DNA of 64,000 bases, taken from NCBI RefSeq assembly GCF_017968885.1, contig NZ_CP072913.1, positions 2,092,001-2,156,000 of the forward strand, written 5' to 3'. Shown piece by piece: positions 1-64,000 of the stretch; within the stretch, counting starts at the first letter, position 1; each line of letters starts with the position of its first letter. A program made the translations under genes and the position numbers. The notes below the pieces were generated by a model. It saw only the letters and a list, made by a program, of their open reading frames with translations, did no database searches and had not been told where the DNA came from. Source of the DNA: Pseudomonas sp. Tri1 (GTDB taxonomy: Bacteria; Pseudomonadota; Gammaproteobacteria; Pseudomonadales; Pseudomonadaceae).

Positions 1-1095
1 AAACCGATCCCTACGTGCCACGCCATGCTGGTCGAAGGCGGCGAACAGGGTGGCCAGCAGGCACGGGAATGGACACTGGTTCGTCGCGATGGCAGCCATC
101 TGACGGTGAATATGCTGGCCACGCCGATGTTGGATGACCAAGGGCTGTGGGTCGGCCACCTGGCGATCTGCATCGATATCACCGAACGCAAACGTGTCCA
201 TGAGGCCCTGGCTGCCCGGGACCTGTTACTGAAAAAGCTCAGCGCCCATGTTCCTGGCGGCATCTACCAATTCAAGATGGATTTCAACGGTCGTTTCAGC
301 GTGATTTATGCCAGTGATGGCATTCGTGACATCTACGAGTTGGAGCCAGATGTACTGGTCCAGAACGCTGAAGCGATTTTCTCGCGCATTCATCCATTGG
401 ACGGCACGCGGGTCCGCGCTTCAATTCGTGCTTCGGCCGCGACGTTGAGCCCTTGGCGTGAAGAGTACCGCGTGCAACTCCCGGTGCGTGGTGTGCGCTG
501 GGTGCGTGGTGAGGCCACGCCTGAGGAGTTGCCCGGGGGCGGTGTGTTGTGGCACGGCTATATCTCGGATATTTCCGATCTCAAGCGGGTGGAAGAAGAG
601 TTGCGGGCATTGTCCGTGACCGATGCCTTGACCGGCATTCGCAACCGGCGCTATTTCCAGGAACGCCTGACCTCGGAAATGGCCCGGGTCGAACGGGGTT
701 CCGGCGAACTGGCGGTCATCATGCTCGATATCGATCACTTCAAGCGGATCAACGATCAGCACGGCCATGCCGTGGGTGACCGTGTGTTGCAGGCGGTCTG
801 CCAGCGGATCGCCCAGCGGCTGCGACGTACCGACGTGTTCTGTCGGCTGGGCGGGGAAGAGTTCGTGGTGCTGTGTCCTGACACGGACGGTACCAGTGCT
901 CATGCACTGGCGATTGGGCTGTGGGAAGGTTTGCGTGGTGCGCCGATCGATGACGTGGGCATCGTCACTGCCAGTTTTGGTATTGCCAGCTGGCGGGTCG
1001 GGGAGGGCGCGGATGCGCTACTGTTGCGGGCCGATTCAGGGGTGTATGCGGCCAAGCAGACTGGGCGGGATCGGGTCGATGTGCAGTTGGGATAG
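1..1095 (+). CDS. PAS-GGDEF diguanylate cyclase, 5' end cut by window
   Basis: The frame is open from base 1, so the start lies upstream; 364 codons are visible. PAS material comes first (a PAS/PAC end at ...CIDITERKR, then a second PAS ending ...GYISDISDLKRVEEEL), followed by a C-terminal GGDEF domain. The signature is GGEEF with an RxxD product-inhibition site (RRTD) exactly five residues before it, and the metal-binding D in MLDIDHFKRIND is present. The expected activity is c-di-GMP synthesis from two GTP, with feedback inhibition through the I-site. The PAS ligand is unknown. A REP palindrome follows the stop. Domain identity is firm; the sensory input and full length cannot be seen here. 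Confidence 0.9.
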   Translation, partial: KPIPTCHAMLVEGGEQGGQQAREWTLVRRDGSHLTVNMLATPMLDDQGLWVGHLAICIDITERKRVHEALAARDLLLKKLSAHVPGGIYQFKMDFNGRFSVIYASDGIRDIYELEPDVLVQNAEAIFSRIHPLDGTRVRASIRASAATLSPWREEYRVQLPVRGVRWVRGEATPEELPGGGVLWHGYISDISDLKRVEEELRALSVTDALTGIRNRRYFQERLTSEMARVERGSGELAVIMLDIDHFKRINDQHGHAVGDRVLQAVCQRIAQRLRRTDVFCRLGGEEFVVLCPDTDGTSAHALAIGLWEGLRGAPIDDVGIVTASFGIASWRVGEGADALLLRADSGVYAAKQTGRDRVDVQLG

Positions 1096-1117
1096 CTGGC
1101 TGGGTATACGCGGTCAA

Positions 1118-1147
1118 GTGTGGGAGCGAGCAAGCCCGCTCCCACAC
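1118..1147. repeat. Single REP palindrome
   Basis: The arms GTGTGGGAGCG and CGCTCCCACAC form a perfect inverted repeat around AGCAAGCC. This is the Pseudomonas REP type seen many times in the window. It sits between the convergent ends of the GGDEF gene and dacB and could act as a bidirectional 3' end structure. Confidence 0.8.
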
Positions 1148-1185
1148 GGTTCTCTGTGCCGCTGAAGTTGCGGCGAATCAAAGAA

Positions 1186-2652
1186 TTAGAGCACCGAAGC
1201 CGTCTGCGGCAGTTTTGGCTGGCGGTACAAGTCCAGCAGCACCTGGTCCAGCACCGATGACGCACCCCATGGTTTTGGATCATTGAGGATCGCCACCACC
1301 GCCCAGGTGTTGCCATTGATGTCACGGCTGAAGCCGGCGATGGCGCGGACGGTATTCAGGGTGCCGGTCTTGATGTGGGCTTCACCGGCCATGGCGGTGG
1401 TCTTGAGGCGTTTGCGCATGGTGCCGTCGGTGCCGGCGATTGGCATCGAGCTGATGTACTCCGCCGCATACGGGCTGTTCCAGGCGGCTTGCAGCATCGC
1501 CGCCATTTCCCGGGCGCTGACTCGCTCGGCGCGGGACAGGCCGGAGCCGTTCTCCATCACCAGGTGCGGCGCAGTGATGCCTTTCTTGGCCAGCCACTGG
1601 CGCACCACCCGCTGCGCCGCCTTGGCGTCATCACCGTCGGCTTCGTTACGGAACTGCGCGCCAAGGCTCAGGAACAGTTGCTGGGCCATGGTGTTGTTAC
1701 TGTATTTGTTGATGTCGCGGATGATCTCCGCCAGGTCTGGCGAAAACGCCCGGGCCAATACCTTGGCGCTGCTCGGGGTCGGGGCCAGGCGGTCCTTGCC
1801 CTGGATGCTGCCACCGAGCTCTTTCCAGATTGCCCGCACGGCTCCGGCGGTGTAGGTAGCGTGATCGAGCAGCGACAGGTAGGTCTGGGAACTGCAACCG
1901 TCACCGAGCTGACCGCCCACGGTCACCGTCACGCTGCCGTCTGCCTGGGTCACCGGGTTGTAGCGCACGCCGCCGGCGCATTGCTTGGAGTTGACCGCCT
2001 TGACCTGGTTCTCGATACGAATGCTGGCGATCGGCGGCTCCACCGACACCAGGACCCGACCGCCGTCATTGCGGGCGACGAAGCGCAGGGCCTTGAGGTT
2101 GACCAGCAGCGAGTCGGGCTTGACCAGGAACGGTTTGTTTTCGTCGTTGCCGTCGTCGTTGAACTCAGGCAGTTGTGGCTGGATGAAGAAACTGCGGTCC
2201 AGCACCAGGTCGCCGGTGACTTGTTGCACGCCGTTGGCCCGCAGGTCACGCATCAGCAGCCAGAGTTTTTCCATGTTCAACTTGGGATCGCCGCCGCCCT
2301 TGAGGTACAGGTTGCCGTTGAGGATCCCGCCGCTGAGGGTACCGTCGGTGTAGAACTCGGTTTTCCACTGGTGATTGGGGCCGAGCATCTCCAGGGCCGC
2401 ATAGGTGGTCACCAGTTTCATGGTGGAGGCCGGGTTCACCGAGACGTCGGCGTTGTGCAGGGTCGGGGTGCCGGGGCCGTTGAGCGGGACCATCACCAGG
2501 GACAGGGCATCGTCTTGCAGCTTGCTGGCCTTGAGGGCCTTTTGCACGTTGGGCGACAGGGCGGTGTTGATGGTGGCGGCGCTGGTGGTGACAGGCAGCG
2601 CCAAAGGAAGAAGAAGGCTGGCCAGAAGCAGTGGACGCAAAGATTTGATCAT
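1186..2652 (-). CDS. dacB: D-alanyl-D-alanine carboxypeptidase/endopeptidase (PBP4)
   Basis: 488 residues. A signal peptide (about residues 1-25, ending ...VTTSA) directs it to the periplasm. The penicillin-binding motifs are all present: SxxK as S76-T-M-K79, an SxN motif in KYSNNTMAQQ near residue 317, and KTG at K428. The large insert between SxxK and SxN is typical of the class C / PBP4 family. It should trim the terminal D-Ala and hydrolyse D-Ala-mDAP cross-links during peptidoglycan remodelling. In Pseudomonas, loss of PBP4 is linked to AmpC beta-lactamase induction (established for P. aeruginosa). It is a single-gene unit read towards the GGDEF gene. The start was chosen because it gives the signal peptide. 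Confidence 0.95.
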   Translation of the reverse strand: MIKSLRPLLLASLLLPLALPVTTSAATINTALSPNVQKALKASKLQDDALSLVMVPLNGPGTPTLHNADVSVNPASTMKLVTTYAALEMLGPNHQWKTEFYTDGTLSGGILNGNLYLKGGGDPKLNMEKLWLLMRDLRANGVQQVTGDLVLDRSFFIQPQLPEFNDDGNDENKPFLVKPDSLLVNLKALRFVARNDGGRVLVSVEPPIASIRIENQVKAVNSKQCAGGVRYNPVTQADGSVTVTVGGQLGDGCSSQTYLSLLDHATYTAGAVRAIWKELGGSIQGKDRLAPTPSSAKVLARAFSPDLAEIIRDINKYSNNTMAQQLFLSLGAQFRNEADGDDAKAAQRVVRQWLAKKGITAPHLVMENGSGLSRAERVSAREMAAMLQAAWNSPYAAEYISSMPIAGTDGTMRKRLKTTAMAGEAHIKTGTLNTVRAIAGFSRDINGNTWAVVAILNDPKPWGASSVLDQVLLDLYRQPKLPQTASVL

Positions 2653-2884
2653 GTGAAATAAAACCCTACGGGCGAGGGGGAAAAGACGAGGACATGGAAA
2701 TGAACGTCCTCAACGGTCATGAAAGTGTCGGCATTATGCCCCAAGGTACAACGGCTTGTGCCGTGCTTGAGCCCTTCGGGGTGGTATTTTTTTACCGACG
2801 GTAGGTCGACTCACCGATCAGTCGGGCAATCGATGCACCAAACTGGTAAAGTGCCGGCCGTTATTACTTATGAGGATTGTTCCA

Positions 2885-3229
2885 ATGGCGACTAACCGTT
2901 CCCAGCGTCTGCGCAAAAAACTGTGCGTGGATGAATTTCAAGAGCTGGGTTTCGAACTGAACCTGGATTTCAAAGAAGATCTGGCTGATGAGGCTATTGA
3001 CGCTTTCCTCGACGCTTTCCTCAAAGAAGCCATGGAAGCCAACGGCCTGGGCTATGTAGGCGGCGACGACTATGGTCTGGTTTGCCTGCAGAAGCGTGGC
3101 TCGGTCACCCAAGAGCAGCGTGCAGCCGTTGAAGCCTGGCTCAAGGCGCGTCCTGAGCTGACCAGCGTGGAAGTCAGCCCGCTGATGGACGTCTGGTACC
3201 CGGAAAAGCCGATCAATCCGGTCGCTTGA
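2885..3229 (+). CDS. yggL: YggL family ribosome-associated protein (DUF469)
   Basis: 114 residues starting MATNRSQRLRKKLCVDEF. An ATG 15 bases upstream is in frame but lacks the family-like N terminus, so the second ATG was taken. The sequence has the DUF469 pattern: basic N terminus, then ELGFELNLDF and the acidic EDLADEAIDAFLDAF helix. YggL of E. coli associates with the 50S subunit; that role is transferred from the family, not seen in the sequence. A strong terminator follows six bases after the stop, so it is the last gene of its transcript. Confidence 0.9.
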   Translation: MATNRSQRLRKKLCVDEFQELGFELNLDFKEDLADEAIDAFLDAFLKEAMEANGLGYVGGDDYGLVCLQKRGSVTQEQRAAVEAWLKARPELTSVEVSPLMDVWYPEKPINPVA

Positions 3230-3234
3230 TGTTC

Positions 3235-3269
3235 AAAAACCGGCAGCCCGTTTGGGTGCCGGTTTTTTT
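3235..3269 (+). terminator. Rho-independent terminator of yggL
   Basis: AACCGGCA and TGCCGGTT form the stem, with an inner CCC/GGG pairing, followed by a run of seven T. It starts six bases after the yggL stop. Confidence 0.9.
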
Positions 3270-3308
3270 GTGCCTGTCTGTTGGGTATGTGTTGTCCTTC
3301 AGGCCGCT

Positions 3309-3383
3309 ATCGCGAGCAAGCTCGCTCCCACAATGGTGATGTGAACGACACAAATCCCCTGTGGGAGCGAGCTTGCTCGCGAT
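3309..3383. repeat. REPIN (inverted REP doublet)
   Basis: ATCGCGAGCAAGCTCGCTCCCACA and its reverse complement flank a 30-base centre containing TGTGAACGACACAAATCC. The element at 5621-5695 has almost the same centre. Confidence 0.85.
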
Positions 3384-3397
3384 GCTCTTGAAGGCTG

Positions 3398-4588
3398 TCA
3401 GGCGCTACGCCAGTTCAGGATCAGCAAGGTCAACACTCCCGCCACAATCCCCCAGAACGCCGAACCGATGGAAAACAGCGTCAGCCCCGATGCCGTGACC
3501 ATGAAGGTGACCAGCGCCGCCTCCCGTTCCCGGGCTTCGCTCATGGCGATGCTCAAGCCATTGATGATCGAGCCGAACAGTGCCAGCGCCGCGATGGACA
3601 GCACCAGTTCCTTGGGCAGCGCGGCGAATAACGCCGCCAGTGTCGCGCCGAACACCCCGGCGACCCCGTAGAAAATCCCGCACCAGACCGCCGCCGTATA
3701 GCGCTTGCTGCGATCTTCGTGGGCATGCGGCCCGGTGCAGATGGCGGCGCTGATGGCCGCCAGGTTGATGCCATGGGAACCGAAAGGCGCCAGCAGCAAC
3801 GAAGCGATGCCGGTGCTGGTGATCAACGGCGAGGCTGGCACGGTGTAACCGTCGGCCCGCAGCACGGCGATGCCGGGCATGTTCTGTGAGGTCATTGCCA
3901 CCACGAACAGAGGGATGCCGATGCTGATAGTGGCCGCCAGGGAAAAGTGCGGCGTGGTCCAGACCGGTGTCGCGACTTCCAGGGCAAAACTGCTGAAATC
4001 CAACAGCCCCAGCAGGCCGGACAGCGCGGTGCCCATCAACAGTGCCGCCAGTACCGCGTAGCGGGGCGACAGGCGCTTGACGATCAGGTAGGTGAAAAAC
4101 ATCCCCAGCACCAGGCCGGTACGATGTTGGGCGGCGATGAAGATCTCACTGCCGATCTTGAACAGGATGCCCGCCAGCAGCGCTGCCGCCAGCGAGGCGG
4201 GAATGCGCTTGACCAGGCGCTCGAAGCTGCCGGTCAGGCCGCAGATCGTCACCAGCAGCGCACAGGTGATGTAGGCGCCGATGGCCTCGCCATAACTCAC
4301 ACCGCCCAGGCTGGTGATCAGCAACGCCGCCCCGGGTGTCGACCAGGCGATGGTGATCGGCGTGCGATAACGCAATGACAGGCCGATGGAACACACCGCC
4401 ATGCCTATGGAAATCGCCCAGATCCACGAGGAAATCTGGCCACTGGTCAGCCCCGCTGCCTGTCCGGCCTGGAACATCAGCACCAGGGAACTGGTGTAGC
4501 CGGTCATCATCGCGATGAACCCGGCGACGATGGCCGAGGGAGAAGTGTCAGCCAGTGGGCGAAGTGGCGTGGTCGTGACTTCGGTCAT
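3398..4588 (-). CDS. BenE family benzoate/H+ symporter-type permease
   Basis: 396 residues, starting MTEVTTTPLRPLADTSPSAI. A longer open frame exists upstream, but this ATG removes a low-complexity leader and matches where hydrophobic segments begin. About 11-12 membrane segments span the protein, with BenE-like stretches GFIAMMTGYTSSLVLMFQA and TPGAALL. The family imports benzoate by proton symport and is related to nucleobase permeases. It stands divergent from a GntR regulator and next to guaD/xdh genes, so an aromatic or purine-like substrate is possible. The substrate is inference; no benzoate catabolism genes are in the window. Confidence 0.85.
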   Translation of the reverse strand: MTEVTTTPLRPLADTSPSAIVAGFIAMMTGYTSSLVLMFQAGQAAGLTSGQISSWIWAISIGMAVCSIGLSLRYRTPITIAWSTPGAALLITSLGGVSYGEAIGAYITCALLVTICGLTGSFERLVKRIPASLAAALLAGILFKIGSEIFIAAQHRTGLVLGMFFTYLIVKRLSPRYAVLAALLMGTALSGLLGLLDFSSFALEVATPVWTTPHFSLAATISIGIPLFVVAMTSQNMPGIAVLRADGYTVPASPLITSTGIASLLLAPFGSHGINLAAISAAICTGPHAHEDRSKRYTAAVWCGIFYGVAGVFGATLAALFAALPKELVLSIAALALFGSIINGLSIAMSEAREREAALVTFMVTASGLTLFSIGSAFWGIVAGVLTLLILNWRSA

Positions 4589-4728
4589 GGTGGGCGGTGG
4601 TCCTTGTTGTAGATTTGACTGGCTTGGTGGAGCCACAGGTTGCGGGTTTAAGCCTAAACTCAACGAAGTCACCGATTGCAATACAGCCGTGCCCGCAAAC
4701 AGCCGTACAGTCGTGTTGCCATCAGAGG

Positions 4729-4738
4729 TTGTGTACAA
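4729..4738. promoter_or_regulatory. Candidate GntR operator in the benE-gntR divergent region
   Basis: TTGTGTACAA has TTGT/ACAA half-sites of the kind bound by FadR/VanR-type GntR regulators. It lies in the 243-base region between the divergent starts. A single site without a second copy is weak support. Confidence 0.3.
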
Positions 4739-4831
4739 TCGAGGTGTTTTTTACGCGATACTTGCCAGCGCCCCGCTGTGCCGTATTACAGTCACGGTCA
4801 ATTCGCCGCAGTTCTCCCGACTCGAGTGCCC

Positions 4832-5596
4832 ATGAACGAACAGTTGCAGCCCCTCAAGAAACAACCGCGCGCAGGTAAAGCCGGCCGCAGCGGAACCCAG
4901 GACGATATTGTCTATGCGCATATCTTCGAGGCCATCCTCGAACAACGCCTGGCGCCCGGTACGAAGTTGAGCGAAGAGGCGCTGGGGGAGATTTTCGGGG
5001 TCAGCCGCACCATCATCCGCCGGGCGCTGTCACGCCTGGCCCATGAAGGGGTGGTGTTGCTGCGGCCCAATCGCGGTGCCGTGGTGGCCAGCCCAAGTGT
5101 CGAAGAGGCGCGCCAGGTGTTCATGGCCCGCCGCCTGGTAGAGCGGGCGATCACCGAACTGGCGGTGCAGCATGCCACTGCCGAACAGCTGGCTGAACTG
5201 CGGCAGATGGTCAGCGACGAGCGCGACAGCTTCTCCCGCGGCGACCGCGGCGCCGGCATCCGCTTGTCGGGCGAGTTCCACCTCAAACTGGCCGAAGCGG
5301 CGAAAAACGCCCCGCTGATCAGCTTCCAGCGCAGCCTGGTGTCGCAGACTTCGCTGATCATCGCTCAATACGAAAGCGGCAATCGTTCCCACTGTTCCTA
5401 TGACGAACACACCCAGTTGATCGACGCCATCGAGGCTCGCGACGCCACGCTGGCGGTGGACCTGATGATGCATCACATGGACCACATCGACAGCAAGCTC
5501 AACCTCGACGAAGAAAGCGCTTCGGATGATTTGCATGCGGTGTTTTCGCATTTGTTGCAGAGCAAGAAGCCTGGGCGGTCGACGGCCAAGCTTTGA
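4832..5596 (+). CDS. GntR family regulator, FadR subfamily (FCD domain)
   Basis: 254 residues from the ATG at MNEQLQPLKKQ; the open frame continues upstream but without a plausible start. An N-terminal winged helix-turn-helix covers about residues 30-95 (LSEEALGEIFGVSRTIIRRA, then a wing around RPNRGAVVAS). A helical FCD effector domain follows, with His and Asp residues typical of the metal/ligand pocket (FHLKLAEAAKN, DEHTQLIDAIEARD, MMHHMDHID). It is divergent from the BenE permease and upstream of guaD-xdhCBA on the other strand. It probably controls the permease and perhaps purine catabolism. The effector is unknown. Confidence 0.9.
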   Translation: MNEQLQPLKKQPRAGKAGRSGTQDDIVYAHIFEAILEQRLAPGTKLSEEALGEIFGVSRTIIRRALSRLAHEGVVLLRPNRGAVVASPSVEEARQVFMARRLVERAITELAVQHATAEQLAELRQMVSDERDSFSRGDRGAGIRLSGEFHLKLAEAAKNAPLISFQRSLVSQTSLIIAQYESGNRSHCSYDEHTQLIDAIEARDATLAVDLMMHHMDHIDSKLNLDEESASDDLHAVFSHLLQSKKPGRSTAKL

Positions 5597-5620
5597 TGGG
5601 TTAAGTCAGTCATACCGCTA

Positions 5621-5695
5621 ATCGCGAGCAAGCTCGCTCCCACAGGGGTTATGTGAACGACACAAATCCACTGTGGGAGCGAGCTTGCTCGCGAT
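5621..5695. repeat. REPIN, near copy of 3309-3383
   Basis: Two inverted REP arms surround TTATGTGAACGACACAAATCC. The centre is almost the same as in the element 2.3 kb upstream, so the two REPINs bracket the permease/GntR pair. Confidence 0.85.
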
Positions 5696-5719
5696 AGCGA
5701 TCCAACAGATGCTGAAATT

Positions 5720-7024
5720 TTAGCGCTGATGCACCAACCGGCCAGCCGCATAAGTCTGCGCCACCGTCCGGTCATCCCCCAGCGTCATCAACACAAACAA
5801 CTTCTCGGCAATATTTCGGGCCTGCTTGAGGCGATAGCCCAGCAGTGGTGTGGCGTTGTAGTCCAGCACCAGAAAGTCCGCGTCGGTACCCGGCTGCAAC
5901 GTCCCGATCTTGTCCTCCAGCCGCAAGGCCCGGGCGCCGCCGAGGGTCGCCAGGTACAGCGATTTGAATGGGCTCAGCCGCGCCCCCTGTAGCTGCATCA
6001 CCTTGTAGGCCTCGTTCAAGGTTTGCAGCAGCGAAAAACTGGTGCCGCCACCCACATCGGTGCCCAATCCCACGTTCACCTTATGCTTTTCGGCCATCGG
6101 CAGGTTGAACAGGCCGCTGCCCAGGAAAAAATTCGACGTCGGGCAGAACGCGATGGCCGAACCGGTCTCGGCCAGGCGCGCACATTCGTCGTCGCACAGG
6201 TGCACGCCGTGGGCAAACACCGAACGCTCGCCAAGCAACTGGTAATGGTCGTAGACGTCCAGATAACCTTTACGCTCCGGGAACAGTTCCTTGACCCACT
6301 GCACCTCCTGCAGGTTTTCACTGATGTGGGTCTGCATGTACAGGTCTGGATATTCCCCCAGCAGTTGACCGGCCAGGGTCAATTGTTCCGGCGTGCTGGT
6401 AGGCGCGAAACGCGGGGTCACGGCGTAATGCAGGCGGCCCTTGCCGTGCCAGCGCTCGATCAGCGCCTTGCTTTCGGTGTAACTGGATTCGGCGGTGTCG
6501 ACCAGGTAGTCCGGGGCGTTGCGGTCCATCATCACTTTGCCGGCGATCATGCGCAGGTCGAGCTTCTGGGCCACTTCGAAAAACGAATTCACCGATTGCG
6601 GGTGCACGCTGCCGAACACCAGCGCCGTAGTGGTGCCGTTGCGCAGCAGTTCCTTGACGAAAATGTCGGCCACCGCATCGGCGTGGGGCTTGTCGGCGAA
6701 CTGGCGTTCGCAGGGGAAGGTGTAGGTGTTGAGCCAGTCCAGCAACTGCTCGCCGTAGGCGCCGACCATGCCGGTCTGCGGCAGGTGAATGTGGGTGTCG
6801 ATGAAGCCGGGGGTGATCAGCGCATCCGGGTAATGATTGATTTCGATGTCCGCCGCCAGGCTCGGCAGTAAATCGCAGGCGTGACCAATGGCGCTGATCT
6901 GGCCGTTCTCCACCACCAGCAAACCGTCTTCGAAATACTCATAGGATGCTTCGATGCCAACTTCGGCGGGGTCGGCAAGGCTGTGGAGCAGGGCCGCGCG
7001 GTAGGCTTTGCGTGTCAGGGGCAT
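5720..7024 (-). CDS. guaD: Guanine deaminase
   Basis: 434 residues from MPLTRKAYRAALLHSLADPA; an upstream in-frame ATG was rejected as it only adds a basic leader. Amidohydrolase metal ligands are visible in order: TPGFIDTHIHLPQ (HxH), QTHISEN, HGVHLCDDE and GLGTDVGGG. Together with the PCERQF region these identify guanine deaminase (guanine + H2O to xanthine + NH3). It is followed upstream on the same strand by xdhC, 19 bases away, and xdhBA, forming a route guanine to xanthine to urate. It is probably transcribed with xdhC. Confidence 0.95.
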   Translation of the reverse strand: MPLTRKAYRAALLHSLADPAEVGIEASYEYFEDGLLVVENGQISAIGHACDLLPSLAADIEINHYPDALITPGFIDTHIHLPQTGMVGAYGEQLLDWLNTYTFPCERQFADKPHADAVADIFVKELLRNGTTTALVFGSVHPQSVNSFFEVAQKLDLRMIAGKVMMDRNAPDYLVDTAESSYTESKALIERWHGKGRLHYAVTPRFAPTSTPEQLTLAGQLLGEYPDLYMQTHISENLQEVQWVKELFPERKGYLDVYDHYQLLGERSVFAHGVHLCDDECARLAETGSAIAFCPTSNFFLGSGLFNLPMAEKHKVNVGLGTDVGGGTSFSLLQTLNEAYKVMQLQGARLSPFKSLYLATLGGARALRLEDKIGTLQPGTDADFLVLDYNATPLLGYRLKQARNIAEKLFVLMTLGDDRTVAQTYAAGRLVHQR

Positions 7025-7043
7025 GGGAATTCTCAACGATTGT

Positions 7044-7886
7044 TCAACGGTTCGCCTGGCTGCGGCGCGAGGCTGGCAGCAGCTTGGCAATCGGTTCGGT
7101 GCGGGCGGTGTGCTGGCCGAAATCAGCGTTATAGGTGGCGATGATTTCGCCGGCGATGGAGATGGCGATTTCCACCGGCAACTTGCCTTTGACTTCGCCG
7201 ATACCCATGGGGCAACGCATGCGTTGCAATGTGCTGCTGTCGAAGCCGCGGTCGCGCAGGCGATGTTCGAACTTGACCCGTTTGGTCTTCGAGCCGATCA
7301 GGCCGAAGTAAGCGAAGTCGTTGCGCTTGAGGATCGCGGCGCTCAGTTCCAGATCGAGCTGGTGGTTGTGGGTCATGACAATGCAGTAGCTGCCGGCGGG
7401 CAATTCGTCGACCTCATCCAGCGGGTCTTCGCTGACGATCTTGCGCACACCGTGGGGCAGTTGTTCGGGAAACTCGGCTTCCCGCGCGTCGATCCAGCGC
7501 ACCTTGCAGGGCAGGCTCGCCAGCAGCGGCACCAAGGCGCGACCGACATGGCCGGCGCCGAACACGGCGATCTGCGCCTGGACCTGGCCCATGGGTTCGA
7601 ACAGCAAGACGGTCACGCCGCCGCAGCACTGGCCCAGGCTGGCGCCGAGGCTGAAGCGCTCCAGATGCGTGCTTTGCTGGCCGCTGGCGAGCATTTGCCG
7701 GGCGAGCTCCATGGCCTTGTATTCCAGGTGCCCGCCACCAATGGTGTCGAATGTCTGGCTGGCGCTGATGACCATCTTCGAACCGGCGTTGCGCGGTGTG
7801 GAGCCAAGCTCTTCGATGATCGTCACCAGCACGCAGGGTTCACCGCGATCTTGCAGGTCGGCGAGGGCGCTGATCCAGTTGTACAT
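7044..7886 (-). CDS. xdhC: Xanthine dehydrogenase accessory protein XdhC
   Basis: 280 residues from the ATG in MYNWISALADL. A GTG two codons earlier also fits, but GAGGTG just before this ATG looks like its ribosome binding site. An N-terminal XdhC/CoxI domain (ALADLQDRGEPCVLVTIIEE) and a C-terminal Rossmann-like part (VFGAGHVGRALVPLLASL) are visible. XdhC binds the molybdenum cofactor, promotes its sulfuration and inserts it into XdhB (known from Rhodobacter). It lies between guaD and xdhB; a REPIN separates it from xdhB, which may stabilise or separate the messages. Confidence 0.95.
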   Translation of the reverse strand: MYNWISALADLQDRGEPCVLVTIIEELGSTPRNAGSKMVISASQTFDTIGGGHLEYKAMELARQMLASGQQSTHLERFSLGASLGQCCGGVTVLLFEPMGQVQAQIAVFGAGHVGRALVPLLASLPCKVRWIDAREAEFPEQLPHGVRKIVSEDPLDEVDELPAGSYCIVMTHNHQLDLELSAAILKRNDFAYFGLIGSKTKRVKFEHRLRDRGFDSSTLQRMRCPMGIGEVKGKLPVEIAISIAGEIIATYNADFGQHTARTEPIAKLLPASRRSQANR

Positions 7887-7922
7887 ATTCACCTCGACAT
7901 CTCTGTTGTCTGTTCCGGCCTC

Positions 7923-7994
7923 ATCGCGAGCAAGCTCGCTCCCACATTGGGTCGGTGTTCACAAATCCCCTGTGGGAGCGAGCTTGCTCGCGAT
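7923..7994. repeat. REPIN between xdhC and xdhB
   Basis: Inverted arms ATCGCGAGCAAGCTCGCTCC and GGAGCGAGCTTGCTCGCGAT enclose TGGGTCGGTGTTCACAAATCC. It fills most of the 123-base gap in an otherwise tight gene run. Confidence 0.85.
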
Positions 7995-8009
7995 TGGCCG
8001 CGCCGCGGT

Positions 8010-10409
8010 CTAAAGTGGAGCCAACTCGGCCTCGGCTTGCGCAGGCGTCACAGTCTTCAACTGCCGCATCTGCTCACACCCCCACAACACCCTCTCCGGT
8101 GTCGCCGGCGCATCGATTTTCGGCTGGTGCTGGTAATCCCCCAGGCTCGCCACGGCGTCCTTGATGGCGCACCACGCAGCGATGCCGAGCATGAACGGCG
8201 GCTCGCCCACGGCCTTGGAATGGAACACCGTGTCTTCGGGGTTCTTGCGGTTTTCCACCAGTTTGACCCGCAGGTCCAGCGGCATGTCGGCCACGGCGGG
8301 GATCTTGTAGCTGGCCGGGCCGCTGGTCATCAGCTTGCCCTTGTCATTCCACACCAGCTCTTCCATGGTCAGCCAACCCATGCCCTGGATGAAGCCACCC
8401 TCGACCTGTCCGATGTCGATGGCCGGGTTCAACGAGGCGCCGACATCGTGAAGGATGTCGGTGCGCAGCATCTTGTATTCACCGGTGAGGGTGTCGACGA
8501 TCACCTCGGCACACGCCGCGCCGAAGGCGTAGTAGTAGAACGGCCGGCCCCGGGCCTGGCTGCGGTCGTAGTAGATTTTCGGAGTCTTGTAGAAACCGGT
8601 GCTCGACAACGAAACCTGGGCGAAATACGCCTGCTGGACCAGCGCCTCGAACGTCAAGATGTGATCGCGCACCCGCACATGGCCGTTGTGAAACTCCACG
8701 TCTTCTTCGCTGACCTTGTAGTGCCGCGCGGCGAATTCCACCAGACGCTGCTTGATGGTTTGCGCGGCATTCTGCGCGGCCTTGCCGTTCAGGTCGGCGC
8801 CACTTGAGGCTGCAGTGGGCGAGGTGTTCGGCACCTTGTCGGTGTTGGTCGCGGTGATCTGCACCCGGTCCATTTCGACCTGGAACACCTCGGCCACCAC
8901 TTGCGCGACCTTGGTGTTCAAGCCCTGGCCCATTTCGGTGCCGCCATGGTTCAGGTGGATGCTGCCGTCGGTGTAGATGTGGATCAAGGCACCTGCCTGG
9001 TTGAGGAAACTGGCAGTGAATGAAATACCGAACTTCACCGGGGTCAGCGCCAGGCCTTTTTTCAGGATCGGGCTGTTGGCGTTGTAGCGGCGGATAGCCT
9101 CGCGACGCTCGGCGTACTGGCTGCTTTGCTCAAGTTCGGCGGTCATTTCCTCGAGCATGTTGTGCTCGACGGTCTGGTAGTAGTGGGTGACGTTGCGCTC
9201 GGTCTTGCCGTAGTAGTTTGCCTTGCGCACCGCCAGCGGATCGAGCCCCAGGTGCCGGGCGATGGCGTCCATCACCTCTTCGATGGCGACCATGCCTTGC
9301 GGCCCGCCGAAACCCCGGTAGGCGGTGTTCGAGGCGGTGTTGGTCTTGCAGCGATGGCCGTTGATGGTCGCATCGCCCAGGTAATAGGCGTTGTCGGCAT
9401 GGAACATGGCCCGGTCGACAATCGAGGCCGAGAGGTCCGGCGAGCAACCGCAGTTGCCAGCCAGTTCCAGGGCGATGCCATGCAGGCGCCCGGTGCTGTC
9501 GAAGCCGACGTCGTATTCGATGTAGAACGGGTGGCGCTTACCGGTCATCAGCATGTCTTCGACGCGGGGCAGGCGCATCTTGGTCGGCTGGCCGGTGAGG
9601 TGGGCGATGACTGCGCACAGGCACGCCGGGCTGGCGGCTTGGGTTTCCTTGCCGCCGAAGCCGCCGCCCATGCGGCGCATATCCACCACGACCTTGTTCA
9701 TCGACACGCCCAGCACTTCGGCCACCAGTTTCTGCACTTCGGTGGGGTTCTGGGTCGAGCAGTAGACGAGCATGCCGCCGTCTTCGGTGGGCATCACTGA
9801 GGATATCTGGGTTTCCAGGTAAAAATGTTCCTGGCCGCCGATGTGCAACGAGCCTTGGATACGGTGCTCGGCACTGGCCAGGGCCGTGGCCGAATCACCC
9901 CGTTGGTGGGTGTGGCTGTCGAGCACGAAATGCCGCTTGCGCAAGGCTTCGACCACGTCGAGCACCGGTTCCAGGTCTTCATATTCGACAATCGCCGCCA
10001 TCGCGGCCTTGCGCGCGGTTTCCAGGTCCTTGGCGGCGACGGCCAGCACCGGTTGGCCGACGAACTGCACGTCATCGATGGCCAGCAGCGGGTCGCCGGG
10101 AAGCAGCGGGCCGATGTCCTTGAGCCCCGGCACGTCCTCATGGGTGATGACGATGCGCACACCTTCGAAGGCGTAGCAGGGCGCGGTGTCGATGCGCAGG
10201 ATCCGGGCGTGGGCGCGGTCCGACAGCCGGGCGTAAACGTGCAGTTGGTTAGGGAATTCCAGGCGATCATCAATGTACTGGGCTTCACCGGACACATGCT
10301 TGGCGGCGCTGTCATGCTTGACGCTGCGGCCCACGCCAGTGGTCAGGTCGCGGGCGAACAGCTCGGCCAGTTCGGCTTGAGTCTTCTCTACGGCGTGATG
10401 GTTAGACAT
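8010..10409 (-). CDS. xdhB: Xanthine dehydrogenase, molybdopterin-binding large subunit
   Basis: 799 residues, the usual size for the bacterial large subunit. The a/b hammerhead domain is at the N terminus (VKHDSAAKHVSGEAQYIDD). Molybdenum-site sequence follows: GGGFGGKETQ, the AYRGFGGPQG region, GTEMGQGLNTK and the C-terminal VGEPPFMLG, whose Glu is the catalytic base. It oxidises hypoxanthine and xanthine to urate, with electrons passing to the small subunit. Its start overlaps the xdhA stop by eight bases, so translation is probably coupled. Confidence 0.97.
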   Translation of the reverse strand: MSNHHAVEKTQAELAELFARDLTTGVGRSVKHDSAAKHVSGEAQYIDDRLEFPNQLHVYARLSDRAHARILRIDTAPCYAFEGVRIVITHEDVPGLKDIGPLLPGDPLLAIDDVQFVGQPVLAVAAKDLETARKAAMAAIVEYEDLEPVLDVVEALRKRHFVLDSHTHQRGDSATALASAEHRIQGSLHIGGQEHFYLETQISSVMPTEDGGMLVYCSTQNPTEVQKLVAEVLGVSMNKVVVDMRRMGGGFGGKETQAASPACLCAVIAHLTGQPTKMRLPRVEDMLMTGKRHPFYIEYDVGFDSTGRLHGIALELAGNCGCSPDLSASIVDRAMFHADNAYYLGDATINGHRCKTNTASNTAYRGFGGPQGMVAIEEVMDAIARHLGLDPLAVRKANYYGKTERNVTHYYQTVEHNMLEEMTAELEQSSQYAERREAIRRYNANSPILKKGLALTPVKFGISFTASFLNQAGALIHIYTDGSIHLNHGGTEMGQGLNTKVAQVVAEVFQVEMDRVQITATNTDKVPNTSPTAASSGADLNGKAAQNAAQTIKQRLVEFAARHYKVSEEDVEFHNGHVRVRDHILTFEALVQQAYFAQVSLSSTGFYKTPKIYYDRSQARGRPFYYYAFGAACAEVIVDTLTGEYKMLRTDILHDVGASLNPAIDIGQVEGGFIQGMGWLTMEELVWNDKGKLMTSGPASYKIPAVADMPLDLRVKLVENRKNPEDTVFHSKAVGEPPFMLGIAAWCAIKDAVASLGDYQHQPKIDAPATPERVLWGCEQMRQLKTVTPAQAEAELAPL

Positions 10410-11856
10410 AAGCGGTCACCCGAGTCTCGATGTGCGGCGTTTGCAGTTCGATGAAGTATTTGCGCAACAGGTTGCGGGCGCTGAGCAGGCGATATTCCTT
10501 GCTGGCGCGGAAGTCCGACAGCGGCGTGAAGTCCTCGGCCAGGGCCGCGCAGGCGCGCTCGACCGTGCTGTCGTTCCACTGCGCGCCGATCAAGGCGGCT
10601 TCACAATGCGTGGCGCGCTTGGGCGTAGCGGCCATGCCGCCGAAGGCCACGCGGGCGTCGCGGACCACGCCGTTGTCGATGCGCAGGTTGAACGCCGCAC
10701 ACACGGCGGAAATATCGTCGTCCAGGCGCTTGGACACCTTGTAGGCGCGGAACGCCTGTTCGGCGCTGGCTCGCGGGACGATGATCTTCTCGATGAATTC
10801 GCTTTCCTGGCGGGCGGTGACCCGGTAGTCGATGAAATAGTCTTCCAGCGCCAGGGTGCGACGGGTCTGGCCCTTGCACAACACGATCTGCGCACCGAGG
10901 GCGATCAGCAGGGGCGGGGAGTCGCCAATTGGCGAGGCGTTGCCGATGTTGCCGCCCAGGGTGCCCTGGTTGCGGATCTGCAGCGAGGCGAAACGCTGCA
11001 GCAGTTCGCCGAAGTCCGGGTACTCGGCTTTCAAGGCCTCGTAGCAATCGGACAGCGCCATGGCGGCGCCGATCTCCAGGCGATCGTCGAAGCGCTCGAT
11101 GCGCTTGAGTTCGGCGACGTTGCCCACGTAGATCATCACCGGCAGGGTGCGGTGGAACTGTGTGACCTCCAGGGCCAGGTCGGTACCGCCGGCCAACAGC
11201 CGTGCTTGAGGATACGCGTCATAGAGATCGGCCAGATCGGCCACGGTCAGCGGCACCAGGCAGCGTTTGTCGCCGCTGTTGAGCTCGCCAGTCTGGGTCG
11301 GGGTGATGGCTTTGAGACGGGCGATGGTCTCGGCCTCGCGGGCGTCGAACTGGTCCGGCTGCTTGCCGCAACAGGCCTGCTGGGCGGCGGCCAGGATCGG
11401 CCGATAGCCGGTGCAGCGGCACAGGTTGCCGGCCAAGGCTTCGTGGGCTTTGTGGGCGTCGGCTTGCTCGCTGTTCTTTTGCAGGGCGAACAACGACATG
11501 ACAAAGCCGGGTGTGCAGAAGCCGCATTGCGAACCGTGGCAATCGACCATCGCCTGCTGGACGCTATGCAGTTGACCTTGGTGCTTGAGGTCTTCGACGC
11601 AGATCAGTTGTTTGCCGTGCAGGGCCGAAACGAAGGTCAGGCACGAATTAAGGCTGCGATAGCGCATGCGCTCGTGGCCGGTTTCGTCCGTGTGCAACTC
11701 GCCCACCACCACGGTGCACGCACCACAGTCACCACTGGCGCAGCCTTCTTTGGTACCGGGTTTGCCGACATGCTCGCGCAGATAATTGAGCACGGTCAGG
11801 TTCGGGTCCAGGGCGTGCTCGCTACGGAGTTCCTGGTTGAGTAAAAACTGGATCAC
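10402..11856 (-). CDS. xdhA: Xanthine dehydrogenase, FeS/FAD small subunit
   Basis: 484 residues with a GTG start at MIQFLLNQELRSEH. Two [2Fe-2S] clusters are visible: the plant-type ferredoxin motif CASGDCGACTVVVGE and the helical motif CGFCTPGF...NLCRCTGYRP. An FAD-binding domain (LLAGGTDLALEVTQ, TLGGNIGNASPIGDSPP) and a CO-dehydrogenase-type C-terminal domain follow. It carries electrons from the Mo centre of XdhB to NAD+. It is the first gene of the xdhAB pair; two copies of a palindromic motif lie 57-93 bases upstream. Confidence 0.97.
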   Translation of the reverse strand: MIQFLLNQELRSEHALDPNLTVLNYLREHVGKPGTKEGCASGDCGACTVVVGELHTDETGHERMRYRSLNSCLTFVSALHGKQLICVEDLKHQGQLHSVQQAMVDCHGSQCGFCTPGFVMSLFALQKNSEQADAHKAHEALAGNLCRCTGYRPILAAAQQACCGKQPDQFDAREAETIARLKAITPTQTGELNSGDKRCLVPLTVADLADLYDAYPQARLLAGGTDLALEVTQFHRTLPVMIYVGNVAELKRIERFDDRLEIGAAMALSDCYEALKAEYPDFGELLQRFASLQIRNQGTLGGNIGNASPIGDSPPLLIALGAQIVLCKGQTRRTLALEDYFIDYRVTARQESEFIEKIIVPRASAEQAFRAYKVSKRLDDDISAVCAAFNLRIDNGVVRDARVAFGGMAATPKRATHCEAALIGAQWNDSTVERACAALAEDFTPLSDFRASKEYRLLSARNLLRKYFIELQTPHIETRVTAYV

Positions 11857-11912
11857 GGAAGGCCTCGCAGACTCATTATTGTTGTATCGACTTGGGCTGA
11901 ATTTATCAGTTC

Positions 11913-11949
11913 TGACTTTTCGGTCAACGATTTTCTGACTTAAGGGTCA
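11913..11949. promoter_or_regulatory. Paired TGACTT-N3-GGTCA operator candidate for xdhAB
   Basis: TGACTTTTCGGTCA (11913-11926) and TGACTTAAGGGTCA (11936-11949) are two copies of the interrupted palindrome TGAC-N6-GTCA. Their starts are 23 bases apart, about two helix turns, directly upstream of xdhA. One of the two GntR regulators nearby is the likely ligand; this is inference. Confidence 0.5.
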
Positions 11950-12036
11950 GGAAAATTCGTTTTGTCGATGAACAATGGGGTTTGGGTATTGGTCCTCGGG
12001 CGATCTCCTACCTCTATCAGTTAAGCGCAAATCCCC

Positions 12037-12126
12037 GTGGGAGTGGGCTTGCTCGCGAAGACGACGCTTCTGTCGGAAATTTCTCGCGCGTGGACCGGCC
12101 TCTTCGCGAGCAAGCCCGCTCGCACA
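12037..12126. repeat. REPIN in the xdhA-gntR divergent region
   Basis: CGTGGGAGTGGGCTTGCTCGCGAAG and the inverted CTTCGCGAGCAAGCCCGCTCGCAC are about 40 bases apart. The arms carry a few mismatches to the consensus, suggesting an older element. The rest of the 393-base gap holds the paired operator and promoter sequence. Confidence 0.75.
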
Positions 12127-12249
12127 AGGTCCGCACCGCTGAAAAAATTGCTTATATCGTGCCAAAACCCGGTGCAGGCCCTGCGCCATGACGTATCGAG
12201 TGCGCTACACTGCGCCGCTTGTGCAGATCGAAGAGTTTGAAGGACAACC

Positions 12250-12909
12250 ATGACGTTCAAGGCCCCGGACAGCCTCGCCGAGCAAATCGCCCATTACCTC
12301 GCCGAGCGCATCATTCGCGGCGAAATGAAACCGGGAGAGCGCATCCAGGAGCAAAAGGTCACGCTGGCGCTCAATGTCAGCCGCGGCTCGGTGCGCGAGG
12401 CCCTGTTGATTCTGGAGCGGCGCCACCTGATCGCCATCCTGCCGCGCCGTGGTGCACACGTCACCGAGCTCAGCGAACATAATGTGCGCAGTCTCTGTGC
12501 GCTGATGAGCGAGCTGTACATCCTGCTGGGTAATGCCGTGGCCCATGGTTGGCAGGATCAGGCCGACATGGCACCGTTCGTGGCCATCCAGCAGCGACTC
12601 AAGGACGCCTTTGCGCGCCAGGACATCCGCACCTTCGTCGATGAAAGCTTCAGCGTGATGCGCGCTGCGTATCCTTTTGCCAACAACCCGTATCTGCAGG
12701 AAACCGTCGAGAACCTGCAACCGGCCATGAGCCGTGCCTATTTCCTCGCCCTGGAACAGCGTAAGGCCGAGATGAGCGAGTTCCTCGACCTGTTCCAGCG
12801 CCTGCTCGTTGCCGTGCTGGCCCGTGATTTGCCGCAGATCCGCATCGTGCTGACGGCCTATGCCCAGCGCAGTTGCGATCTTGTGGTCTCTGCCCTGACG
12901 AAGGCCTGA
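12250..12909 (+). CDS. GntR family regulator (FCD domain) upstream of smc
   Basis: 219 residues. A winged HTH covers residues about 8-72 (EQIAHYLAERIIRGEMKPGE, then VTLALNVSRGSVREALLIL and PRRGAHVTELS). A helical FCD-like C-terminal domain follows. It stands divergent from xdhAB, which makes it the best candidate for binding the TGACTT-N3-GGTCA pair. Its stop is two bases before the GTG of smc, so the regulator and the chromosome-condensation gene are probably translated from one message. The effector is unknown. Confidence 0.9.
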   Translation: MTFKAPDSLAEQIAHYLAERIIRGEMKPGERIQEQKVTLALNVSRGSVREALLILERRHLIAILPRRGAHVTELSEHNVRSLCALMSELYILLGNAVAHGWQDQADMAPFVAIQQRLKDAFARQDIRTFVDESFSVMRAAYPFANNPYLQETVENLQPAMSRAYFLALEQRKAEMSEFLDLFQRLLVAVLARDLPQIRIVLTAYAQRSCDLVVSALTKA

Positions 12910-12911
12910 AC

Positions 12912-15900
12912 GTGCGGCTCAAGTGCATCAAGCTGGCGGGGTTCAAATCCTTCGTCGACCCGACCACGGTGAACTTCCCCAGTAACATGGCGGCGGTGGT
13001 CGGGCCCAATGGTTGCGGCAAGTCGAACATCATCGATGCCGTGCGTTGGGTGATGGGCGAGAGCTCGGCCAAGAACCTGCGCGGCGAGTCGATGACCGAC
13101 GTCATCTTCAACGGCTCCACCAGCCGCAAGCCGGTGAGCCAAGCCAGCATCGAACTGGTGTTCGACAACTCCGATGGCACCCTGGTGGGCGAGTACGCGG
13201 CCTATGCGGAAATCTCCATTCGTCGCAAAGTGACCCGCGACAGCCAGAACAGTTATTTCCTCAACGGTACCAAGTGTCGGCGTCGCGATATCACTGATAT
13301 TTTCCTCGGCACCGGCCTGGGCCCGCGCAGCTACTCGATCATCGAACAGGGCATGATCTCCAAGCTGATCGAGGCCAAGCCCGAGGACCTGCGCAACTTC
13401 ATCGAAGAGGCCGCCGGCATCTCCAAATACAAGGAGCGCCGCCGCGAGACTGAAAACCGTATTCGTCGTACCCACGAAAACCTCGCGCGCCTGACCGACC
13501 TGCGCGAAGAACTCGAGCGCCAGCTGGAACGTCTGCATCGTCAGGCCGAGGCTGCCAAGAAGTATCAGGAATACAAAGGCGAAGAGCGGCAGCTCAAGGC
13601 CCAGCTCTCGGCCCTGCGTTGGCAGGCGTTGAATGAGCAGGTCGGCCAGCGCGAAGCCATCATCGGCAACCAGGAGGTCAGCTTCGAGGCCCTGGTGGCC
13701 GAGCAACGCAACGCCGATGCCGCCATCGAGCGCCTGCGTGACGGTCACCACGACCTGTCCGAACGCTTCAATCTGGTGCAAGGGCGCTTCTATTCGGTGG
13801 GCGGCGACATCGCTCGGGTCGAGCAGAGCATCCAGCACGGCCAGCAACGACTGCGGCAGTTGCAGGATGATTTGAAGGAAGCCGAGCGGGCGCGCCTGGA
13901 AACCGAATCGCACCTGGGCCACGACCGTACCTTGCTGCTGACTCTTGGCGAGGAACTGGACCGGCTCACGCCCGAACAGGAAATCACCAGCGCCGCCGCC
14001 GAAGAGGCTGCCGCCGCCCTGGAAGAGGCCGAGCTGACCATGCATGGTTGGCAAGAGCAGTGGGACAGTTTCAACCTGACCTCGGCCGAGCCGAGGCGTC
14101 AGGCCGAGGTCCAGCAGTCGCGCATCCAGCAGCTGGAAACCAGCATGGAGCGCCTGGCCGACCGTCAGCGCCGCCTGGCCGAAGAGCGTGCCTTGCTCGC
14201 GGCGGATCCGGAAGACGCGGCGATCCTCGATCTGAGCGAACAACTGGCGACCAGCGAAGCTACCCTCGAAGACTTGCAAGCCAGCGAAGACGCCCAGGTC
14301 GAGCGGCTTGAACAACTGCGCCAGGCCTTGCAACTGGCCTTGCAGAACCAACAGCAGGCCCAGGGCGAATTGCAACGGCTCAATGGGCGCCTGGCGTCGC
14401 TGGAGGCCTTGCAGCAAGCCGCGCTGGATCCGGGCACCGGCACCGCCGAATGGTTGCGCGACCAGCACCTGGCCGAACGTCCACGACTGGCCGAAGGTTT
14501 GAAGGTCGATGCCGGTTGGGAGTTGGCGGTGGAAACTGTGCTGGGCGCCGACCTGCAAGCGGTGCTGGTGGATGACTTTGCCGGTTTCGACCTGTCAGGT
14601 TTCACCCAGGGCGATCTGCGTTTGCTCAGCCCGGCTGGCGACGGGGTACGAATTCCCGGCAGTTTGCTGGACAAGGTCGAGGCCCAAGTCGACCTGTCGC
14701 CGTGGTTGGGGCAGGTCAAACCGGTGGAAAGCCTCGAACAGGCCTTGGCCCTGCGCGGGCAATTGGCCGCCGGTGAAAGCCTGATCAGCCGCGACGGGTA
14801 TTGGGTTGGCCGGCATTTCCTGCGGGTGCGCCGGGCCAGCGAAGCCGAGAGCGGCATGCTCGCCCGCGGCCAGGAAATCCAGCGCCTGAGTGCCGAGCGC
14901 GAAGAGCGCGAGGCCAGTGTCGAAGCCCTGGAAACCGAATTGCAGAACCTGCGGGCGCAACAGCGCCAACAGGAGAATGGCCGTGAACACTTGCGTCGGC
15001 TGTTGCAGGACGAAGCGCGCCAGCAAGGCGAGCTCAAGGCGCAGTTGTCGGCCGGCAAGGCCAAGGTCGAACAACTGGCCCTGCGCCGCACCCGCCTCGA
15101 AGAAGAGATCGCCGAGCTGGGTGAGCAGCGGGCGCTGGAACACGAACAGATCGGCGAGGCGCGCCTGCAATTGCAGGAAGCCCTCGATGCCATGGCGCTG
15201 GACACCGAACAGCGCGAGCTGCTGCTGGCCCAACGCGACAGCCTGCGCGAACGCCTGGACCGGGTGCGCCAGGAAGCGCGACAGCACAAGGACCATGCCC
15301 ACCAGTTGGCGGTGCGCCTTGGCTCGCTCAAGGCTCAACACGATTCGACGCGCCAGGCGCTGGAACGGCTGGAAATGCAGTCCGAACGCCTGACTGAAAA
15401 ACGCGAGCAGTTGAGCCTCAATCTGGAGGAGGGTGAAGCGCCACTGGAAGAGCTGCGCCTCAAGCTCGAAGAGTTGCTCGACAAGCGCATGAGTGTCGAT
15501 GAAGAACTCAAGACTGCGCAAATTGCCCTGGAGGACGCCGACCGTGAACTGCGCGACGCTGAGAAGCGCCGTAGCCAGGCCGAGCAGCAATCCCAGCTGA
15601 TCCGCGGCCAGATGGAACAGCAACGCATGGAGTGGCAAGCACTGACCGTGCGCCGCAAAGCCTTGCAGGACCAATTGCTCGAAGATGGCTACGACCTCGA
15701 CGGCGTGCTCGCCACCCTGGTGGCCGGGGCAAACGAGAAGGAAGCCGAGGAGGAACTGGAGCGGATTGCCCAGCGCATTCAGCGCCTGGGGGCAATCAAC
15801 CTGGCGGCCATCGATGAGTACCAGCAGCAGTCCGAGCGCAAGCGCTACCTGGATGCCCAGAACGACGATCTGGTGGAAGCGCTGGAGACCCTGGAAAACG

Positions 15901-16400
15901 TCATTCGCAAGATCGACAAGGAAACCCGTAACCGTTTCAAGGATACCTTTGATCAGATCAACGGCGGTTTGCAGGCACTTTTCCCAAAAGTTTTCGGTGG
16001 CGGCAGCGCCTACTTGGAACTGACGGGCGAAGATTTACTCGATACAGGGGTGACAATCATGGCGCGTCCTCCTGGCAAGAAGAACAGCACCATCCATTTG
16101 CTCTCCGGTGGCGAAAAGGCGCTGACCGCGCTGGCCCTGGTATTTGCCATCTTCAAATTGAACCCGGCGCCATTCTGCATGCTCGACGAAGTCGATGCGC
16201 CGTTGGATGACGCTAACGTAGGTCGTTACGCACGGCTGGTGAAGGAGATGTCCGAAACGGTGCAATTCATCTACATCACCCACAACAAGATCGCCATGGA
16301 AATGGCCGATCAACTGATGGGCGTGACCATGCATGAGCCGGGTTGCTCACGGCTGGTGGCGGTGGATGTGGAGGAAGCCATGGCGATGGTAGATGCCTGA
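12912..16400 (+). CDS. smc: Chromosome segregation protein SMC
   Basis: 1162 residues with a GTG start giving VRLKCIKLAGFKSF, the conserved SMC N terminus; a longer frame inside gntR is not plausible. Walker A is GPNGCGKSN near residue 33. Long coiled coils follow, interrupted by a central hinge at about residues 510-640. The C-terminal head has signature LSGGEKALTALAL and Walker B FCMLDEVDAPLDD. It is the ATPase of the condensin complex that compacts and segregates the chromosome, working with ScpA/ScpB (not in this window). It sits two bases after gntR and 257 bases before zipA. Confidence 0.97.
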   Translation: MRLKCIKLAGFKSFVDPTTVNFPSNMAAVVGPNGCGKSNIIDAVRWVMGESSAKNLRGESMTDVIFNGSTSRKPVSQASIELVFDNSDGTLVGEYAAYAEISIRRKVTRDSQNSYFLNGTKCRRRDITDIFLGTGLGPRSYSIIEQGMISKLIEAKPEDLRNFIEEAAGISKYKERRRETENRIRRTHENLARLTDLREELERQLERLHRQAEAAKKYQEYKGEERQLKAQLSALRWQALNEQVGQREAIIGNQEVSFEALVAEQRNADAAIERLRDGHHDLSERFNLVQGRFYSVGGDIARVEQSIQHGQQRLRQLQDDLKEAERARLETESHLGHDRTLLLTLGEELDRLTPEQEITSAAAEEAAAALEEAELTMHGWQEQWDSFNLTSAEPRRQAEVQQSRIQQLETSMERLADRQRRLAEERALLAADPEDAAILDLSEQLATSEATLEDLQASEDAQVERLEQLRQALQLALQNQQQAQGELQRLNGRLASLEALQQAALDPGTGTAEWLRDQHLAERPRLAEGLKVDAGWELAVETVLGADLQAVLVDDFAGFDLSGFTQGDLRLLSPAGDGVRIPGSLLDKVEAQVDLSPWLGQVKPVESLEQALALRGQLAAGESLISRDGYWVGRHFLRVRRASEAESGMLARGQEIQRLSAEREEREASVEALETELQNLRAQQRQQENGREHLRRLLQDEARQQGELKAQLSAGKAKVEQLALRRTRLEEEIAELGEQRALEHEQIGEARLQLQEALDAMALDTEQRELLLAQRDSLRERLDRVRQEARQHKDHAHQLAVRLGSLKAQHDSTRQALERLEMQSERLTEKREQLSLNLEEGEAPLEELRLKLEELLDKRMSVDEELKTAQIALEDADRELRDAEKRRSQAEQQSQLIRGQMEQQRMEWQALTVRRKALQDQLLEDGYDLDGVLATLVAGANEKEAEEELERIAQRIQRLGAINLAAIDEYQQQSERKRYLDAQNDDLVEALETLENVIRKIDKETRNRFKDTFDQINGGLQALFPKVFGGGSAYLELTGEDLLDTGVTIMARPPGKKNSTIHLLSGGEKALTALALVFAIFKLNPAPFCMLDEVDAPLDDANVGRYARLVKEMSETVQFIYITHNKIAMEMADQLMGVTMHEPGCSRLVAVDVEEAMAMVDA

Positions 16401-16657
16401 CACACGGGTTGTAGGGCATCTACTGGGAGTGCTGTAGGTATTTTTTACCCTTGGGCTTGTTGTTCAATTCACAGATTGGCACGAGCCTATGCGACAGACG
16501 GTGTAAAGTTATCTTTGGTCGTGCTAGTTTAATGTCAATTTTTCGTGTGCGTGGGCAAAACGCCATTCAGAACATAGAGTTGGCGCCACGTTTTAAAGCG
16601 GTTTGCAAATAGCTAAACCCCTTATTTTTCAGCATTTTTATAGAGGCACGGGATTAC

Positions 16658-17503
16658 ATGGAAATCGGTCTGCGCGAGTGGCTGATCGTCATCGGCATCA
16701 TTGTCATTGCCGGTATTCTTTTCGACGGCTGGCGGCGCATGCGCGGCGGCAAGGGCAAACTCAAGTTTCGCCTTGATCGCAGCCTGTCGAACCTGCCGGA
16801 CGACGATGGCAATGCCGAGCTGCTGGGGCCGCCCCGGGTGTTGGACACCCATAAAGAGCCGCAGTTGGACGAGCATGACTTGCCGTCGATGAGCGCGCCT
16901 GCGCGCGAGCCACGGGAGTCGGGTTCCAAGCGCGGCAAGCGCAACAGCGAGCCGTCCCAGGGGGACCTGAACCTCAATCTGGACCTGGATGGTGGCCCGA
17001 GCTTCAGCAGTCGTGACGACGACTTCCCGGACGAGAACAAGACCTCCGGTGCCGACAAAGACCAGGCCCAAGCCGAAGAAGTGCTAGTGATCAGCGTGAT
17101 TTGCCGCGACCCGGCCGGCTTCAAGGGCCCAGCGTTGTTGCAGAACATCCTGGAAAGCGGCCTGCGTTTTGGCGAGATGGACATTTTCCACCGCCACGAA
17201 AGCATGGCCGGCAATGGCGAGGTATTGTTTTCCATGGCCAACGCGGTCAAGCCGGGCGTATTCGACCTGGACGACATCGACCATTTCAGCACGCCAGCGG
17301 TAAGCTTTTTCCTCGGCCTGCCAGGCCCGCGTCATCCCAAGCAGGCCTTCGACGTGATGGTGGCCGCGGCGCGCAAGCTGTCCCAGGAGCTCAATGGCGA
17401 ATTGAAGGATGACCAGCGCAGCGTGCTGACCGCCCAGACCATCGAACACTACCGCCAGCGCATCGTCGAATTCGAACGCCGGGCGTTGACCCAGAAGCGC
17501 TGA
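16658..17503 (+). CDS. zipA: Cell division protein ZipA
   Basis: 281 residues. An N-terminal membrane anchor with little preceding sequence ([17 protein letters not shown]) is followed by a basic patch, a charged, flexible linker (about residues 60-140), and the globular FtsZ-binding domain from about residue 145 ([20 protein letters not shown], ending near the C terminus). ZipA tethers FtsZ protofilaments to the inner membrane at the division site. It follows smc; an AT-richer 257-base gap upstream probably holds its promoter. A hairpin with a T-run stands between zipA and ligA. Confidence 0.95.
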
Positions 17504-17536
17504 AGTCGGCAGCGCTTTTGTGGCGCAGGGGCTTTT

Positions 17537-17567
17537 TGTGACGAGGGGATTTATCCCCTCGCCACAG
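17537..17567. repeat. Palindrome of the GAGGGGATTTATCCCCTC family
   Basis: GAGGGGAT-TT-ATCCCCTC is a perfect palindrome between zipA and ligA. It is a different family from the GTGGGAGC REPs. The same core, as an inverted doublet, occurs at 62820-62914. Confidence 0.7.
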
Positions 17568-17619
17568 GTTCTGCATTCGGCCGGTATAGGCTCGACATTG
17601 CCAATGTTTTGAGAAGATT

Positions 17620-20018
<2,399 letters not shown>

Positions 20019-20116
20019 TCGGGAGCGCTCCCGCGCCTATCCGGCGCTATGACGCAAAGCGTGGGAACGATCATGCACCAGGGGGATCTAGTGCTTCAGG
20101 CTCCAGGGAGATCGCC

Positions 20117-21277
20117 ATGTACCGCTTCTTTGAACAACTGAGCTCACGCATCGCCGCGCCGTTCATGGGCGATCGCTCACGCAATAGCAAGATCTGGTCG
20201 TGTCGCTGCGGTCAGTCGCTGTTTTTTCGCAACAGCCAATGCCTGGCCTGCCTGGCTGCGTTGGGCTATCAGCCTGAACAGAGCCGCCTGTCGTCCTTGC
20301 AACCCGGCGAGCAACCCGACACCTGGACACTGGATGCGGACCCGCAGGCCGGGTTGTTCCGCCGCTGCGCCAACCTCGACACCCCGGCGGCGTGCAACTG
20401 GCTGCTTGCGGCCAATGACCACGATGCCTTGTGCGTCGCCTGCAGCCTGAACCGCACCATTCCCGATTTGTCGATCCCGGAAAACCCCGAGCGCTGGCGC
20501 AAGGTCGAAACCGCCAAGCGCCGGCTGGTGGCGCAACTGATCACCCTCGGCTTGCCGGTGATTCCGAAAACCGTCGATGAAAACATCGGCTTGGCTTTCG
20601 ATTTCATTGGGGTCGATCCCGATGGCACGCCGCCGACCACCGGTCACGCCAGTGGACTGGTCACCCTCGACATCAAAGAAGCCGACGATGCCCATCGCGA
20701 ATACGTGCGCCAGCAGATGCGCGAACCGTATCGCACCTTACTCGGACATTTCCGGCATGAGGTGGGGCACTACTACTGGGATCGGCTGATCGCCAACAGC
20801 CACTGGCTCGAGGCGTTTCGTGAACTGTTCGGCGATGAGCGTGCCAGTTATTCCGACGCCCTGGAGCGGCATTACCAGCAAGGGGCGCCGCTGGACTGGC
20901 AGACCCATTACGTCAGCGCCTACGCCACCATGCACCCCTGGGAAGACTGGGCGGAAACCTGGGCCCACTACCTGCACATGATGGACGCGGTGGATACGGC
21001 GCTGGGTTTTGGCATGAGTGCTCGGGAAATGGATATCGACTACCAGCCTTTTCCGCCCGAGACCTTGTACGACCCCGAGCACACCGGGGGGACGGCGTTC
21101 CTGTCATTCGTCAACGCCTGGATCGAACTGGCCGGCATGCTCAACGAACTGTCCCGAAGCATGGGCCAGCCGGACTTCTATCCGTTCGTCGTACCCGCCG
21201 CCGTCATCACCAAGCTGCATTTCATCCATTTGGTGATTCAGGAAGAGGGTGGTCGGGCGGATGAGGTGCTGATGTAA
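20117..21277 (+). CDS. Putative zinc-binding metallopeptidase (zinc-ribbon N terminus)
   Basis: 386 residues, cytoplasmic by lack of a signal peptide. The N terminus has a zinc-ribbon-like cluster (CRCGQSLFFRNSQCLACLAALGY) and further Cys pairs (AACNW, CVACSLNRTIPDL). The centre has a gluzincin-like HEVGHYYWD motif, with a downstream EDWAETWAHYLHMMD stretch supplying a possible third ligand. This matches the bacterial putative zinc-binding peptidase family (COG4307), whose substrate is unknown. GGGAG eight bases before the ATG is a good ribosome site. It is a single-gene unit after ligA; function is inferred from the motif only. Confidence 0.85.
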   Translation: MYRFFEQLSSRIAAPFMGDRSRNSKIWSCRCGQSLFFRNSQCLACLAALGYQPEQSRLSSLQPGEQPDTWTLDADPQAGLFRRCANLDTPAACNWLLAANDHDALCVACSLNRTIPDLSIPENPERWRKVETAKRRLVAQLITLGLPVIPKTVDENIGLAFDFIGVDPDGTPPTTGHASGLVTLDIKEADDAHREYVRQQMREPYRTLLGHFRHEVGHYYWDRLIANSHWLEAFRELFGDERASYSDALERHYQQGAPLDWQTHYVSAYATMHPWEDWAETWAHYLHMMDAVDTALGFGMSAREMDIDYQPFPPETLYDPEHTGGTAFLSFVNAWIELAGMLNELSRSMGQPDFYPFVVPAAVITKLHFIHLVIQEEGGRADEVLM

Positions 21278-21426
21278 CTTTGCTCCCGCTTTAAGTTTTG
21301 CTTGCCTCGATAGAGATCGGGCAGCGTTAAAGTGATGCCATTTATTTTGATAGTAGTTTTGTATTCAGGCTTTCCTTTACTCTAAGGCCGCCATGGATGA
21401 TGGCTATATTTATTATGGAAAATACT

Positions 21427-21777
21427 ATGAAACATGATGAAGTGGATAAAGCGACAACCATTCCCAATGCGCCTCGGCGGCTTTCCCAGGCCGGTCAAAG
21501 CCAATACACCATTATATTGGCCTGGCAAATCTCGGATAATGTTCGGCCCGATCAGATTGCGGGTCACACGTTTAAAGTGACTGCGGTGGCTACTGGGCAG
21601 GCGCAGTTCGTTCCTGCAACCCAAGTGAAACCGGACGGGCGCGGCTGGTACCGACATGAGATAGGCGTCAGTGGCGGCTCCCGGCCTGTCTATTTCAATG
21701 TTCAAGTTCGGGCGCAAGCTTCCAATGGTGAGTATGGGCCGTTCTGTCCAGTGGTAGTTTGTAATACTTCGTCATGA
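21427..21777 (+). CDS. Hypothetical protein with FN3-like pattern
   Basis: 116 residues from MKHDEVDKATT; in-frame ATGs 12 and 30 bases upstream are alternatives, and none has a strong ribosome site. No signal peptide is seen. The sequence has a beta-sandwich look: IPNAPRRLSQAG..., then TIILAWQISDN, and near the end FNVQVRAQASNGEYGPFC, which resembles the closing strands of fibronectin type III domains. Its GC is lower than the neighbours and the upstream region is AT-rich, suggesting acquired DNA. It stands alone between the metallopeptidase and a REP cluster. Function not recognised. Confidence 0.6.
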   Translation: MKHDEVDKATTIPNAPRRLSQAGQSQYTIILAWQISDNVRPDQIAGHTFKVTAVATGQAQFVPATQVKPDGRGWYRHEIGVSGGSRPVYFNVQVRAQASNGEYGPFCPVVVCNTSS

Positions 21778-21871
21778 CCGGCTATTTAATGTCAACCATG
21801 ATTCAAGGCCGTAGTTGCTCATTGGTAGTTGTTTGAAAGATTCAATCTATTATGACTCGTTGCAGGTTCCC

Positions 21872-22099
21872 TGTGGGAGCGAGCCTGCTCGCGATGGCGG
21901 TGGATCAGCTTGCATTGATGTTGAATGAGCCTCCGTCATCGCGAGCAAGCTCGGTTCCCACATGGGTTCTCTAGTGTCCGCGGATACAGTGTTCGCTCCA
22001 GATCCCTTGTGGATGCGAGCTTGCTCGCGAAAGCGGTGGGTCAGCTTGCACCCAGGTCGAATGTGCCGAAGCCATCGCAAGCACGCTTTGCCCCCACAG
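21872..22099. repeat. Cluster of four degenerate REP sequences
   Basis: Four REP arms in alternating orientation lie in about 230 bases: CTGTGGGAGCGAGCCTGCTC, ATCGCGAGCAAGCTCGGTTC, TTGTGGATGCGAGCTTGCTC and CATCGCAAGCACGCTTTGCC. Arms 2-4 carry mismatches. The spacers GGTGGATCAGCTTGCA and GGTGGGTCAGCTTGCA are similar, pointing to duplication of one REPIN and decay. Confidence 0.75.
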
Positions 22100-22142
22100 C
22101 AAGTGCTTGAACATCTTCAGTTTTTTTATCCGGCGCGAACGG

Positions 22143-22170
22143 TTGTAACTTCTCGTCAGATAGGTACAAT
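22143..22170 (+). promoter_or_regulatory. Sigma-70 type promoter of ffs
   Basis: TTGTAA and TACAAT are separated by 16 bases. Start of transcription would fall near 22177, about 20 bases before the base of the SRP RNA stem. Confidence 0.5.
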
Positions 22171-22196
22171 GGCGCGGCTCGCCGTCAGGTGAGCGT

Positions 22197-22321
22197 CGTT
22201 ATGGTGACCCCATCGGTCCCCCCGCAACGATTACCCGTGAACCTGGTCAGATCCGGAAGGAAGCAGCCACAGCGGGAACATTGTGTGCCGGGGTGTGGCT
22301 GGTGGGGTTGCCTCCATAACG
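22197..22321 (+). ncRNA. ffs: 4.5S RNA of the signal recognition particle
   Basis: The conserved Ffh-binding core is present: CAGATCCGGAAGGAAGCAGC, close to the E. coli 4.5S RNA, with CCCGCAACG on the 5' side and GTGTGCCGGGGTGTGGCTGG on the 3' side. The ends pair (CGTTATGG with CCATAACG, then GACCCCA with TGGGGTT), closing a long hairpin. With Ffh it targets membrane and secreted proteins to SecYEG. Exact mature ends are estimated from the pairing. Confidence 0.93.
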
Positions 22322-22444
22322 CCCAAGCCTTCGTTCGCAAGGTTTGTCAATTTCCAAGCATTTTTTATTTCGCTGATCGCTATCGATCGTTGCGTTCTGC
22401 TGTCCGGATTCTGACTGGGGCAGGGGCGTCGAGTGCCGGAAATC

Positions 22445-22469
22445 CGGTCCGTCCTGCATCGACGGACCG
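22445..22469. other. Perfect 9-bp hairpin between ffs and a lipoprotein gene
   Basis: CGGTCCGTC-CTGCATC-GACGGACCG is a perfect inverted repeat with no T-run on either side. It lies between the converging ffs and DUF4823 genes and may work as a 3' end for one of them. Confidence 0.4.
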
Positions 22470-22493
22470 AGCGCCTATCGCAGGTCGCTTGGA

Positions 22494-23000
22494 TCAGTAC
22501 TGTGCTTTCACATACTCGGCTATCGGTTCATGCAGCAGATCCTGCGGGTGATCCCCGCCGAAGGTCGCCCATTTGCTTTTGCCGGACAGGATCGTAGAGC
22601 CCAGTGGTTGCGTTCCCGTCGGGCCATAAATGGCGAGCTTTACTTCAATCTTGTCAGGCAGGCCCGACCATTCTGTGGCGCGATCTTCCCAGTGGAGGAT
22701 TTCCGGGATGACGTAATAGCCCGAAGGGCTGTTCTGCCTCAGGCAACCCAATTCCCGGCACGCGTCCACGACCGTCACATGATTGGCGTAATGAGAGAAG
22801 GCCGTTTTAGCAGCGGCGGCTGTCATGTCGCCGGACGCAGGGTAGACGGTCGTTTCGTAACGGCCATCGACAGGTGTGGCAATAGTGACTGGCATTTGTC
22901 GATCAAGTTTTGCCTGGCTGGGAAATACATCTTGTTGTGCATATTTGGCGGTGCAGCCGGTGGCGAGTATCGAAACAAGAAGGATCGAGAATTTATGCAC
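22494..23000 (-). CDS. DUF4823-type lipoprotein
   Basis: 168 residues from a GTG start with AAGGG nine bases upstream. The N terminus HKFSILLVSILATGC is a short lipoprotein signal with lipobox LATGC, so the mature protein should begin at Cys and be anchored in the outer or inner membrane. The body (MPVTIATPVDGRYETTVYPA, then VPEILHWEDRATEWSGLPDK and a C-terminal FGGDHPQDLLHEPIAEYV) matches small Pseudomonas lipoproteins annotated DUF4823. Function is unknown. A longer open frame upstream does not improve the signal peptide. Confidence 0.75.
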   Translation of the reverse strand: MHKFSILLVSILATGCTAKYAQQDVFPSQAKLDRQMPVTIATPVDGRYETTVYPASGDMTAAAAKTAFSHYANHVTVVDACRELGCLRQNSPSGYYVIPEILHWEDRATEWSGLPDKIEVKLAIYGPTGTQPLGSTILSGKSKWATFGGDHPQDLLHEPIAEYVKAQY

Positions 23001-23241
23001 GGTATACCCTTGGAGTTCTATTGATGTCAGCGAGTCGAAGGCATCACGGGGATGCAAGATAGGGCTCTGATAGTCGGGGGCCGCGGCAGACGATGTCAAC
23101 GTGACATTATTTTATTCGTGTCGCCCACGCAAACGAATGGCAGTGGCGCCATGTTCAGATTGCCAGTCGGACAAGCGAACGCCCAAGAGGGGGCTGGTCT
23201 GGCGTGCATCGGCAGGCCGGATTGCTCTTTTCATGCCTGCC

Positions 23242-23556
23242 TCAAGGCTTGGACAAGGCCTGGTCAACCGCTGCGATCAGCTTTCCCAGATCCTTCGGGG
23301 TGGCTCTGTGTATGACACCGAACAAATACGCCCGCTGTTCGTCTTCATCGCCCATGTCGACAAAAAAGGCTTTCAGCTGCACATCCAGCACGTCGGCAAG
23401 CAGGAACAAGGCTTCGATGCTGGGGGTGTAGGTGCCGGTTTCGAAGCGGCTGATGGTTTTGGGGTCAAAACCGGTTTTTTCGCCAAGTTCAGCCTGAGTA
23501 AGCCCCGCTACTTTGCGATAGCGTCTGATGGCCGCACCCAAACTTGAAATTTGCAT
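23242..23556 (-). CDS. XRE family HTH regulator
   Basis: 104 residues. A Cro/C1-type helix-turn-helix occupies residues about 8-62 (RRYRKVAGLTQAELGEKTGF then DPKTISRFETGTYTPSIEAL). The remaining 40 residues contain an acidic VDMGDEDEQRAYLFGVIHRA stretch without a recognised domain. It is read towards the DUF4823 gene, 241 bases away, and no obvious target operon is attached. It could be a phage-derived or stress regulator; its role is unknown. Confidence 0.85.
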   Translation of the reverse strand: MQISSLGAAIRRYRKVAGLTQAELGEKTGFDPKTISRFETGTYTPSIEALFLLADVLDVQLKAFFVDMGDEDEQRAYLFGVIHRATPKDLGKLIAAVDQALSKP

Positions 23557-23883
23557 CGCTCAATTCCCATTTAGAATCAAGAACTTAACGATAGATTTTT
23601 GCATTAGGCAACTGCATGATCCATCACCTTGCTTTGCAAAATGTGATGTGTTTCGTAGAATCGGCCTTTGGCACGGGTATTTGGTGACCTGCTTCAGAAG
23701 CCGGGATGTGCGAAAAGAGTGGGCCTTGCGTTTCTTGCCGCGACACAAGGGGCAGGGGCCTACCCCCTCAGGTAGCGCTGCCAGGGCCCGCGCTCCAGCT
23801 TATCTCAAGGTGTTTGAGCCTAGTTGATTTTCGCCTTTGCAGAGGCGGTGCAACCGCGCGCGACAAATGAGCCTGACTCATGG
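23557..23883. other. Intergenic region without a supported gene
   Basis: 327 bases between the divergent XRE and GGDEF-EAL genes. It contains promoter-like AT-rich sequence near 23575-23640 and a GC-rich imperfect hairpin (GGGGCAGGGGCCTACCCCC). A short open frame here has no coding character or ribosome site. Confidence 0.5.
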
Positions 23884-25638
23884 ATGACTGCTTCGATGGA
23901 TAAGAAGTACCGCAGAGCCGTTGACGCCGCCGCGATCTTTTCCGAAACCGATCTGAGCGGGCGCATCACCTACGTCAACGATCAATTTTGTACCCTTTTT
24001 GGCTACCAGCGTGAGGAGTTGCTGGGCGCCGATCATCGCCTGCTCAATTCCGGCCAGCACCCCGACGAGTTCTTCAGCGGCATGTGGCGCACCATCGGCT
24101 TGGGGCAGGTGTGGAAAGGGGAAATTTGTAACCGTGCCAAAGACGGTACGCTGCACTGGGTCGATACCACCCTGGTACCGGTGATCGACGATGAGACCGG
24201 GCAAATCGAACGCTACCTGGCGATTCGCTTCGACGTCAGCGAAAAGCGTCGGCTGCTGCACTCGTTGCAGTGGCGGGTCGGTCACGATGTGCTGACCGGC
24301 TTGCCCAACCGTACCTACCTCTCTGATCTGCTGGACCAGGCACTGGCGTTTTCCCGTGCGGAAAACCTGCCCCTGGCGGTGTGCATGCTCGACCTCGATG
24401 GTTTCAAGGCCGTCAATGACGGTCACGGTCATGCCAGCGGCGATCGGCTTCTGGTGGAAGTCGCCAGGCGATTGCGCAGTATTGTGCGGGGTGAAGACGT
24501 CGTGGCGCGACTGGCGGGGGACGAGTTTGTGCTGGTGCTGCGTCATGTGCGTGGCATGGATGAATTGAATGCCGCGCTCAACCGCGTATTGGTCGGCGTT
24601 TCAATGCCATATGTCATCGATGGCAAGGGCATCAAGGTCTTCGCCAGTATTGGTGTCACGCTGTTTCCATGGGACAACGAAAACGCTGAAACCTTGTTGC
24701 GCCACGCCGATCAGGCAATGTACGTGGCCAAGCAAAGTGGCCGTAATCGTTTCCATCTGTTCGATGTGTCCCGGGACCAGGAGGTCCGGGTCACTTACCA
24801 GACGGTCGAGCGGGTCCGGCAGGCGCTGGCGGGTAACGAGTTGCGCCTGCACTTCCAGCCCAAGGTCAATATGCGCAACGGTACGGTGGTTGGTCTGGAG
24901 GCATTGCTGCGCTGGAAGCATCCGCAACGTGGCCTGGTGCCGCCTCGCGAGTTCCTGCCGCTGGTGGAGGAGACTGACCTGATCGTCGAGATCGGTGAGT
25001 GGGTCATGGAGCAGGTACTGACCCAGCTGCAGCAATGGCAGCAGATGGGGCAGGGCTGGCCGGTGAGCATCAACATATCGGCGCGGCATTTCCAGCGAGA
25101 GGATTTCGTCGAGCGGCTGCAACAGGTGTTGGAGCGACATCCGGCGGTGTCACCGAGCATGCTGGATTTGCAGATCGTTGAATCCGTCGCCGTGGAGAAC
25201 CTTCAACACGTCAGTACGTGCCTGCAGTCATGCCAGGCATTGGGCGTAGGATTTTCACTGGGTGGTTTTGGCACCGGCTATTGCTCGCTCAACGACCTCA
25301 AGCACCTGCGCACGCAAACCATCAAGATCGACAAGACCTTTGTCCGCGATATTCTCGATGACCGGGACGACCTGGCGCTGACGGAGGCGGTGATCGGCCT
25401 GGCCCGGGCGTTTGGCCGCCAGGTGGTCGCCGAGGGGCTGGACAGCCTTGAGCATGGGCTCCTGCTGCTGCGTCTGGGCTGCGAGGTGGCTCAAGGCTAT
25501 TTCATTGCCCGTCCCATGCCTCCCGAACAGGTCCCTGGCTGGGTGATGGGGTTTGTCCCGCCGTTGCAATGGCAGCAGCGAGCCGGCGTTCAGGGAGAGC
25601 CGGCGTCGGCCTCCGACGCGTCCCTGCGGCCAGTGTAA
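23884..25638 (+). CDS. PAS-GGDEF-EAL protein with altered EAL metal site
   Basis: 584 residues from the ATG in MTASMDKKYRRAVD; an ATG four codons on is an alternative. PAS domain: residues about 10-125 (AAIFSETDLSGRITYVNDQF). GGDEF domain: signature A211-G-D-E-F with an RxxD I-site (RGED) five residues before. EAL domain: GLEALLRW is intact, as are VVAEGLDS and IKIDKTF. The usual DDFGTGYSSL motif reads GGFGTGYCSL, with Gly at 460 and 461 where two metal-binding Asp are expected. Cyclase activity is plausible; phosphodiesterase activity is doubtful and the EAL domain may only bind c-di-GMP. The 3' end overlaps the next, convergent gene by 49 bases. Confidence 0.92.
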   Translation: MTASMDKKYRRAVDAAAIFSETDLSGRITYVNDQFCTLFGYQREELLGADHRLLNSGQHPDEFFSGMWRTIGLGQVWKGEICNRAKDGTLHWVDTTLVPVIDDETGQIERYLAIRFDVSEKRRLLHSLQWRVGHDVLTGLPNRTYLSDLLDQALAFSRAENLPLAVCMLDLDGFKAVNDGHGHASGDRLLVEVARRLRSIVRGEDVVARLAGDEFVLVLRHVRGMDELNAALNRVLVGVSMPYVIDGKGIKVFASIGVTLFPWDNENAETLLRHADQAMYVAKQSGRNRFHLFDVSRDQEVRVTYQTVERVRQALAGNELRLHFQPKVNMRNGTVVGLEALLRWKHPQRGLVPPREFLPLVEETDLIVEIGEWVMEQVLTQLQQWQQMGQGWPVSINISARHFQREDFVERLQQVLERHPAVSPSMLDLQIVESVAVENLQHVSTCLQSCQALGVGFSLGGFGTGYCSLNDLKHLRTQTIKIDKTFVRDILDDRDDLALTEAVIGLARAFGRQVVAEGLDSLEHGLLLLRLGCEVAQGYFIARPMPPEQVPGWVMGFVPPLQWQQRAGVQGEPASASDASLRPV

Positions 25639-26354
25639 AGCTGGATGATGGCGTCAATTTCTCCTGATGCTTTCATTTTCTGCAAGGTGAGCAGAATGTG
25701 TTGGGCTGGAATTCTCGGGTCATCGCGTACGTAGCAGCCCAATTGCTGTTCCTGGAGAACAGCCACTTCGTGCAGTTGCCGGTCGGCGGAATGCCGTTGG
25801 TTGAACCAGTCCAGCGCCCACTGGTTGCTGACCGCATAGCGATAACGGCCGGCCAGCAGCTTGGCCAGCACTTGTTCCTGGCTGCGCGCATCGTCGCGCC
25901 GCAGGTGCCCCTCGTTGAACAGGGGCTGCAAGGTCGGATAGGTATAGCCGAGCACGGTGCCGATGGGTTGTTGCGCCAGTGTCGCTGGCGTCACCGCGGC
26001 GGTACTGTCTGCCATGCCGACGAGCAGGTCGCGTTGGAAAAACAGCGGGACACTCCACAGGTACTTGCCGCCCTTATCCACCCAATCGGGGCTGACATAA
26101 CAGCGCATATCGATTTCACCATGTTGCATGGCGCCGTCCAGGCGGGCACGGGACAGGACGTGAAATTGCGCTGGCATCCCGACCTGGGTCGCCAGGCTGG
26201 TCATTATGTCGGGGAGTATGCCCTGCGTCGGGCGGCCTCGTTCGATCTGCACCATGGGCATGGCCCAGCCGTCGGTAACGGCAAAGCGCAAAGGTACTTC
26301 GTCGGCAAAACACGCGGTACCGAACAACAGCAAAGCCCCCATGGCTGAGCGCAT
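25590..26354 (-). CDS. Periplasmic substrate-binding protein (SBP_bac_3 type)
   Basis: 254 residues with a signal peptide (MRSAMGALLLFGTACFA-DE). The mature part has the fold pattern of family 3 solute-binding proteins (PLRFAVTDGWAMPM, GILPDIMTSLATQVG, LAKLLAGRYRYAVSN, AQHILLTLQKMKASGEID). No permease or ATPase genes adjoin it, so it is an orphan binding protein that may serve as a sensor or partner. Its last 16 codons overlap antiparallel with the end of the GGDEF-EAL gene. Ligand unknown. Confidence 0.85.
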   Translation of the reverse strand: MRSAMGALLLFGTACFADEVPLRFAVTDGWAMPMVQIERGRPTQGILPDIMTSLATQVGMPAQFHVLSRARLDGAMQHGEIDMRCYVSPDWVDKGGKYLWSVPLFFQRDLLVGMADSTAAVTPATLAQQPIGTVLGYTYPTLQPLFNEGHLRRDDARSQEQVLAKLLAGRYRYAVSNQWALDWFNQRHSADRQLHEVAVLQEQQLGCYVRDDPRIPAQHILLTLQKMKASGEIDAIIQLYTGRRDASEADAGSP

Positions 26355-26497
26355 AAACTCTCCTGACTGTACAAAACCCTGTCGACAACCGAGCCCCTGA
26401 GACCATCTTAGTCAGATTAGACGAGCACACCGGATGCAATTTCGCCCCTGCTCCGCTAGCATTAGCCGCTTATGTTCCTTCGTTGCGACGGTTTTCG

Positions 26498-28567
26498 ATG
26501 AGTTATCAGGTTCTTGCACGTAAGTGGCGTCCGCGCTCGTTCCGCGAAATGGTCGGCCAGACCCATGTGCTCAAGGCCCTGATCAATGCCTTGGACAGCC
26601 AGCGGCTGCACCATGCCTATCTGTTCACCGGTACCCGCGGTGTGGGCAAGACCACCATCGCGCGGATCATCGCCAAGTGCCTGAACTGCGAAACCGGCAT
26701 TACCTCCACACCTTGCGGCGAGTGTTCGGTCTGCCGGGAAATCGACGAAGGCCGTTTCGTCGACCTGATCGAGATCGACGCCGCCAGCCGCACCAAGGTC
26801 GAAGACACCCGCGAGCTGCTCGATAACGTGCAGTACGCGCCGAGCCGTGGGCGCTTCAAGGTCTACCTGATCGACGAAGTGCACATGCTCTCCAGCCATT
26901 CCTTCAATGCGCTGCTCAAGACCCTCGAGGAGCCACCGCCCTACGTCAAGTTCATCCTGGCGACCACTGACCCGCAGAAACTTCCGGCAACGATTTTGTC
27001 GCGTTGCCTGCAGTTCTCCCTGAAGAACATGACCCCGGAACGGGTCGTCGAGCATCTGACCCACGTGCTGGGTGTGGAAAACGTCCCGTTCGAAGACGAT
27101 GCACTGTGGCTGCTGGGCCGCGCCGCCGATGGTTCGATGCGCGATGCCATGAGCCTGACCGACCAGGCCATTGCTTTCGGTGAAGGCAAGGTCATGGCCG
27201 CCGATGTGCGGGCCATGCTCGGTACGCTCGATCACGGCCAGGTCTATGACGTGTTGCATGCGCTGATCGAAGGTGACGCCAAGGCGCTGCTCGAAGCGGT
27301 GCGTCACCTCGCCGAGCAGGGGCCGGATTGGAACGGCGTGCTTTCGGAGATCCTCAATGTGCTGCACCGGGTCGCCATCGCCCAGGCCTTGCCGGAGGGT
27401 GTCGACAACGGCCACGGCGACCGTGACCGCGTACTGGCCCTGGCCCAGGCACTGCCGGCCGAGGACGTGCAGTTCTATTACCAGATGGGCCTGATCGGCC
27501 GTCGCGACCTGCCCCTGGCGCCGGATCCGCGCGGCGGCTTCGAGATGGTGCTGCTGCGAATGCTGGCGTTCCGGCCGGCCGATACGGCGGACGCCCCGAG
27601 GCAACCGCTAAAGCCAGTGGGGATCAGCCAGGCCACAGCTGATTCCGCCAAGCCAGTGGCTGCCGCGCCCATCGTTGCGCCGGCAGTGGCTTCTGCTCCG
27701 GTGATGCCTTTGGCTGAACCGGCTCCGGCGCCTGTCAGTGCGCCGATTGAACCCGAGCCTGAAGCGGTCGCCGAGGCGTTGCCCGAGCCGGTGGCCGAAG
27801 CGGTCATCGACTTGCCCTGGAATGATCCGGTCGAACCTGAGATCGTCCAGCAGCCCGCCGTGGAGCCCGTGCTGGAAACCACCGCCGAGCAGCCCGAGCT
27901 GCCACCCATGCCCTTGCCCACGCCCGACAGCGTGGTGCCCGATGCGCCCGAATGGGTGGCGGCCCCAATGCCTGAGCCGACCGTGGCCGACGTTGATGTC
28001 GCCACGCCGGGCATTGACCTGGACGATGAGCCCCCGCTGGACGAGGACTACATCGAGCCGGACATCGATTCGGCCTACAGTTATCTGGACGATCTGGCCA
28101 GCGAGCATGCCGCCGAGCCGGCCCCGGAGCCCGAGCCGGAACCGGCGGCAATGCCAGCCACCGGGCTGGCCCTGCAATGGCTGGAATTGTTTCCGAAACT
28201 GCCAATTACCGGCATGACCGGCAGTATTGCCGCCAACTGCACGCTGATCGCCGTGGAGGGTGACCACTGGCTGCTGCACCTGGACCCGGCCCACAGCGCG
28301 CTGTTCAACGCGACCCAGCAGCGTCGCCTCAACGATGCGCTTAACCAGTACCACCAGCGCACCCTGACGCTGAGCATCGAGCTGATCAAGCCTGAGCAGG
28401 AGACCCCGGCCCAGGCTGCGTCCCGTCGCCGTGCCGACCGTCAGCGCGAAGCCGAAGAGTCGATCCACGGTGACCCGTTCATCCAGCAAATGATGCAACA
28501 GTTCGGCGCGGTGGTCCGTCACGATACTATCGAACCTGTCGAGGCCCCGGTTACCCAGGGCCCATAA
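26498..28567 (+). CDS. dnaX: DNA polymerase III subunit gamma/tau
   Basis: 689 residues from MSYQVLARKWRPRSFREMVG. Walker A GTRGVGKTT, a zinc module CLNCETGITSTPCGECSVC, Walker B LIDEVHML and the SRC arginine-finger motif ILSRCLQF identify the clamp-loader ATPase. A long Pro/Ala/Glu-rich linker (about residues 365-555) joins it to the C-terminal tau part. No A-rich slippery heptamer like that of E. coli dnaX is visible, so a gamma form by frameshift is not supported here. It is followed 64 bases later by ybaB. Confidence 0.97.
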   Translation: MSYQVLARKWRPRSFREMVGQTHVLKALINALDSQRLHHAYLFTGTRGVGKTTIARIIAKCLNCETGITSTPCGECSVCREIDEGRFVDLIEIDAASRTKVEDTRELLDNVQYAPSRGRFKVYLIDEVHMLSSHSFNALLKTLEEPPPYVKFILATTDPQKLPATILSRCLQFSLKNMTPERVVEHLTHVLGVENVPFEDDALWLLGRAADGSMRDAMSLTDQAIAFGEGKVMAADVRAMLGTLDHGQVYDVLHALIEGDAKALLEAVRHLAEQGPDWNGVLSEILNVLHRVAIAQALPEGVDNGHGDRDRVLALAQALPAEDVQFYYQMGLIGRRDLPLAPDPRGGFEMVLLRMLAFRPADTADAPRQPLKPVGISQATADSAKPVAAAPIVAPAVASAPVMPLAEPAPAPVSAPIEPEPEAVAEALPEPVAEAVIDLPWNDPVEPEIVQQPAVEPVLETTAEQPELPPMPLPTPDSVVPDAPEWVAAPMPEPTVADVDVATPGIDLDDEPPLDEDYIEPDIDSAYSYLDDLASEHAAEPAPEPEPEPAAMPATGLALQWLELFPKLPITGMTGSIAANCTLIAVEGDHWLLHLDPAHSALFNATQQRRLNDALNQYHQRTLTLSIELIKPEQETPAQAASRRRADRQREAEESIHGDPFIQQMMQQFGAVVRHDTIEPVEAPVTQGP

Positions 28568-28631
28568 CTGAAAGCGTCGGGCCGAACGGGCCGGGCGCGA
28601 TGTTTATCCAAGTACTTTCGAGGTGATTCCC

Positions 28632-28970
28632 ATGATGAAAGGTGGCATGGCCGGCCTGATGAAGCAGGCGCAGCAGATGCAGGAAAAAATGGCCAAGATG
28701 CAGGAAGAACTGGCCAACGCCGAAGTCACTGGCAAGTCCGGCGGCGACATGGTCACGGTGGTCATGACCGGTCGCCATGACGTCAAGCGTGTCAGCATCG
28801 ATCCGAGCGTGGTCGAAGGCTTGAGCGAAGATGACAAGGAAATGCTCGAAGCCCTGTTCGCCGCCGCCGTCAACGACGCCGTGCGCAAGATCGAAGCCAA
28901 CAGCCAGGACAAGATGTCCGGCATGACGGCCGGCATGCAACTGCCGCCGGGCATGAAACTGCCGTTCTGA
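28632..28970 (+). CDS. ybaB: YbaB/EbfC family nucleoid-associated protein
   Basis: 112 residues from [17 protein letters not shown], with GAGGTGA as ribosome site; a GTG nine bases earlier lies within that site. Met/Gln-rich helix 1 (residues 1-30) and the central beta part ([20 protein letters not shown]) are typical, and the C terminus is Met-rich ([16 protein letters not shown]). The family forms dimers that bind DNA. It lies in the conserved dnaX-ybaB-recR order, here split from recR by an oxidoreductase gene and a terminator. Confidence 0.95.
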
Positions 28971-29001
28971 TTCGTCATCCCGGTCGGGATGGGCTACACA
29001 C

Positions 29002-29033
29002 AATGCCAGGCATCGCGCCTGGCATTTTTGTTT
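29002..29033 (+). terminator. Rho-independent terminator of dnaX-ybaB
   Basis: AATGCCAGG and CCTGGCATT pair around a 7-base loop, followed by TTTTTG and TTTG. It lies 32 bases after the ybaB stop. Confidence 0.85.
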
Positions 29034-29142
29034 GTGCTCGGGAAAGCAGGCGCCACGGTCCAACGGCAAAGACATCGAACACACCCCCTTCAAAAGAGTC
29101 TGCTTCCTATAGGTCCCACTCAACGATCAAGGAGAAGCTTCC

Positions 29143-30180
29143 ATGTCACAAACATCGACCTTCAACCAGCGCATCGTCCTCGCATCCCGCCCCAAAGGCG
29201 CTCCCACCGCGGACAATTTTCGTATCGAGCAAGTCAACCTGCCGGACCTGACGGACGGGCAGATCCTGCTCAAGACGCTGTTCCTGTCCCTGGACCCCTA
29301 CATGCGCGGACGAATGAGCGATGCGCCTTCCTATGCCGCGCCGGTAAAAATCGATGAGGTGATGACCGGCGGCGCTGTCAGCCGCGTGGAGCGTTCGATG
29401 CATCCGAAATTCCACGCAGGCGACCTGGTGGTGGGTGCCACAGGTTGGCAGAGCCACAGCATCAGCGATGGGCGCAATGTGATTCCAATCCCGTCCGGGC
29501 TGCCCAGCCCGTCGATGGCCCTGGGAGTGCTGGGCATGCCGGGCATGACCGCTTACATGGGGCTGATGGACATCGGTCAGCCCCAGGCCGGGGAGACCCT
29601 GGTGGTTGCGGCGGCATCAGGGGCCGTGGGCTCGGTGGTCGGCCAGGTGGCAAAGATCAAAGGGTTGCGAGTGGTTGGCGTGGCTGGCGGCCACGAGAAA
29701 TGCAAATACGTGGTCGATGAGTTGGGTTTTGACGCTTGCGTCGATCACAAGAGTGAACACTTTGCAGAGGAGTTGGCCCAGGCTTGCGACCAGGGCATCG
29801 ATATTTATTACGAAAATGTCGGCGGCAAGGTCTTCGACGCGGTGCTCCCGCTGCTCAATGCCAAGGCGCGTGTCCCACTCTGTGGTCTGATCGCTTCCTA
29901 CAACGATGGCGAGCAATCGTCGAGCGGTCCGGATCGCTTGCCGCAATTGCAGCGCACCTTGTTGACCAAGCGGGTGCGGATCCAGGGTTTTATCGTGTTC
30001 GACGACTATGGTGATCGTCAGCCGGAGTTCATCAGCGCCATGGCGCCCTGGGTGCGTGATGGCAAGGTCAAGTTCCGCGAAGACGTGGTCGATGGCCTTG
30101 AGAATGCACCGCAGGCCTTTATCGGTCTGTTGGAAGGGCGCAACTTCGGCAAGTTGGTGGTCCGGGTGGCGCAGGATTGA
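29143..30180 (+). CDS. NADP-dependent oxidoreductase (MDR superfamily, CurA-like)
   Basis: 345 residues with a strong ribosome site (AAGGAG, 10 bases before the ATG). It is a zinc-independent medium-chain reductase of the leukotriene B4 dehydrogenase/CurA type: LSLDPYMRGRMSDAPSY, the nucleotide-binding stretch VVAAASGAVGSVVGQVAKI with GVAGGHEKCKYV, and YYENVGGKVFDAVLPLL. It should reduce alpha,beta-unsaturated carbonyl compounds with NADPH. It is inserted between ybaB and recR with its own leader after the ybaB terminator; REP-free spacing to recR is 66 bases. Confidence 0.9.
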   Translation: MSQTSTFNQRIVLASRPKGAPTADNFRIEQVNLPDLTDGQILLKTLFLSLDPYMRGRMSDAPSYAAPVKIDEVMTGGAVSRVERSMHPKFHAGDLVVGATGWQSHSISDGRNVIPIPSGLPSPSMALGVLGMPGMTAYMGLMDIGQPQAGETLVVAAASGAVGSVVGQVAKIKGLRVVGVAGGHEKCKYVVDELGFDACVDHKSEHFAEELAQACDQGIDIYYENVGGKVFDAVLPLLNAKARVPLCGLIASYNDGEQSSSGPDRLPQLQRTLLTKRVRIQGFIVFDDYGDRQPEFISAMAPWVRDGKVKFREDVVDGLENAPQAFIGLLEGRNFGKLVVRVAQD

Positions 30181-30246
30181 GTATTTGACGCTAATCGGAG
30201 GCGCGGGTATAAACCGCGTCTCGTTGTTATGTCGGACATTTCCTCC

Positions 30247-30849
30247 ATGAGCTTCAGCCCTTTGATTCGCCAACTGATCGATGCCCTGCGAACGTTGCCA
30301 GGTGTGGGTCAGAAAACTGCCCAGCGCATGGCGTTGCAATTGCTCGAGCGTGATCGCAGTGGCGGTTCGCGCTTGGCCCAGGCCTTGAGCCAGGCCATGG
30401 AAGGGGTGGGGCATTGCCGTCTATGCCGTACCCTTACCGAAGACGATCTTTGCCCGCAATGCGCCGATCCGCGTCGTGACGACAGCCTGCTGTGCGTCGT
30501 GGAAGGACCGATGGATGTCTATGCGGTGGAGCAGACGGGGTTTCGCGGTCGCTATTTCGTGCTCAAGGGGCATTTGTCACCCCTCGACGGCTTGGGGCCG
30601 GAAGCCATTGGCATTCCACAGCTGATTGCGCGGATCGAAGAGGCCGGCACGTTCAAGGAAGTCATCCTCGCCACCAACCCGACGGTCGAGGGTGAAGCCA
30701 CCGCCCACTACATCGCCCAACTGCTGAGCAACAAAGGCCTGATCGCCTCGCGCATCGCCCATGGTGTGCCGCTGGGTGGCGAGCTGGAGTTGGTGGATGG
30801 CGGGACGCTGGCGCATTCGTTTGCAGGGCGCAAGCCGATCGCCTTGTAA
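30247..30849 (+). CDS. recR: Recombination protein RecR
   Basis: 200 residues, the family norm, from [15 protein letters not shown]; an ATG six codons upstream is less likely. Helix-hairpin-helix ([17 protein letters not shown]), a four-Cys zinc finger ([16 protein letters not shown]) and a Toprim domain ([32 protein letters not shown]) are all present. It works with RecO and RecF to load RecA on gapped DNA. A REP palindrome follows the stop, facing apt on the other strand. Confidence 0.97.
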
Positions 30850-30867
30850 CCGCCACACAAAAATCCC

Positions 30868-30897
30868 TGTGGGAGCGAGCTTGCGCGCTCCCACAGG
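30868..30897. repeat. Single REP palindrome
   Basis: CTGTGGGAGCG-AGCTTGCG-CGCTCCCACAG lies between the convergent recR and apt ends. It may serve both as 3' end. Confidence 0.8.
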
Positions 30898-30914
30898 TTC
30901 GACGTTTGCGCCAA

Positions 30915-31463
30915 TTACCTTTCGCTGAGCGAGAACTGCGTCAGGCAGAAGGTAGCAATCCCCATGTCTTCCAGGCGCTGGGAACCGAGCAGTTCCGGCA
31001 AGTCGATGATCGCCGCGGCCTCGTGGACCTTGGCGCCCATGCGGCGGATCAGGTTGGCGGCGGCAATCAGTGTGCCGCCAGTGGCGATCAGGTCATCGAA
31101 CATCACCACCGAATCACCCTCGCACAGGCTGTCGGCATGCACTTCAAGGAAGGCTTCGCCGTATTCGGTCTGGTAACCCTCGGCCAGCACATCCGCTGGC
31201 AGCTTGCCTTGCTTGCGGAACAAAACCAGCGGTTTGTTCAACTGATAGGCCAAGATCGAGCCGATCAGGAAGCCCCGGGCATCCATCGCACCGATGTGCG
31301 TGAATTCGGCCTCGACGTAGCGGTGGGCGAAACTGTCCATGACCAGCCGCAGGGCGGTCGGGGATTGGAACAGTGGGGTAATGTCGCGAAAGATCACGCC
31401 TGGTTTGGGGAAATCGATCACGGGGCGGATCAGGGATTTGATGTCGAAGGAGTCGAAGACCAT
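30915..31463 (-). CDS. apt: Adenine phosphoribosyltransferase
   Basis: 182 residues from [15 protein letters not shown], the conserved start; codons further upstream are not family-like. The PRPP-binding motif is [17 protein letters not shown], and the adenine-loop region [11 protein letters not shown] is intact. It converts adenine and PRPP to AMP in purine salvage. It is read away from anr, 87 bases downstream of it on the same strand, so both could share a transcript. Confidence 0.96.
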
Positions 31464-31550
31464 CGTCGAGGTGTCCTGGCAGGGCTGCAAACACGGCAGT
31501 ATAGCGCGGCTGGGACGATTCCTCAGCCGCCCCTCAGCCGCGTGTATACA

Positions 31551-32285
31551 TCAGCCTTCGAGAGAGCCGCCGGCCAGAGCGCAAAGCTGGATCGGGTCGA
31601 GAATGTGAATTTCCTTGCCTTCGGCGGCAATCAACTCGTTCTGCTGGAAGCGGGTGAATACCCTGGAGACGGTTTCCACCGCCAGCCCCAGGTAATTACC
31701 GATTTCGTTGCGCGACATGCTCAGACGGAACTGGTTGGCCGAAAACCCACGGGCGCGGAAGCGGGCCGAGAGGTTGACCAGGAACGTGGCAATGCGCTCG
31801 TCGGCGGTTTTTTTCGAGAGCAGCAGCATCATTTGCTGATCGTCACGGATCTCCCGGCTCATCACTCGCATCAATTGACGACGCAGTTGCGGCAGTTGCA
31901 AGGCCAGTTCGTCCAGGCGATCAAAGGGTATTTCGCAAACCGAGGTGGTTTCCAGCGCCTGGGCCGAGACCGGATGGCTCTCGGTGTCCATGCCGGACAA
32001 GCCCACCAGCTCGCTGGGCAGGTGGAAACCGGTGAGCTGCTCTTCGCCGCCGTCGCTCAGGTTAAAGGTTTTCAAGGCGCCCGAGCGTACGGCATAGACG
32101 GAATCGAAGGCGTCGCCCTGGCGAAACAGGAATTCACCTTTTTTTAACGGTCGACCCCGTTTAACGATTTCGTCCAGCGCGTCCATGTCCTCCAGATTCA
32201 ATGAAAGTGGCAGGCAGAGAGGGGCCAGGCTGCAATCCTTGCAGTGGGCCTGGTTGTGGGCGCGCAGTTTGACTGGCTCGGACAT
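31551..32285 (-). CDS. anr: Anr, oxygen-sensing CRP/FNR family regulator
   Basis: 244 residues. The [4Fe-4S] ligands match FNR spacing: C15-x2-C18-x5-C24 and C117. A cyclic-nucleotide-binding-type sensory domain is followed by a dimer helix and the [22 protein letters not shown], with the E/SR residues that read TTGAT half-sites. Under low oxygen the cluster forms and Anr activates genes for microaerobic and anaerobic life, including cbb3 oxidase and hemN. These target genes are adjacent here, and four Anr-type sites are visible in the next 21 kb. No Anr site was seen before anr itself. Confidence 0.97.
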
Positions 32286-32379
32286 TTCTTAAATCCTTGT
32301 GGGAAATCACGCATAAGGCGTAAGGGTACCCCAGAGATGGCACTCCGACCAGTGTGGTTTCATCGTCAAATTGTCGCGC

Positions 32380-33762
32380 TTAAATGACTCGGGAGAAGCG
32401 TTGTCGATTGTGCTGCTCCAGATAGGCGTCGAAGACCATGCATACCGATCGCACCAGCAGACGCCCGGCCGGCAGGACCTTGATGTGCATGTCGTCGAGC
32501 TCGATCAGCCCGTCTTGGGCCATGGCCTGCAATTGCGGCCATAACGGCGCAAAGTAGCCACGAAAATCGATATTGAAGGTTTGCTCTATCTGGGCGAACT
32601 CCAGATGGAAATGGCAGATCAACTGCTGGATCACCGCGCGCCGCAGCCGGTCATCGGCATTGCAGATCAACCCGCGACTGGTCGCCAGTTGCCCGTCGGC
32701 GAGGGTGTTCTGGTAATGATTCAGGTCGCTGCTGTTCTGGCAGTACAGGTCGCCGATCTGGCTGATCGCTGACACGCCGAGGCCGATCAGGTCGCAATGA
32801 CCATGGGTGGTGTAGCCCTGGAAGTTGCGTTGCAGCGTGGCTTCTTCCTGGGCGATCGCCAGTTCGTCGTCGGGCAGGGCGAAATGGTCCATGCCGATGT
32901 AGCGGTAGCCGGCGGCAGTCAGTTGTTCGATGGTGCCTTGCAACATTGCCAGTTTCTGCGCCGGGCTTGGCAGGTCCTGGCTGTTGATGCGCCGCTGCGG
33001 CATGAAGCGTTCCGGTAGGTGGGCGTAATTGAACACCGACAGGCGGTCCGGCTGTAATTCGATGACCTCTTGAATCGTGCGGGCGAAGTTTTCCGGGGTC
33101 TGTTTTGGCAGGCCATAGATCAGGTCGATGTTGATTGAACGGTACTGCAAGGTCCTGGCGGCTTCGATCACAGCGCGGGTTTCTTCCAGGCTTTGCAGGC
33201 GATTGACGGCGCGCTGGACCGCTGGGTCGAGGTCTTGCAGGCCGATGCTGACCCGGTTGAAACCCAGTTCCCGCAGCAGGCCCATGGTTGACCAGTCGGC
33301 CTCACGAGGGTCGATTTCGATGCCGTAGTCGCCTGAGTCGTCGTCCAGCAAGTTCAAATGCTTGCGCAGTTTGGCCATCAACTGGCGCAGTTCGTCGTGG
33401 CTGAGGAACGTCGGAGTGCCGCCGCCCAGGTGCAGTTGTTCCACGCGCTGGGCGGGGTCCAGGTGACAGCCGATCAGTTGGATCTCCTGCTCCAGGCGTT
33501 GCAGGTAGGCGTGGGCGCGGCCGCGGTCCTTGGTGATCACCTTGTTGCAGGCGCAGTAGTAGCAAATGTTCGCGCAAAACGGCACGTGCACATACAGCGA
33601 CAATGGCCGCTGGGCCTTGCGGCTCTCGCGCAGGGCATGAAGCAGGTCGAAGGTGCCCACCTGGCTGCCGAACTGCGCTGCGGTCGGGTACGAGGTGTAG
33701 CGTGGGCCCGCCAGGTCGTAACGGCGGATCAAGTCTGTGTCCCAACGAATGGCGTCGAGCAT
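32380..33762 (-). CDS. hemN: Oxygen-independent coproporphyrinogen III oxidase
   Basis: 460 residues from MLDAIRWDTDLIRRYDLAGP; an upstream in-frame ATG was rejected. The radical-SAM motif is C63-x3-C67-x2-C70 followed by C72 (FCANICYYCACNK), and GGGTPTFLS is the SAM glycine-rich motif. It decarboxylates coproporphyrinogen III to protoporphyrinogen IX without oxygen, providing heme for the cbb3 oxidases encoded nearby. An Anr box lies 63 bases upstream, matching known Anr control of hemN in Pseudomonas. Confidence 0.97.
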   Translation of the reverse strand: MLDAIRWDTDLIRRYDLAGPRYTSYPTAAQFGSQVGTFDLLHALRESRKAQRPLSLYVHVPFCANICYYCACNKVITKDRGRAHAYLQRLEQEIQLIGCHLDPAQRVEQLHLGGGTPTFLSHDELRQLMAKLRKHLNLLDDDSGDYGIEIDPREADWSTMGLLRELGFNRVSIGLQDLDPAVQRAVNRLQSLEETRAVIEAARTLQYRSINIDLIYGLPKQTPENFARTIQEVIELQPDRLSVFNYAHLPERFMPQRRINSQDLPSPAQKLAMLQGTIEQLTAAGYRYIGMDHFALPDDELAIAQEEATLQRNFQGYTTHGHCDLIGLGVSAISQIGDLYCQNSSDLNHYQNTLADGQLATSRGLICNADDRLRRAVIQQLICHFHLEFAQIEQTFNIDFRGYFAPLWPQLQAMAQDGLIELDDMHIKVLPAGRLLVRSVCMVFDAYLEQHNRQRFSRVI

Positions 33763-33824
33763 GCGGGCGTTCCCCGGATAGGCTGGCATGGGTCCGAGTC
33801 TAGGGGCGGGGGCGTCGGAGCGTG

Positions 33825-33838
33825 TTGATTTGCGTCAA
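33825..33838 (-). promoter_or_regulatory. Anr box of hemN
   Basis: TTGATTTGCGTCAA matches the Anr/FNR consensus TTGAT-N4-ATCAA with one mismatch. It is 63 bases upstream of the hemN start. Confidence 0.75.
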
Positions 33839-33900
33839 CGGGGCTGGAGGCCCCACCGCGAGCAGGCTTCCACAGGCGTACTGTGATCAGTGCGAATTCT

Positions 33901-33991
33901 TTGTGGGAGCGGGCTTGCTCGCGAAGACGGCGGCACATCCAACACCGTGGACTTGGTCGGATCGCTTTCGCAAGCAAGCCCGCTCCCACAA
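33901..33991. repeat. REPIN between hemN and the TauE/SafE-like gene
   Basis: TTGTGGGAGCGGGCTTGCTC and the inverted GCAAGCCCGCTCCCACAA are separated by about 50 bases. Confidence 0.85.
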
Positions 33992-34022
33992 AAGACTTGT
34001 GGTGGATATGAGACCTACTCGG

Positions 34023-34706
34023 TCAATGCCCCATGAGCCAATGCTGGTGTGGCCCCGGCAGTGTCCAGAGCCCAAAGACAATCACCAACAAGCCACCAGC
34101 CATACGCACGCTGCGTTTGCGCAGCAGGGCGGTGACGCGTTCGGCGGCCAGGCCGGTGGCGAGCAGTACCGGCCAGGTACCGAGACCGAAGGCGAGCATC
34201 AGCAGCGCGCTGTCCAGGGCATTGCCCTGGCTGGCGGACCACAGCAGGGTGCTGTAGACCAGGCCGCACGGTAGCCAGCCCCATAGCGCGCCGAGCAGCA
34301 AGGCCCGGGGCAGGCTCGACACGGGCAGCAAGCGGTTGGCGACGGGCTGGATATGCCGCCACAAGCCCCGGCCAACGCTTTCGATGCGGGTCAGGCCGCT
34401 CCACCAACCCGCCAGGTACAGGCCCATGGCAATCAACAGCAAACCGGCCAGCACCCGCATGATCATCGCTGCCGGGCTATTGGCCACGGCCCAACCGGCC
34501 AGGCCGATCAACAAGCCGGCGGTGGCGTAGCTCAGGATCCGTCCCAGGTTGTACGCCAGCAGCAGCCGGAAGCGCCGGCTGCGCTGTTCCTTGGGGATTG
34601 CCAGGGTCAGGGCGCCCATCAGGCCGCCGCACATGCCCAGGCAATGGCCACCGCCCAGCAGGCCAAGGATGACCGCCGAGACCAGCAATGGCGCCAGATC
34701 AAGCAT
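34023..34706 (-). CDS. TauE/SafE-type membrane protein of the cbb3 assembly cluster
   Basis: 227 residues from MLDLAPLLVSAVILGLLGGG; the ATG sits inside the last codons of ccoS, with an 8-base overlap. About six membrane segments are visible. The N-terminal GGGHCLGMCGGLMGAL places paired Cys in a membrane helix, a pattern shared with DsbD-like/SafE proteins and suggestive of metal or thiol handling. The family is annotated sulfite exporter TauE/SafE. The position next to ccoS and the copper ATPase ccoI argues for a role in cbb3 maturation; this is inference. Confidence 0.85.
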   Translation of the reverse strand: MLDLAPLLVSAVILGLLGGGHCLGMCGGLMGALTLAIPKEQRSRRFRLLLAYNLGRILSYATAGLLIGLAGWAVANSPAAMIMRVLAGLLLIAMGLYLAGWWSGLTRIESVGRGLWRHIQPVANRLLPVSSLPRALLLGALWGWLPCGLVYSTLLWSASQGNALDSALLMLAFGLGTWPVLLATGLAAERVTALLRKRSVRMAGGLLVIVFGLWTLPGPHQHWLMGH

Positions 34707-34917
34707 GGGGTGGGGCCTTGTCGTCCGGTTCGTGGGCCTGGCCACTGGCTTCGTCCACCGCTGCCTTGTGGTTCGGGTCCTGGTCGTCGAACAGGATGCT
34801 GTGGGCCGGACCGTCGAGATCATCGTATTGGCCGCTGTCCACCGCCCAGAAGAAAATGTACACGGCGATGGCCACGATCAGCAGCGCGGCCGGAATCATC
34901 ACGTAGAGAGCTGGCAT
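34699..34917 (-). CDS. ccoS: cbb3 oxidase assembly protein CcoS
   Basis: 72 residues. One N-terminal membrane segment (LYVMIPAALLIVAIAVYIFFWAV, residues 4-26), then a short acidic tail with the family motif SGQYDDLDGPAHSILFDD. CcoS is needed to insert heme and copper into cbb3 oxidase (Rhodobacter studies). It lies 24 bases after ccoI and overlaps the next gene, so the set is probably co-transcribed. Confidence 0.95.
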   Translation of the reverse strand: MPALYVMIPAALLIVAIAVYIFFWAVDSGQYDDLDGPAHSILFDDQDPNHKAAVDEASGQAHEPDDKAPPHA

Positions 34918-34941
34918 GTCGGAACTCCATGCCCGCGCGGC

Positions 34942-37392
34942 TCAGGCCGGCAGCGGACGGGTATCGGGCGTGGCGTCGAACACCTGCACCTTGGGCTGAC
35001 GGGTCAGCCTCAGCGCATTCAACACCACGGTCAACGAACTGATGGACATGCCGACCGCCGCCCACACCGGGGTAATCCAGCCGAGGGCGGCGAACGGCAA
35101 CATGAGGCCATTGTACAGCCCGGCCCACACCAGGTTCTCAATGATTACCCGGCGGGTGCGTCGGGCCAGGCTGAAGGCATGGATCAGGGCGTCGAGACGG
35201 TTGGACAGCAGTACCGCGTCGGCACTGGTCTTGGCCAGGTCGGTGGCCGAGCCCATGGCGACACTGATGTCCGCCGCTGCCAGCACCGGCACGTCGTTCA
35301 CCCCATCGCCGAGCATCAACACCTTGCGGCCCTGCTGGTGCAATTGCTGCAACACCGCCAGTTTGTCGTCCGGGCGCAGACCGCCGCGGGCCTCATCGAT
35401 ACCCAGTTCGGCAGCGACGCTGGCCACCATCGGCGAACTGTCGCCCGACAGCAGCAGGGTCCGCCAACCCCGCGCCTTACAGGCCGCCAGCAGGGCTGGA
35501 GCATCGGCGCGCAAACGGTCGTCGAGGACGAACCAGGCCAGTGGGCCAATATCATCGCCCAGTAATAGCCATTGTCCGGGTTCGTCCGGCATTACTGGTA
35601 TCGCCGCACCGCTGAGTTCACACACGAAACCGGGCTGGCCGATGCGCAGGCGTTGTGCGTTCACTAAACCTTCGAGCCCCAATCCCGGGCTGCTTTGTAC
35701 CTGTTCGGCGGCCAATGGCGCACGACCAAAGGCGCGAGCGATAGGGTGTTCGGAACGATTTTCCAGGGCTGCGGCCAATCCCAGGCATCGATCGCTGTCC
35801 AGGGACGCCAACGGTCGAATGGCGCGCAATGCCAGGCGGCCTTCGGTGAGGGTACCGGTCTTGTCGAAGATCACCGTGTCAATCTGGTTCAGGCCTTCCA
35901 GCACATGACCGCGCGTCAGCAGCAGGCCAAGCTTGTGCAAGGTGCCGGTAGCCGCGGTGAGGGCGGTTGGCGTGGCCAGGGATAGCGCGCAAGGGCAGGT
36001 GGCGACCAGCATTGCCAAGACAATCCAAAAGGCGCGAGAGGCATCCAGTTGCCACCACACCAGCCCGATGACGGCGGCGGCGAGCAAGGAGAACAGCAAG
36101 AACCACTGGGCGGCACGGTCGGCGATTTCCGCCAGTCGCGGCTTCTCGGCCTGGGCGCGTTCCAGCAGCCGCACGATGGCGGACAAACGGGTGTCTTGCC
36201 CAAGCGCCAATACCTCGACCGTGAGGGCGCCTTCGACGTTCAGCGTGCCTGCGGTGACCGCGTCGCCCACTTGGCGAGGTTGTGGCAGGTATTCGCCGGT
36301 CAACAGCGATTCGTCGATGCTGGATTGGCCGTCAAGGATCCTGCCATCGGCCGGCAGGACGGCCCCGGGATGCACCAGTACGCGGTCACCGGTGCGCAAC
36401 TCGCTGAGCAGGATGCGCTCGCTCTGGCCGTTATCCTCCAGGCGCAGGCACGAGGCCGGTAGCAGGTTGACCAATTGGGCGGTGGCGGCGGCGGTGCGCT
36501 CCCGGGCGCGGCGTTCCAGGTAGCGGCCGGCCAACAGGAATAGGGCGAACATGCCCACGGCGTCGAAATACAGTTCGCCGACGCCAGTGATCGACGTCCA
36601 GATCCCGGCGACGTAGGCGCTGCCGATGGCCAGGGACACCGAAACGTCCATGGTCAGGTGCCGGGTGCGCAGGTCGCGCATTGCGCCTTTGAAGAACGGT
36701 GCACAGCTGTAGAAGACGATCGGCGTGGTGAGGAACAGTGCCACCCAGCGCAGGATGGTGTGCATCTCCGGGCTCAGGTCGATATTGAATTCCGGCCAGG
36801 TGGCCATGGTCGCCATCATCGCCTGGAACCACAGTAGCCCGGCCACGCCCAACTGACGCAGGGCCAGGCGGTTTTGTGCGGCAAGTTGCTCGCAGGCCTG
36901 GTCGGCCTGGTACGGGTGGGCGACGTAGCCGATCTGGCGCAGCTCGGCGAGCAGCGTGCTGAGCGGCAACTGAGCATCAGCCCAGCGCACATGCAGGCGA
37001 TGATTTGACAGGTTCAAACGCGCCTCGGCAACGGCCGGCAGGCTGCGTAATTGTTTTTCGATCAGCCAGCCACAGGCGGCACAACTGATGCCTTCCATCA
37101 ACAGGGTGGTTTCGGCCAGTTCGCCTTCATGACGCACGAATGATTGCTGCACGTCAGGACGATCGTACAGCGCCAGTTCGTCGGTCAGTTGGACGGGCAG
37201 GGTTTCGGGGTTAGCCGACGCTTCGCTGCGATGTTGGTAGTAACTCTCCAGGCCCCCGGCGACGATGGCCTCGGCCACTGCCTGGCAGCCCGGGCAACAC
37301 AGCTCGCGGGTTTCACCCAGGACAATGGCGGTGAAGCGACTGCCCGGAGGAACGGGCAGGGCGCAGTGGTAGCAGGGCTGTGGAGTGGTCAT
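34942..37392 (-). CDS. ccoI: Copper-transporting P1B ATPase CcoI (CopA2 type)
   Basis: 816 residues. An N-terminal four-Cys-containing region (CYHCALPVPPGSRF...LCCPGCQAV) precedes a heavy-metal domain with GISCAACGWLIEK. Membrane motif ATCPCAL, phosphorylation site FDKTGTLTEG, SEHPIA and GDGVNDVPVL follow in order. This subtype exports copper to the periplasm slowly for loading of the cbb3 CuB site rather than for detoxification. It is clustered with ccoH, ccoG and ccoS. A REPIN separates it from ccoH. Confidence 0.96.
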   Translation of the reverse strand: MTTPQPCYHCALPVPPGSRFTAIVLGETRELCCPGCQAVAEAIVAGGLESYYQHRSEASANPETLPVQLTDELALYDRPDVQQSFVRHEGELAETTLLMEGISCAACGWLIEKQLRSLPAVAEARLNLSNHRLHVRWADAQLPLSTLLAELRQIGYVAHPYQADQACEQLAAQNRLALRQLGVAGLLWFQAMMATMATWPEFNIDLSPEMHTILRWVALFLTTPIVFYSCAPFFKGAMRDLRTRHLTMDVSVSLAIGSAYVAGIWTSITGVGELYFDAVGMFALFLLAGRYLERRARERTAAATAQLVNLLPASCLRLEDNGQSERILLSELRTGDRVLVHPGAVLPADGRILDGQSSIDESLLTGEYLPQPRQVGDAVTAGTLNVEGALTVEVLALGQDTRLSAIVRLLERAQAEKPRLAEIADRAAQWFLLFSLLAAAVIGLVWWQLDASRAFWIVLAMLVATCPCALSLATPTALTAATGTLHKLGLLLTRGHVLEGLNQIDTVIFDKTGTLTEGRLALRAIRPLASLDSDRCLGLAAALENRSEHPIARAFGRAPLAAEQVQSSPGLGLEGLVNAQRLRIGQPGFVCELSGAAIPVMPDEPGQWLLLGDDIGPLAWFVLDDRLRADAPALLAACKARGWRTLLLSGDSSPMVASVAAELGIDEARGGLRPDDKLAVLQQLHQQGRKVLMLGDGVNDVPVLAAADISVAMGSATDLAKTSADAVLLSNRLDALIHAFSLARRTRRVIIENLVWAGLYNGLMLPFAALGWITPVWAAVGMSISSLTVVLNALRLTRQPKVQVFDATPDTRPLPA

Positions 37393-37436
37393 GAGGTATT
37401 CACATATCGAAACTTGCTGGCATCTGAAGGCCTCTT

Positions 37437-37515
37437 GGCGAACAGGCTCGCTCCCATAGTCGATTGCGGTAAGTCATACACCGCAATCTCCTGTGGGAGC
37501 GAGCTTGCTCGCGAT
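37437..37515. repeat. REPIN between ccoI and ccoH
   Basis: GGCGAACAGGCTCGCTCCCA (one decayed arm) and TGTGGGAGCGAGCTTGCTC with GCGAT (intact arm) face each other. It lies inside an otherwise compact operon. Confidence 0.75.
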
Positions 37516-37532
37516 TGCGCGAAGCGCAGCCG

Positions 37533-38072
37533 CTATTTCTTCAGGTCTTCGGCGCCTTGCAGCGGTTCATCGCCGAGCAAGAGGTCCTGGCCGTGATTGA
37601 TCTGCTCTTCTTCGAACAGGCGCCAGGTTTTGTTGTTCTCCACGCCCAGCAACTCGACAAAGCGCCGGCCTTCGACCTTGTCCGTCAACTGGCCAACGTA
37701 CCGCCCTGGTTCGCTGTCGTTACGGGTCAGGACGATCTTGCGGTCCTTCTCCGGCTGGGTCGGCGAGATCAGGCTCAGCTCCAGGGTCTGAGGGCGGCTG
37801 TTGCCGTTCAGGCGCAGGTTCACTTCACCGGTGAGCTCGTCCAGTTGCACGTTGGCCCGCAGCTGCAGGGTCTGGGCCAGCAGTTCGCGCTCCAGCGAGC
37901 GATTGATGCCTTTGCCCGCTTCGTAATAGTTGTCGTTGACCAGGTTGTCCGGGTTCTTCACGGCAATGGTCACCATCGTCAGGCTCAGTGTCACCGAACA
38001 GGTCAGGATCGCAATGATGATCCATGGCCAGAGGTGCTTGTACCAGGGGCTGGTGGCGGTTGCTGCAGGCAT
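37533..38072 (-). CDS. ccoH: cbb3 oxidase assembly protein CcoH (FixH)
   Basis: 179 residues from MPAATATSPWYKHLWPW. One membrane helix (WIIIAILTCSVTLSLTMVTIAV) is followed by a periplasmic FixH domain with NPDNLVNDNYYEAGKGINR. CcoH interacts with the oxidase during assembly (Rhodobacter, Rhizobium). It starts 11 bases after the ccoG stop, so translation of the two is closely linked. Confidence 0.93.
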   Translation of the reverse strand: MPAATATSPWYKHLWPWIIIAILTCSVTLSLTMVTIAVKNPDNLVNDNYYEAGKGINRSLERELLAQTLQLRANVQLDELTGEVNLRLNGNSRPQTLELSLISPTQPEKDRKIVLTRNDSEPGRYVGQLTDKVEGRRFVELLGVENNKTWRLFEEEQINHGQDLLLGDEPLQGAEDLKK

Positions 38073-38083
38073 GTTCAATTCTC

Positions 38084-39499
38084 TCAACGCGTTTGTGGGC
38101 CGATGAACCGGCTCTTGGCTTCGACATGTACGCTTTCGTCATCGGCATCCTTGAGGATGAAGGTCACCTCGTTGGTGCTCGATGGCAGTTGGTCCGGTGC
38201 ACTGGAAAGCTCGACCGGCTGGCTGAAGATTTCGCCGGCCGCCACCTTGATTTCTCGCCGACCCTGCAACTTGAGATCGGGCAGGCCGGCGGCTTCCAGG
38301 ACGTAGGTATGGTCGCGCTGGTCCTTGTTCATGATCTTCAGGCTGTAGACGTTCTCGATCCGACCTTCGGCGTTTTCGCGGTACAGCACGCGGTCTTTGC
38401 TGACATCGAAACCCACCAGCGAACGCATGAAGAACGCCGTTACCAGCAGGCTGATCATGGTCAGCAAGACCAAGGCGTAACCGATCAGACGCGGACGCAG
38501 TTTATGGGTTTTCTGCCCCGACAGGTTGTGTTCGGTGGTGTAGCTGATCAGGCCGCGTGGATAATCCATCTTGTCCATGATGTTATCGCACGCGTCGATG
38601 CACGCCGCGCAGCCAATGCACTCGATCTGCAGGCCGTCGCGAATGTCGATGCCGGTCGGGCAGACCTGGACGCACATGGTGCAGTCGATGCAATCCCCCA
38701 GGCCCAGAGCCTTGTAGTCAACGCCCTTCTTGCGCGGGCCACGGCTTTCACCGCGACGCGGGTCGTAGGAAACGATCAGGGTATCTTTGTCGAACATCAC
38801 GCTCTGGAAACGGGCGTAGGGGCACATGTAGATGCACACTTGCTCGCGCAGCCAGCCGGCGTTGCCGTAGGTGGCGAGGGTGAAGAAACCCACCCAGAAA
38901 TACGACCAGCCATCGGCCTGGCCGGTAAAGAACTCGAACACCAGTTCACGGATCGGCGTGAAGTAACCGACAAAGGTCATGCCGGTGACGAAGCCGATCA
39001 GCAACCACAGGCTGTGCTTGGCGAACTTGCGCAGGAATTTGTTGGCGCTCAGAGGGGCCTTGTCGAGCTTGATGCGCTGGTTGCGGTCGCCTTCGGTGAC
39101 CTTCTCGCACCACATGAAGATCCAGGTCCACACGCTCTGCGGGCAGGTATAGCCGCACCAGACTCGTCCGGCATAGACCGTGATGAAAAACAGGCCAAAG
39201 GCGGCAATGATCAACATCCCGGAGAGCAGGATGAAGTCCTGGGGCCAGAAGGTGGCGCCGAAAATAAAGAATTTACGCTCCGGCAGGTTCCACCAGACGG
39301 CCTGATGACCACCCCAGTTCAGCCAGACCGTACCGAAATACAGCAGGAACAATAGCGCGCCACCCACCATCCGCAGGTTGCGGAACAGGCCCGTGAAGGC
39401 GCGGGTATAGATTTTTTCCCGAGAGGCATACAGGTCGACGCTTTTGTTCGCGTCCTTGGCAGGCGGGGTGACGTCATGTACCGGAATCTGGTTACTCAT
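38084..39499 (-). CDS. ccoG: cbb3 oxidase accessory ferredoxin CcoG (RdxA/FixG)
   Basis: 471 residues from MSNQIPVHDVTPPAKDANK; a longer frame has no good start. Membrane helices surround polyferredoxin motifs: CGYTCPQSVW, then CIDCTMCVQVCPTG and CIGCAACIDACD, which hold two [4Fe-4S] clusters. The C-terminal part is an Ig-like periplasmic domain (VYSLKIMNKDQRDHTYVLEA). CcoG reduces copper for cbb3 maturation. An Anr-type site lies 168 bases upstream. The insert with the Rhs locus begins on its upstream side. Confidence 0.95.
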   Translation of the reverse strand: MSNQIPVHDVTPPAKDANKSVDLYASREKIYTRAFTGLFRNLRMVGGALLFLLYFGTVWLNWGGHQAVWWNLPERKFFIFGATFWPQDFILLSGMLIIAAFGLFFITVYAGRVWCGYTCPQSVWTWIFMWCEKVTEGDRNQRIKLDKAPLSANKFLRKFAKHSLWLLIGFVTGMTFVGYFTPIRELVFEFFTGQADGWSYFWVGFFTLATYGNAGWLREQVCIYMCPYARFQSVMFDKDTLIVSYDPRRGESRGPRKKGVDYKALGLGDCIDCTMCVQVCPTGIDIRDGLQIECIGCAACIDACDNIMDKMDYPRGLISYTTEHNLSGQKTHKLRPRLIGYALVLLTMISLLVTAFFMRSLVGFDVSKDRVLYRENAEGRIENVYSLKIMNKDQRDHTYVLEAAGLPDLKLQGRREIKVAAGEIFSQPVELSSAPDQLPSSTNEVTFILKDADDESVHVEAKSRFIGPQTR

Positions 39500-39875
39500 C
39501 AAATGCATCCCACGGCAGTGGAAAAGTGCCGGGGCCAGTACGTGCCGACCACGGTCAGAAAGGGTGTTGCGGTGGCGCAATGATACGCCTGTCGCTCTAG
39601 CCCAAGGGTGCGACCTTTGGTCGCGTTGGGGGTCTGCATAGAATGGTGTAGTGGATGTAACAAGTCATGACCCAGATCAATTGACTATAGACATTCCATG
39701 GCGTTGGCGAAAATCGAAGGGTGGTAACGGTGCGCAAGTCAGTAGACCGGCAAACCCAACGAAAATCCGGGGTGTGCTCGAAGGTGCCATGTGCACAGCC
39801 ACCGCCAAGGGCAGGCAAATGCCTGGATGAGATTCATGCGGCCTCCTGTCGGCTAGCGCTATCGAATTGTGGCTG
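39500..39875. other. Regulatory region upstream of ccoG
   Basis: 376 bases with no supported gene. It holds the Anr box (39667-39680) and a hairpin at 39610-39624 (GCGACC-TTT-GGTCGC), which may be a 5' leader structure. The far side ends at the stop of the Rhs-linked candidate immunity gene. Confidence 0.6.
39667..39680 (-). promoter_or_regulatory. Anr box upstream of ccoG
   Basis: On the minus strand this reads TTGATCTGGGTCAT; the left half-site is perfect and the right has two mismatches to ATCAA. It is placed to drive the ccoGHI-ccoS genes. Confidence 0.6.
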
Positions 39876-40886
39876 CTACTGGCTATACAAAATGTTGTAG
39901 AACGAGGTTGGATCGTCCCGGATCAAGGACAGATCGTGTCCCGTGGGGATTTTGTCGAACAGCGCCTTATTGACTGCCATTCGGCGCCTGATTATTGCCT
40001 CCAGCAGTTTGCCGAACAAGGCGTCATCATTGACGTACTTTTTCAACTTTAGAATTTCGCGAGGCTTGTTCTTCAGGATATGGAAGGAATAGTTCATCAA
40101 GATAATATTGGAGACAAACAGGTTATCCGTTGACTGGCGCGGGTTGGTCGTGTCGGCCAATGCCCCGAGTACCTGCTTTTCGTCGTGCTCATAGGCGTGC
40201 AGAAATACATCGGGGTACATGAGTTCGCTGAACCGATCATTGAGCCTGAAACGGTAACTTGTGTTGTCGGGTTCCACCAGTAACTTGACGATGCCGGCTT
40301 GATAGCTTTTCAGCGTCCTGAACAACGCATGTTCTTTTCTACTGGCGAACTTGATCACGTCATAAGCCAAGTCGATCGCATCCAGAAAACTCACAGGTCC
40401 CAACGCGTCGGTCGCCATCATCAGCTGATGATCTTCAATGCTGAACCGACGATACGCCTCGTCATCGATGCTCAATTCGAAGAGCAGGAACCTGAGCATG
40501 TGGTTCCTGAGCTGTGCATCCGCATCGAGAGGGCTGTTCTTCAAGCTGATCAACTGAATCAGATAGAAAAAAATAAAATAGTCTTTGTTGGTGCGTTGAC
40601 GGTTGTCGATTTCAAGCAAATAGCCAAAACGCGACAGGACCAGGACAAGGGCATAGCAGTCCGCTTCCGTGAAGCCGTTTTTCGACATGGATTTTTCGAA
40701 AGTACGCATGGAAAACAAATCCTGCCAGCGACTCACGCTGAAGGCTGAGCCGTTGTGTTTTCTGGCAACAACACGGAGCAGTGACGGCTCATCCTCTTTG
40801 TAAAAAACAACGTCCAGCTCCTTTGGATACGGCCGGGCATTCAGGAAATGTTCAAGCTTGTATGAAAGGAGATTGAATATGTCCAT
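39876..40886 (-). CDS. Unrecognised protein; candidate immunity protein for the Rhs toxin
   Basis: 336 residues from MDIFNLLSYKLEHFLNARPY. The longer open frame upstream overlaps the Rhs end and is not chosen. It starts four bases after the Rhs stop, the typical place of an immunity gene. No signal peptide or clear membrane segment is seen; the sequence looks mainly helical (FTEADCYALVLVLSRFGYLL, DYFIFFYLIQLIS), with many charged residues. GC is clearly lower than in the flanking cco genes, as in the Rhs toxin tip. At 336 residues it is large for an immunity protein. No family recognised; the immunity role is inferred from position. Confidence 0.7.
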   Translation of the reverse strand: MDIFNLLSYKLEHFLNARPYPKELDVVFYKEDEPSLLRVVARKHNGSAFSVSRWQDLFSMRTFEKSMSKNGFTEADCYALVLVLSRFGYLLEIDNRQRTNKDYFIFFYLIQLISLKNSPLDADAQLRNHMLRFLLFELSIDDEAYRRFSIEDHQLMMATDALGPVSFLDAIDLAYDVIKFASRKEHALFRTLKSYQAGIVKLLVEPDNTSYRFRLNDRFSELMYPDVFLHAYEHDEKQVLGALADTTNPRQSTDNLFVSNIILMNYSFHILKNKPREILKLKKYVNDDALFGKLLEAIIRRRMAVNKALFDKIPTGHDLSLIRDDPTSFYNILYSQ

Positions 40887-40890
40887 ACCG

Positions 40891-43800
40891 TTATCCGCAC
40901 GTTTTCCATTTGCCGTTCGGGCCTTTTTTCTCGACACGGAACGATGTGATGGTTTTATTGAATTTATCCAGTAACCGGAAACCGATACCTCTGGCCTTGG
41001 GTTCATTCGTTTTGGACAGCACGCCATCCTTAAGGCCCGTCTCCTTATAGTCAACGGTAGAAATATCCTTGTGACTGTTGAGCATGCTGACCCCTTCATT
41101 ATTGACGGTGGCTACTACTCGATACTTCTCGTTGCCCGGATTGAAGCCGGGGTTGCTGTCCTGATTCACCCAGACGGCTTTCTCACCTCTGATATTAGGA
41201 ACCAACCCCCCTTTGCCGCCGTTGGCTGCCTTGGATGAGACCGTTTCGCTTTCGCCCATGTAACGAATAATCTCATTCTCTTTCAATCCCAGCGGATCGA
41301 TCCAGGTGAATGGATTTGGTGAGTAGCGGTAGAGGTTCAGGCTACCGGTCAGGCCCAGTGGGTCGGGGGTGGTAAAGCGTCCAACATCGGGATCATAAAA
41401 ACGGAAGGTGTTGTAGTGCAGACCCGTTTCCCGGTCCAGGTACTGTCCCTGAAACCTCAGGTTCTGTTCTTCGATGTAGTACGGCTCACGTACCTCATCA
41501 ATGGTGTTGCCCCACACCTGATAATGGGCGTGCCATAGCGGGTGGCCGTCACTTTCCGTCAAGACTTGTGGAAGTCCGTTGAGGTCGTTGTGGTAATAGC
41601 GCACGCGTTGATTTTCATCGAGGCCATCGACTCTGGCCAAGGGCGCGTGATCGTTACCGATGTAGAGGTACAGACTGGTCAGACTGTTTTTATGCTCCTT
41701 GAGTAGTTGCAGGCCATCCCAGTCGAAGCGTGTACAGGCAATCAGCTGCCCATTGTGGTTATGTTCGGTTTTCTCAATCCTTCGGCCCAAGGGGTCATAG
41801 CGCATTCTGACTACGCTTTCACCCTCGGTTTTTTGTGTTCTAACTTCAATCAAGCGATGGTCCGAGTCGTAACTGAAACGCTGCAAGCCATGCCGCCTGC
41901 TGCGTTTTTCAATCATTCGTCCAAATCCGTCGTAGCGATAACGTTTGTCTTGATAGGTCAGCACTTGGTTATGCACAACCCGTCCAATTGCGCTGCAGGG
42001 ACCGTCGAGCAGATTAGCTGCCGCGTCGAAGGAAAAGGTTTCATTCTGACCTTGGCGACTTCCCTGGCTTGCCAGGATCCGACCTGTCACGTCGTAGTGC
42101 AGCAGTTGGCGTTGTTGACTTTGTGGTAGTCGTTCGAGACGTCCTACAAGGTGATCGCCGGGATCGAATTCAAAATGGATTTGTTCGGCAGCCGCCATTA
42201 ACGAAGGGTGGCTGATATGCCGACGCTGGCGGCTACGTAAGCGTCCGCTACGGTCGTATTCGCTGCGGGTACTGATCTGCCCTTGGGTGCGCAGCACTTC
42301 CCGGTGCAGCCGATCGCGTTCGAAGTCGCTGATGACTTGGCCATCAAGGTTGATTTGATGCAGGTGACCACTGCCGTAGTAGAGGCGGTTGATCCAGCGT
42401 CCGTCAGGTAGTTGGGTCTGGATCAGGTTACCGAGTTCGTCGTAATGATGCTTCAGATGGCCCGTCGAACTTTGCTCTTCAATCAGATAGCCCAGAGCGT
42501 CATAGGCGAAGCCAAGTCTCTGCTCGTTGCCTTCGTTATCGATAACGATGGCTTCGATCAACTGGTTCAATGGGCTATAGCTGTACAGGGATCGTCCGTC
42601 AGGTGTGATTCGGGTGGTCAGCCGACCAATCGCATCGCGCTCCAGATGCTGGACGATAGTTTTTTCGTTGGGCTGGTGATCATTTCGCGGCGCTGCGAGG
42701 GTCTCGACTTGTCTTACGTTATCGAGGGCGTCATAGGTATAACGTCTGGCGCTGCCATTGAGGTCCTGTTGTTCCGCCAGCCGATCCCCAGCATCCCAGG
42801 CAAACCGATAACTCTCGCCATTCTCGTTGGTCAGCGCTTGCAGTCGGCCGAAGCTGTCGTATGCAAATTGCACTTGGCGACCCTGGGCGTCGGTGCGTTG
42901 GCGGACCTGGCCGCGGCGGTTGTGTTGGTAGCGCGTGGTGTGTCCGGCGGGGTCGGTGTAGCCGGTCAACTGGCCGGCGATGTCGCGCTGGTAGTGCTCG
43001 GTGCGGCCGTCCGGCAGTTGGCTGCCGAGCAGGCGGCCTTGGGCGTCGTAGCTGAAGTGCGTGCGTTCGCCGAGGGCGTCGGTGATGGTTTGCAAGTAGC
43101 CGCGGTGATCGTAGCTGAAACGCGTCGGGTAACCCGAACAATCCACATGCTCGACCAATTGCCCAAACGGGTTCCAGCGCAGCTTTTTGCTCTTGCCGGT
43201 GGCGTCGATGATTTCCACCACCTGGCCGTGGGCGTCGTAGCGGTAGCGGGTGACGTGGCCCAGTGGGTCGGTTTCCGCGGTGCAGTTGCCGCGCTGATCG
43301 TAGCGGTATTGCCAACTGTTGCCGGCGGCGTCGGTGTCCACCAGCGGCAGGGCCCAGTGTTCGAGCCAGAGGGTGGATTCGCTGCGGCCCAGCGGATCGG
43401 TTTCGCTGAGCAGGTTGCCGGCTTCGTCGTAGCTGAATTGGTACTGGCCGCCTTGTGGATCGGTGGCGCTGAGCAACTGGCGCTCGTCGTTCCACTCGAA
43501 CAGCCAGGTCTGGCCGAGGTTGTCGGTGAACTGGGTGATCTGGTGTTGGTTGTTCCATTGCCGGGTGCTGACGCGTTGCAGGCTGTCGCTGATGCGGGTG
43601 ATGCCGGCCTTGAGGTCGTAGTCGAACTGATAGGCATCGCCCTCGTCGGTCCAGTGCCGGACCACGCGCCATTCCTGATCCTCGATCAAGGCCCATTCGT
43701 AGAAGCAGTGCAGCCCGGTGGGCAACTGGTGCTCGACCATCCGTTGCCCGGCGTCATAGCTGAAACGCCGTTGCACCTGGCCGCTGGCATCGCGTACTTC

Positions 43801-45288
43801 GGCCAGGTTGTCCGCCGCGTCGTAGGCATAGCTGACGAGCACTTCGCGCTGCTGGTCGGAGTAGAGGCGTTCTATCCGAGTGACGCGTTCGTCTTCGCGG
43901 ATCAGTTCGACCTGCACCAGATCGAAGGTGTCGCGTAGCCGCACTAACCGTCCGGCGTCGTCGTAGTCCAGGTAAATACGGTTGTTGTTGCGGTCGCCCA
44001 GTTGGTTCAGGCGCAGCAGCGATGCATTGGCTGGTGTGGGTTCGAACAAACGGTACAGGCCATCGTCACTTTCGATCAGCAACTGTCCATTGACGTGGCG
44101 GCGCACGGCCAGGCCTTCGCCGGCGCTGAACACCGCACCGTCCAACGGGATGGAACCCATGTCGATCGGGCGGCCCTGCTCGTCGGTGTAGACCAGGGTT
44201 TCGCCGCCGTCCGGGTGAGGGCGGATGTCGACCTGCACCTCGTAGGCCACGCTCCAGCCGGCGCCGAACAGGCTATCGCGGCGCTCATCGCGGCTGTTGT
44301 AGACGCGTTGCCAGCCGATGGGCAGCAGGCCGGGCAAGACGAAGTCCAGCTCTTCAGCACCGCCCAGCACCTTGGCCCCGGTGGCGGCATGCACCGGGTT
44401 CGACGAACCTAGGGCGGCGTTGGCCGCCGCGTTCGCTGCGCTGCTGGCGGCCATGGACACCGCGCCGCCTACCAGCATGCATGGCAGTTTGCTGAAGAAT
44501 TTGCCCTTGCCACCCTTGAGCATCAACAGCGCCGTGACCGCCAACCCTACGCCCGGGGTCTTGCCGCTGCGGATCTCGCGCACCACCACCGAACCGCCAC
44601 CGATGGTCACGTTGGACGAAATCAGCCCGGCCGACACCACCGTCGCGTCGCAGGTGCTGCGGTCGCCGCTGCGCACGGCGGGTTGGCCGTTGATGGTGAC
44701 CTTGTCCGAACCTTCGGCCATGAACTGCGGCGGCATGGGCGGGTGCTTGGTGCAGATGACCAGGTCTTCCGGCTTTGGCACCGCGCCGGGTGCGGGCATG
44801 GCAACGGTGGGCCGCCACATCTGCGAAAAGAAATTCCCGGCCATGTCCAGGTAGCTGGGTTCTTCTTCAGGCTCCGGGGCTTCAAGCTCGGTGCCGGCCG
44901 GGGCGACGTGGGATTCAATCGCCCCTGCGGCGCGGGCGGCAGGGATGTTGTTGGTGAGGGTGTTGGTGGAGCCGGTGAGAATGTTCGCCTGCACCGTGGG
45001 CGGAAAGAGGGCGTTGCCGATGCCCTCGCATATATTGCTCAACCCCTTGTCGGCCCCGGTCTTGCTCATGGCCAGGCCAACGACGGTGCCCACCACCAGG
45101 CCGAGGACGAAGCAGCCCAGGCCGCCGGTGGCGACGGTGATGCCAGTGGCCGCGACCACGGCGGCGGTCGCCAGGGCGGTGATCGCGATATTGGCCGCCA
45201 CCTCCAGCACGCCGCCGAGGATGTCGGCCATCATTGAAGTGTGGTTGAGTGCATCGCCCAGGCGGGCCGCCCAGAGCGCGTCAGACAT
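40891..45288 (-). CDS. prePAAR/PAAR Rhs type VI secretion effector with variable C-terminal toxin region
   Basis: 1465 residues. Residues 7-16 (AARLGDALNH) fit the prePAAR motif AARxxDxxxH. A membrane hairpin (about 27-75) and a split PAAR-like domain (about 83-240, VTINGQPAVRSGDRSTCDAT) follow, with a second hydrophobic region near 266-295. YD repeats span about 400-1230. The Rhs core ends with PFTWIDPLGL (P-x4-DPxGL), the self-cleavage motif. The last 130 residues (1336-1465) are the toxin region: RYMGESE, GLVPN and EKAVWVN give at most a weak hint of an ADP-ribosyltransferase-like fold. Such effectors are delivered by the T6SS through VgrG. No Eag chaperone, VgrG or T6SS core gene is in the window. 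Confidence 0.9.
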   Translation of the reverse strand: MSDALWAARLGDALNHTSMMADILGGVLEVAANIAITALATAAVVAATGITVATGGLGCFVLGLVVGTVVGLAMSKTGADKGLSNICEGIGNALFPPTVQANILTGSTNTLTNNIPAARAAGAIESHVAPAGTELEAPEPEEEPSYLDMAGNFFSQMWRPTVAMPAPGAVPKPEDLVICTKHPPMPPQFMAEGSDKVTINGQPAVRSGDRSTCDATVVSAGLISSNVTIGGGSVVVREIRSGKTPGVGLAVTALLMLKGGKGKFFSKLPCMLVGGAVSMAASSAANAAANAALGSSNPVHAATGAKVLGGAEELDFVLPGLLPIGWQRVYNSRDERRDSLFGAGWSVAYEVQVDIRPHPDGGETLVYTDEQGRPIDMGSIPLDGAVFSAGEGLAVRRHVNGQLLIESDDGLYRLFEPTPANASLLRLNQLGDRNNNRIYLDYDDAGRLVRLRDTFDLVQVELIREDERVTRIERLYSDQQREVLVSYAYDAADNLAEVRDASGQVQRRFSYDAGQRMVEHQLPTGLHCFYEWALIEDQEWRVVRHWTDEGDAYQFDYDLKAGITRISDSLQRVSTRQWNNQHQITQFTDNLGQTWLFEWNDERQLLSATDPQGGQYQFSYDEAGNLLSETDPLGRSESTLWLEHWALPLVDTDAAGNSWQYRYDQRGNCTAETDPLGHVTRYRYDAHGQVVEIIDATGKSKKLRWNPFGQLVEHVDCSGYPTRFSYDHRGYLQTITDALGERTHFSYDAQGRLLGSQLPDGRTEHYQRDIAGQLTGYTDPAGHTTRYQHNRRGQVRQRTDAQGRQVQFAYDSFGRLQALTNENGESYRFAWDAGDRLAEQQDLNGSARRYTYDALDNVRQVETLAAPRNDHQPNEKTIVQHLERDAIGRLTTRITPDGRSLYSYSPLNQLIEAIVIDNEGNEQRLGFAYDALGYLIEEQSSTGHLKHHYDELGNLIQTQLPDGRWINRLYYGSGHLHQINLDGQVISDFERDRLHREVLRTQGQISTRSEYDRSGRLRSRQRRHISHPSLMAAAEQIHFEFDPGDHLVGRLERLPQSQQRQLLHYDVTGRILASQGSRQGQNETFSFDAAANLLDGPCSAIGRVVHNQVLTYQDKRYRYDGFGRMIEKRSRRHGLQRFSYDSDHRLIEVRTQKTEGESVVRMRYDPLGRRIEKTEHNHNGQLIACTRFDWDGLQLLKEHKNSLTSLYLYIGNDHAPLARVDGLDENQRVRYYHNDLNGLPQVLTESDGHPLWHAHYQVWGNTIDEVREPYYIEEQNLRFQGQYLDRETGLHYNTFRFYDPDVGRFTTPDPLGLTGSLNLYRYSPNPFTWIDPLGLKENEIIRYMGESETVSSKAANGGKGGLVPNIRGEKAVWVNQDSNPGFNPGNEKYRVVATVNNEGVSMLNSHKDISTVDYKETGLKDGVLSKTNEPKARGIGFRLLDKFNKTITSFRVEKKGPNGKWKTCG

Positions 45289-45388
45289 GCCAAAGGCTCA
45301 TGCAAACGCCTGTGTGCTCAAGTGGTTTGATACTTTCCATTGCGCCTATCTCCTTGGCGGTGAGTTGAGGGGGCGTCGCGACGTTGTA

Positions 45389-45799
45389 TTAGTTTGACCA
45401 GGGATTGAACAGCGCCACGCCGCTGCCTTGGAAATCACTCACGTTGCGGGTCACCACGGTCAGGCCATGGACCAGCGCGGTAGCGGCAATCAGTGCGTCG
45501 CACTCATTGCTGCGGTCGGGTACATGCAGGCGCGCGCAACGCAGTGCGACGGCGCGGTCCACGGCCAGGATCCTGCCGGCAAAGGCGGGTATCACATGAT
45601 TATCCAGCCAGGCCCGCAGGCGACTGCCTTGCGTCGGGTCCTTGCGTTCGAAGCGCAATACGCCGGTTTCCAGTTCCAATACGGTAATCGCTGAGACATA
45701 CAGGCTGGGAGCGGGGACGCTGCGCGCCCAGGCTTGGACGTTTTTGTCTGCCTGGGGTTTACGCAGTTCCGAAATGACATTGGTATCGAGTAAAAACAT
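45389..45799 (-). CDS. PIN-domain toxin, VapC/FitB type
   Basis: 136 residues. The acidic PIN residues are present: D5 (LLDTN), E42/E44 (VLELETG), D101 (NECDALIAA) and D122 (TRNVSDF). The family acts as Mg-dependent endoribonuclease, often on tRNA or rRNA. Its ATG directly abuts the stop of the upstream antitoxin gene (TGA then ATG), the classic order antitoxin-toxin. It lies between the Rhs gene and the first cbb3 operon. The RNA target is unknown. Confidence 0.92.
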   Translation of the reverse strand: MFLLDTNVISELRKPQADKNVQAWARSVPAPSLYVSAITVLELETGVLRFERKDPTQGSRLRAWLDNHVIPAFAGRILAVDRAVALRCARLHVPDRSNECDALIAATALVHGLTVVTRNVSDFQGSGVALFNPWSN

Positions 45800-46054
45800 T
45801 CAGGACAGGTCCACCGAACGGGGAGTAATGACGGCACGCTCGGTATCGAAATCGATATCCGGCGCATCGGGCATGACCAGCAACTCGACAATACTGGGGC
45901 CAATGCCGGTCAGTTTCTGGTACTCCTCAATGCTTAGCAGCACATGGGCCGGCTTGCCACGGTCGGTGATGATAACCGGGCCTTCACGCGTAGCTTTTTT
46001 GGCACCACTTGTGTCGTGGTTGAATTCGCGGCTGGAGATGGTCGTGATGGACAT
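45800..46054 (-). CDS. Phd/YefM-type antitoxin
   Basis: 84 residues from MSITTISSREFNHDTSGAKK; a longer frame exists but lacks the family start. The N-terminal half has the Phd DNA-binding fold pattern (SSREFNHDTSGAKKATREGP, VIITDRGKPAHVLLS), and the acidic C terminus should wrap the toxin. It would neutralise the PIN toxin and repress its own promoter. The pairing of a Phd-type antitoxin with a FitB/VapC-type toxin is common in chromosomes. Confidence 0.9.
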   Translation of the reverse strand: MSITTISSREFNHDTSGAKKATREGPVIITDRGKPAHVLLSIEEYQKLTGIGPSIVELLVMPDAPDIDFDTERAVITPRSVDLS

Positions 46055-46149
46055 GGAAGTGCCCTCATTGAGCTCGAATGTAGGCACGTTACTACTGGAG
46101 TGAGTGGCCGGCAAGCGAAACAGATTTGCTCAGGTTTCGGACCGCTAAC

Positions 46150-46186
46150 AAAAAAGCCCCGCCAATCAGATTGGCGGGGCCTTTCG
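46150..46186 (-). terminator. Terminator of the proximal cbb3 operon
   Basis: GCCCCGCCAAT-CAG-ATTGGCGGGGC is a perfect 11-bp stem. On the minus strand it is followed by TTTTTTG. It ends the ccoNOQP-1 transcript and marks the edge between the oxidase operon and the accessory insert. Confidence 0.9.
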
Positions 46187-46203
46187 TGTATCAGCTACTG
46201 GTT

Positions 46204-47187
46204 TTACTGGGCGTCAGAGGCCGGAGCCTTTTCGCCATGAGACAGGCTGTAGACATAGGCGGCCAGCAAGTGGACCTTGTCGTTGCCTTGCAGGTCAGCT
46301 TGGGCAGGCATCTGGCCCTGGCGGCCGTAGCGGATGGTCTGCTGCAACTGAGCGAAGCTCGAACCATAGATGAACGCAGCCGGATGCGTCAGGTCAGGTG
46401 CGCCCATGGCGGGCGTGCCCTTGCCAGCTGGACCGTGGCAGGCCACGCAGTTGGCCGCGAACAGTTTCTGGCCGTTGGCCGGATCGGCCTTGGCGCCTTC
46501 CGGCAGCTTGCGGCCGTGCAGGCCGGTCACCAGGTAGGAAGCCACGTCAGCGACGCCTTGCTCGCCGACCACGGCAGCCCAGCCCGGCATCACGGCGTGA
46601 CGACCGCCCATGATGGTGGTCTTGATGGTTTCCGGCTCGCCGCCCCAGCGCCAGTCGGCGTCGGTCAGGTTGGGAAAACCATAGGCACCCTTGGCGTCGG
46701 AACCGTGGCAGACCGAGCAGTTGGAGGCGAACAGGCGGCCACCCATCTTCAGGGCTTGCGGGTCCTTGGCGACTTCTTCGATCGGCATGGAGGCGAACTT
46801 GGCGAAGATCGGACCGAACTTGGCGTCCGAACGCGCCATTTCCTTTTCCCACTCATGAACGCCGGTCCAGCCGGTCTGGCCGTTGGCGAAGGCGGTCTGC
46901 TTCTCGGTGTCCAGGTAGTTGTAGCCTGGCAGCAAGCCTTTCCAGTTGCCCAGGCCAGGGTAGAGCGCCAGGTAACCGAGGGCGAACACAATGGTGCCCA
47001 CGAACAGCATGAACCACCATTTTGGCAGTGGGTTGTCATATTCCTCGATGCCATCGAACGAGTGACCAACGGTCTCGTCCGTTTGCTCGGCGCGCTGGCC
47101 CTTGCGGGTCGACAACAGCAGCCAGGTCAGGGCGAAGATTGTTCCCAGACTGAGGACTGTGACGTACAGACTCCAGAACGTAGTCAT
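46204..47187 (-). CDS. ccoP1: cbb3 oxidase diheme subunit CcoP, operon 1
   Basis: 327 residues. Two membrane helices (residues about 5-25 and 57-75) precede two c-type heme sites, C157-x2-C160-H161 and C247-x2-C250-H251. CcoP takes electrons from cytochrome c donors and passes them to CcoO. It overlaps ccoQ1 by four bases and a terminator follows. Compared with CcoP2 it has about 14 more residues in the segment after PGY ([17 protein letters not shown]). Confidence 0.96.
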
Positions 47188-47369
47188 TCTTTGTTACTCC
47201 TAGAAGCTTGCTCGACGTGCTTGATGGCTTCGGGATCATCCGCGAATGGCAGCAAGGTCGCGTCTTCAAACTCCGACTTGCGCTTGGGGCTGAACACCCA
47301 CAAGGCCAGACCGATAAAGGCCACCATCACGACGACGGTGCCCAGGCCACGAATCATCCCGATATCCAT
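47184..47369 (-). CDS. ccoQ1: cbb3 oxidase small subunit CcoQ, operon 1
   Basis: 61 residues with one membrane helix ([19 protein letters not shown]), then an acidic tail with [11 protein letters not shown]. CcoQ stabilises the cbb3 complex. It sits between ccoO1 and ccoP1, overlapping the ccoP1 start. Confidence 0.93.
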
Positions 47370-47374
47370 CTAAA

Positions 47375-47983
47375 TCACCGTTTGCTTTTGATGATGGTGC
47401 CCAGGCCTTGCAGATAGGCCACCAGCGCGTCCATTTCGGTCTTGCCCTTGACCGCATCCTTTGCACCGGCGATGTCTTCGTCGGTGTAAGGCACGCCCAG
47501 GGTACGCAAGACTTCCATTTTCTTGGCGGTGTCTTTGCCGTCGAGCTTGTTTTCTACGAGGAACGGGTAGGCCGGCATTTTCGACTCAGGTACCACGTTG
47601 CGCGGGTTGTACAGGTGCGCACGTTGCCAGTCGTCGGAGTAGCGGCCGCCAACGCGGGCCAGGTCCGGACCAGTACGCTTGGAACCCCACAGGAACGGGT
47701 GGTCCCAGACGCTTTCACCGGCCACCGAGTAGTGGCCGTAGCGTTCGGTCTCGGCGCGGAACGGACGGATCATCTGCGAGTGGCAGCCGACACAGCCGTT
47801 GGCGATATAGATGTCGCGGCCTTCCAGTTCAAGGGCGGTACGCGGCTTCATGCCTTCGACCGGCTTGTTGGTCACGTCCTGGAAAAACAGCGGAACGATC
47901 TGGGTCAGGCCGCCGATGCTGACGGCGATGACCATGAAGAAGGCCAGCAGGCCTATATTCTTCTCTACTACTTCATGCTTCAT
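47375..47983 (-). CDS. ccoO1: cbb3 oxidase monoheme subunit CcoO, operon 1
   Basis: 202 residues. An N-terminal membrane anchor ([20 protein letters not shown]) is followed by one c-heme site, [12 protein letters not shown]. The subunit relays electrons from CcoP to CcoN. The start overlaps the ccoN1 stop by one base, indicating translational coupling. Confidence 0.96.
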
Positions 47984-49425
47984 CAGTGAGCTCCAACTAC
48001 GGCGATCTTGGCGGCGGCTTCAGCTTCAGCCGGGTCAGAGGCACGAACGGTGCGATACACGTTGTAGGCCATGAACAGCATGCCGCTGGCGAAGAACGCG
48101 CCGCCCAGGGCTCGCACGATGAAGCCAGGATGGCTGGCTTGCAGCGCTTCTACGAACGAGTAGGTCAGGGTGCCGTCGTCGTTGATTGCACGCCACATCA
48201 GGCCCTGGGTGATGCCGTTGACCCACATCGAGGCGATGTAGAGCACGGTGCCGATGGTCGCGAGCCAGAAGTGCGCGTTGATCAGGCTGGTGCTGTGCAT
48301 CTGCGCACGACCGAACAGTTTCGGGATCATGTGGTAGATGGCGCCGATGGAAATCATCGCTACCCAGCCGAGTGCGCCGGCGTGTACGTGGCCGATGGTC
48401 CAATCGGTGTAGTGGCTCAAGGAGTTGACGGTCTTGATGGCCATCATCGGCCCCTCGAAGGTCGACATGCCGTAGAACGCCAGGGATACCACCAGAAAGC
48501 GCAGGATCGGGTCGGTGCGCAACTTATGCCAGGCACCCGACAAGGTCATCATGCCGTTGATCATGCCGCCCCAGCTTGGTGCCAGCAGGATGATCGACAT
48601 CGCCATGCCGAGGGACTGCGCCCAGTCCGGCAGCGCGGTGTAGTGCAGGTGGTGTGGACCAGCCCAGATGTACAGGGTGATCAGTGCCCAGAAGTGCACG
48701 ATGGACAGGCGATAGGAATAGATCGGACGCTCGGCCTGTTTTGGCACGAAGTAGTACATCATCCCCAGGAAGCCGGTGGTCAGGAAGAAGCCCACGGCGT
48801 TGTGGCCGTACCACCACTGGATCATCGCATCGGTCGCGCCCGAGTAGGCCGAGTACGACTTGAAGAAGCTGACTGGCAGGGAGGCGTGGTTGACGATGTG
48901 CAGCATGGCTGTCACGAGGATGAAGGCACCGTAGAACCAGTTACCGACATAGATATGCTTGGTGTTGCGCTTGACGATGGTGCCGAAGAACACCAGCGCG
49001 TAGGTCACCCAGACGATGGCCAGCAGGATAGCCAGGGGCCATTCCAGCTCTGCGTATTCCTTGGTGGTGGTGTAACCCAGTGGCAAGGTTACGATCGCCC
49101 CGACGATCACCGCTTGCCAACCCCAGAAGGTGAAGGCGGCGAGGCTGTCGGAAATCAGTCGCGTTTGGCAGGTTCGCTGCACGACGTAATAGGAAGTGGC
49201 AAACAATGCACAACCACCGAAGGCGAAAATCACCAGGTTGGTGTGCAGCGGGCGCAGGCGTCCAAACGTCGTCCATGGCAGACCGAAATTCAACTCCGGC
49301 CAGACCAGTTGCGAGGCGATGAAGACACCGAGCCCCATGCCAAGGATCCCCCAGACCACCGTCATGATGGCGAACTGGCGGACTACCTTATAGTTATAAG
49401 CAGTCGGACTGATTGCTGTGCTCAT
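47983..49425 (-). CDS. ccoN1: cbb3 oxidase catalytic subunit CcoN, operon 1
   Basis: 480 residues with twelve predicted membrane helices. His ligands of the low-spin heme b, heme b3 and CuB are in conserved context ([56 protein letters not shown]). It reduces oxygen to water with high affinity. By position next to ccoG it corresponds to cco1 of P. aeruginosa, which is described as largely constitutive. A weak Anr-like site lies 85 bases upstream. Confidence 0.97.
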
Positions 49426-49908
49426 TCTAAGGTTCCACGGTTTGGGTGTTTTATTAGGATAAAAATCGGTCGCAAGTATGGAGAAAGCGGGGGGTCATTG
49501 CAACGCGCCATGACCTGGGTCAATGCTTTCTAAAGCTGATTCTGCGGCCTTTCCATGTTCCGTGTAGGGACAAAATTGGCCCTTGGTAAAATGTCGCAAC
49601 GAAGGAAAGAGACGAGGGGGTCGGGTCGGTTGTAACGGGGTGTGTTCGAACACGACGTTCGGGAGATGCAAGGCAATTGTCACAACAGCCGGTATCTACC
49701 TGCCTTTGCGGCCTTTTTTACCGAACGGATTGTCGAACACAACGGGTCGGGTCGACCTGAAACCGGCATTCGCCAGTGCACGCAGAGGCAAGCTTAGACC
49801 CGATTGGGTAGAACCGAAAGGCAGACCATGGAAGGGTGCGACAATGCGTCGCGCAGGGGCACGGAACCGCCGCACCCGGATGGATGCGGCTGTTCGTGTG
49901 GTCAGGAT
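49426..49908. other. Long leader/promoter region of cbb3 operon 1
   Basis: 483 bases between the two cbb3 operons, with no supported gene. The weak Anr-like site (49510-49523) and AT-rich sequence just before ccoN1 are the only signals seen. No terminator hairpin was found for ccoP2, so read-through from operon 2 into operon 1 is possible. Confidence 0.6.
49510..49523 (-). promoter_or_regulatory. Degenerate Anr-like site upstream of ccoN1
   Basis: Minus strand TTGACCCAGGTCAT: one mismatch in the left half-site and two in the right against TTGAT-N4-ATCAA. It is weaker than the site before operon 2. Confidence 0.4.
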
Positions 49909-50862
49909 TTATTCGCTTTTGCTTTGCGCTTGCAGGCGTTCGGCGCCCGCGTTGTGGGACAGGCTGTAGACGTAGGCGGCCAGCAATTGCACTTTGTCGT
50001 TGCCCAGCAGTTCATTCTGCGCTGGCATATGGCCTTGGCGGCCATGTCGAATGGTTTGCTGCAACTGTGCCAGGCCGGTGCCATAGATGAAGCCGGCTGG
50101 TTGCGTCAGGTTGGGCGCGCCCATGGCTTCGGTACCCTGGCCGTTGGCGCCGTGGCAGGCGACGCAGGTGGTGTTGAACACCTGCTGGCCAGCTTGCAGA
50201 TCGGCACCGCTGTCCGCCGGCAGAGGCAGGCCGGCCAAGTCGTGGCGCACATAGGCCGCCACGTTCTTGACTCCAGCGTCCCCCAGCACTTCGCCCCAGG
50301 CCGGCATCGCGGCCATGCGGCCGCCCATGATGGTGGCCTTGATGGTGTCGGCCGCGCCTCCCCAACGCCAGTTGCTGTCGGCCAGGTTCGGGAAGCCGAA
50401 TGCACCCTTGGCGTCCGAGCCGTGGCAGACCGAGCAGTTGGAGGCGAACAGACGGCCACCCATCTTCAAGGCCTGCGGGTCCTTGGCGACTTCTTCCACG
50501 GGCATCGCGGCGAACTTGGCGAAGATCGGCCCGAACTTGGCGTCGGCCTTGGCCATTTCCTTTTCCCATTCATGGGCGCCGGTCCAGCCATTCTCGTAGC
50601 CCGGCAGGATGCCTTTCCAATTGCCCAGGCCCGGATACAGGACCAGGTAGCCGACGGAAAACACCAGGGTGCCGGCAAACAACAGGAACCACCACTGCGG
50701 CAGCGGGTTGTCGTATTCCTCGATGCCGTCGAAGCTGTGGCCCATGGTCTGGTCGACGCTGCCTTTGGTTTCGCCCTTGCGGGTGCCGATCAGCAGCCAG
50801 GTCAGGCCGATCAGGCTGCCGATGGTCAGTACGCAGATCCACGTACTCCAGAAGGTGGTCAT
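49909..50862 (-). CDS. ccoP2: cbb3 oxidase diheme subunit CcoP, operon 2
   Basis: 317 residues with the same layout as CcoP1: two membrane helices, then CSVCHG and CVACHG heme sites. It differs by a shorter loop after PGY (ENG only) and by the C-terminal end ([14 protein letters not shown]). It overlaps ccoQ2 by four bases. As part of the operon with the better Anr box it should be made mainly under low oxygen. Confidence 0.96.
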
Positions 50863-51050
50863 GGCCGGGTACTCCTTGTTGCAGGGTCTTGGGGATTGGC
50901 GATGTCGGTGGGTGGCTCGTCGGCGAACGGCAGCAGGCGCGCCTGGGCGAACTCCGGACCGCGCTTGCTGCTGAATACCCAGAGGGTCAGGCCGATGAAG
51001 GCCACGAACACCACGACCGTGCCCAGGCCGCGGATCATTCCTGTACTCAT
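50859..51050 (-). CDS. ccoQ2: cbb3 oxidase small subunit CcoQ, operon 2
   Basis: 63 residues from [15 protein letters not shown]; an in-frame codon four residues upstream is less likely. One membrane helix and the tail [11 protein letters not shown] match CcoQ1. It starts 15 bases after ccoO2. Confidence 0.92.
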
Positions 51051-51065
51051 TTCAAGAACCATGGC

Positions 51066-51674
51066 TCACCTCTTGCTCTTGATGGCAGTGCCAAGCACTT
51101 GCAGGTAGGCCACCAGTGCGTCCATTTCGGTCTTGCCCTTGAGCGAGGCCACGCTGCCGGCGATGTCGTCGTCGGTGTAGGGCACGCCCAGGGTGCGCAT
51201 GGCGCGCAGCTTGCCTTCGGTGTGGCTGCTGTCCACCGCCTGCGTGACCAGCCATGGGTAGGCCGGCATTTTCGACTCAGGCACGACGTTGCGCGGGTTA
51301 TACAAGTGCGCGCGGTGCCAGTCATCGGAGTAGCGGGCGCCGACCCGGGCCAAGTCCGGTCCGGTACGCTTGGAGCCCCACAGGAATGGGTGGTCCCAGA
51401 CGCTTTCACCGGCTACCGAATAGTGGCCGTAGCGCTCGGTCTCGGCGCGGAACGGGCGGATCATCTGCGAGTGGCAGCCGACGCAGCCTTCGCGAATGTA
51501 GATGTCGCGGCCTTCCAGTTGCAGGGCGGTGTAGGGCTTCATGCCGTCCACCGGTTTATTGGTCACATCCTGGAAGAACAGCGGCACGATCTGGGTCAGG
51601 CCGCCAATGCTCACGGCCAGGACCATCAGCAGCATCAGCAGGCCGACGTTTTTTTCGATTGTCTCGTGTTTCAT
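51066..51674 (-). CDS. ccoO2: cbb3 oxidase monoheme subunit CcoO, operon 2
   Basis: 202 residues, co-linear with CcoO1 and nearly identical over the heme region ([20 protein letters not shown]). An N-terminal membrane anchor is present. It starts 10 bases after ccoN2. Confidence 0.96.
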
Positions 51675-51684
51675 GGCGGACTCC

Positions 51685-53109
51685 TCAGGCCATCTGCGCG
51701 GCAGCGGCGGCTTCGGCAGGCTGGTAGGCCCGCACGGTGCGCCAGGTGTTGTAGGCCATCAGCAGCATGCCGATGAGGAAGATCGCCCCGCCTGCCAGTC
51801 GCACGACGAAGCCCGGGTGGCTGGCCGCCAGGGTTTCGACGAAGGAGTAGGTAAGCGTGCCGTCCTCGTTTACCGCGCGCCACATCAGGCCTTGGGCGAT
51901 GCCGTTGACCCACATGGAGGCGATGTACAGCACGGTGCCGATAGTCGCGAGCCAGAAGTGCGCGTTGATCAGGCCGATGCTGTGCATCTGCGGCCGACCG
52001 AAGACTTTCGGGATCATGTGGTACAGCGCACCGATGGAAATCATCGCCACCCAGCCGAGTGCGCCGGCGTGTACGTGGCCAATGGTCCAGTCGGTGTAGT
52101 GGGAGAGGGCGTTGACGGTCTTGATCGCCATCATCGGACCTTCGAAGGTCGACATGCCGTAGAACGCCAGGGATACCACCAGAAAGCGCAGGATCGGGTC
52201 GCTGCGTAACTTATGCCAGGCCCCCGAGAGCGTCATCATGCCGTTGATCATGCCGCCCCAGCTTGGTGCCAGCAGGATCAGTGACATCACCATGCCCAGG
52301 GACTGAGCCCAGTCTGGCAGCGCGGTGTAGTGCAGGTGGTGCGGGCCCGCCCAGATGTACAGGGTGATCAGTGCCCAGAAGTGCACGATGGACAAGCGAT
52401 AGGAGTACACCGGGCGCTCGGCCTGTTTCGGCACGAAGTAGTACATCATCCCCAGGAAGCCTGCGGTGAGGAAGAAGCCCACGGCGTTGTGGCCATACCA
52501 CCATTGCACCATCGCGTCGGTGGCCCCGGCGTATACCGAATAGGACTTGGTGAAGCTCACCGGCAGTTCCAGGTTGTTGACGATGTGCAGGATCGCCACG
52601 GTCAGGATAAACCCGCCGAAGAACCAGTTACCGACGTAGATGTGCTTGGTGTTGCGCTTGGCTACGGTGCCGAAGAACACAATGGCGTAAGCGACCCAGA
52701 CAATGGTGATCAGGATGTCGATCGGCCATTCCAGTTCAGCGTATTCCTTGGAACTGGTGTAGCCCAGTGGCAGGCTGATAGCCGCCAGCAGGATCACCAG
52801 TTGCCAGCCCCAGAAGCAGAACGCGGCGATTTTCGGCGCGAACAGCTGGGTCTGGCAGGTGCGTTGCACCGAGTAGAACGAACTGGCGAACAGGGCGCAG
52901 CCGCCGAAGGCGAAGATCACTGCGTTAGTGTGCAGTGGGCGCAAGCGGCCGAAGCTGGTCCATGGCAAATCGAAGTTGAGTTGTGGCCAGACCAATTGGG
53001 CCGCGAGAAAAACCCCGAGCCCCATGCCGACGATGCCCCACACCACCGTCATAATGGCGAATTGGCGGACCACCTTGTAGTTGTAGGCGGTACTGATAGA
53101 AGTGTTCAT
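51685..53109 (-). CDS. ccoN2: cbb3 oxidase catalytic subunit CcoN, operon 2
   Basis: 474 residues from [20 protein letters not shown]; an open frame runs 159 bases further but lacks homology to CcoN1. Twelve membrane helices and all heme/CuB histidines are conserved with CcoN1. A 60-base tract is identical to ccoN1 (52142-52201 versus 48455-48514), including synonymous positions. A near-consensus Anr box lies 122 bases upstream, in line with Anr induction of cco2 in P. aeruginosa. Confidence 0.97.
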
Positions 53110-53205
53110 GGTTCCCCATCCACGGTTCAGCCGAAGTGAGCGCCTGCGCAAGGCAGTGCGGCGTTCTTCGCCTGGAGTTATAGGCAGACTAAAAGCGAGG
53201 TCAGC

Positions 53206-53898
53206 ATGGACAAACAGCACAAGGCCAGTATTGACGGGGATCAATGGGCGCGATGTGTGGCCGAACACGGCTGGTTATGGACAGCCGGACAAACGGTTGC
53301 CAGCGCCAAGGCGCCGACCCTGGTCCTGGCCCATGGTGCCGGTGCGCCGATGGACAGCGGCTTCATGGATGAAATGGCTGCGCGCCTTGCCGCGCATGGC
53401 GTCAACGTGTTGCGTTTCGAGTTTCCCTACATGGCCCAGCGGCGCCTGGATGGGGGCAAGCGCCCACCCAACCCGGCACCGAAGCTGCTGGAGTGCTGGC
53501 GTGAGGTCTACGCCACGGTGCGGCCTTATGTCGCTGGGCGGCTGGCCATCGGCGGCAAGTCCATGGGTGGGCGCATGGCGAGTTTGCTCGCCGATGAGTT
53601 GGGCTGCGATGCGCTGGTGTGCCTGGGCTATCCCTTCTATGCGGTGGGCAAACCGCAGAAACCGCGGGTCGAACACCTGGCGGCGTTGAAGACCCGAACC
53701 TTGATCGTCCAGGGCGAGCGCGATGCGCTGGGCAATCGTGAGGCAGTGCAGGGATATGCCCTGTCACCGAGCATCGAGGTGATGTGGCTGGTGGCGGGGG
53801 ATCATGACTTGAAGCCGTTGAAGGCTTCGGGGTTCAGTCATGAGCAGCATCTGGAGGCGGCTGCGGGCAAGGTGGCGGCGTTTCTTCTTCAGGATTGA
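53206..53898 (+). CDS. Alpha/beta hydrolase, KANL3/Tex30-like family
   Basis: 230 residues. The nucleophile Ser lies in GGKSMGG, with candidate acid Asp in GERDALG and His in GDHDLKP; the oxyanion strand is [14 protein letters not shown]. Bacterial members are cytoplasmic hydrolases of unknown substrate. It is divergent from ccoN2 with 96 bases between starts, and its first codons contain the Anr box of that operon. It may itself be Anr-influenced. A REPIN follows. Confidence 0.88.
53231..53244 (-). promoter_or_regulatory. Anr box of cbb3 operon 2, inside the hydrolase CDS
   Basis: Minus strand TTGATCCCCGTCAA, one mismatch to TTGAT-N4-ATCAA. It is 122 bases upstream of ccoN2 and 26 bases into the divergent hydrolase gene, where it encodes the Ile-Asp-Gly-Asp-Gln stretch. 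Confidence 0.75.
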
Positions 53899-53917
53899 TA
53901 GCGCCTGTCCCGGCCTC

Positions 53918-54001
53918 TTCGCGAGCAAGCCCGCTCCCACAATTGAAAATGCATTTGAATGAGCAACCTTGCTCCCCTGTGGGAGCGAGCTTGCTCGCGA
54001 T
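53918..54001. repeat. REPIN after the hydrolase gene
   Basis: CTTCGCGAGCAAGCCCGCTC and the inverted GAGCGAGCTTGCTCGCGA arms are about 45 bases apart, between convergent genes. Confidence 0.85.
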
Positions 54002-54017
54002 GGCGGCCTGCCAGGCA

Positions 54018-54050
54018 ATAAAAAACCCGGAAGCTTTCGCCGTCCGGGTT
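54018..54050 (-). terminator. Rho-independent terminator of aer
   Basis: ACCCGGA and TCCGGGT pair around GCTTTCGCCG-type loop sequence. On the minus strand the stem is followed by TTTTTTATTG, 20 bases after the aer stop. Confidence 0.85.
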
Positions 54051-54069
54051 CTATGGAGACAGACCTCTA

Positions 54070-55635
54070 TCAGCGGTTAAACCGCTCCACCAATGAATAC
54101 TGCGTATTGGCTGTTCGGGTCAGTTCTTCGCTCAGCAGCGCCGAGCTGTGGGCCTGGCCCGAGGTCTGATCGGCCAGCTCCGAGATGTTGCTGATGTTGC
54201 GGCTGATCTCTTCGGCCACCGAACTCTGCTCTTCGGTAGCGGCAGCGATCTGTGTGGTCATATCGGTGATGTTGGCCACTGCTTCGCTGATTCCCACCAG
54301 CGCCGCGTCCGCCTCCATGACCCGCGCCACGCCTTCTTCGGCCTGGCGGTGGCCGGCGTCCATGGTCTGCACGGCATTGGTGGCGGTTTGCTGGAGCTTG
54401 GCGATCAGGGCGTGGATCTGCCCGGTGGATTCGCTGGTGCGTTGCGCCAATTGCCGCACTTCATCGGCAACCACGGCAAAGCCACGGCCCATCTCCCCGG
54501 CTCGGGCCGCTTCGATGGCAGCATTGAGGGCGAGCAGGTTGGTCTGGTCGGCGATGCCTTTGATCACATCCACCACGCCACCGATCTCGTCGCTGTCCTT
54601 GGCCAGTTGGGTCACGGTCTGGCCTGTCTCGCCAACCACCACCGACAGGCGCTCGATGGCTTCGCGGGTTTCCCCGGCGATATCGCGACCACGACTGGTC
54701 AGGCGATTGGCTTCCTGGGTGGCATCGGCCGTGCGCTGCACGTGGCTGGCGACTTCCTGGGTGGTCGCGGCCATCTGATTGACGGCGGTGGCGACCTGTT
54801 CGGTTTCCACCCGTTGGCGCTCCAGGCCACTGGAGCTGTCGTGGGCCAGCTTGTTGGATTGGCGTGCCTGAGCGTTAAGATGCTCGGCGGTGTCCTGCAG
54901 ACGGGTCAGGCAGGTTTTCAGGCGAGCCTCCTGGCTGAGAATCGACATCTCCAGGCGCGCCTGGGCACCGCGGCTGTCGGTGTACATCCGGGCGATCAGC
55001 GGGTCGGAAGTGGTTTGCTCGGCCAAGCGCAGCAGTCGCTTGAGGCCGCGTTGCTGCCATTGCAGGCCCATGAGTCCCAAGGGTACCGACAACACGGCGG
55101 CCAGGGCAAAGCCCCAGTGGGAGTTCAAGAACGCGCCAACGACGAAGCTCAGTTGGCTGACCAGGATAAACGGCAGCCAATCCTGCAGCATGGGTACCCA
55201 TTTGTCGCTGCGCGGGACCGCGGACTTGCCTTGGTTGATGCGTTGATAGAGCGCTTCGGCCCGGGCGATCTGCTCGGCGGTGGGTTTGACCCGCACTGAC
55301 TCGTAGCCGACCACCTGATTGCCTTCGAAAACAGGCGTGACGTAGGCGTTGACCCAGTAATGGTCACCGTTCTTGCTGCGGTTCTTGACGATGCCCATCC
55401 ATGGCAAGCCTTGCTTGAGCGTGCCCCACATGTGCGCGAACACAGCTGACGGGACATCGGGATGACGCACCAGGTTGTGTGGTGAACGGATCAGCTCTTC
55501 CTTTGAAAAACCACTGATCTCTACGAACGCGTCGTTGCAGTAGGTGATCACGCCCTTGGTATCAGTGGTGGAAATCAAGCGTTGCTGGGCCGGAAAGGTC
55601 CTTTCGCGTTGTGTGACAGGTTGATTGTTGCGCAT
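54070..55635 (-). CDS. aer: Aerotaxis receptor Aer (PAS methyl-accepting chemotaxis protein)
   Basis: 521 residues. An N-terminal Aer-type PAS domain (residues about 15-125, [40 protein letters not shown]) should bind FAD and report redox state. Two hydrophobic segments near residues 155-190 anchor the protein. The C-terminal signalling hairpin contains [19 protein letters not shown]. It feeds CheA to direct movement towards preferred oxygen levels. The position near the cbb3 genes matches P. aeruginosa. No Anr box was seen in the 90 bases upstream. Confidence 0.94.
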
Positions 55636-55725
55636 GGTGTGTATAGATCCGAAAGGCTTTGAAAGGCTATGAAAAGGTTGTCGGCGTTGTCAGGTTTTAG
55701 TTGAAGTTATTTTTCCCTGTCGCTA

Positions 55726-56514
55726 TCACGCCAGCATCGGGTAGGTAAATAGGGCGAAATGAAGCAGGTTGAGGCCAAAATGGGTGGCAATCGCGGCGCC
55801 CAGGCCGCCAAAACGATAAGCCAGGCCATAACCGATCCCTGCCAGGCCCGACAGCAGCACCCATTGCCAGCCTGCGCCGACGTGCACCAGGCCGAACAGC
55901 AGCGATGTCAGCAGTAACGCCAGGTTGTCGCCGTAACTCAGGTGTTTGAAGTAACGGCTCAGGCCTCCCTGAATGTAGCCACGAAACAGCGCTTCCTCTA
56001 CCAAGGTCACCAATAAAAGATTATTCAGCACCCACAACCAGGCGTGATCCGGCCATTTCGGTGCCCAGTGGATCATGCCCAGCAACATCGCCCCACCGAG
56101 GGCCAGTACCGCGCTCAGCGTCAGACCCAGGGCCGTGGCATAGACCGACAGGCGAAATGATCGCCGGCCGACGATCCAGGGGCAGGCCAGCAGCAGCCAG
56201 AATCCGATCAGCGGTTTGTCCTGGTTCAGGTACATGGCAAATGGCGCGGCATCATCGGTCAAGCGTTGCGCAGGGATTGCCCGTCCATTGAAAAAGCCTG
56301 GCATCCAATGCAAGGCCAACGCCAGGGCCATGACCACGAACAGAACGTGACCGAGAAACCGGCCGATTGGCATGGGTTGCTGGCGAACGGCATACCCGGC
56401 GAACAGCAGTAGCGCGACTGAGATGACGGCGGTCCAGGCCAACTGGCCGTAGGCCAGGGCCAGGCAATAGCCGATGGAAAGCAGGGCCAGGTATGGCCAG
56501 GGTAGAGCGGGCAT
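55726..56514 (-). CDS. CPBP family intramembrane glutamic protease
   Basis: 262 residues from MPALPWPYLALLSIGYCL; an ATG 31 codons upstream gives a non-family leader. About eight membrane helices are visible. The CPBP/Abi motifs are intact: VTLVEEALFRGYIQGGL (EExxxR), LTSLLFGLVHVG (FxxxH) and a third motif near FGLNLLHFALF. Such proteases cut membrane substrates or prenyl-peptides; the target here is unknown. It ends 90 bases upstream of aer on the same strand. Confidence 0.9.
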   Translation of the reverse strand: MPALPWPYLALLSIGYCLALAYGQLAWTAVISVALLLFAGYAVRQQPMPIGRFLGHVLFVVMALALALHWMPGFFNGRAIPAQRLTDDAAPFAMYLNQDKPLIGFWLLLACPWIVGRRSFRLSVYATALGLTLSAVLALGGAMLLGMIHWAPKWPDHAWLWVLNNLLLVTLVEEALFRGYIQGGLSRYFKHLSYGDNLALLLTSLLFGLVHVGAGWQWVLLSGLAGIGYGLAYRFGGLGAAIATHFGLNLLHFALFTYPMLA

Positions 56515-56735
56515 ATAACATCCTTTTAGGCGGTAGAGCTTTGGGCGAAAGTGGCCGCCGCGTCTATGACGCTGCCATATCGCGCAAAGAGCACGTTTTG
56601 TATCCATGCAGATTTATGCGTAGGGGGGCAGACCGTTGGCTGACTCTGTTCCGTGAGTGCCGGCGGGATTATAGGCAGACCGATACAAAAACGCCGCCTG
56701 TTTAGAGGGCGATAACGGTCAGGAAGCCGCAGAAC

Positions 56736-56828
56736 CTGTGGGAGCGAGCTTGCTCGCGATAGGGGCTTGTCAGTCAACATCGATGTTGGCTGATCTACCG
56801 CTATCGCGAGCAAGCCCGCTCCTACAGG
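56736..56828. repeat. REPIN between the CPBP protease and acnA
   Basis: CCTGTGGGAGCGAGCTTGCTC and the inverted GCAAGCCCGCTCCTACAGG flank about 50 bases that hold CATCGATG. The rest of this 365-base gap is the CPBP promoter side and holds nothing else I can support. Confidence 0.85.
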
Positions 56829-56879
56829 GGAGGGGCTTGTCTTTCACTGACTTGCATTCGCCATAAGAGGCGGGTCTTT

Positions 56880-59621
<2,742 letters not shown>

Positions 59622-59793
59622 TGAAATCACTCCTTTGAGTCCGCACGGCTACGGACTGAGGGGACGGACAGAGCCTTTAACCTAGCCCTGTTTTGAGCGG
59701 ATGACTAATCACTGGACTCTATGGGCAGGTTCGGGGTTCCGAAGTCCGCTATCATGCGGCGGTTTTCGTGACAGGCTTTGCTACGGAGTTTCA

Positions 59794-60867
59794 ATGAACA
59801 CGCTTTTCATGCACTGCCGACCAGGCTTCGAAGGCGAGGTCTGCTCCGAGATCGCCGAACATGCCGCCCGGCTTAACGTGGCCGGCTACGCCAAGGCCAA
59901 GGCGGCCAGTGCCTGCGCTGAATTTGTCTGCACCGAAGACGACGGCGCCGAGCGGCTGATGGCTGGCCTGCGTTTCGCCGAACTGATTTTTCCGCGCCAA
60001 TGGGCGCGCGGCACTTTCATCGATTTGCCGGAAACCGACCGCATCAGCGTCATCCTGGCCCACATGGCCGCTTTCCCGACCTGCGGCAGCCTGTGGCTGG
60101 AAGTAGTGGACACCAACGACGGCAAGGAACTGTCGAACTTCTGCAAAAAGTTCGAAGGCCCCTTGCGCAAGGCGCTGGTCGGCGCTGGCAAGTTGGTGGA
60201 CGACCCGCGCAAGCCGCGTCTGCTGCTGACCTTCAAGAGTGGCCGCGAGGTGTTCCTGGGGCTGGCGGAATCCGATAACTCGGCGATGTGGCCCATGGGC
60301 ATTCCCCGCCTGAAATTTCCACGGGAAGCGCCGAGCCGTTCCACCCTCAAGCTTGAGGAGGCCTGGCACCACTTCATCCCTCGGGATCAGTGGGACGAAC
60401 GCCTGCACAGCGACATGACCGGCGTGGACCTCGGCGCGGCGCCGGGCGGCTGGACCTGGCAGTTGGTCAACCGTGGCATGCTGGTGACCGCCATCGACAA
60501 TGGACCGATGGCCGAAAGCCTGATGGACACCGGCCTGGTGCAGCACCTGATGGCGGACGGTTTTACCTTCAAGCCCAAGCAACCGGTGGACTGGATGGTT
60601 TGCGACATCGTCGAGAAGCCCGCGCGCAACGCAGCGATGCTCGAAGAATGGATTGGCGAAGGGCATTGCCGTGAGGCAGTGGTCAATCTCAAGCTGCCGA
60701 TGAAACAACGCTATGCCGAGGTCAAGCGCCTGCTCGAACGCATTGCCGATGGCTTCAAGGCCCGGGGCATCAAGGTCGAGATCGGTTGCAAGCAGCTGTA
60801 CCACGACCGTGAGGAAGTGACGTGCCATCTGCGACGGTTGGACAGCAAAAAGCCCAAGTCCCGCTAG
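59794..60867 (+). CDS. rlmM: 23S rRNA (C2498) 2'-O-methyltransferase RlmM
   Basis: 357 residues from MNTLFMHCRPGFEGEVCSEI. A THUMP-like N-terminal domain is followed by a Rossmann methyltransferase domain with SAM motif DLGAAPGGWTWQL and catalytic-type Lys in VVNLKLPMKQRY. It methylates C2498 of 23S rRNA. It is divergent from acnA with a 172-base promoter region. A REPIN follows the stop. Confidence 0.95.
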   Translation: MNTLFMHCRPGFEGEVCSEIAEHAARLNVAGYAKAKAASACAEFVCTEDDGAERLMAGLRFAELIFPRQWARGTFIDLPETDRISVILAHMAAFPTCGSLWLEVVDTNDGKELSNFCKKFEGPLRKALVGAGKLVDDPRKPRLLLTFKSGREVFLGLAESDNSAMWPMGIPRLKFPREAPSRSTLKLEEAWHHFIPRDQWDERLHSDMTGVDLGAAPGGWTWQLVNRGMLVTAIDNGPMAESLMDTGLVQHLMADGFTFKPKQPVDWMVCDIVEKPARNAAMLEEWIGEGHCREAVVNLKLPMKQRYAEVKRLLERIADGFKARGIKVEIGCKQLYHDREEVTCHLRRLDSKKPKSR

Positions 60868-60890
60868 CGCCCGAAAGGCAATGAAGTCCT

Positions 60891-60983
60891 CCTGTGGGCG
60901 CGAGCTTGCTCGCGATGACGTCGGCACATTCAATATTGATGCAAGCTGACCCACCGCCATCGCGAGTGACCTCGCTCCCACAG
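60891..60983. repeat. REPIN between rlmM and tusA
   Basis: CCTGTGGGCGCGAGCTTGCTC and the inverted CGCGAGTGACCTCGCTCCCA with CAGG form arms with a few mismatches, separated by about 45 bases. Confidence 0.8.
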
Positions 60984-61051
60984 GCGTTAAGCCAGAGGGT
61001 GACCGAACGCCGACATTGCGCGACAATGCTGGCCAGTTTCAGGAGTAGAGC

Positions 61052-61303
61052 ATGAGTGAAATGAACGACACGCCGGTCGACGGCACGCTGGATGCCACCG
61101 GCCTCAATTGCCCGGAACCGGTGATGATGCTGCATCAGCACATCCGCGACCTGGCGCCTGGCGGGCTGCTGAAGGTGATTGCCACCGACCCATCGACCCG
61201 CCGCGACATCCCCAAGTTTTGTGTGTTCCTGGACCACGAACTGGTGGCGCAGCAAGAGGAAGCTGGCACTTATCTCTACTGGATCCGCAAGAAACTCGCC
61301 TAA
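61052..61303 (+). CDS. tusA: Sulfurtransferase TusA
   Basis: 83 residues. The active Cys is C20 in [12 protein letters not shown] (the CPxP motif). The fold sequence [18 protein letters not shown] is typical. TusA accepts persulfide from IscS and passes it on for tRNA 2-thiouridine and for molybdenum cofactor sulfur supply, the latter relevant to the xanthine dehydrogenase in this window. AGGAG precedes the start. Its stop overlaps the stop of the convergent MATE gene by four bases. Confidence 0.95.
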
Positions 61304-62703
61304 CCCGTCGAGCGACTGATACGGATCTGCTTGCGCGCACTGCGGGTCAGGCGGATCGACAGCATCAGCGCCGCGCAGCTCAAGCCTACGATCAAGCCCT
61401 GCCACAGCCCGCTCGGGCCGCTGGCCGCGCCGAGCCAGTCGGTCAGGCCCAGGGTGTAGCCCACCGGCAGGCCAATGCCCCAGTAGGCGAATAACGTCAG
61501 GATCATCGTCACCCGCGTATCCTGGTAACCACGCAACGCGCCCGCCGCCGTGACCTGGATCGCATCGGAAAACTGAAACAGCGCCGCGTAGACGATCAGC
61601 ATCGACGCCACGTTGATGACCACCGGATCGGCGGTATAGATCGCGGCAATGGGGCCACGCAGGCTGAACATCAAACTCGCCGACAGGCAGGCGTACGCCA
61701 GGGCCGTACCCATGCCCACACCCGCTGCGAAGCGTGCTTCACGAGGCTGGCCACGCCCCAGCGCCTGGCCGACCCGAACCGTCACGGCCATGCCCAGGGA
61801 GTAGGGGATCATGAACACCAGGGAACTGAAGTTCAGGGCGATCTGGTGCCCGGCCACCACGGTGGCGCCGAGGCTGCCGATCAGCAGCGCGATCACCGCA
61901 AAAATACTCGACTCGGCAAACACCGCGATGCCAATCGGCAGGCCGATGCCCAGCAAGCGCTTGATGACCGCCCACTGCGGCCAGTCGAAACGGACGAACA
62001 AGCGGCTTGACTGATAGGCCGGTGCCCACCTGGCCCACCCGGCCATGCCCAGGACCATGACCCACATGACGATGGCTGTTGCCCAGCCGCAACCGACGCC
62101 GCCCATGGCGGGCACGCCCAGGTGCCCGTAAATGAAGATGTAATTGAGCGGGATGTTCAGCGCCAGCCCACACAAGCCCAACACCATCGCCGGGCGCGTA
62201 CGACCCAGCCCGTCACTGAAGCAGCGCAGCACGTGATACAGCGCCACCGCCGGCAGGCCGGTGCCGATGCCGTGCAGGTATTCCATGCACGGGCCGATCA
62301 GCTCAGGATCGACATTCATGATGTGCAGGATCGGCTCGGCGCAGAACAGCGCCAGTGTCGCGATCAACCCCACCACCAGCGCCAGCCACAGTGCCTGGCG
62401 CACCAGCGGGCCGATCTGGTCGAACGTACCGGCACCGAAGCGCTGGGCGACTTTCGGTGTGGTGGCCAGCAGCGTGCCGGTCATCAACAGGAACACCGGC
62501 ACCCAGATCGAGTTGCCCAATGCCACTGCCGCCAAGTCACGTGGGCCAACGCGACCGGCCATCACCGCATCGACAAAACCCATGGCGGTGGTCGCCAGTT
62601 GCGCCACCATGATCGGCAGCGCCAGGGCCAGCAGCGTCCTGAACTCCAGGCGAATCCGGGCAGGGCGGGAGAGGGTGGTGGGGGTGTCGATCACAGGGTT
62701 CAC
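61300..62703 (-). CDS. MATE family multidrug/Na+ exporter (NorM-like)
   Basis: 467 residues with a GTG start ([15 protein letters not shown]); the frame continues upstream without ATG, and another GTG three codons later is possible. Twelve membrane segments are visible, with the MATE patterns [19 protein letters not shown] and [20 protein letters not shown]. It exports cationic drugs in exchange for Na+ or H+. The true substrates are unknown. Confidence 0.9.
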
Positions 62704-62819
62704 AAGGCAAGCGTCCGAAAAGATTAAGCGCAAGGCGGCGGATTCTACGCCTTGACGCGGTGGTCAGGAAAAAACCTGTGTTGTGGATTTGTAATCGTTC
62801 AACTGGCTTGCGAATACTT

Positions 62820-62914
62820 TGTGGCGAGGGGATTTATCCCCGCTCGACTGCGCAACAGTCGTAAAGTCGCAGGGGGGGGCTGCGTACCCAACGGGGATAA
62901 ATCTCCTCGCCACA
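62820..62914. repeat. Inverted doublet of the GTGGCGAGGGGATTTATCCCC family
   Basis: GTGGCGAGGGGATTTATCCC and the inverted GGGGATAAATCTCCTCGCCAC lie about 50 bases apart. The core is the same as the palindrome at 17537-17567. It occupies the gap between the divergent MATE gene and pdxB. Confidence 0.8.
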
Positions 62915-62988
62915 ACATCATTCGTTTCGGGTAATGCACAGGCCCAACGGAACGCCTACACTGCCCACCCGGCCAAAGGAGCTCTGCC

Positions 62989-64000
62989 ATGCTGATCGTC
63001 GCTGACGAAAACATTCCCCTGCTTGATGCGTTTTTCCAAGGTTTCGGCGAAATCCGCCGAGTACCCGGGCGGGGCATCGACCGGGCGATGGTCGAGCAGG
63101 CCGATGTGCTGTTGGTGCGTTCGGTCAGCCAGGTCAATCGGGCGCTGCTGGAAGGCAGCAAGGTGCGCTTCGTCGGCACCTGCACCATTGGCACCGATCA
63201 CCTGGACCTGGATTATTTCGCCGAGGCCGGCATCCGCTGGGCCAGTGCGCCGGGCTGCAATGCCCGTGGCGTGGTGGACTATGTGCTGGGCAGCCTGATG
63301 ACCCTGGCTGAAATCGAAGGCGCGGACCTCAAGCAACGCACCTTCGGCGTAGTCGGTGCCGGCCAGGTGGGCGGGCGGCTGATCGAGGTGCTCAAGGGGC
63401 TTGGCTGGGCCGTGAAAGTCTGCGACCCACCGCGTCAGGCCGCCGAGGGGGGCGATTACGTAAGCCTGGAGCAGATCATCGAACAGTGCGACGTCATCAG
63501 CCTGCACACCCCGTTGACCCGCGACGGTGAGCAACCGACCTGGCACTTGTTCGACGAAGCGCGTCTGAACCAGCTCAAGCCCGGCACCTGGCTGATCAAC
63601 GCGGCTCGCGGACCGGTGATCGATAATGCGGCCCTGCGTGAGGTGCTGCTGGAGCGTGAAGACCTGCAAGCGGTACTGGATGTCTGGGAGCAGGAGCCGA
63701 CCGTGGATGTCGACCTGGCGGACCTGTGCGTGATCGCCACGCCGCACATTGCCGGTTACAGCCTCGATGGCCGCCAGCGTGGCACGGCGCAGATCTATGA
63801 AGCCTTGTGCGGTTTTCTGGATCAGCCAGTTGAAGTCAGCCTCAGCGACTTGCTGCCGCGACCCTGGTTGGGCGGTATTACCCTGGACGCCGAAACCGAC
63901 CCGGCCTGGGCCCTGGCGACGCTGTGCCGTGGCGTGTACGACCCGCGCCGTGACGACGCGGACTTTCGTCGCAGCCTGGTGGGGACGGTCGGCGAGCAGC
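62989..64000 (+). CDS. pdxB: 4-phosphoerythronate dehydrogenase, 3' end cut by window
   Basis: 337 codons are visible and the frame is open at the window edge; the family has about 380 residues. AAAGGAG before the ATG is a strong ribosome site. It is a D-2-hydroxyacid dehydrogenase: NAD motif [20 protein letters not shown], catalytic R in [10 protein letters not shown], and H in TPHIAGYS. The PdxB-specific start [15 protein letters not shown] is present. It oxidises 4-phosphoerythronate in pyridoxal phosphate synthesis. Confidence 0.95.

What the first reader, a model, noticed from the sequence alone, without database searches (positions are those of the whole stretch)
39876..45288. Orphan prePAAR-Rhs type VI effector with an unassigned toxin tip and a large candidate immunity protein
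The gene has a prePAAR motif (AARLGDALNH), membrane hairpin, PAAR, YD repeats and the P-x4-DPxGL cleavage site, followed by a 130-residue C-terminal region that I cannot place in a family. A 336-residue unknown protein starts four bases after its stop, where immunity genes sit. prePAAR effectors normally need an Eag (DUF1795) chaperone; none is encoded next to it, nor any VgrG. Toxin and immunity together could be a new pair.
Basis: partly seen in the sequence, partly recalled or inferred. Interest (0 to 1): 0.8.

Follow-up and report, generated by a model that had tools for sequence, protein, structure and literature searches.

The report
Relocated Rhs toxin with unassigned tip
A Pseudomonas carries a caged candidate antibacterial toxin and its likely antidote gene, both from families without a name, far from the secretion genes that should launch it, and the helper gene it seems to have left behind is still at the old site.

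Summary
The window encodes a 1465-residue prePAAR-PAAR-Rhs protein with a 130-residue tip, followed four bases later by a 336-residue protein. Neither matches Pfam or NCBIfam above a cut-off. They behave as a toxin-immunity cassette: all 9 of 398 genus genomes with tip sequence also hold partner sequence, and one Phytobacter plasmid carries both (65% and 34% identity). Where a newer tip has arrived, the partner gene usually persists downstream. The missing chaperone is explained. An Eag gene stands at this genome's T6SS locus, followed by an Rhs leader scar and an orphan SUKH immunity gene; in 12 of 12 relatives with that Eag, an Rhs homologous to this one follows it. The window Rhs is best read as a relocated duplicate with its chaperone in trans. 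In three relatives with both copies, the N-terminal delivery module is 95-100% identical within a genome while cores differ, suggesting gene conversion. The tip is nearly frozen (dN 0.003-0.012 in 6 of 7 comparisons) while the partner drifts (dN 0.08-0.17). Tip chemistry is unresolved; an ADP-ribosyltransferase-like fold is a lead whose profile test failed.

The parts
40891..45288 (-). prePAAR-TM-PAAR-Rhs-tip effector, 1465 aa
45241..45270 (-). prePAAR motif AARxxDxxxH (aa 7-16)
   Evidence: motif definition from PMC7773334 passages
45055..45222 (-). single hydrophobic (likely transmembrane) region, aa 23-78
   Evidence: Kyte-Doolittle windows
44632..44766 (-). PAAR domain, aa 175-219
   Evidence: Pfam PF05488 E 8.5e-12; same place
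44377..44397 (-). N-terminal autocleavage-type motif PVHAATG, aa 298-304
   Evidence: compared with motifs quoted in PMC13285283 passages
41284..41364 (-). DPLGL-X17-DPLGL C-terminal autocleavage-type motif, aa 1309-1335
   Evidence: pattern quoted in PMC13285283 passages
40894..41283 (-). variable tip (candidate toxin), aa 1336-1465; GC 0.49 against 0.61 in the core
   Evidence: no Pfam/NCBIfam/PADLOC match
39876..40886 (-). candidate immunity protein, 336 aa, GC 0.485, no strongly hydrophobic segment
   Evidence: co-occurrence
45312..45356 (-). leader stretch shared with the eag-rhs intergenic region of G125 (37 of 45 identical) and with the scar in this genome's T6SS locus (33 of 45)
   Evidence: above all 500 shuffles in both
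39724..45394 (-). inserted segment relative to Rhs-free sites in G125 and G267 (approximate ends; the ccoG-side end is 39688 against G267)
45389..45799 (-). PIN-domain (VapC-like) gene bordering the insertion
   Evidence: Pfam PF01850 E 8.3e-15
45800..46114 (-). Phd/YefM-type antitoxin gene beside the PIN gene
   Evidence: Pfam PF02604 E 2e-10

Best explanation
This is a class I prePAAR Rhs effector of the type VI secretion system with a toxin-immunity cassette from unassigned families. The gene is best read as a duplicate of the Rhs that follows vgrG-eag in the T6SS locus of relatives, now between a PIN/Phd module and an oxidase gene (ccoG, name recalled). In this genome the resident copy was lost, leaving a leader and an orphan SUKH immunity gene behind the eag. 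Inferred mechanism: the distant Eag binds the TM region in trans, prePAAR and PAAR cap VgrG, the Rhs shell encloses the tip, aspartate autocleavage at PVHAATG and DPLGL frees it, and the tip acts as an enzyme in the target cytosol, possibly NAD-consuming with an ART-like fold. The 336-aa cytosolic protein protects kin, most likely by binding the tip. Shown by sequence: anatomy, pairing, insertion, scar, displacement. Inferred: direction of the move, delivery, cleavage, toxicity, immunity. The ART/NAD chemistry alone is a lead, about 0.35 likely.
For: Domains and motifs. Pairing: partner in 14 of 398 and tip in 9 of 398 genus genomes, all 9 being among the 14; 1 plasmid record of 72,556 has both, tip 65% and partner 34%. 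Displacement: of 12 genomes with full-length partner, 6 have the whole tip beside it, 3 a remnant, 3 none detected near it, and in those last six an Rhs with another tip, or a piece of one, lies upstream. Chaperone: Eag at G000 6565811; its homologue in 12 of 13 relatives, followed by a homologous Rhs in 12 of 12, of which G035 is visible only for its first 100 aa. Scar and SUKH gene in G000. Second copy: T6SS-site Rhs also present in G290, G268, G173 and G035. N-terminal homogenisation in 3 of 3 genomes with two full copies at the two sites.
Against: No experiment shows toxicity, immunity or secretion. No sequence family or solved structure assigns the tip, and the AlphaFold models are poor (pLDDT 41.7 and 45.3). 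The ART lead failed its profile test (hhalign probability 2.8%). Use of the distant Eag is inferred from synteny and N-terminal identity. The leader match is found for the T6SS sites of G125 and G290 but not for those of G268, G173 and G267, and BLAST with the window leader found nothing significant in the own T6SS locus. Pfam prePAAR_I did not hit the Rhs.
Confidence: 0.75

Rival explanations
1. The tip is a ribonuclease (BECR-type) or another nucleic-acid enzyme rather than an ART/NAD enzyme; everything else as in the best explanation.
For: The tip is basic (22 K+R against 15 D+E); nucleases are named among Rhs tip activities (PMC8636562 passages). An invariant His and several invariant Lys are present in alignment A1.
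Against: No match to a nuclease family in Pfam or NCBIfam.
Confidence: 0.35
2. The cco-site Rhs is a relic that is no longer delivered, kept only for the immunity gene.
For: It is separated from eag and vgrG; displaced immunity genes in relatives stay intact after the toxin is lost; in Pseudomonas sp. Q11 (L046) the cco-site Rhs is internally deleted.
Against: The window ORF is intact over 1465 codons; the tip is under strong purifying selection (dN 0.003-0.012 at dS 0.2-1.4 in 6 of 7 comparisons with the window copy); the N-terminal module is homogenised with the resident copy in 3 relatives.
Confidence: 0.12
3. The 336-aa protein is not the immunity protein but an unrelated neighbour.
For: It is large for an Rhs immunity protein (recalled); it occurs without the complete tip in 6 of the 12 genomes that hold it full-length.
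Against: It follows each complete tip that I found (7 Pseudomonas loci apart from the window, and the Phytobacter plasmid, where no full Rhs carrier is annotated); in tip-less loci it sits where displaced immunity genes sit.
Confidence: 0.07

Closest known systems
Class I prePAAR Rhs effectors (RhsA of P. protegens, Rhs1 of S. Typhimurium; Rhs1 of P. laumondii placed here by me)
   Same: prePAAR, one TM region, PAAR, YD shell, paired cleavage motifs, Eag and VgrG in the same genome
   Different: Gene lies megabases from this eag and vgrG; about 10% of prePAAR genes are isolated from an eag (PMC7773334 passages)
Rhs C-terminal displacement (Jackson et al. 2009, PMC2935791, passages)
   Same: Incoming tips displace older tips, which persist downstream
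   Different: Here the displaced immunity genes are mostly intact, and a whole Rhs also sits at a second locus
TreTu-type and Tne5 ART-fold toxins
   Same: Short start pattern R-[YW]-M-[SG]; beta-rich layout in a low-confidence model
   Different: No Pfam match; hhalign with TreTu_C gives probability 2.8%; Tne5 sequence not compared
Phytobacter diazotrophicus plasmid pTMTA97303 tip-immunity cassette
   Same: Homologous tip (65%) and partner (34%) in the same order
   Different: No full Rhs carrier annotated in the stretch shown; lies among other tip and immunity genes on a plasmid

Membership tests
Class I prePAAR Rhs T6SS effector | AARxxDxxxH motif in the first residues | tested here: met
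   aa 7-16; but Pfam prePAAR_I not reported for it at E<=1
Class I prePAAR Rhs T6SS effector | one N-terminal TM region, PAAR domain, YD repeats | tested here: met
   (TM by hydropathy only)
Class I prePAAR Rhs T6SS effector | DPxGL-X17-DPxGL and N-terminal cleavage motif | tested here: met
Class I prePAAR Rhs T6SS effector | Eag chaperone and T6SS in the genome | tested here: met
   2 Eag genes, 2 TssC genes, VgrG-type hits
Class I prePAAR Rhs T6SS effector | T6SS-dependent, Eag-dependent export | not testable with these tools
   needs secretion or competition assay
Polymorphic toxin-immunity pair | immunity gene directly downstream and co-inherited | tested here: met
Polymorphic toxin-immunity pair | toxicity of tip and specific neutralisation | not testable with these tools
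   needs expression assay
TreTu / ART-fold toxins | significant profile similarity | tested here: not met
   no Pfam hit; hhalign with four TreTu_C sequences 2.8%; both alignments shallow
TreTu / ART-fold toxins | ART fold and NAD-binding cleft | tested here: inconclusive
   AlphaFold pLDDT 41.7; fold search of the tip never accepted by the queue
DraG-type ADP-ribosylhydrolase immunity (Tri1-like, recalled) | ADP-ribosylglycohydrolase domain | tested here: not met
   not among the Pfam families reported for 13 homologues
Tne5 NAD(P) glycohydrolase | sequence and structural similarity to the P. gergoviae tip | not tested

The most novel reading that the evidence does not exclude
The tip founds a new toxin family and the 336-residue protein a new immunity family. 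The toxin is locked in sequence while its immunity protein drifts about twenty times faster at amino-acid level in five of seven comparisons, which would fit immunity through a few contacts, or through an enzymatic or target-protecting action, rather than a co-evolving interface. The delivery module of the distant Rhs copy is kept matched to the Eag/VgrG partner by gene conversion between separate sites of the chromosome.
Probability: 0.3. Interest if true: 0.6.

Novelty: new member of a known kind. Interest (0 to 1): 0.42.

Why it matters
It adds an unassigned candidate toxin-immunity pair, found in these searches only in Pseudomonas and one enterobacterial plasmid. It gives a readable case of how a prePAAR Rhs can become separated from its chaperone: a second copy at another site and later loss of the resident one, with a scar left behind. 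The nearly frozen tip beside a drifting immunity gene, and the within-genome homogenised N-terminal module, can be tested directly.

Tried and rejected
Tip and partner against Pfam, NCBIfam and PADLOC: no family above cut-off. Weak hits were rejected: DUF1229, reported for 11 of 13 partner homologues at best E 0.008 and below its cut-off, covers about 40 residues in the window protein; PD-Lambda-5_A (E 0.003) covers 30. PDB sequence and profile searches: nothing convincing. Viral contigs, tip and partner: none. Phages: partner searched, none; the tip was not searched there. E. coli complete genomes with the Phytobacter pair DNA: 61 of 5426 match, no place covers 80%, and the 15 rows listed reach only the first 92 of 1501 bases, under Rhs genes. 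The profile hit in G336 (E 0.03) lies in what by eye is a TolC-like protein. Relation to TreTu_C: not supported. Foldseek on the partner's low-confidence model gave nothing (best E 0.79). An overlapping reading frame as reason for the frozen tip was rejected because synonymous divergence in the tip is as high as in the core. Asymmetry between tip and partner was checked on two other tips of the same Rhs platform: same direction, weaker, so it is partly general. One dS value could not be computed.
Full report
Observation. The minus-strand ORF 45288..40891 encodes 1465 residues with a prePAAR motif at aa 7-16, one hydrophobic region at aa 23-78, PVHAATG at aa 298-304 and DPLGL at aa 1309 and 1331. 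Pfam finds PAAR (aa 175-219), DUF6531 and RHS repeats, but not prePAAR_I at E<=1. The tip (aa 1336-1465) and the following 336-aa ORF (40886..39876, starting four bases after the stop) have GC 0.49 and 0.485 against 0.61 in the core, as expected for an exchangeable cassette. Neither has a Pfam or NCBIfam assignment over a cut-off, and PADLOC gave only one weak hit.

Pairing. Among 398 genomes of the genus, the partner gives a match in 14 and the tip in 9, and all 9 are among the 14. The partner is full-length in 12; G273 (contig end) and G233 hold fragments. Of the 12, 6 have the complete tip directly before it (G000, G035, G125, G290, G268, G307), 3 a tip remnant (G296, G354, G083), and 3 none detected nearby (G173, G183, G267). 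In the six without a complete tip, an Rhs gene with another tip, or a piece of one, lies upstream. This is the C-terminal displacement described for enterobacterial rhs (PMC2935791, passages). I checked 17 partner stretches, fragments and the duplicate locus L045 left out: none has an internal stop. In G267 the frame runs past the usual stop (one search gives 372 aa), and the Phytobacter stretch, cut by the alignment, begins inside the gene. A displaced pair (G173 against G267) differs by dN 0.147 at dS 1.03, like the paired ones. One scan of genome contigs with the tip gave 6 loci, all Pseudomonas, each with the partner in the same locus, 4.2 kb away in L048. L045 is identical to the G035 contig, so it is not independent, and since it is P. 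tehranensis and G035 is marked 'same genus', the window's genus is Pseudomonas. Of 72,556 plasmid records one holds both genes: Phytobacter diazotrophicus pTMTA97303, tip 65% and partner 34%, among other tip and immunity genes. In a class-wide sample only the own genome of 360 matched the partner profile. Viral contigs gave neither and phages no partner.

The missing chaperone. The genome has two Eag (PF08786) genes near 6.56 Mb, beside a VgrG and two short prePAAR-PAAR proteins, and two T6SS clusters judged by TssC. The second Eag (L061 12787-13221) has homologues in 12 of 13 relatives examined; the miss, G273, is a draft in about 1200 contigs. In these 12 it is followed by an Rhs homologous to this one, with this tip only in G125 and G307, and seen in G035 only for the first 100 aa before the contig ends. 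In the window's own genome, the stretch behind the Eag matches the G125 leader (88% over 111 bases, E 3e-32) and then runs into a SUKH (SMI1/KNR4) gene like ones found downstream of relatives' Rhs; no Rhs core is found in that 20 kb stretch. The window Rhs carries a related leader: positions -68 to -24 match G125 in 37 of 45 bases and the own scar in 33 of 45, above all 500 shuffles each; the T6SS site of G290 matches too, those of G268, G173 and G267 do not. BLAST at default scoring had missed the window-scar match.

Relocation. Around the window Rhs, homology to Rhs-free sites in G125 and G267 stops at about 45394 and resumes at 39723 (G125) or 39688 (G267). The Rhs-tip-partner segment thus sits as an insert of about 5.7 kb between the PIN gene and ccoG (names ccoG, ccoP recalled). 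An Rhs lies at this site in G173, G290, G268, L044 and L046, with flanks on both sides; in L043 between ccoP and ccoG without the PIN/Phd genes; in G035 only the ccoG side is on the contig, in G273 only the other. In G290, G268 and G173, and as far as the contig goes in G035, a T6SS-locus Rhs is present as well. So the cco-site gene looks like a second copy, and G000 has lost the resident one. The direction of copying is inferred. A study of prePAAR reports about 90% of prePAAR genes beside an eag and about 10% in isolation (PMC7773334, passages).

Concerted evolution of the delivery module. In the three genomes with both complete copies, three bins over the first 663 nt are 95.0-100% identical between the two sites within a genome, falling to 63.5-73.8% over nt 2101-4005. 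The cco-site copies of these genomes differ from each other more in the first 663 nt (84.7-90.6%), while G290 and G268 share cores (91.6-92.2% over nt 2101-4005). Gene conversion of the prePAAR-TM-PAAR part explains this best and suggests that the distant copy is used with the same Eag and VgrG. Against or limiting: n is three; the core end of the G173 cco copy is unlike the other two (66%); window and G290 or G125 copies reach 91-94% in parts of this region; and a tandem second copy in G267 shows no such effect (84.7-87.2%).

Frozen tip, drifting partner. Against the window copy, the tip differs by 1-2 of 131 residues in 6 of 7 comparisons, despite 18-56 nucleotide differences, while the partner differs by 57-87 of 336 (Fisher p 5e-4 to 2e-8). 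In five of those six, tip dN is 0.003-0.012 at dS 0.9-1.4 and partner dN 0.13-0.17 at dS 0.8-1.0; the nearest relative, G035, has tip dN 0.010 at dS 0.20 and partner dN 0.083 at dS 0.32. G307 is different: 19 tip changes against 102, p 0.13. Two control tips on the same platform lean the same way (RES tip dN 0.005-0.012 against 0.033-0.075; another 0.053 against 0.166). The asymmetry is partly general and strongest here. dS values near 1 are rough, and the comparisons share ancestry.

What the tip does. AlphaFold2 with the 6 permitted rows gave pLDDT 41.7 with a beta-rich layout, and the partner, with 7 rows, 45.3 and mostly helical. Neither is good enough to assign a fold; the Foldseek result for the partner is not meaningful (best E 0.79), and the tip search was never accepted. 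The tip's start (I-R-Y-M-[SG]-x-x-E) recalls TreTu-type ART toxins. Tested against four TreTu_C stretches from the genus, hhalign gave probability 2.8% over 17 columns. The ART reading is therefore a lead, not a result. Tne5, an ART-fold Rhs tip that degrades NAD (PMC13285283, abstract and passages), was not compared. The Serratia Rhs NADases (PMC10539506, passages) were not compared by sequence either.

Verdict. An intact T6SS-type Rhs effector with an unassigned candidate toxin-immunity pair: a new member of a known kind. The 'orphan without chaperone' part is explained by relocation, with the Eag probably acting in trans.

Noticed in passing
L061:13602-14087 (G000 T6SS locus): Orphan SUKH (SMI1/KNR4) gene directly behind the Rhs leader scar; its lost toxin is unknown.
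   Followed up: partly
L046 (Pseudomonas sp. Q11) about 7232-8231: Internal deletion brings the PAAR region of the Rhs next to the second half of the tip, with the immunity gene intact.
   Followed up: no
L116 (G000 1704810-1705100): A TreTu_C domain at the end of a very long open frame (4838 aa) elsewhere in the window's genome.
   Followed up: no
L101:6780-7220, L103:6953-7393, L110:4263-3823: RES-type tips on the T6SS-locus Rhs of relatives (Pfam run on the L101 one only), each followed by a 92-aa ORF.
   Followed up: partly
L032:8145-8540 and L036:9449-9051: Another Rhs tip of about 131 aa (the L032 one has no Pfam match) followed by a 156-aa ORF; possible further unassigned pair.
   Followed up: no
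window 45389-46114: PIN/Phd toxin-antitoxin module beside the Rhs insertion, also present at the Rhs-free sites of G125, G267 and G296 but not found at those of G183, G354 and G307.
   Followed up: partly
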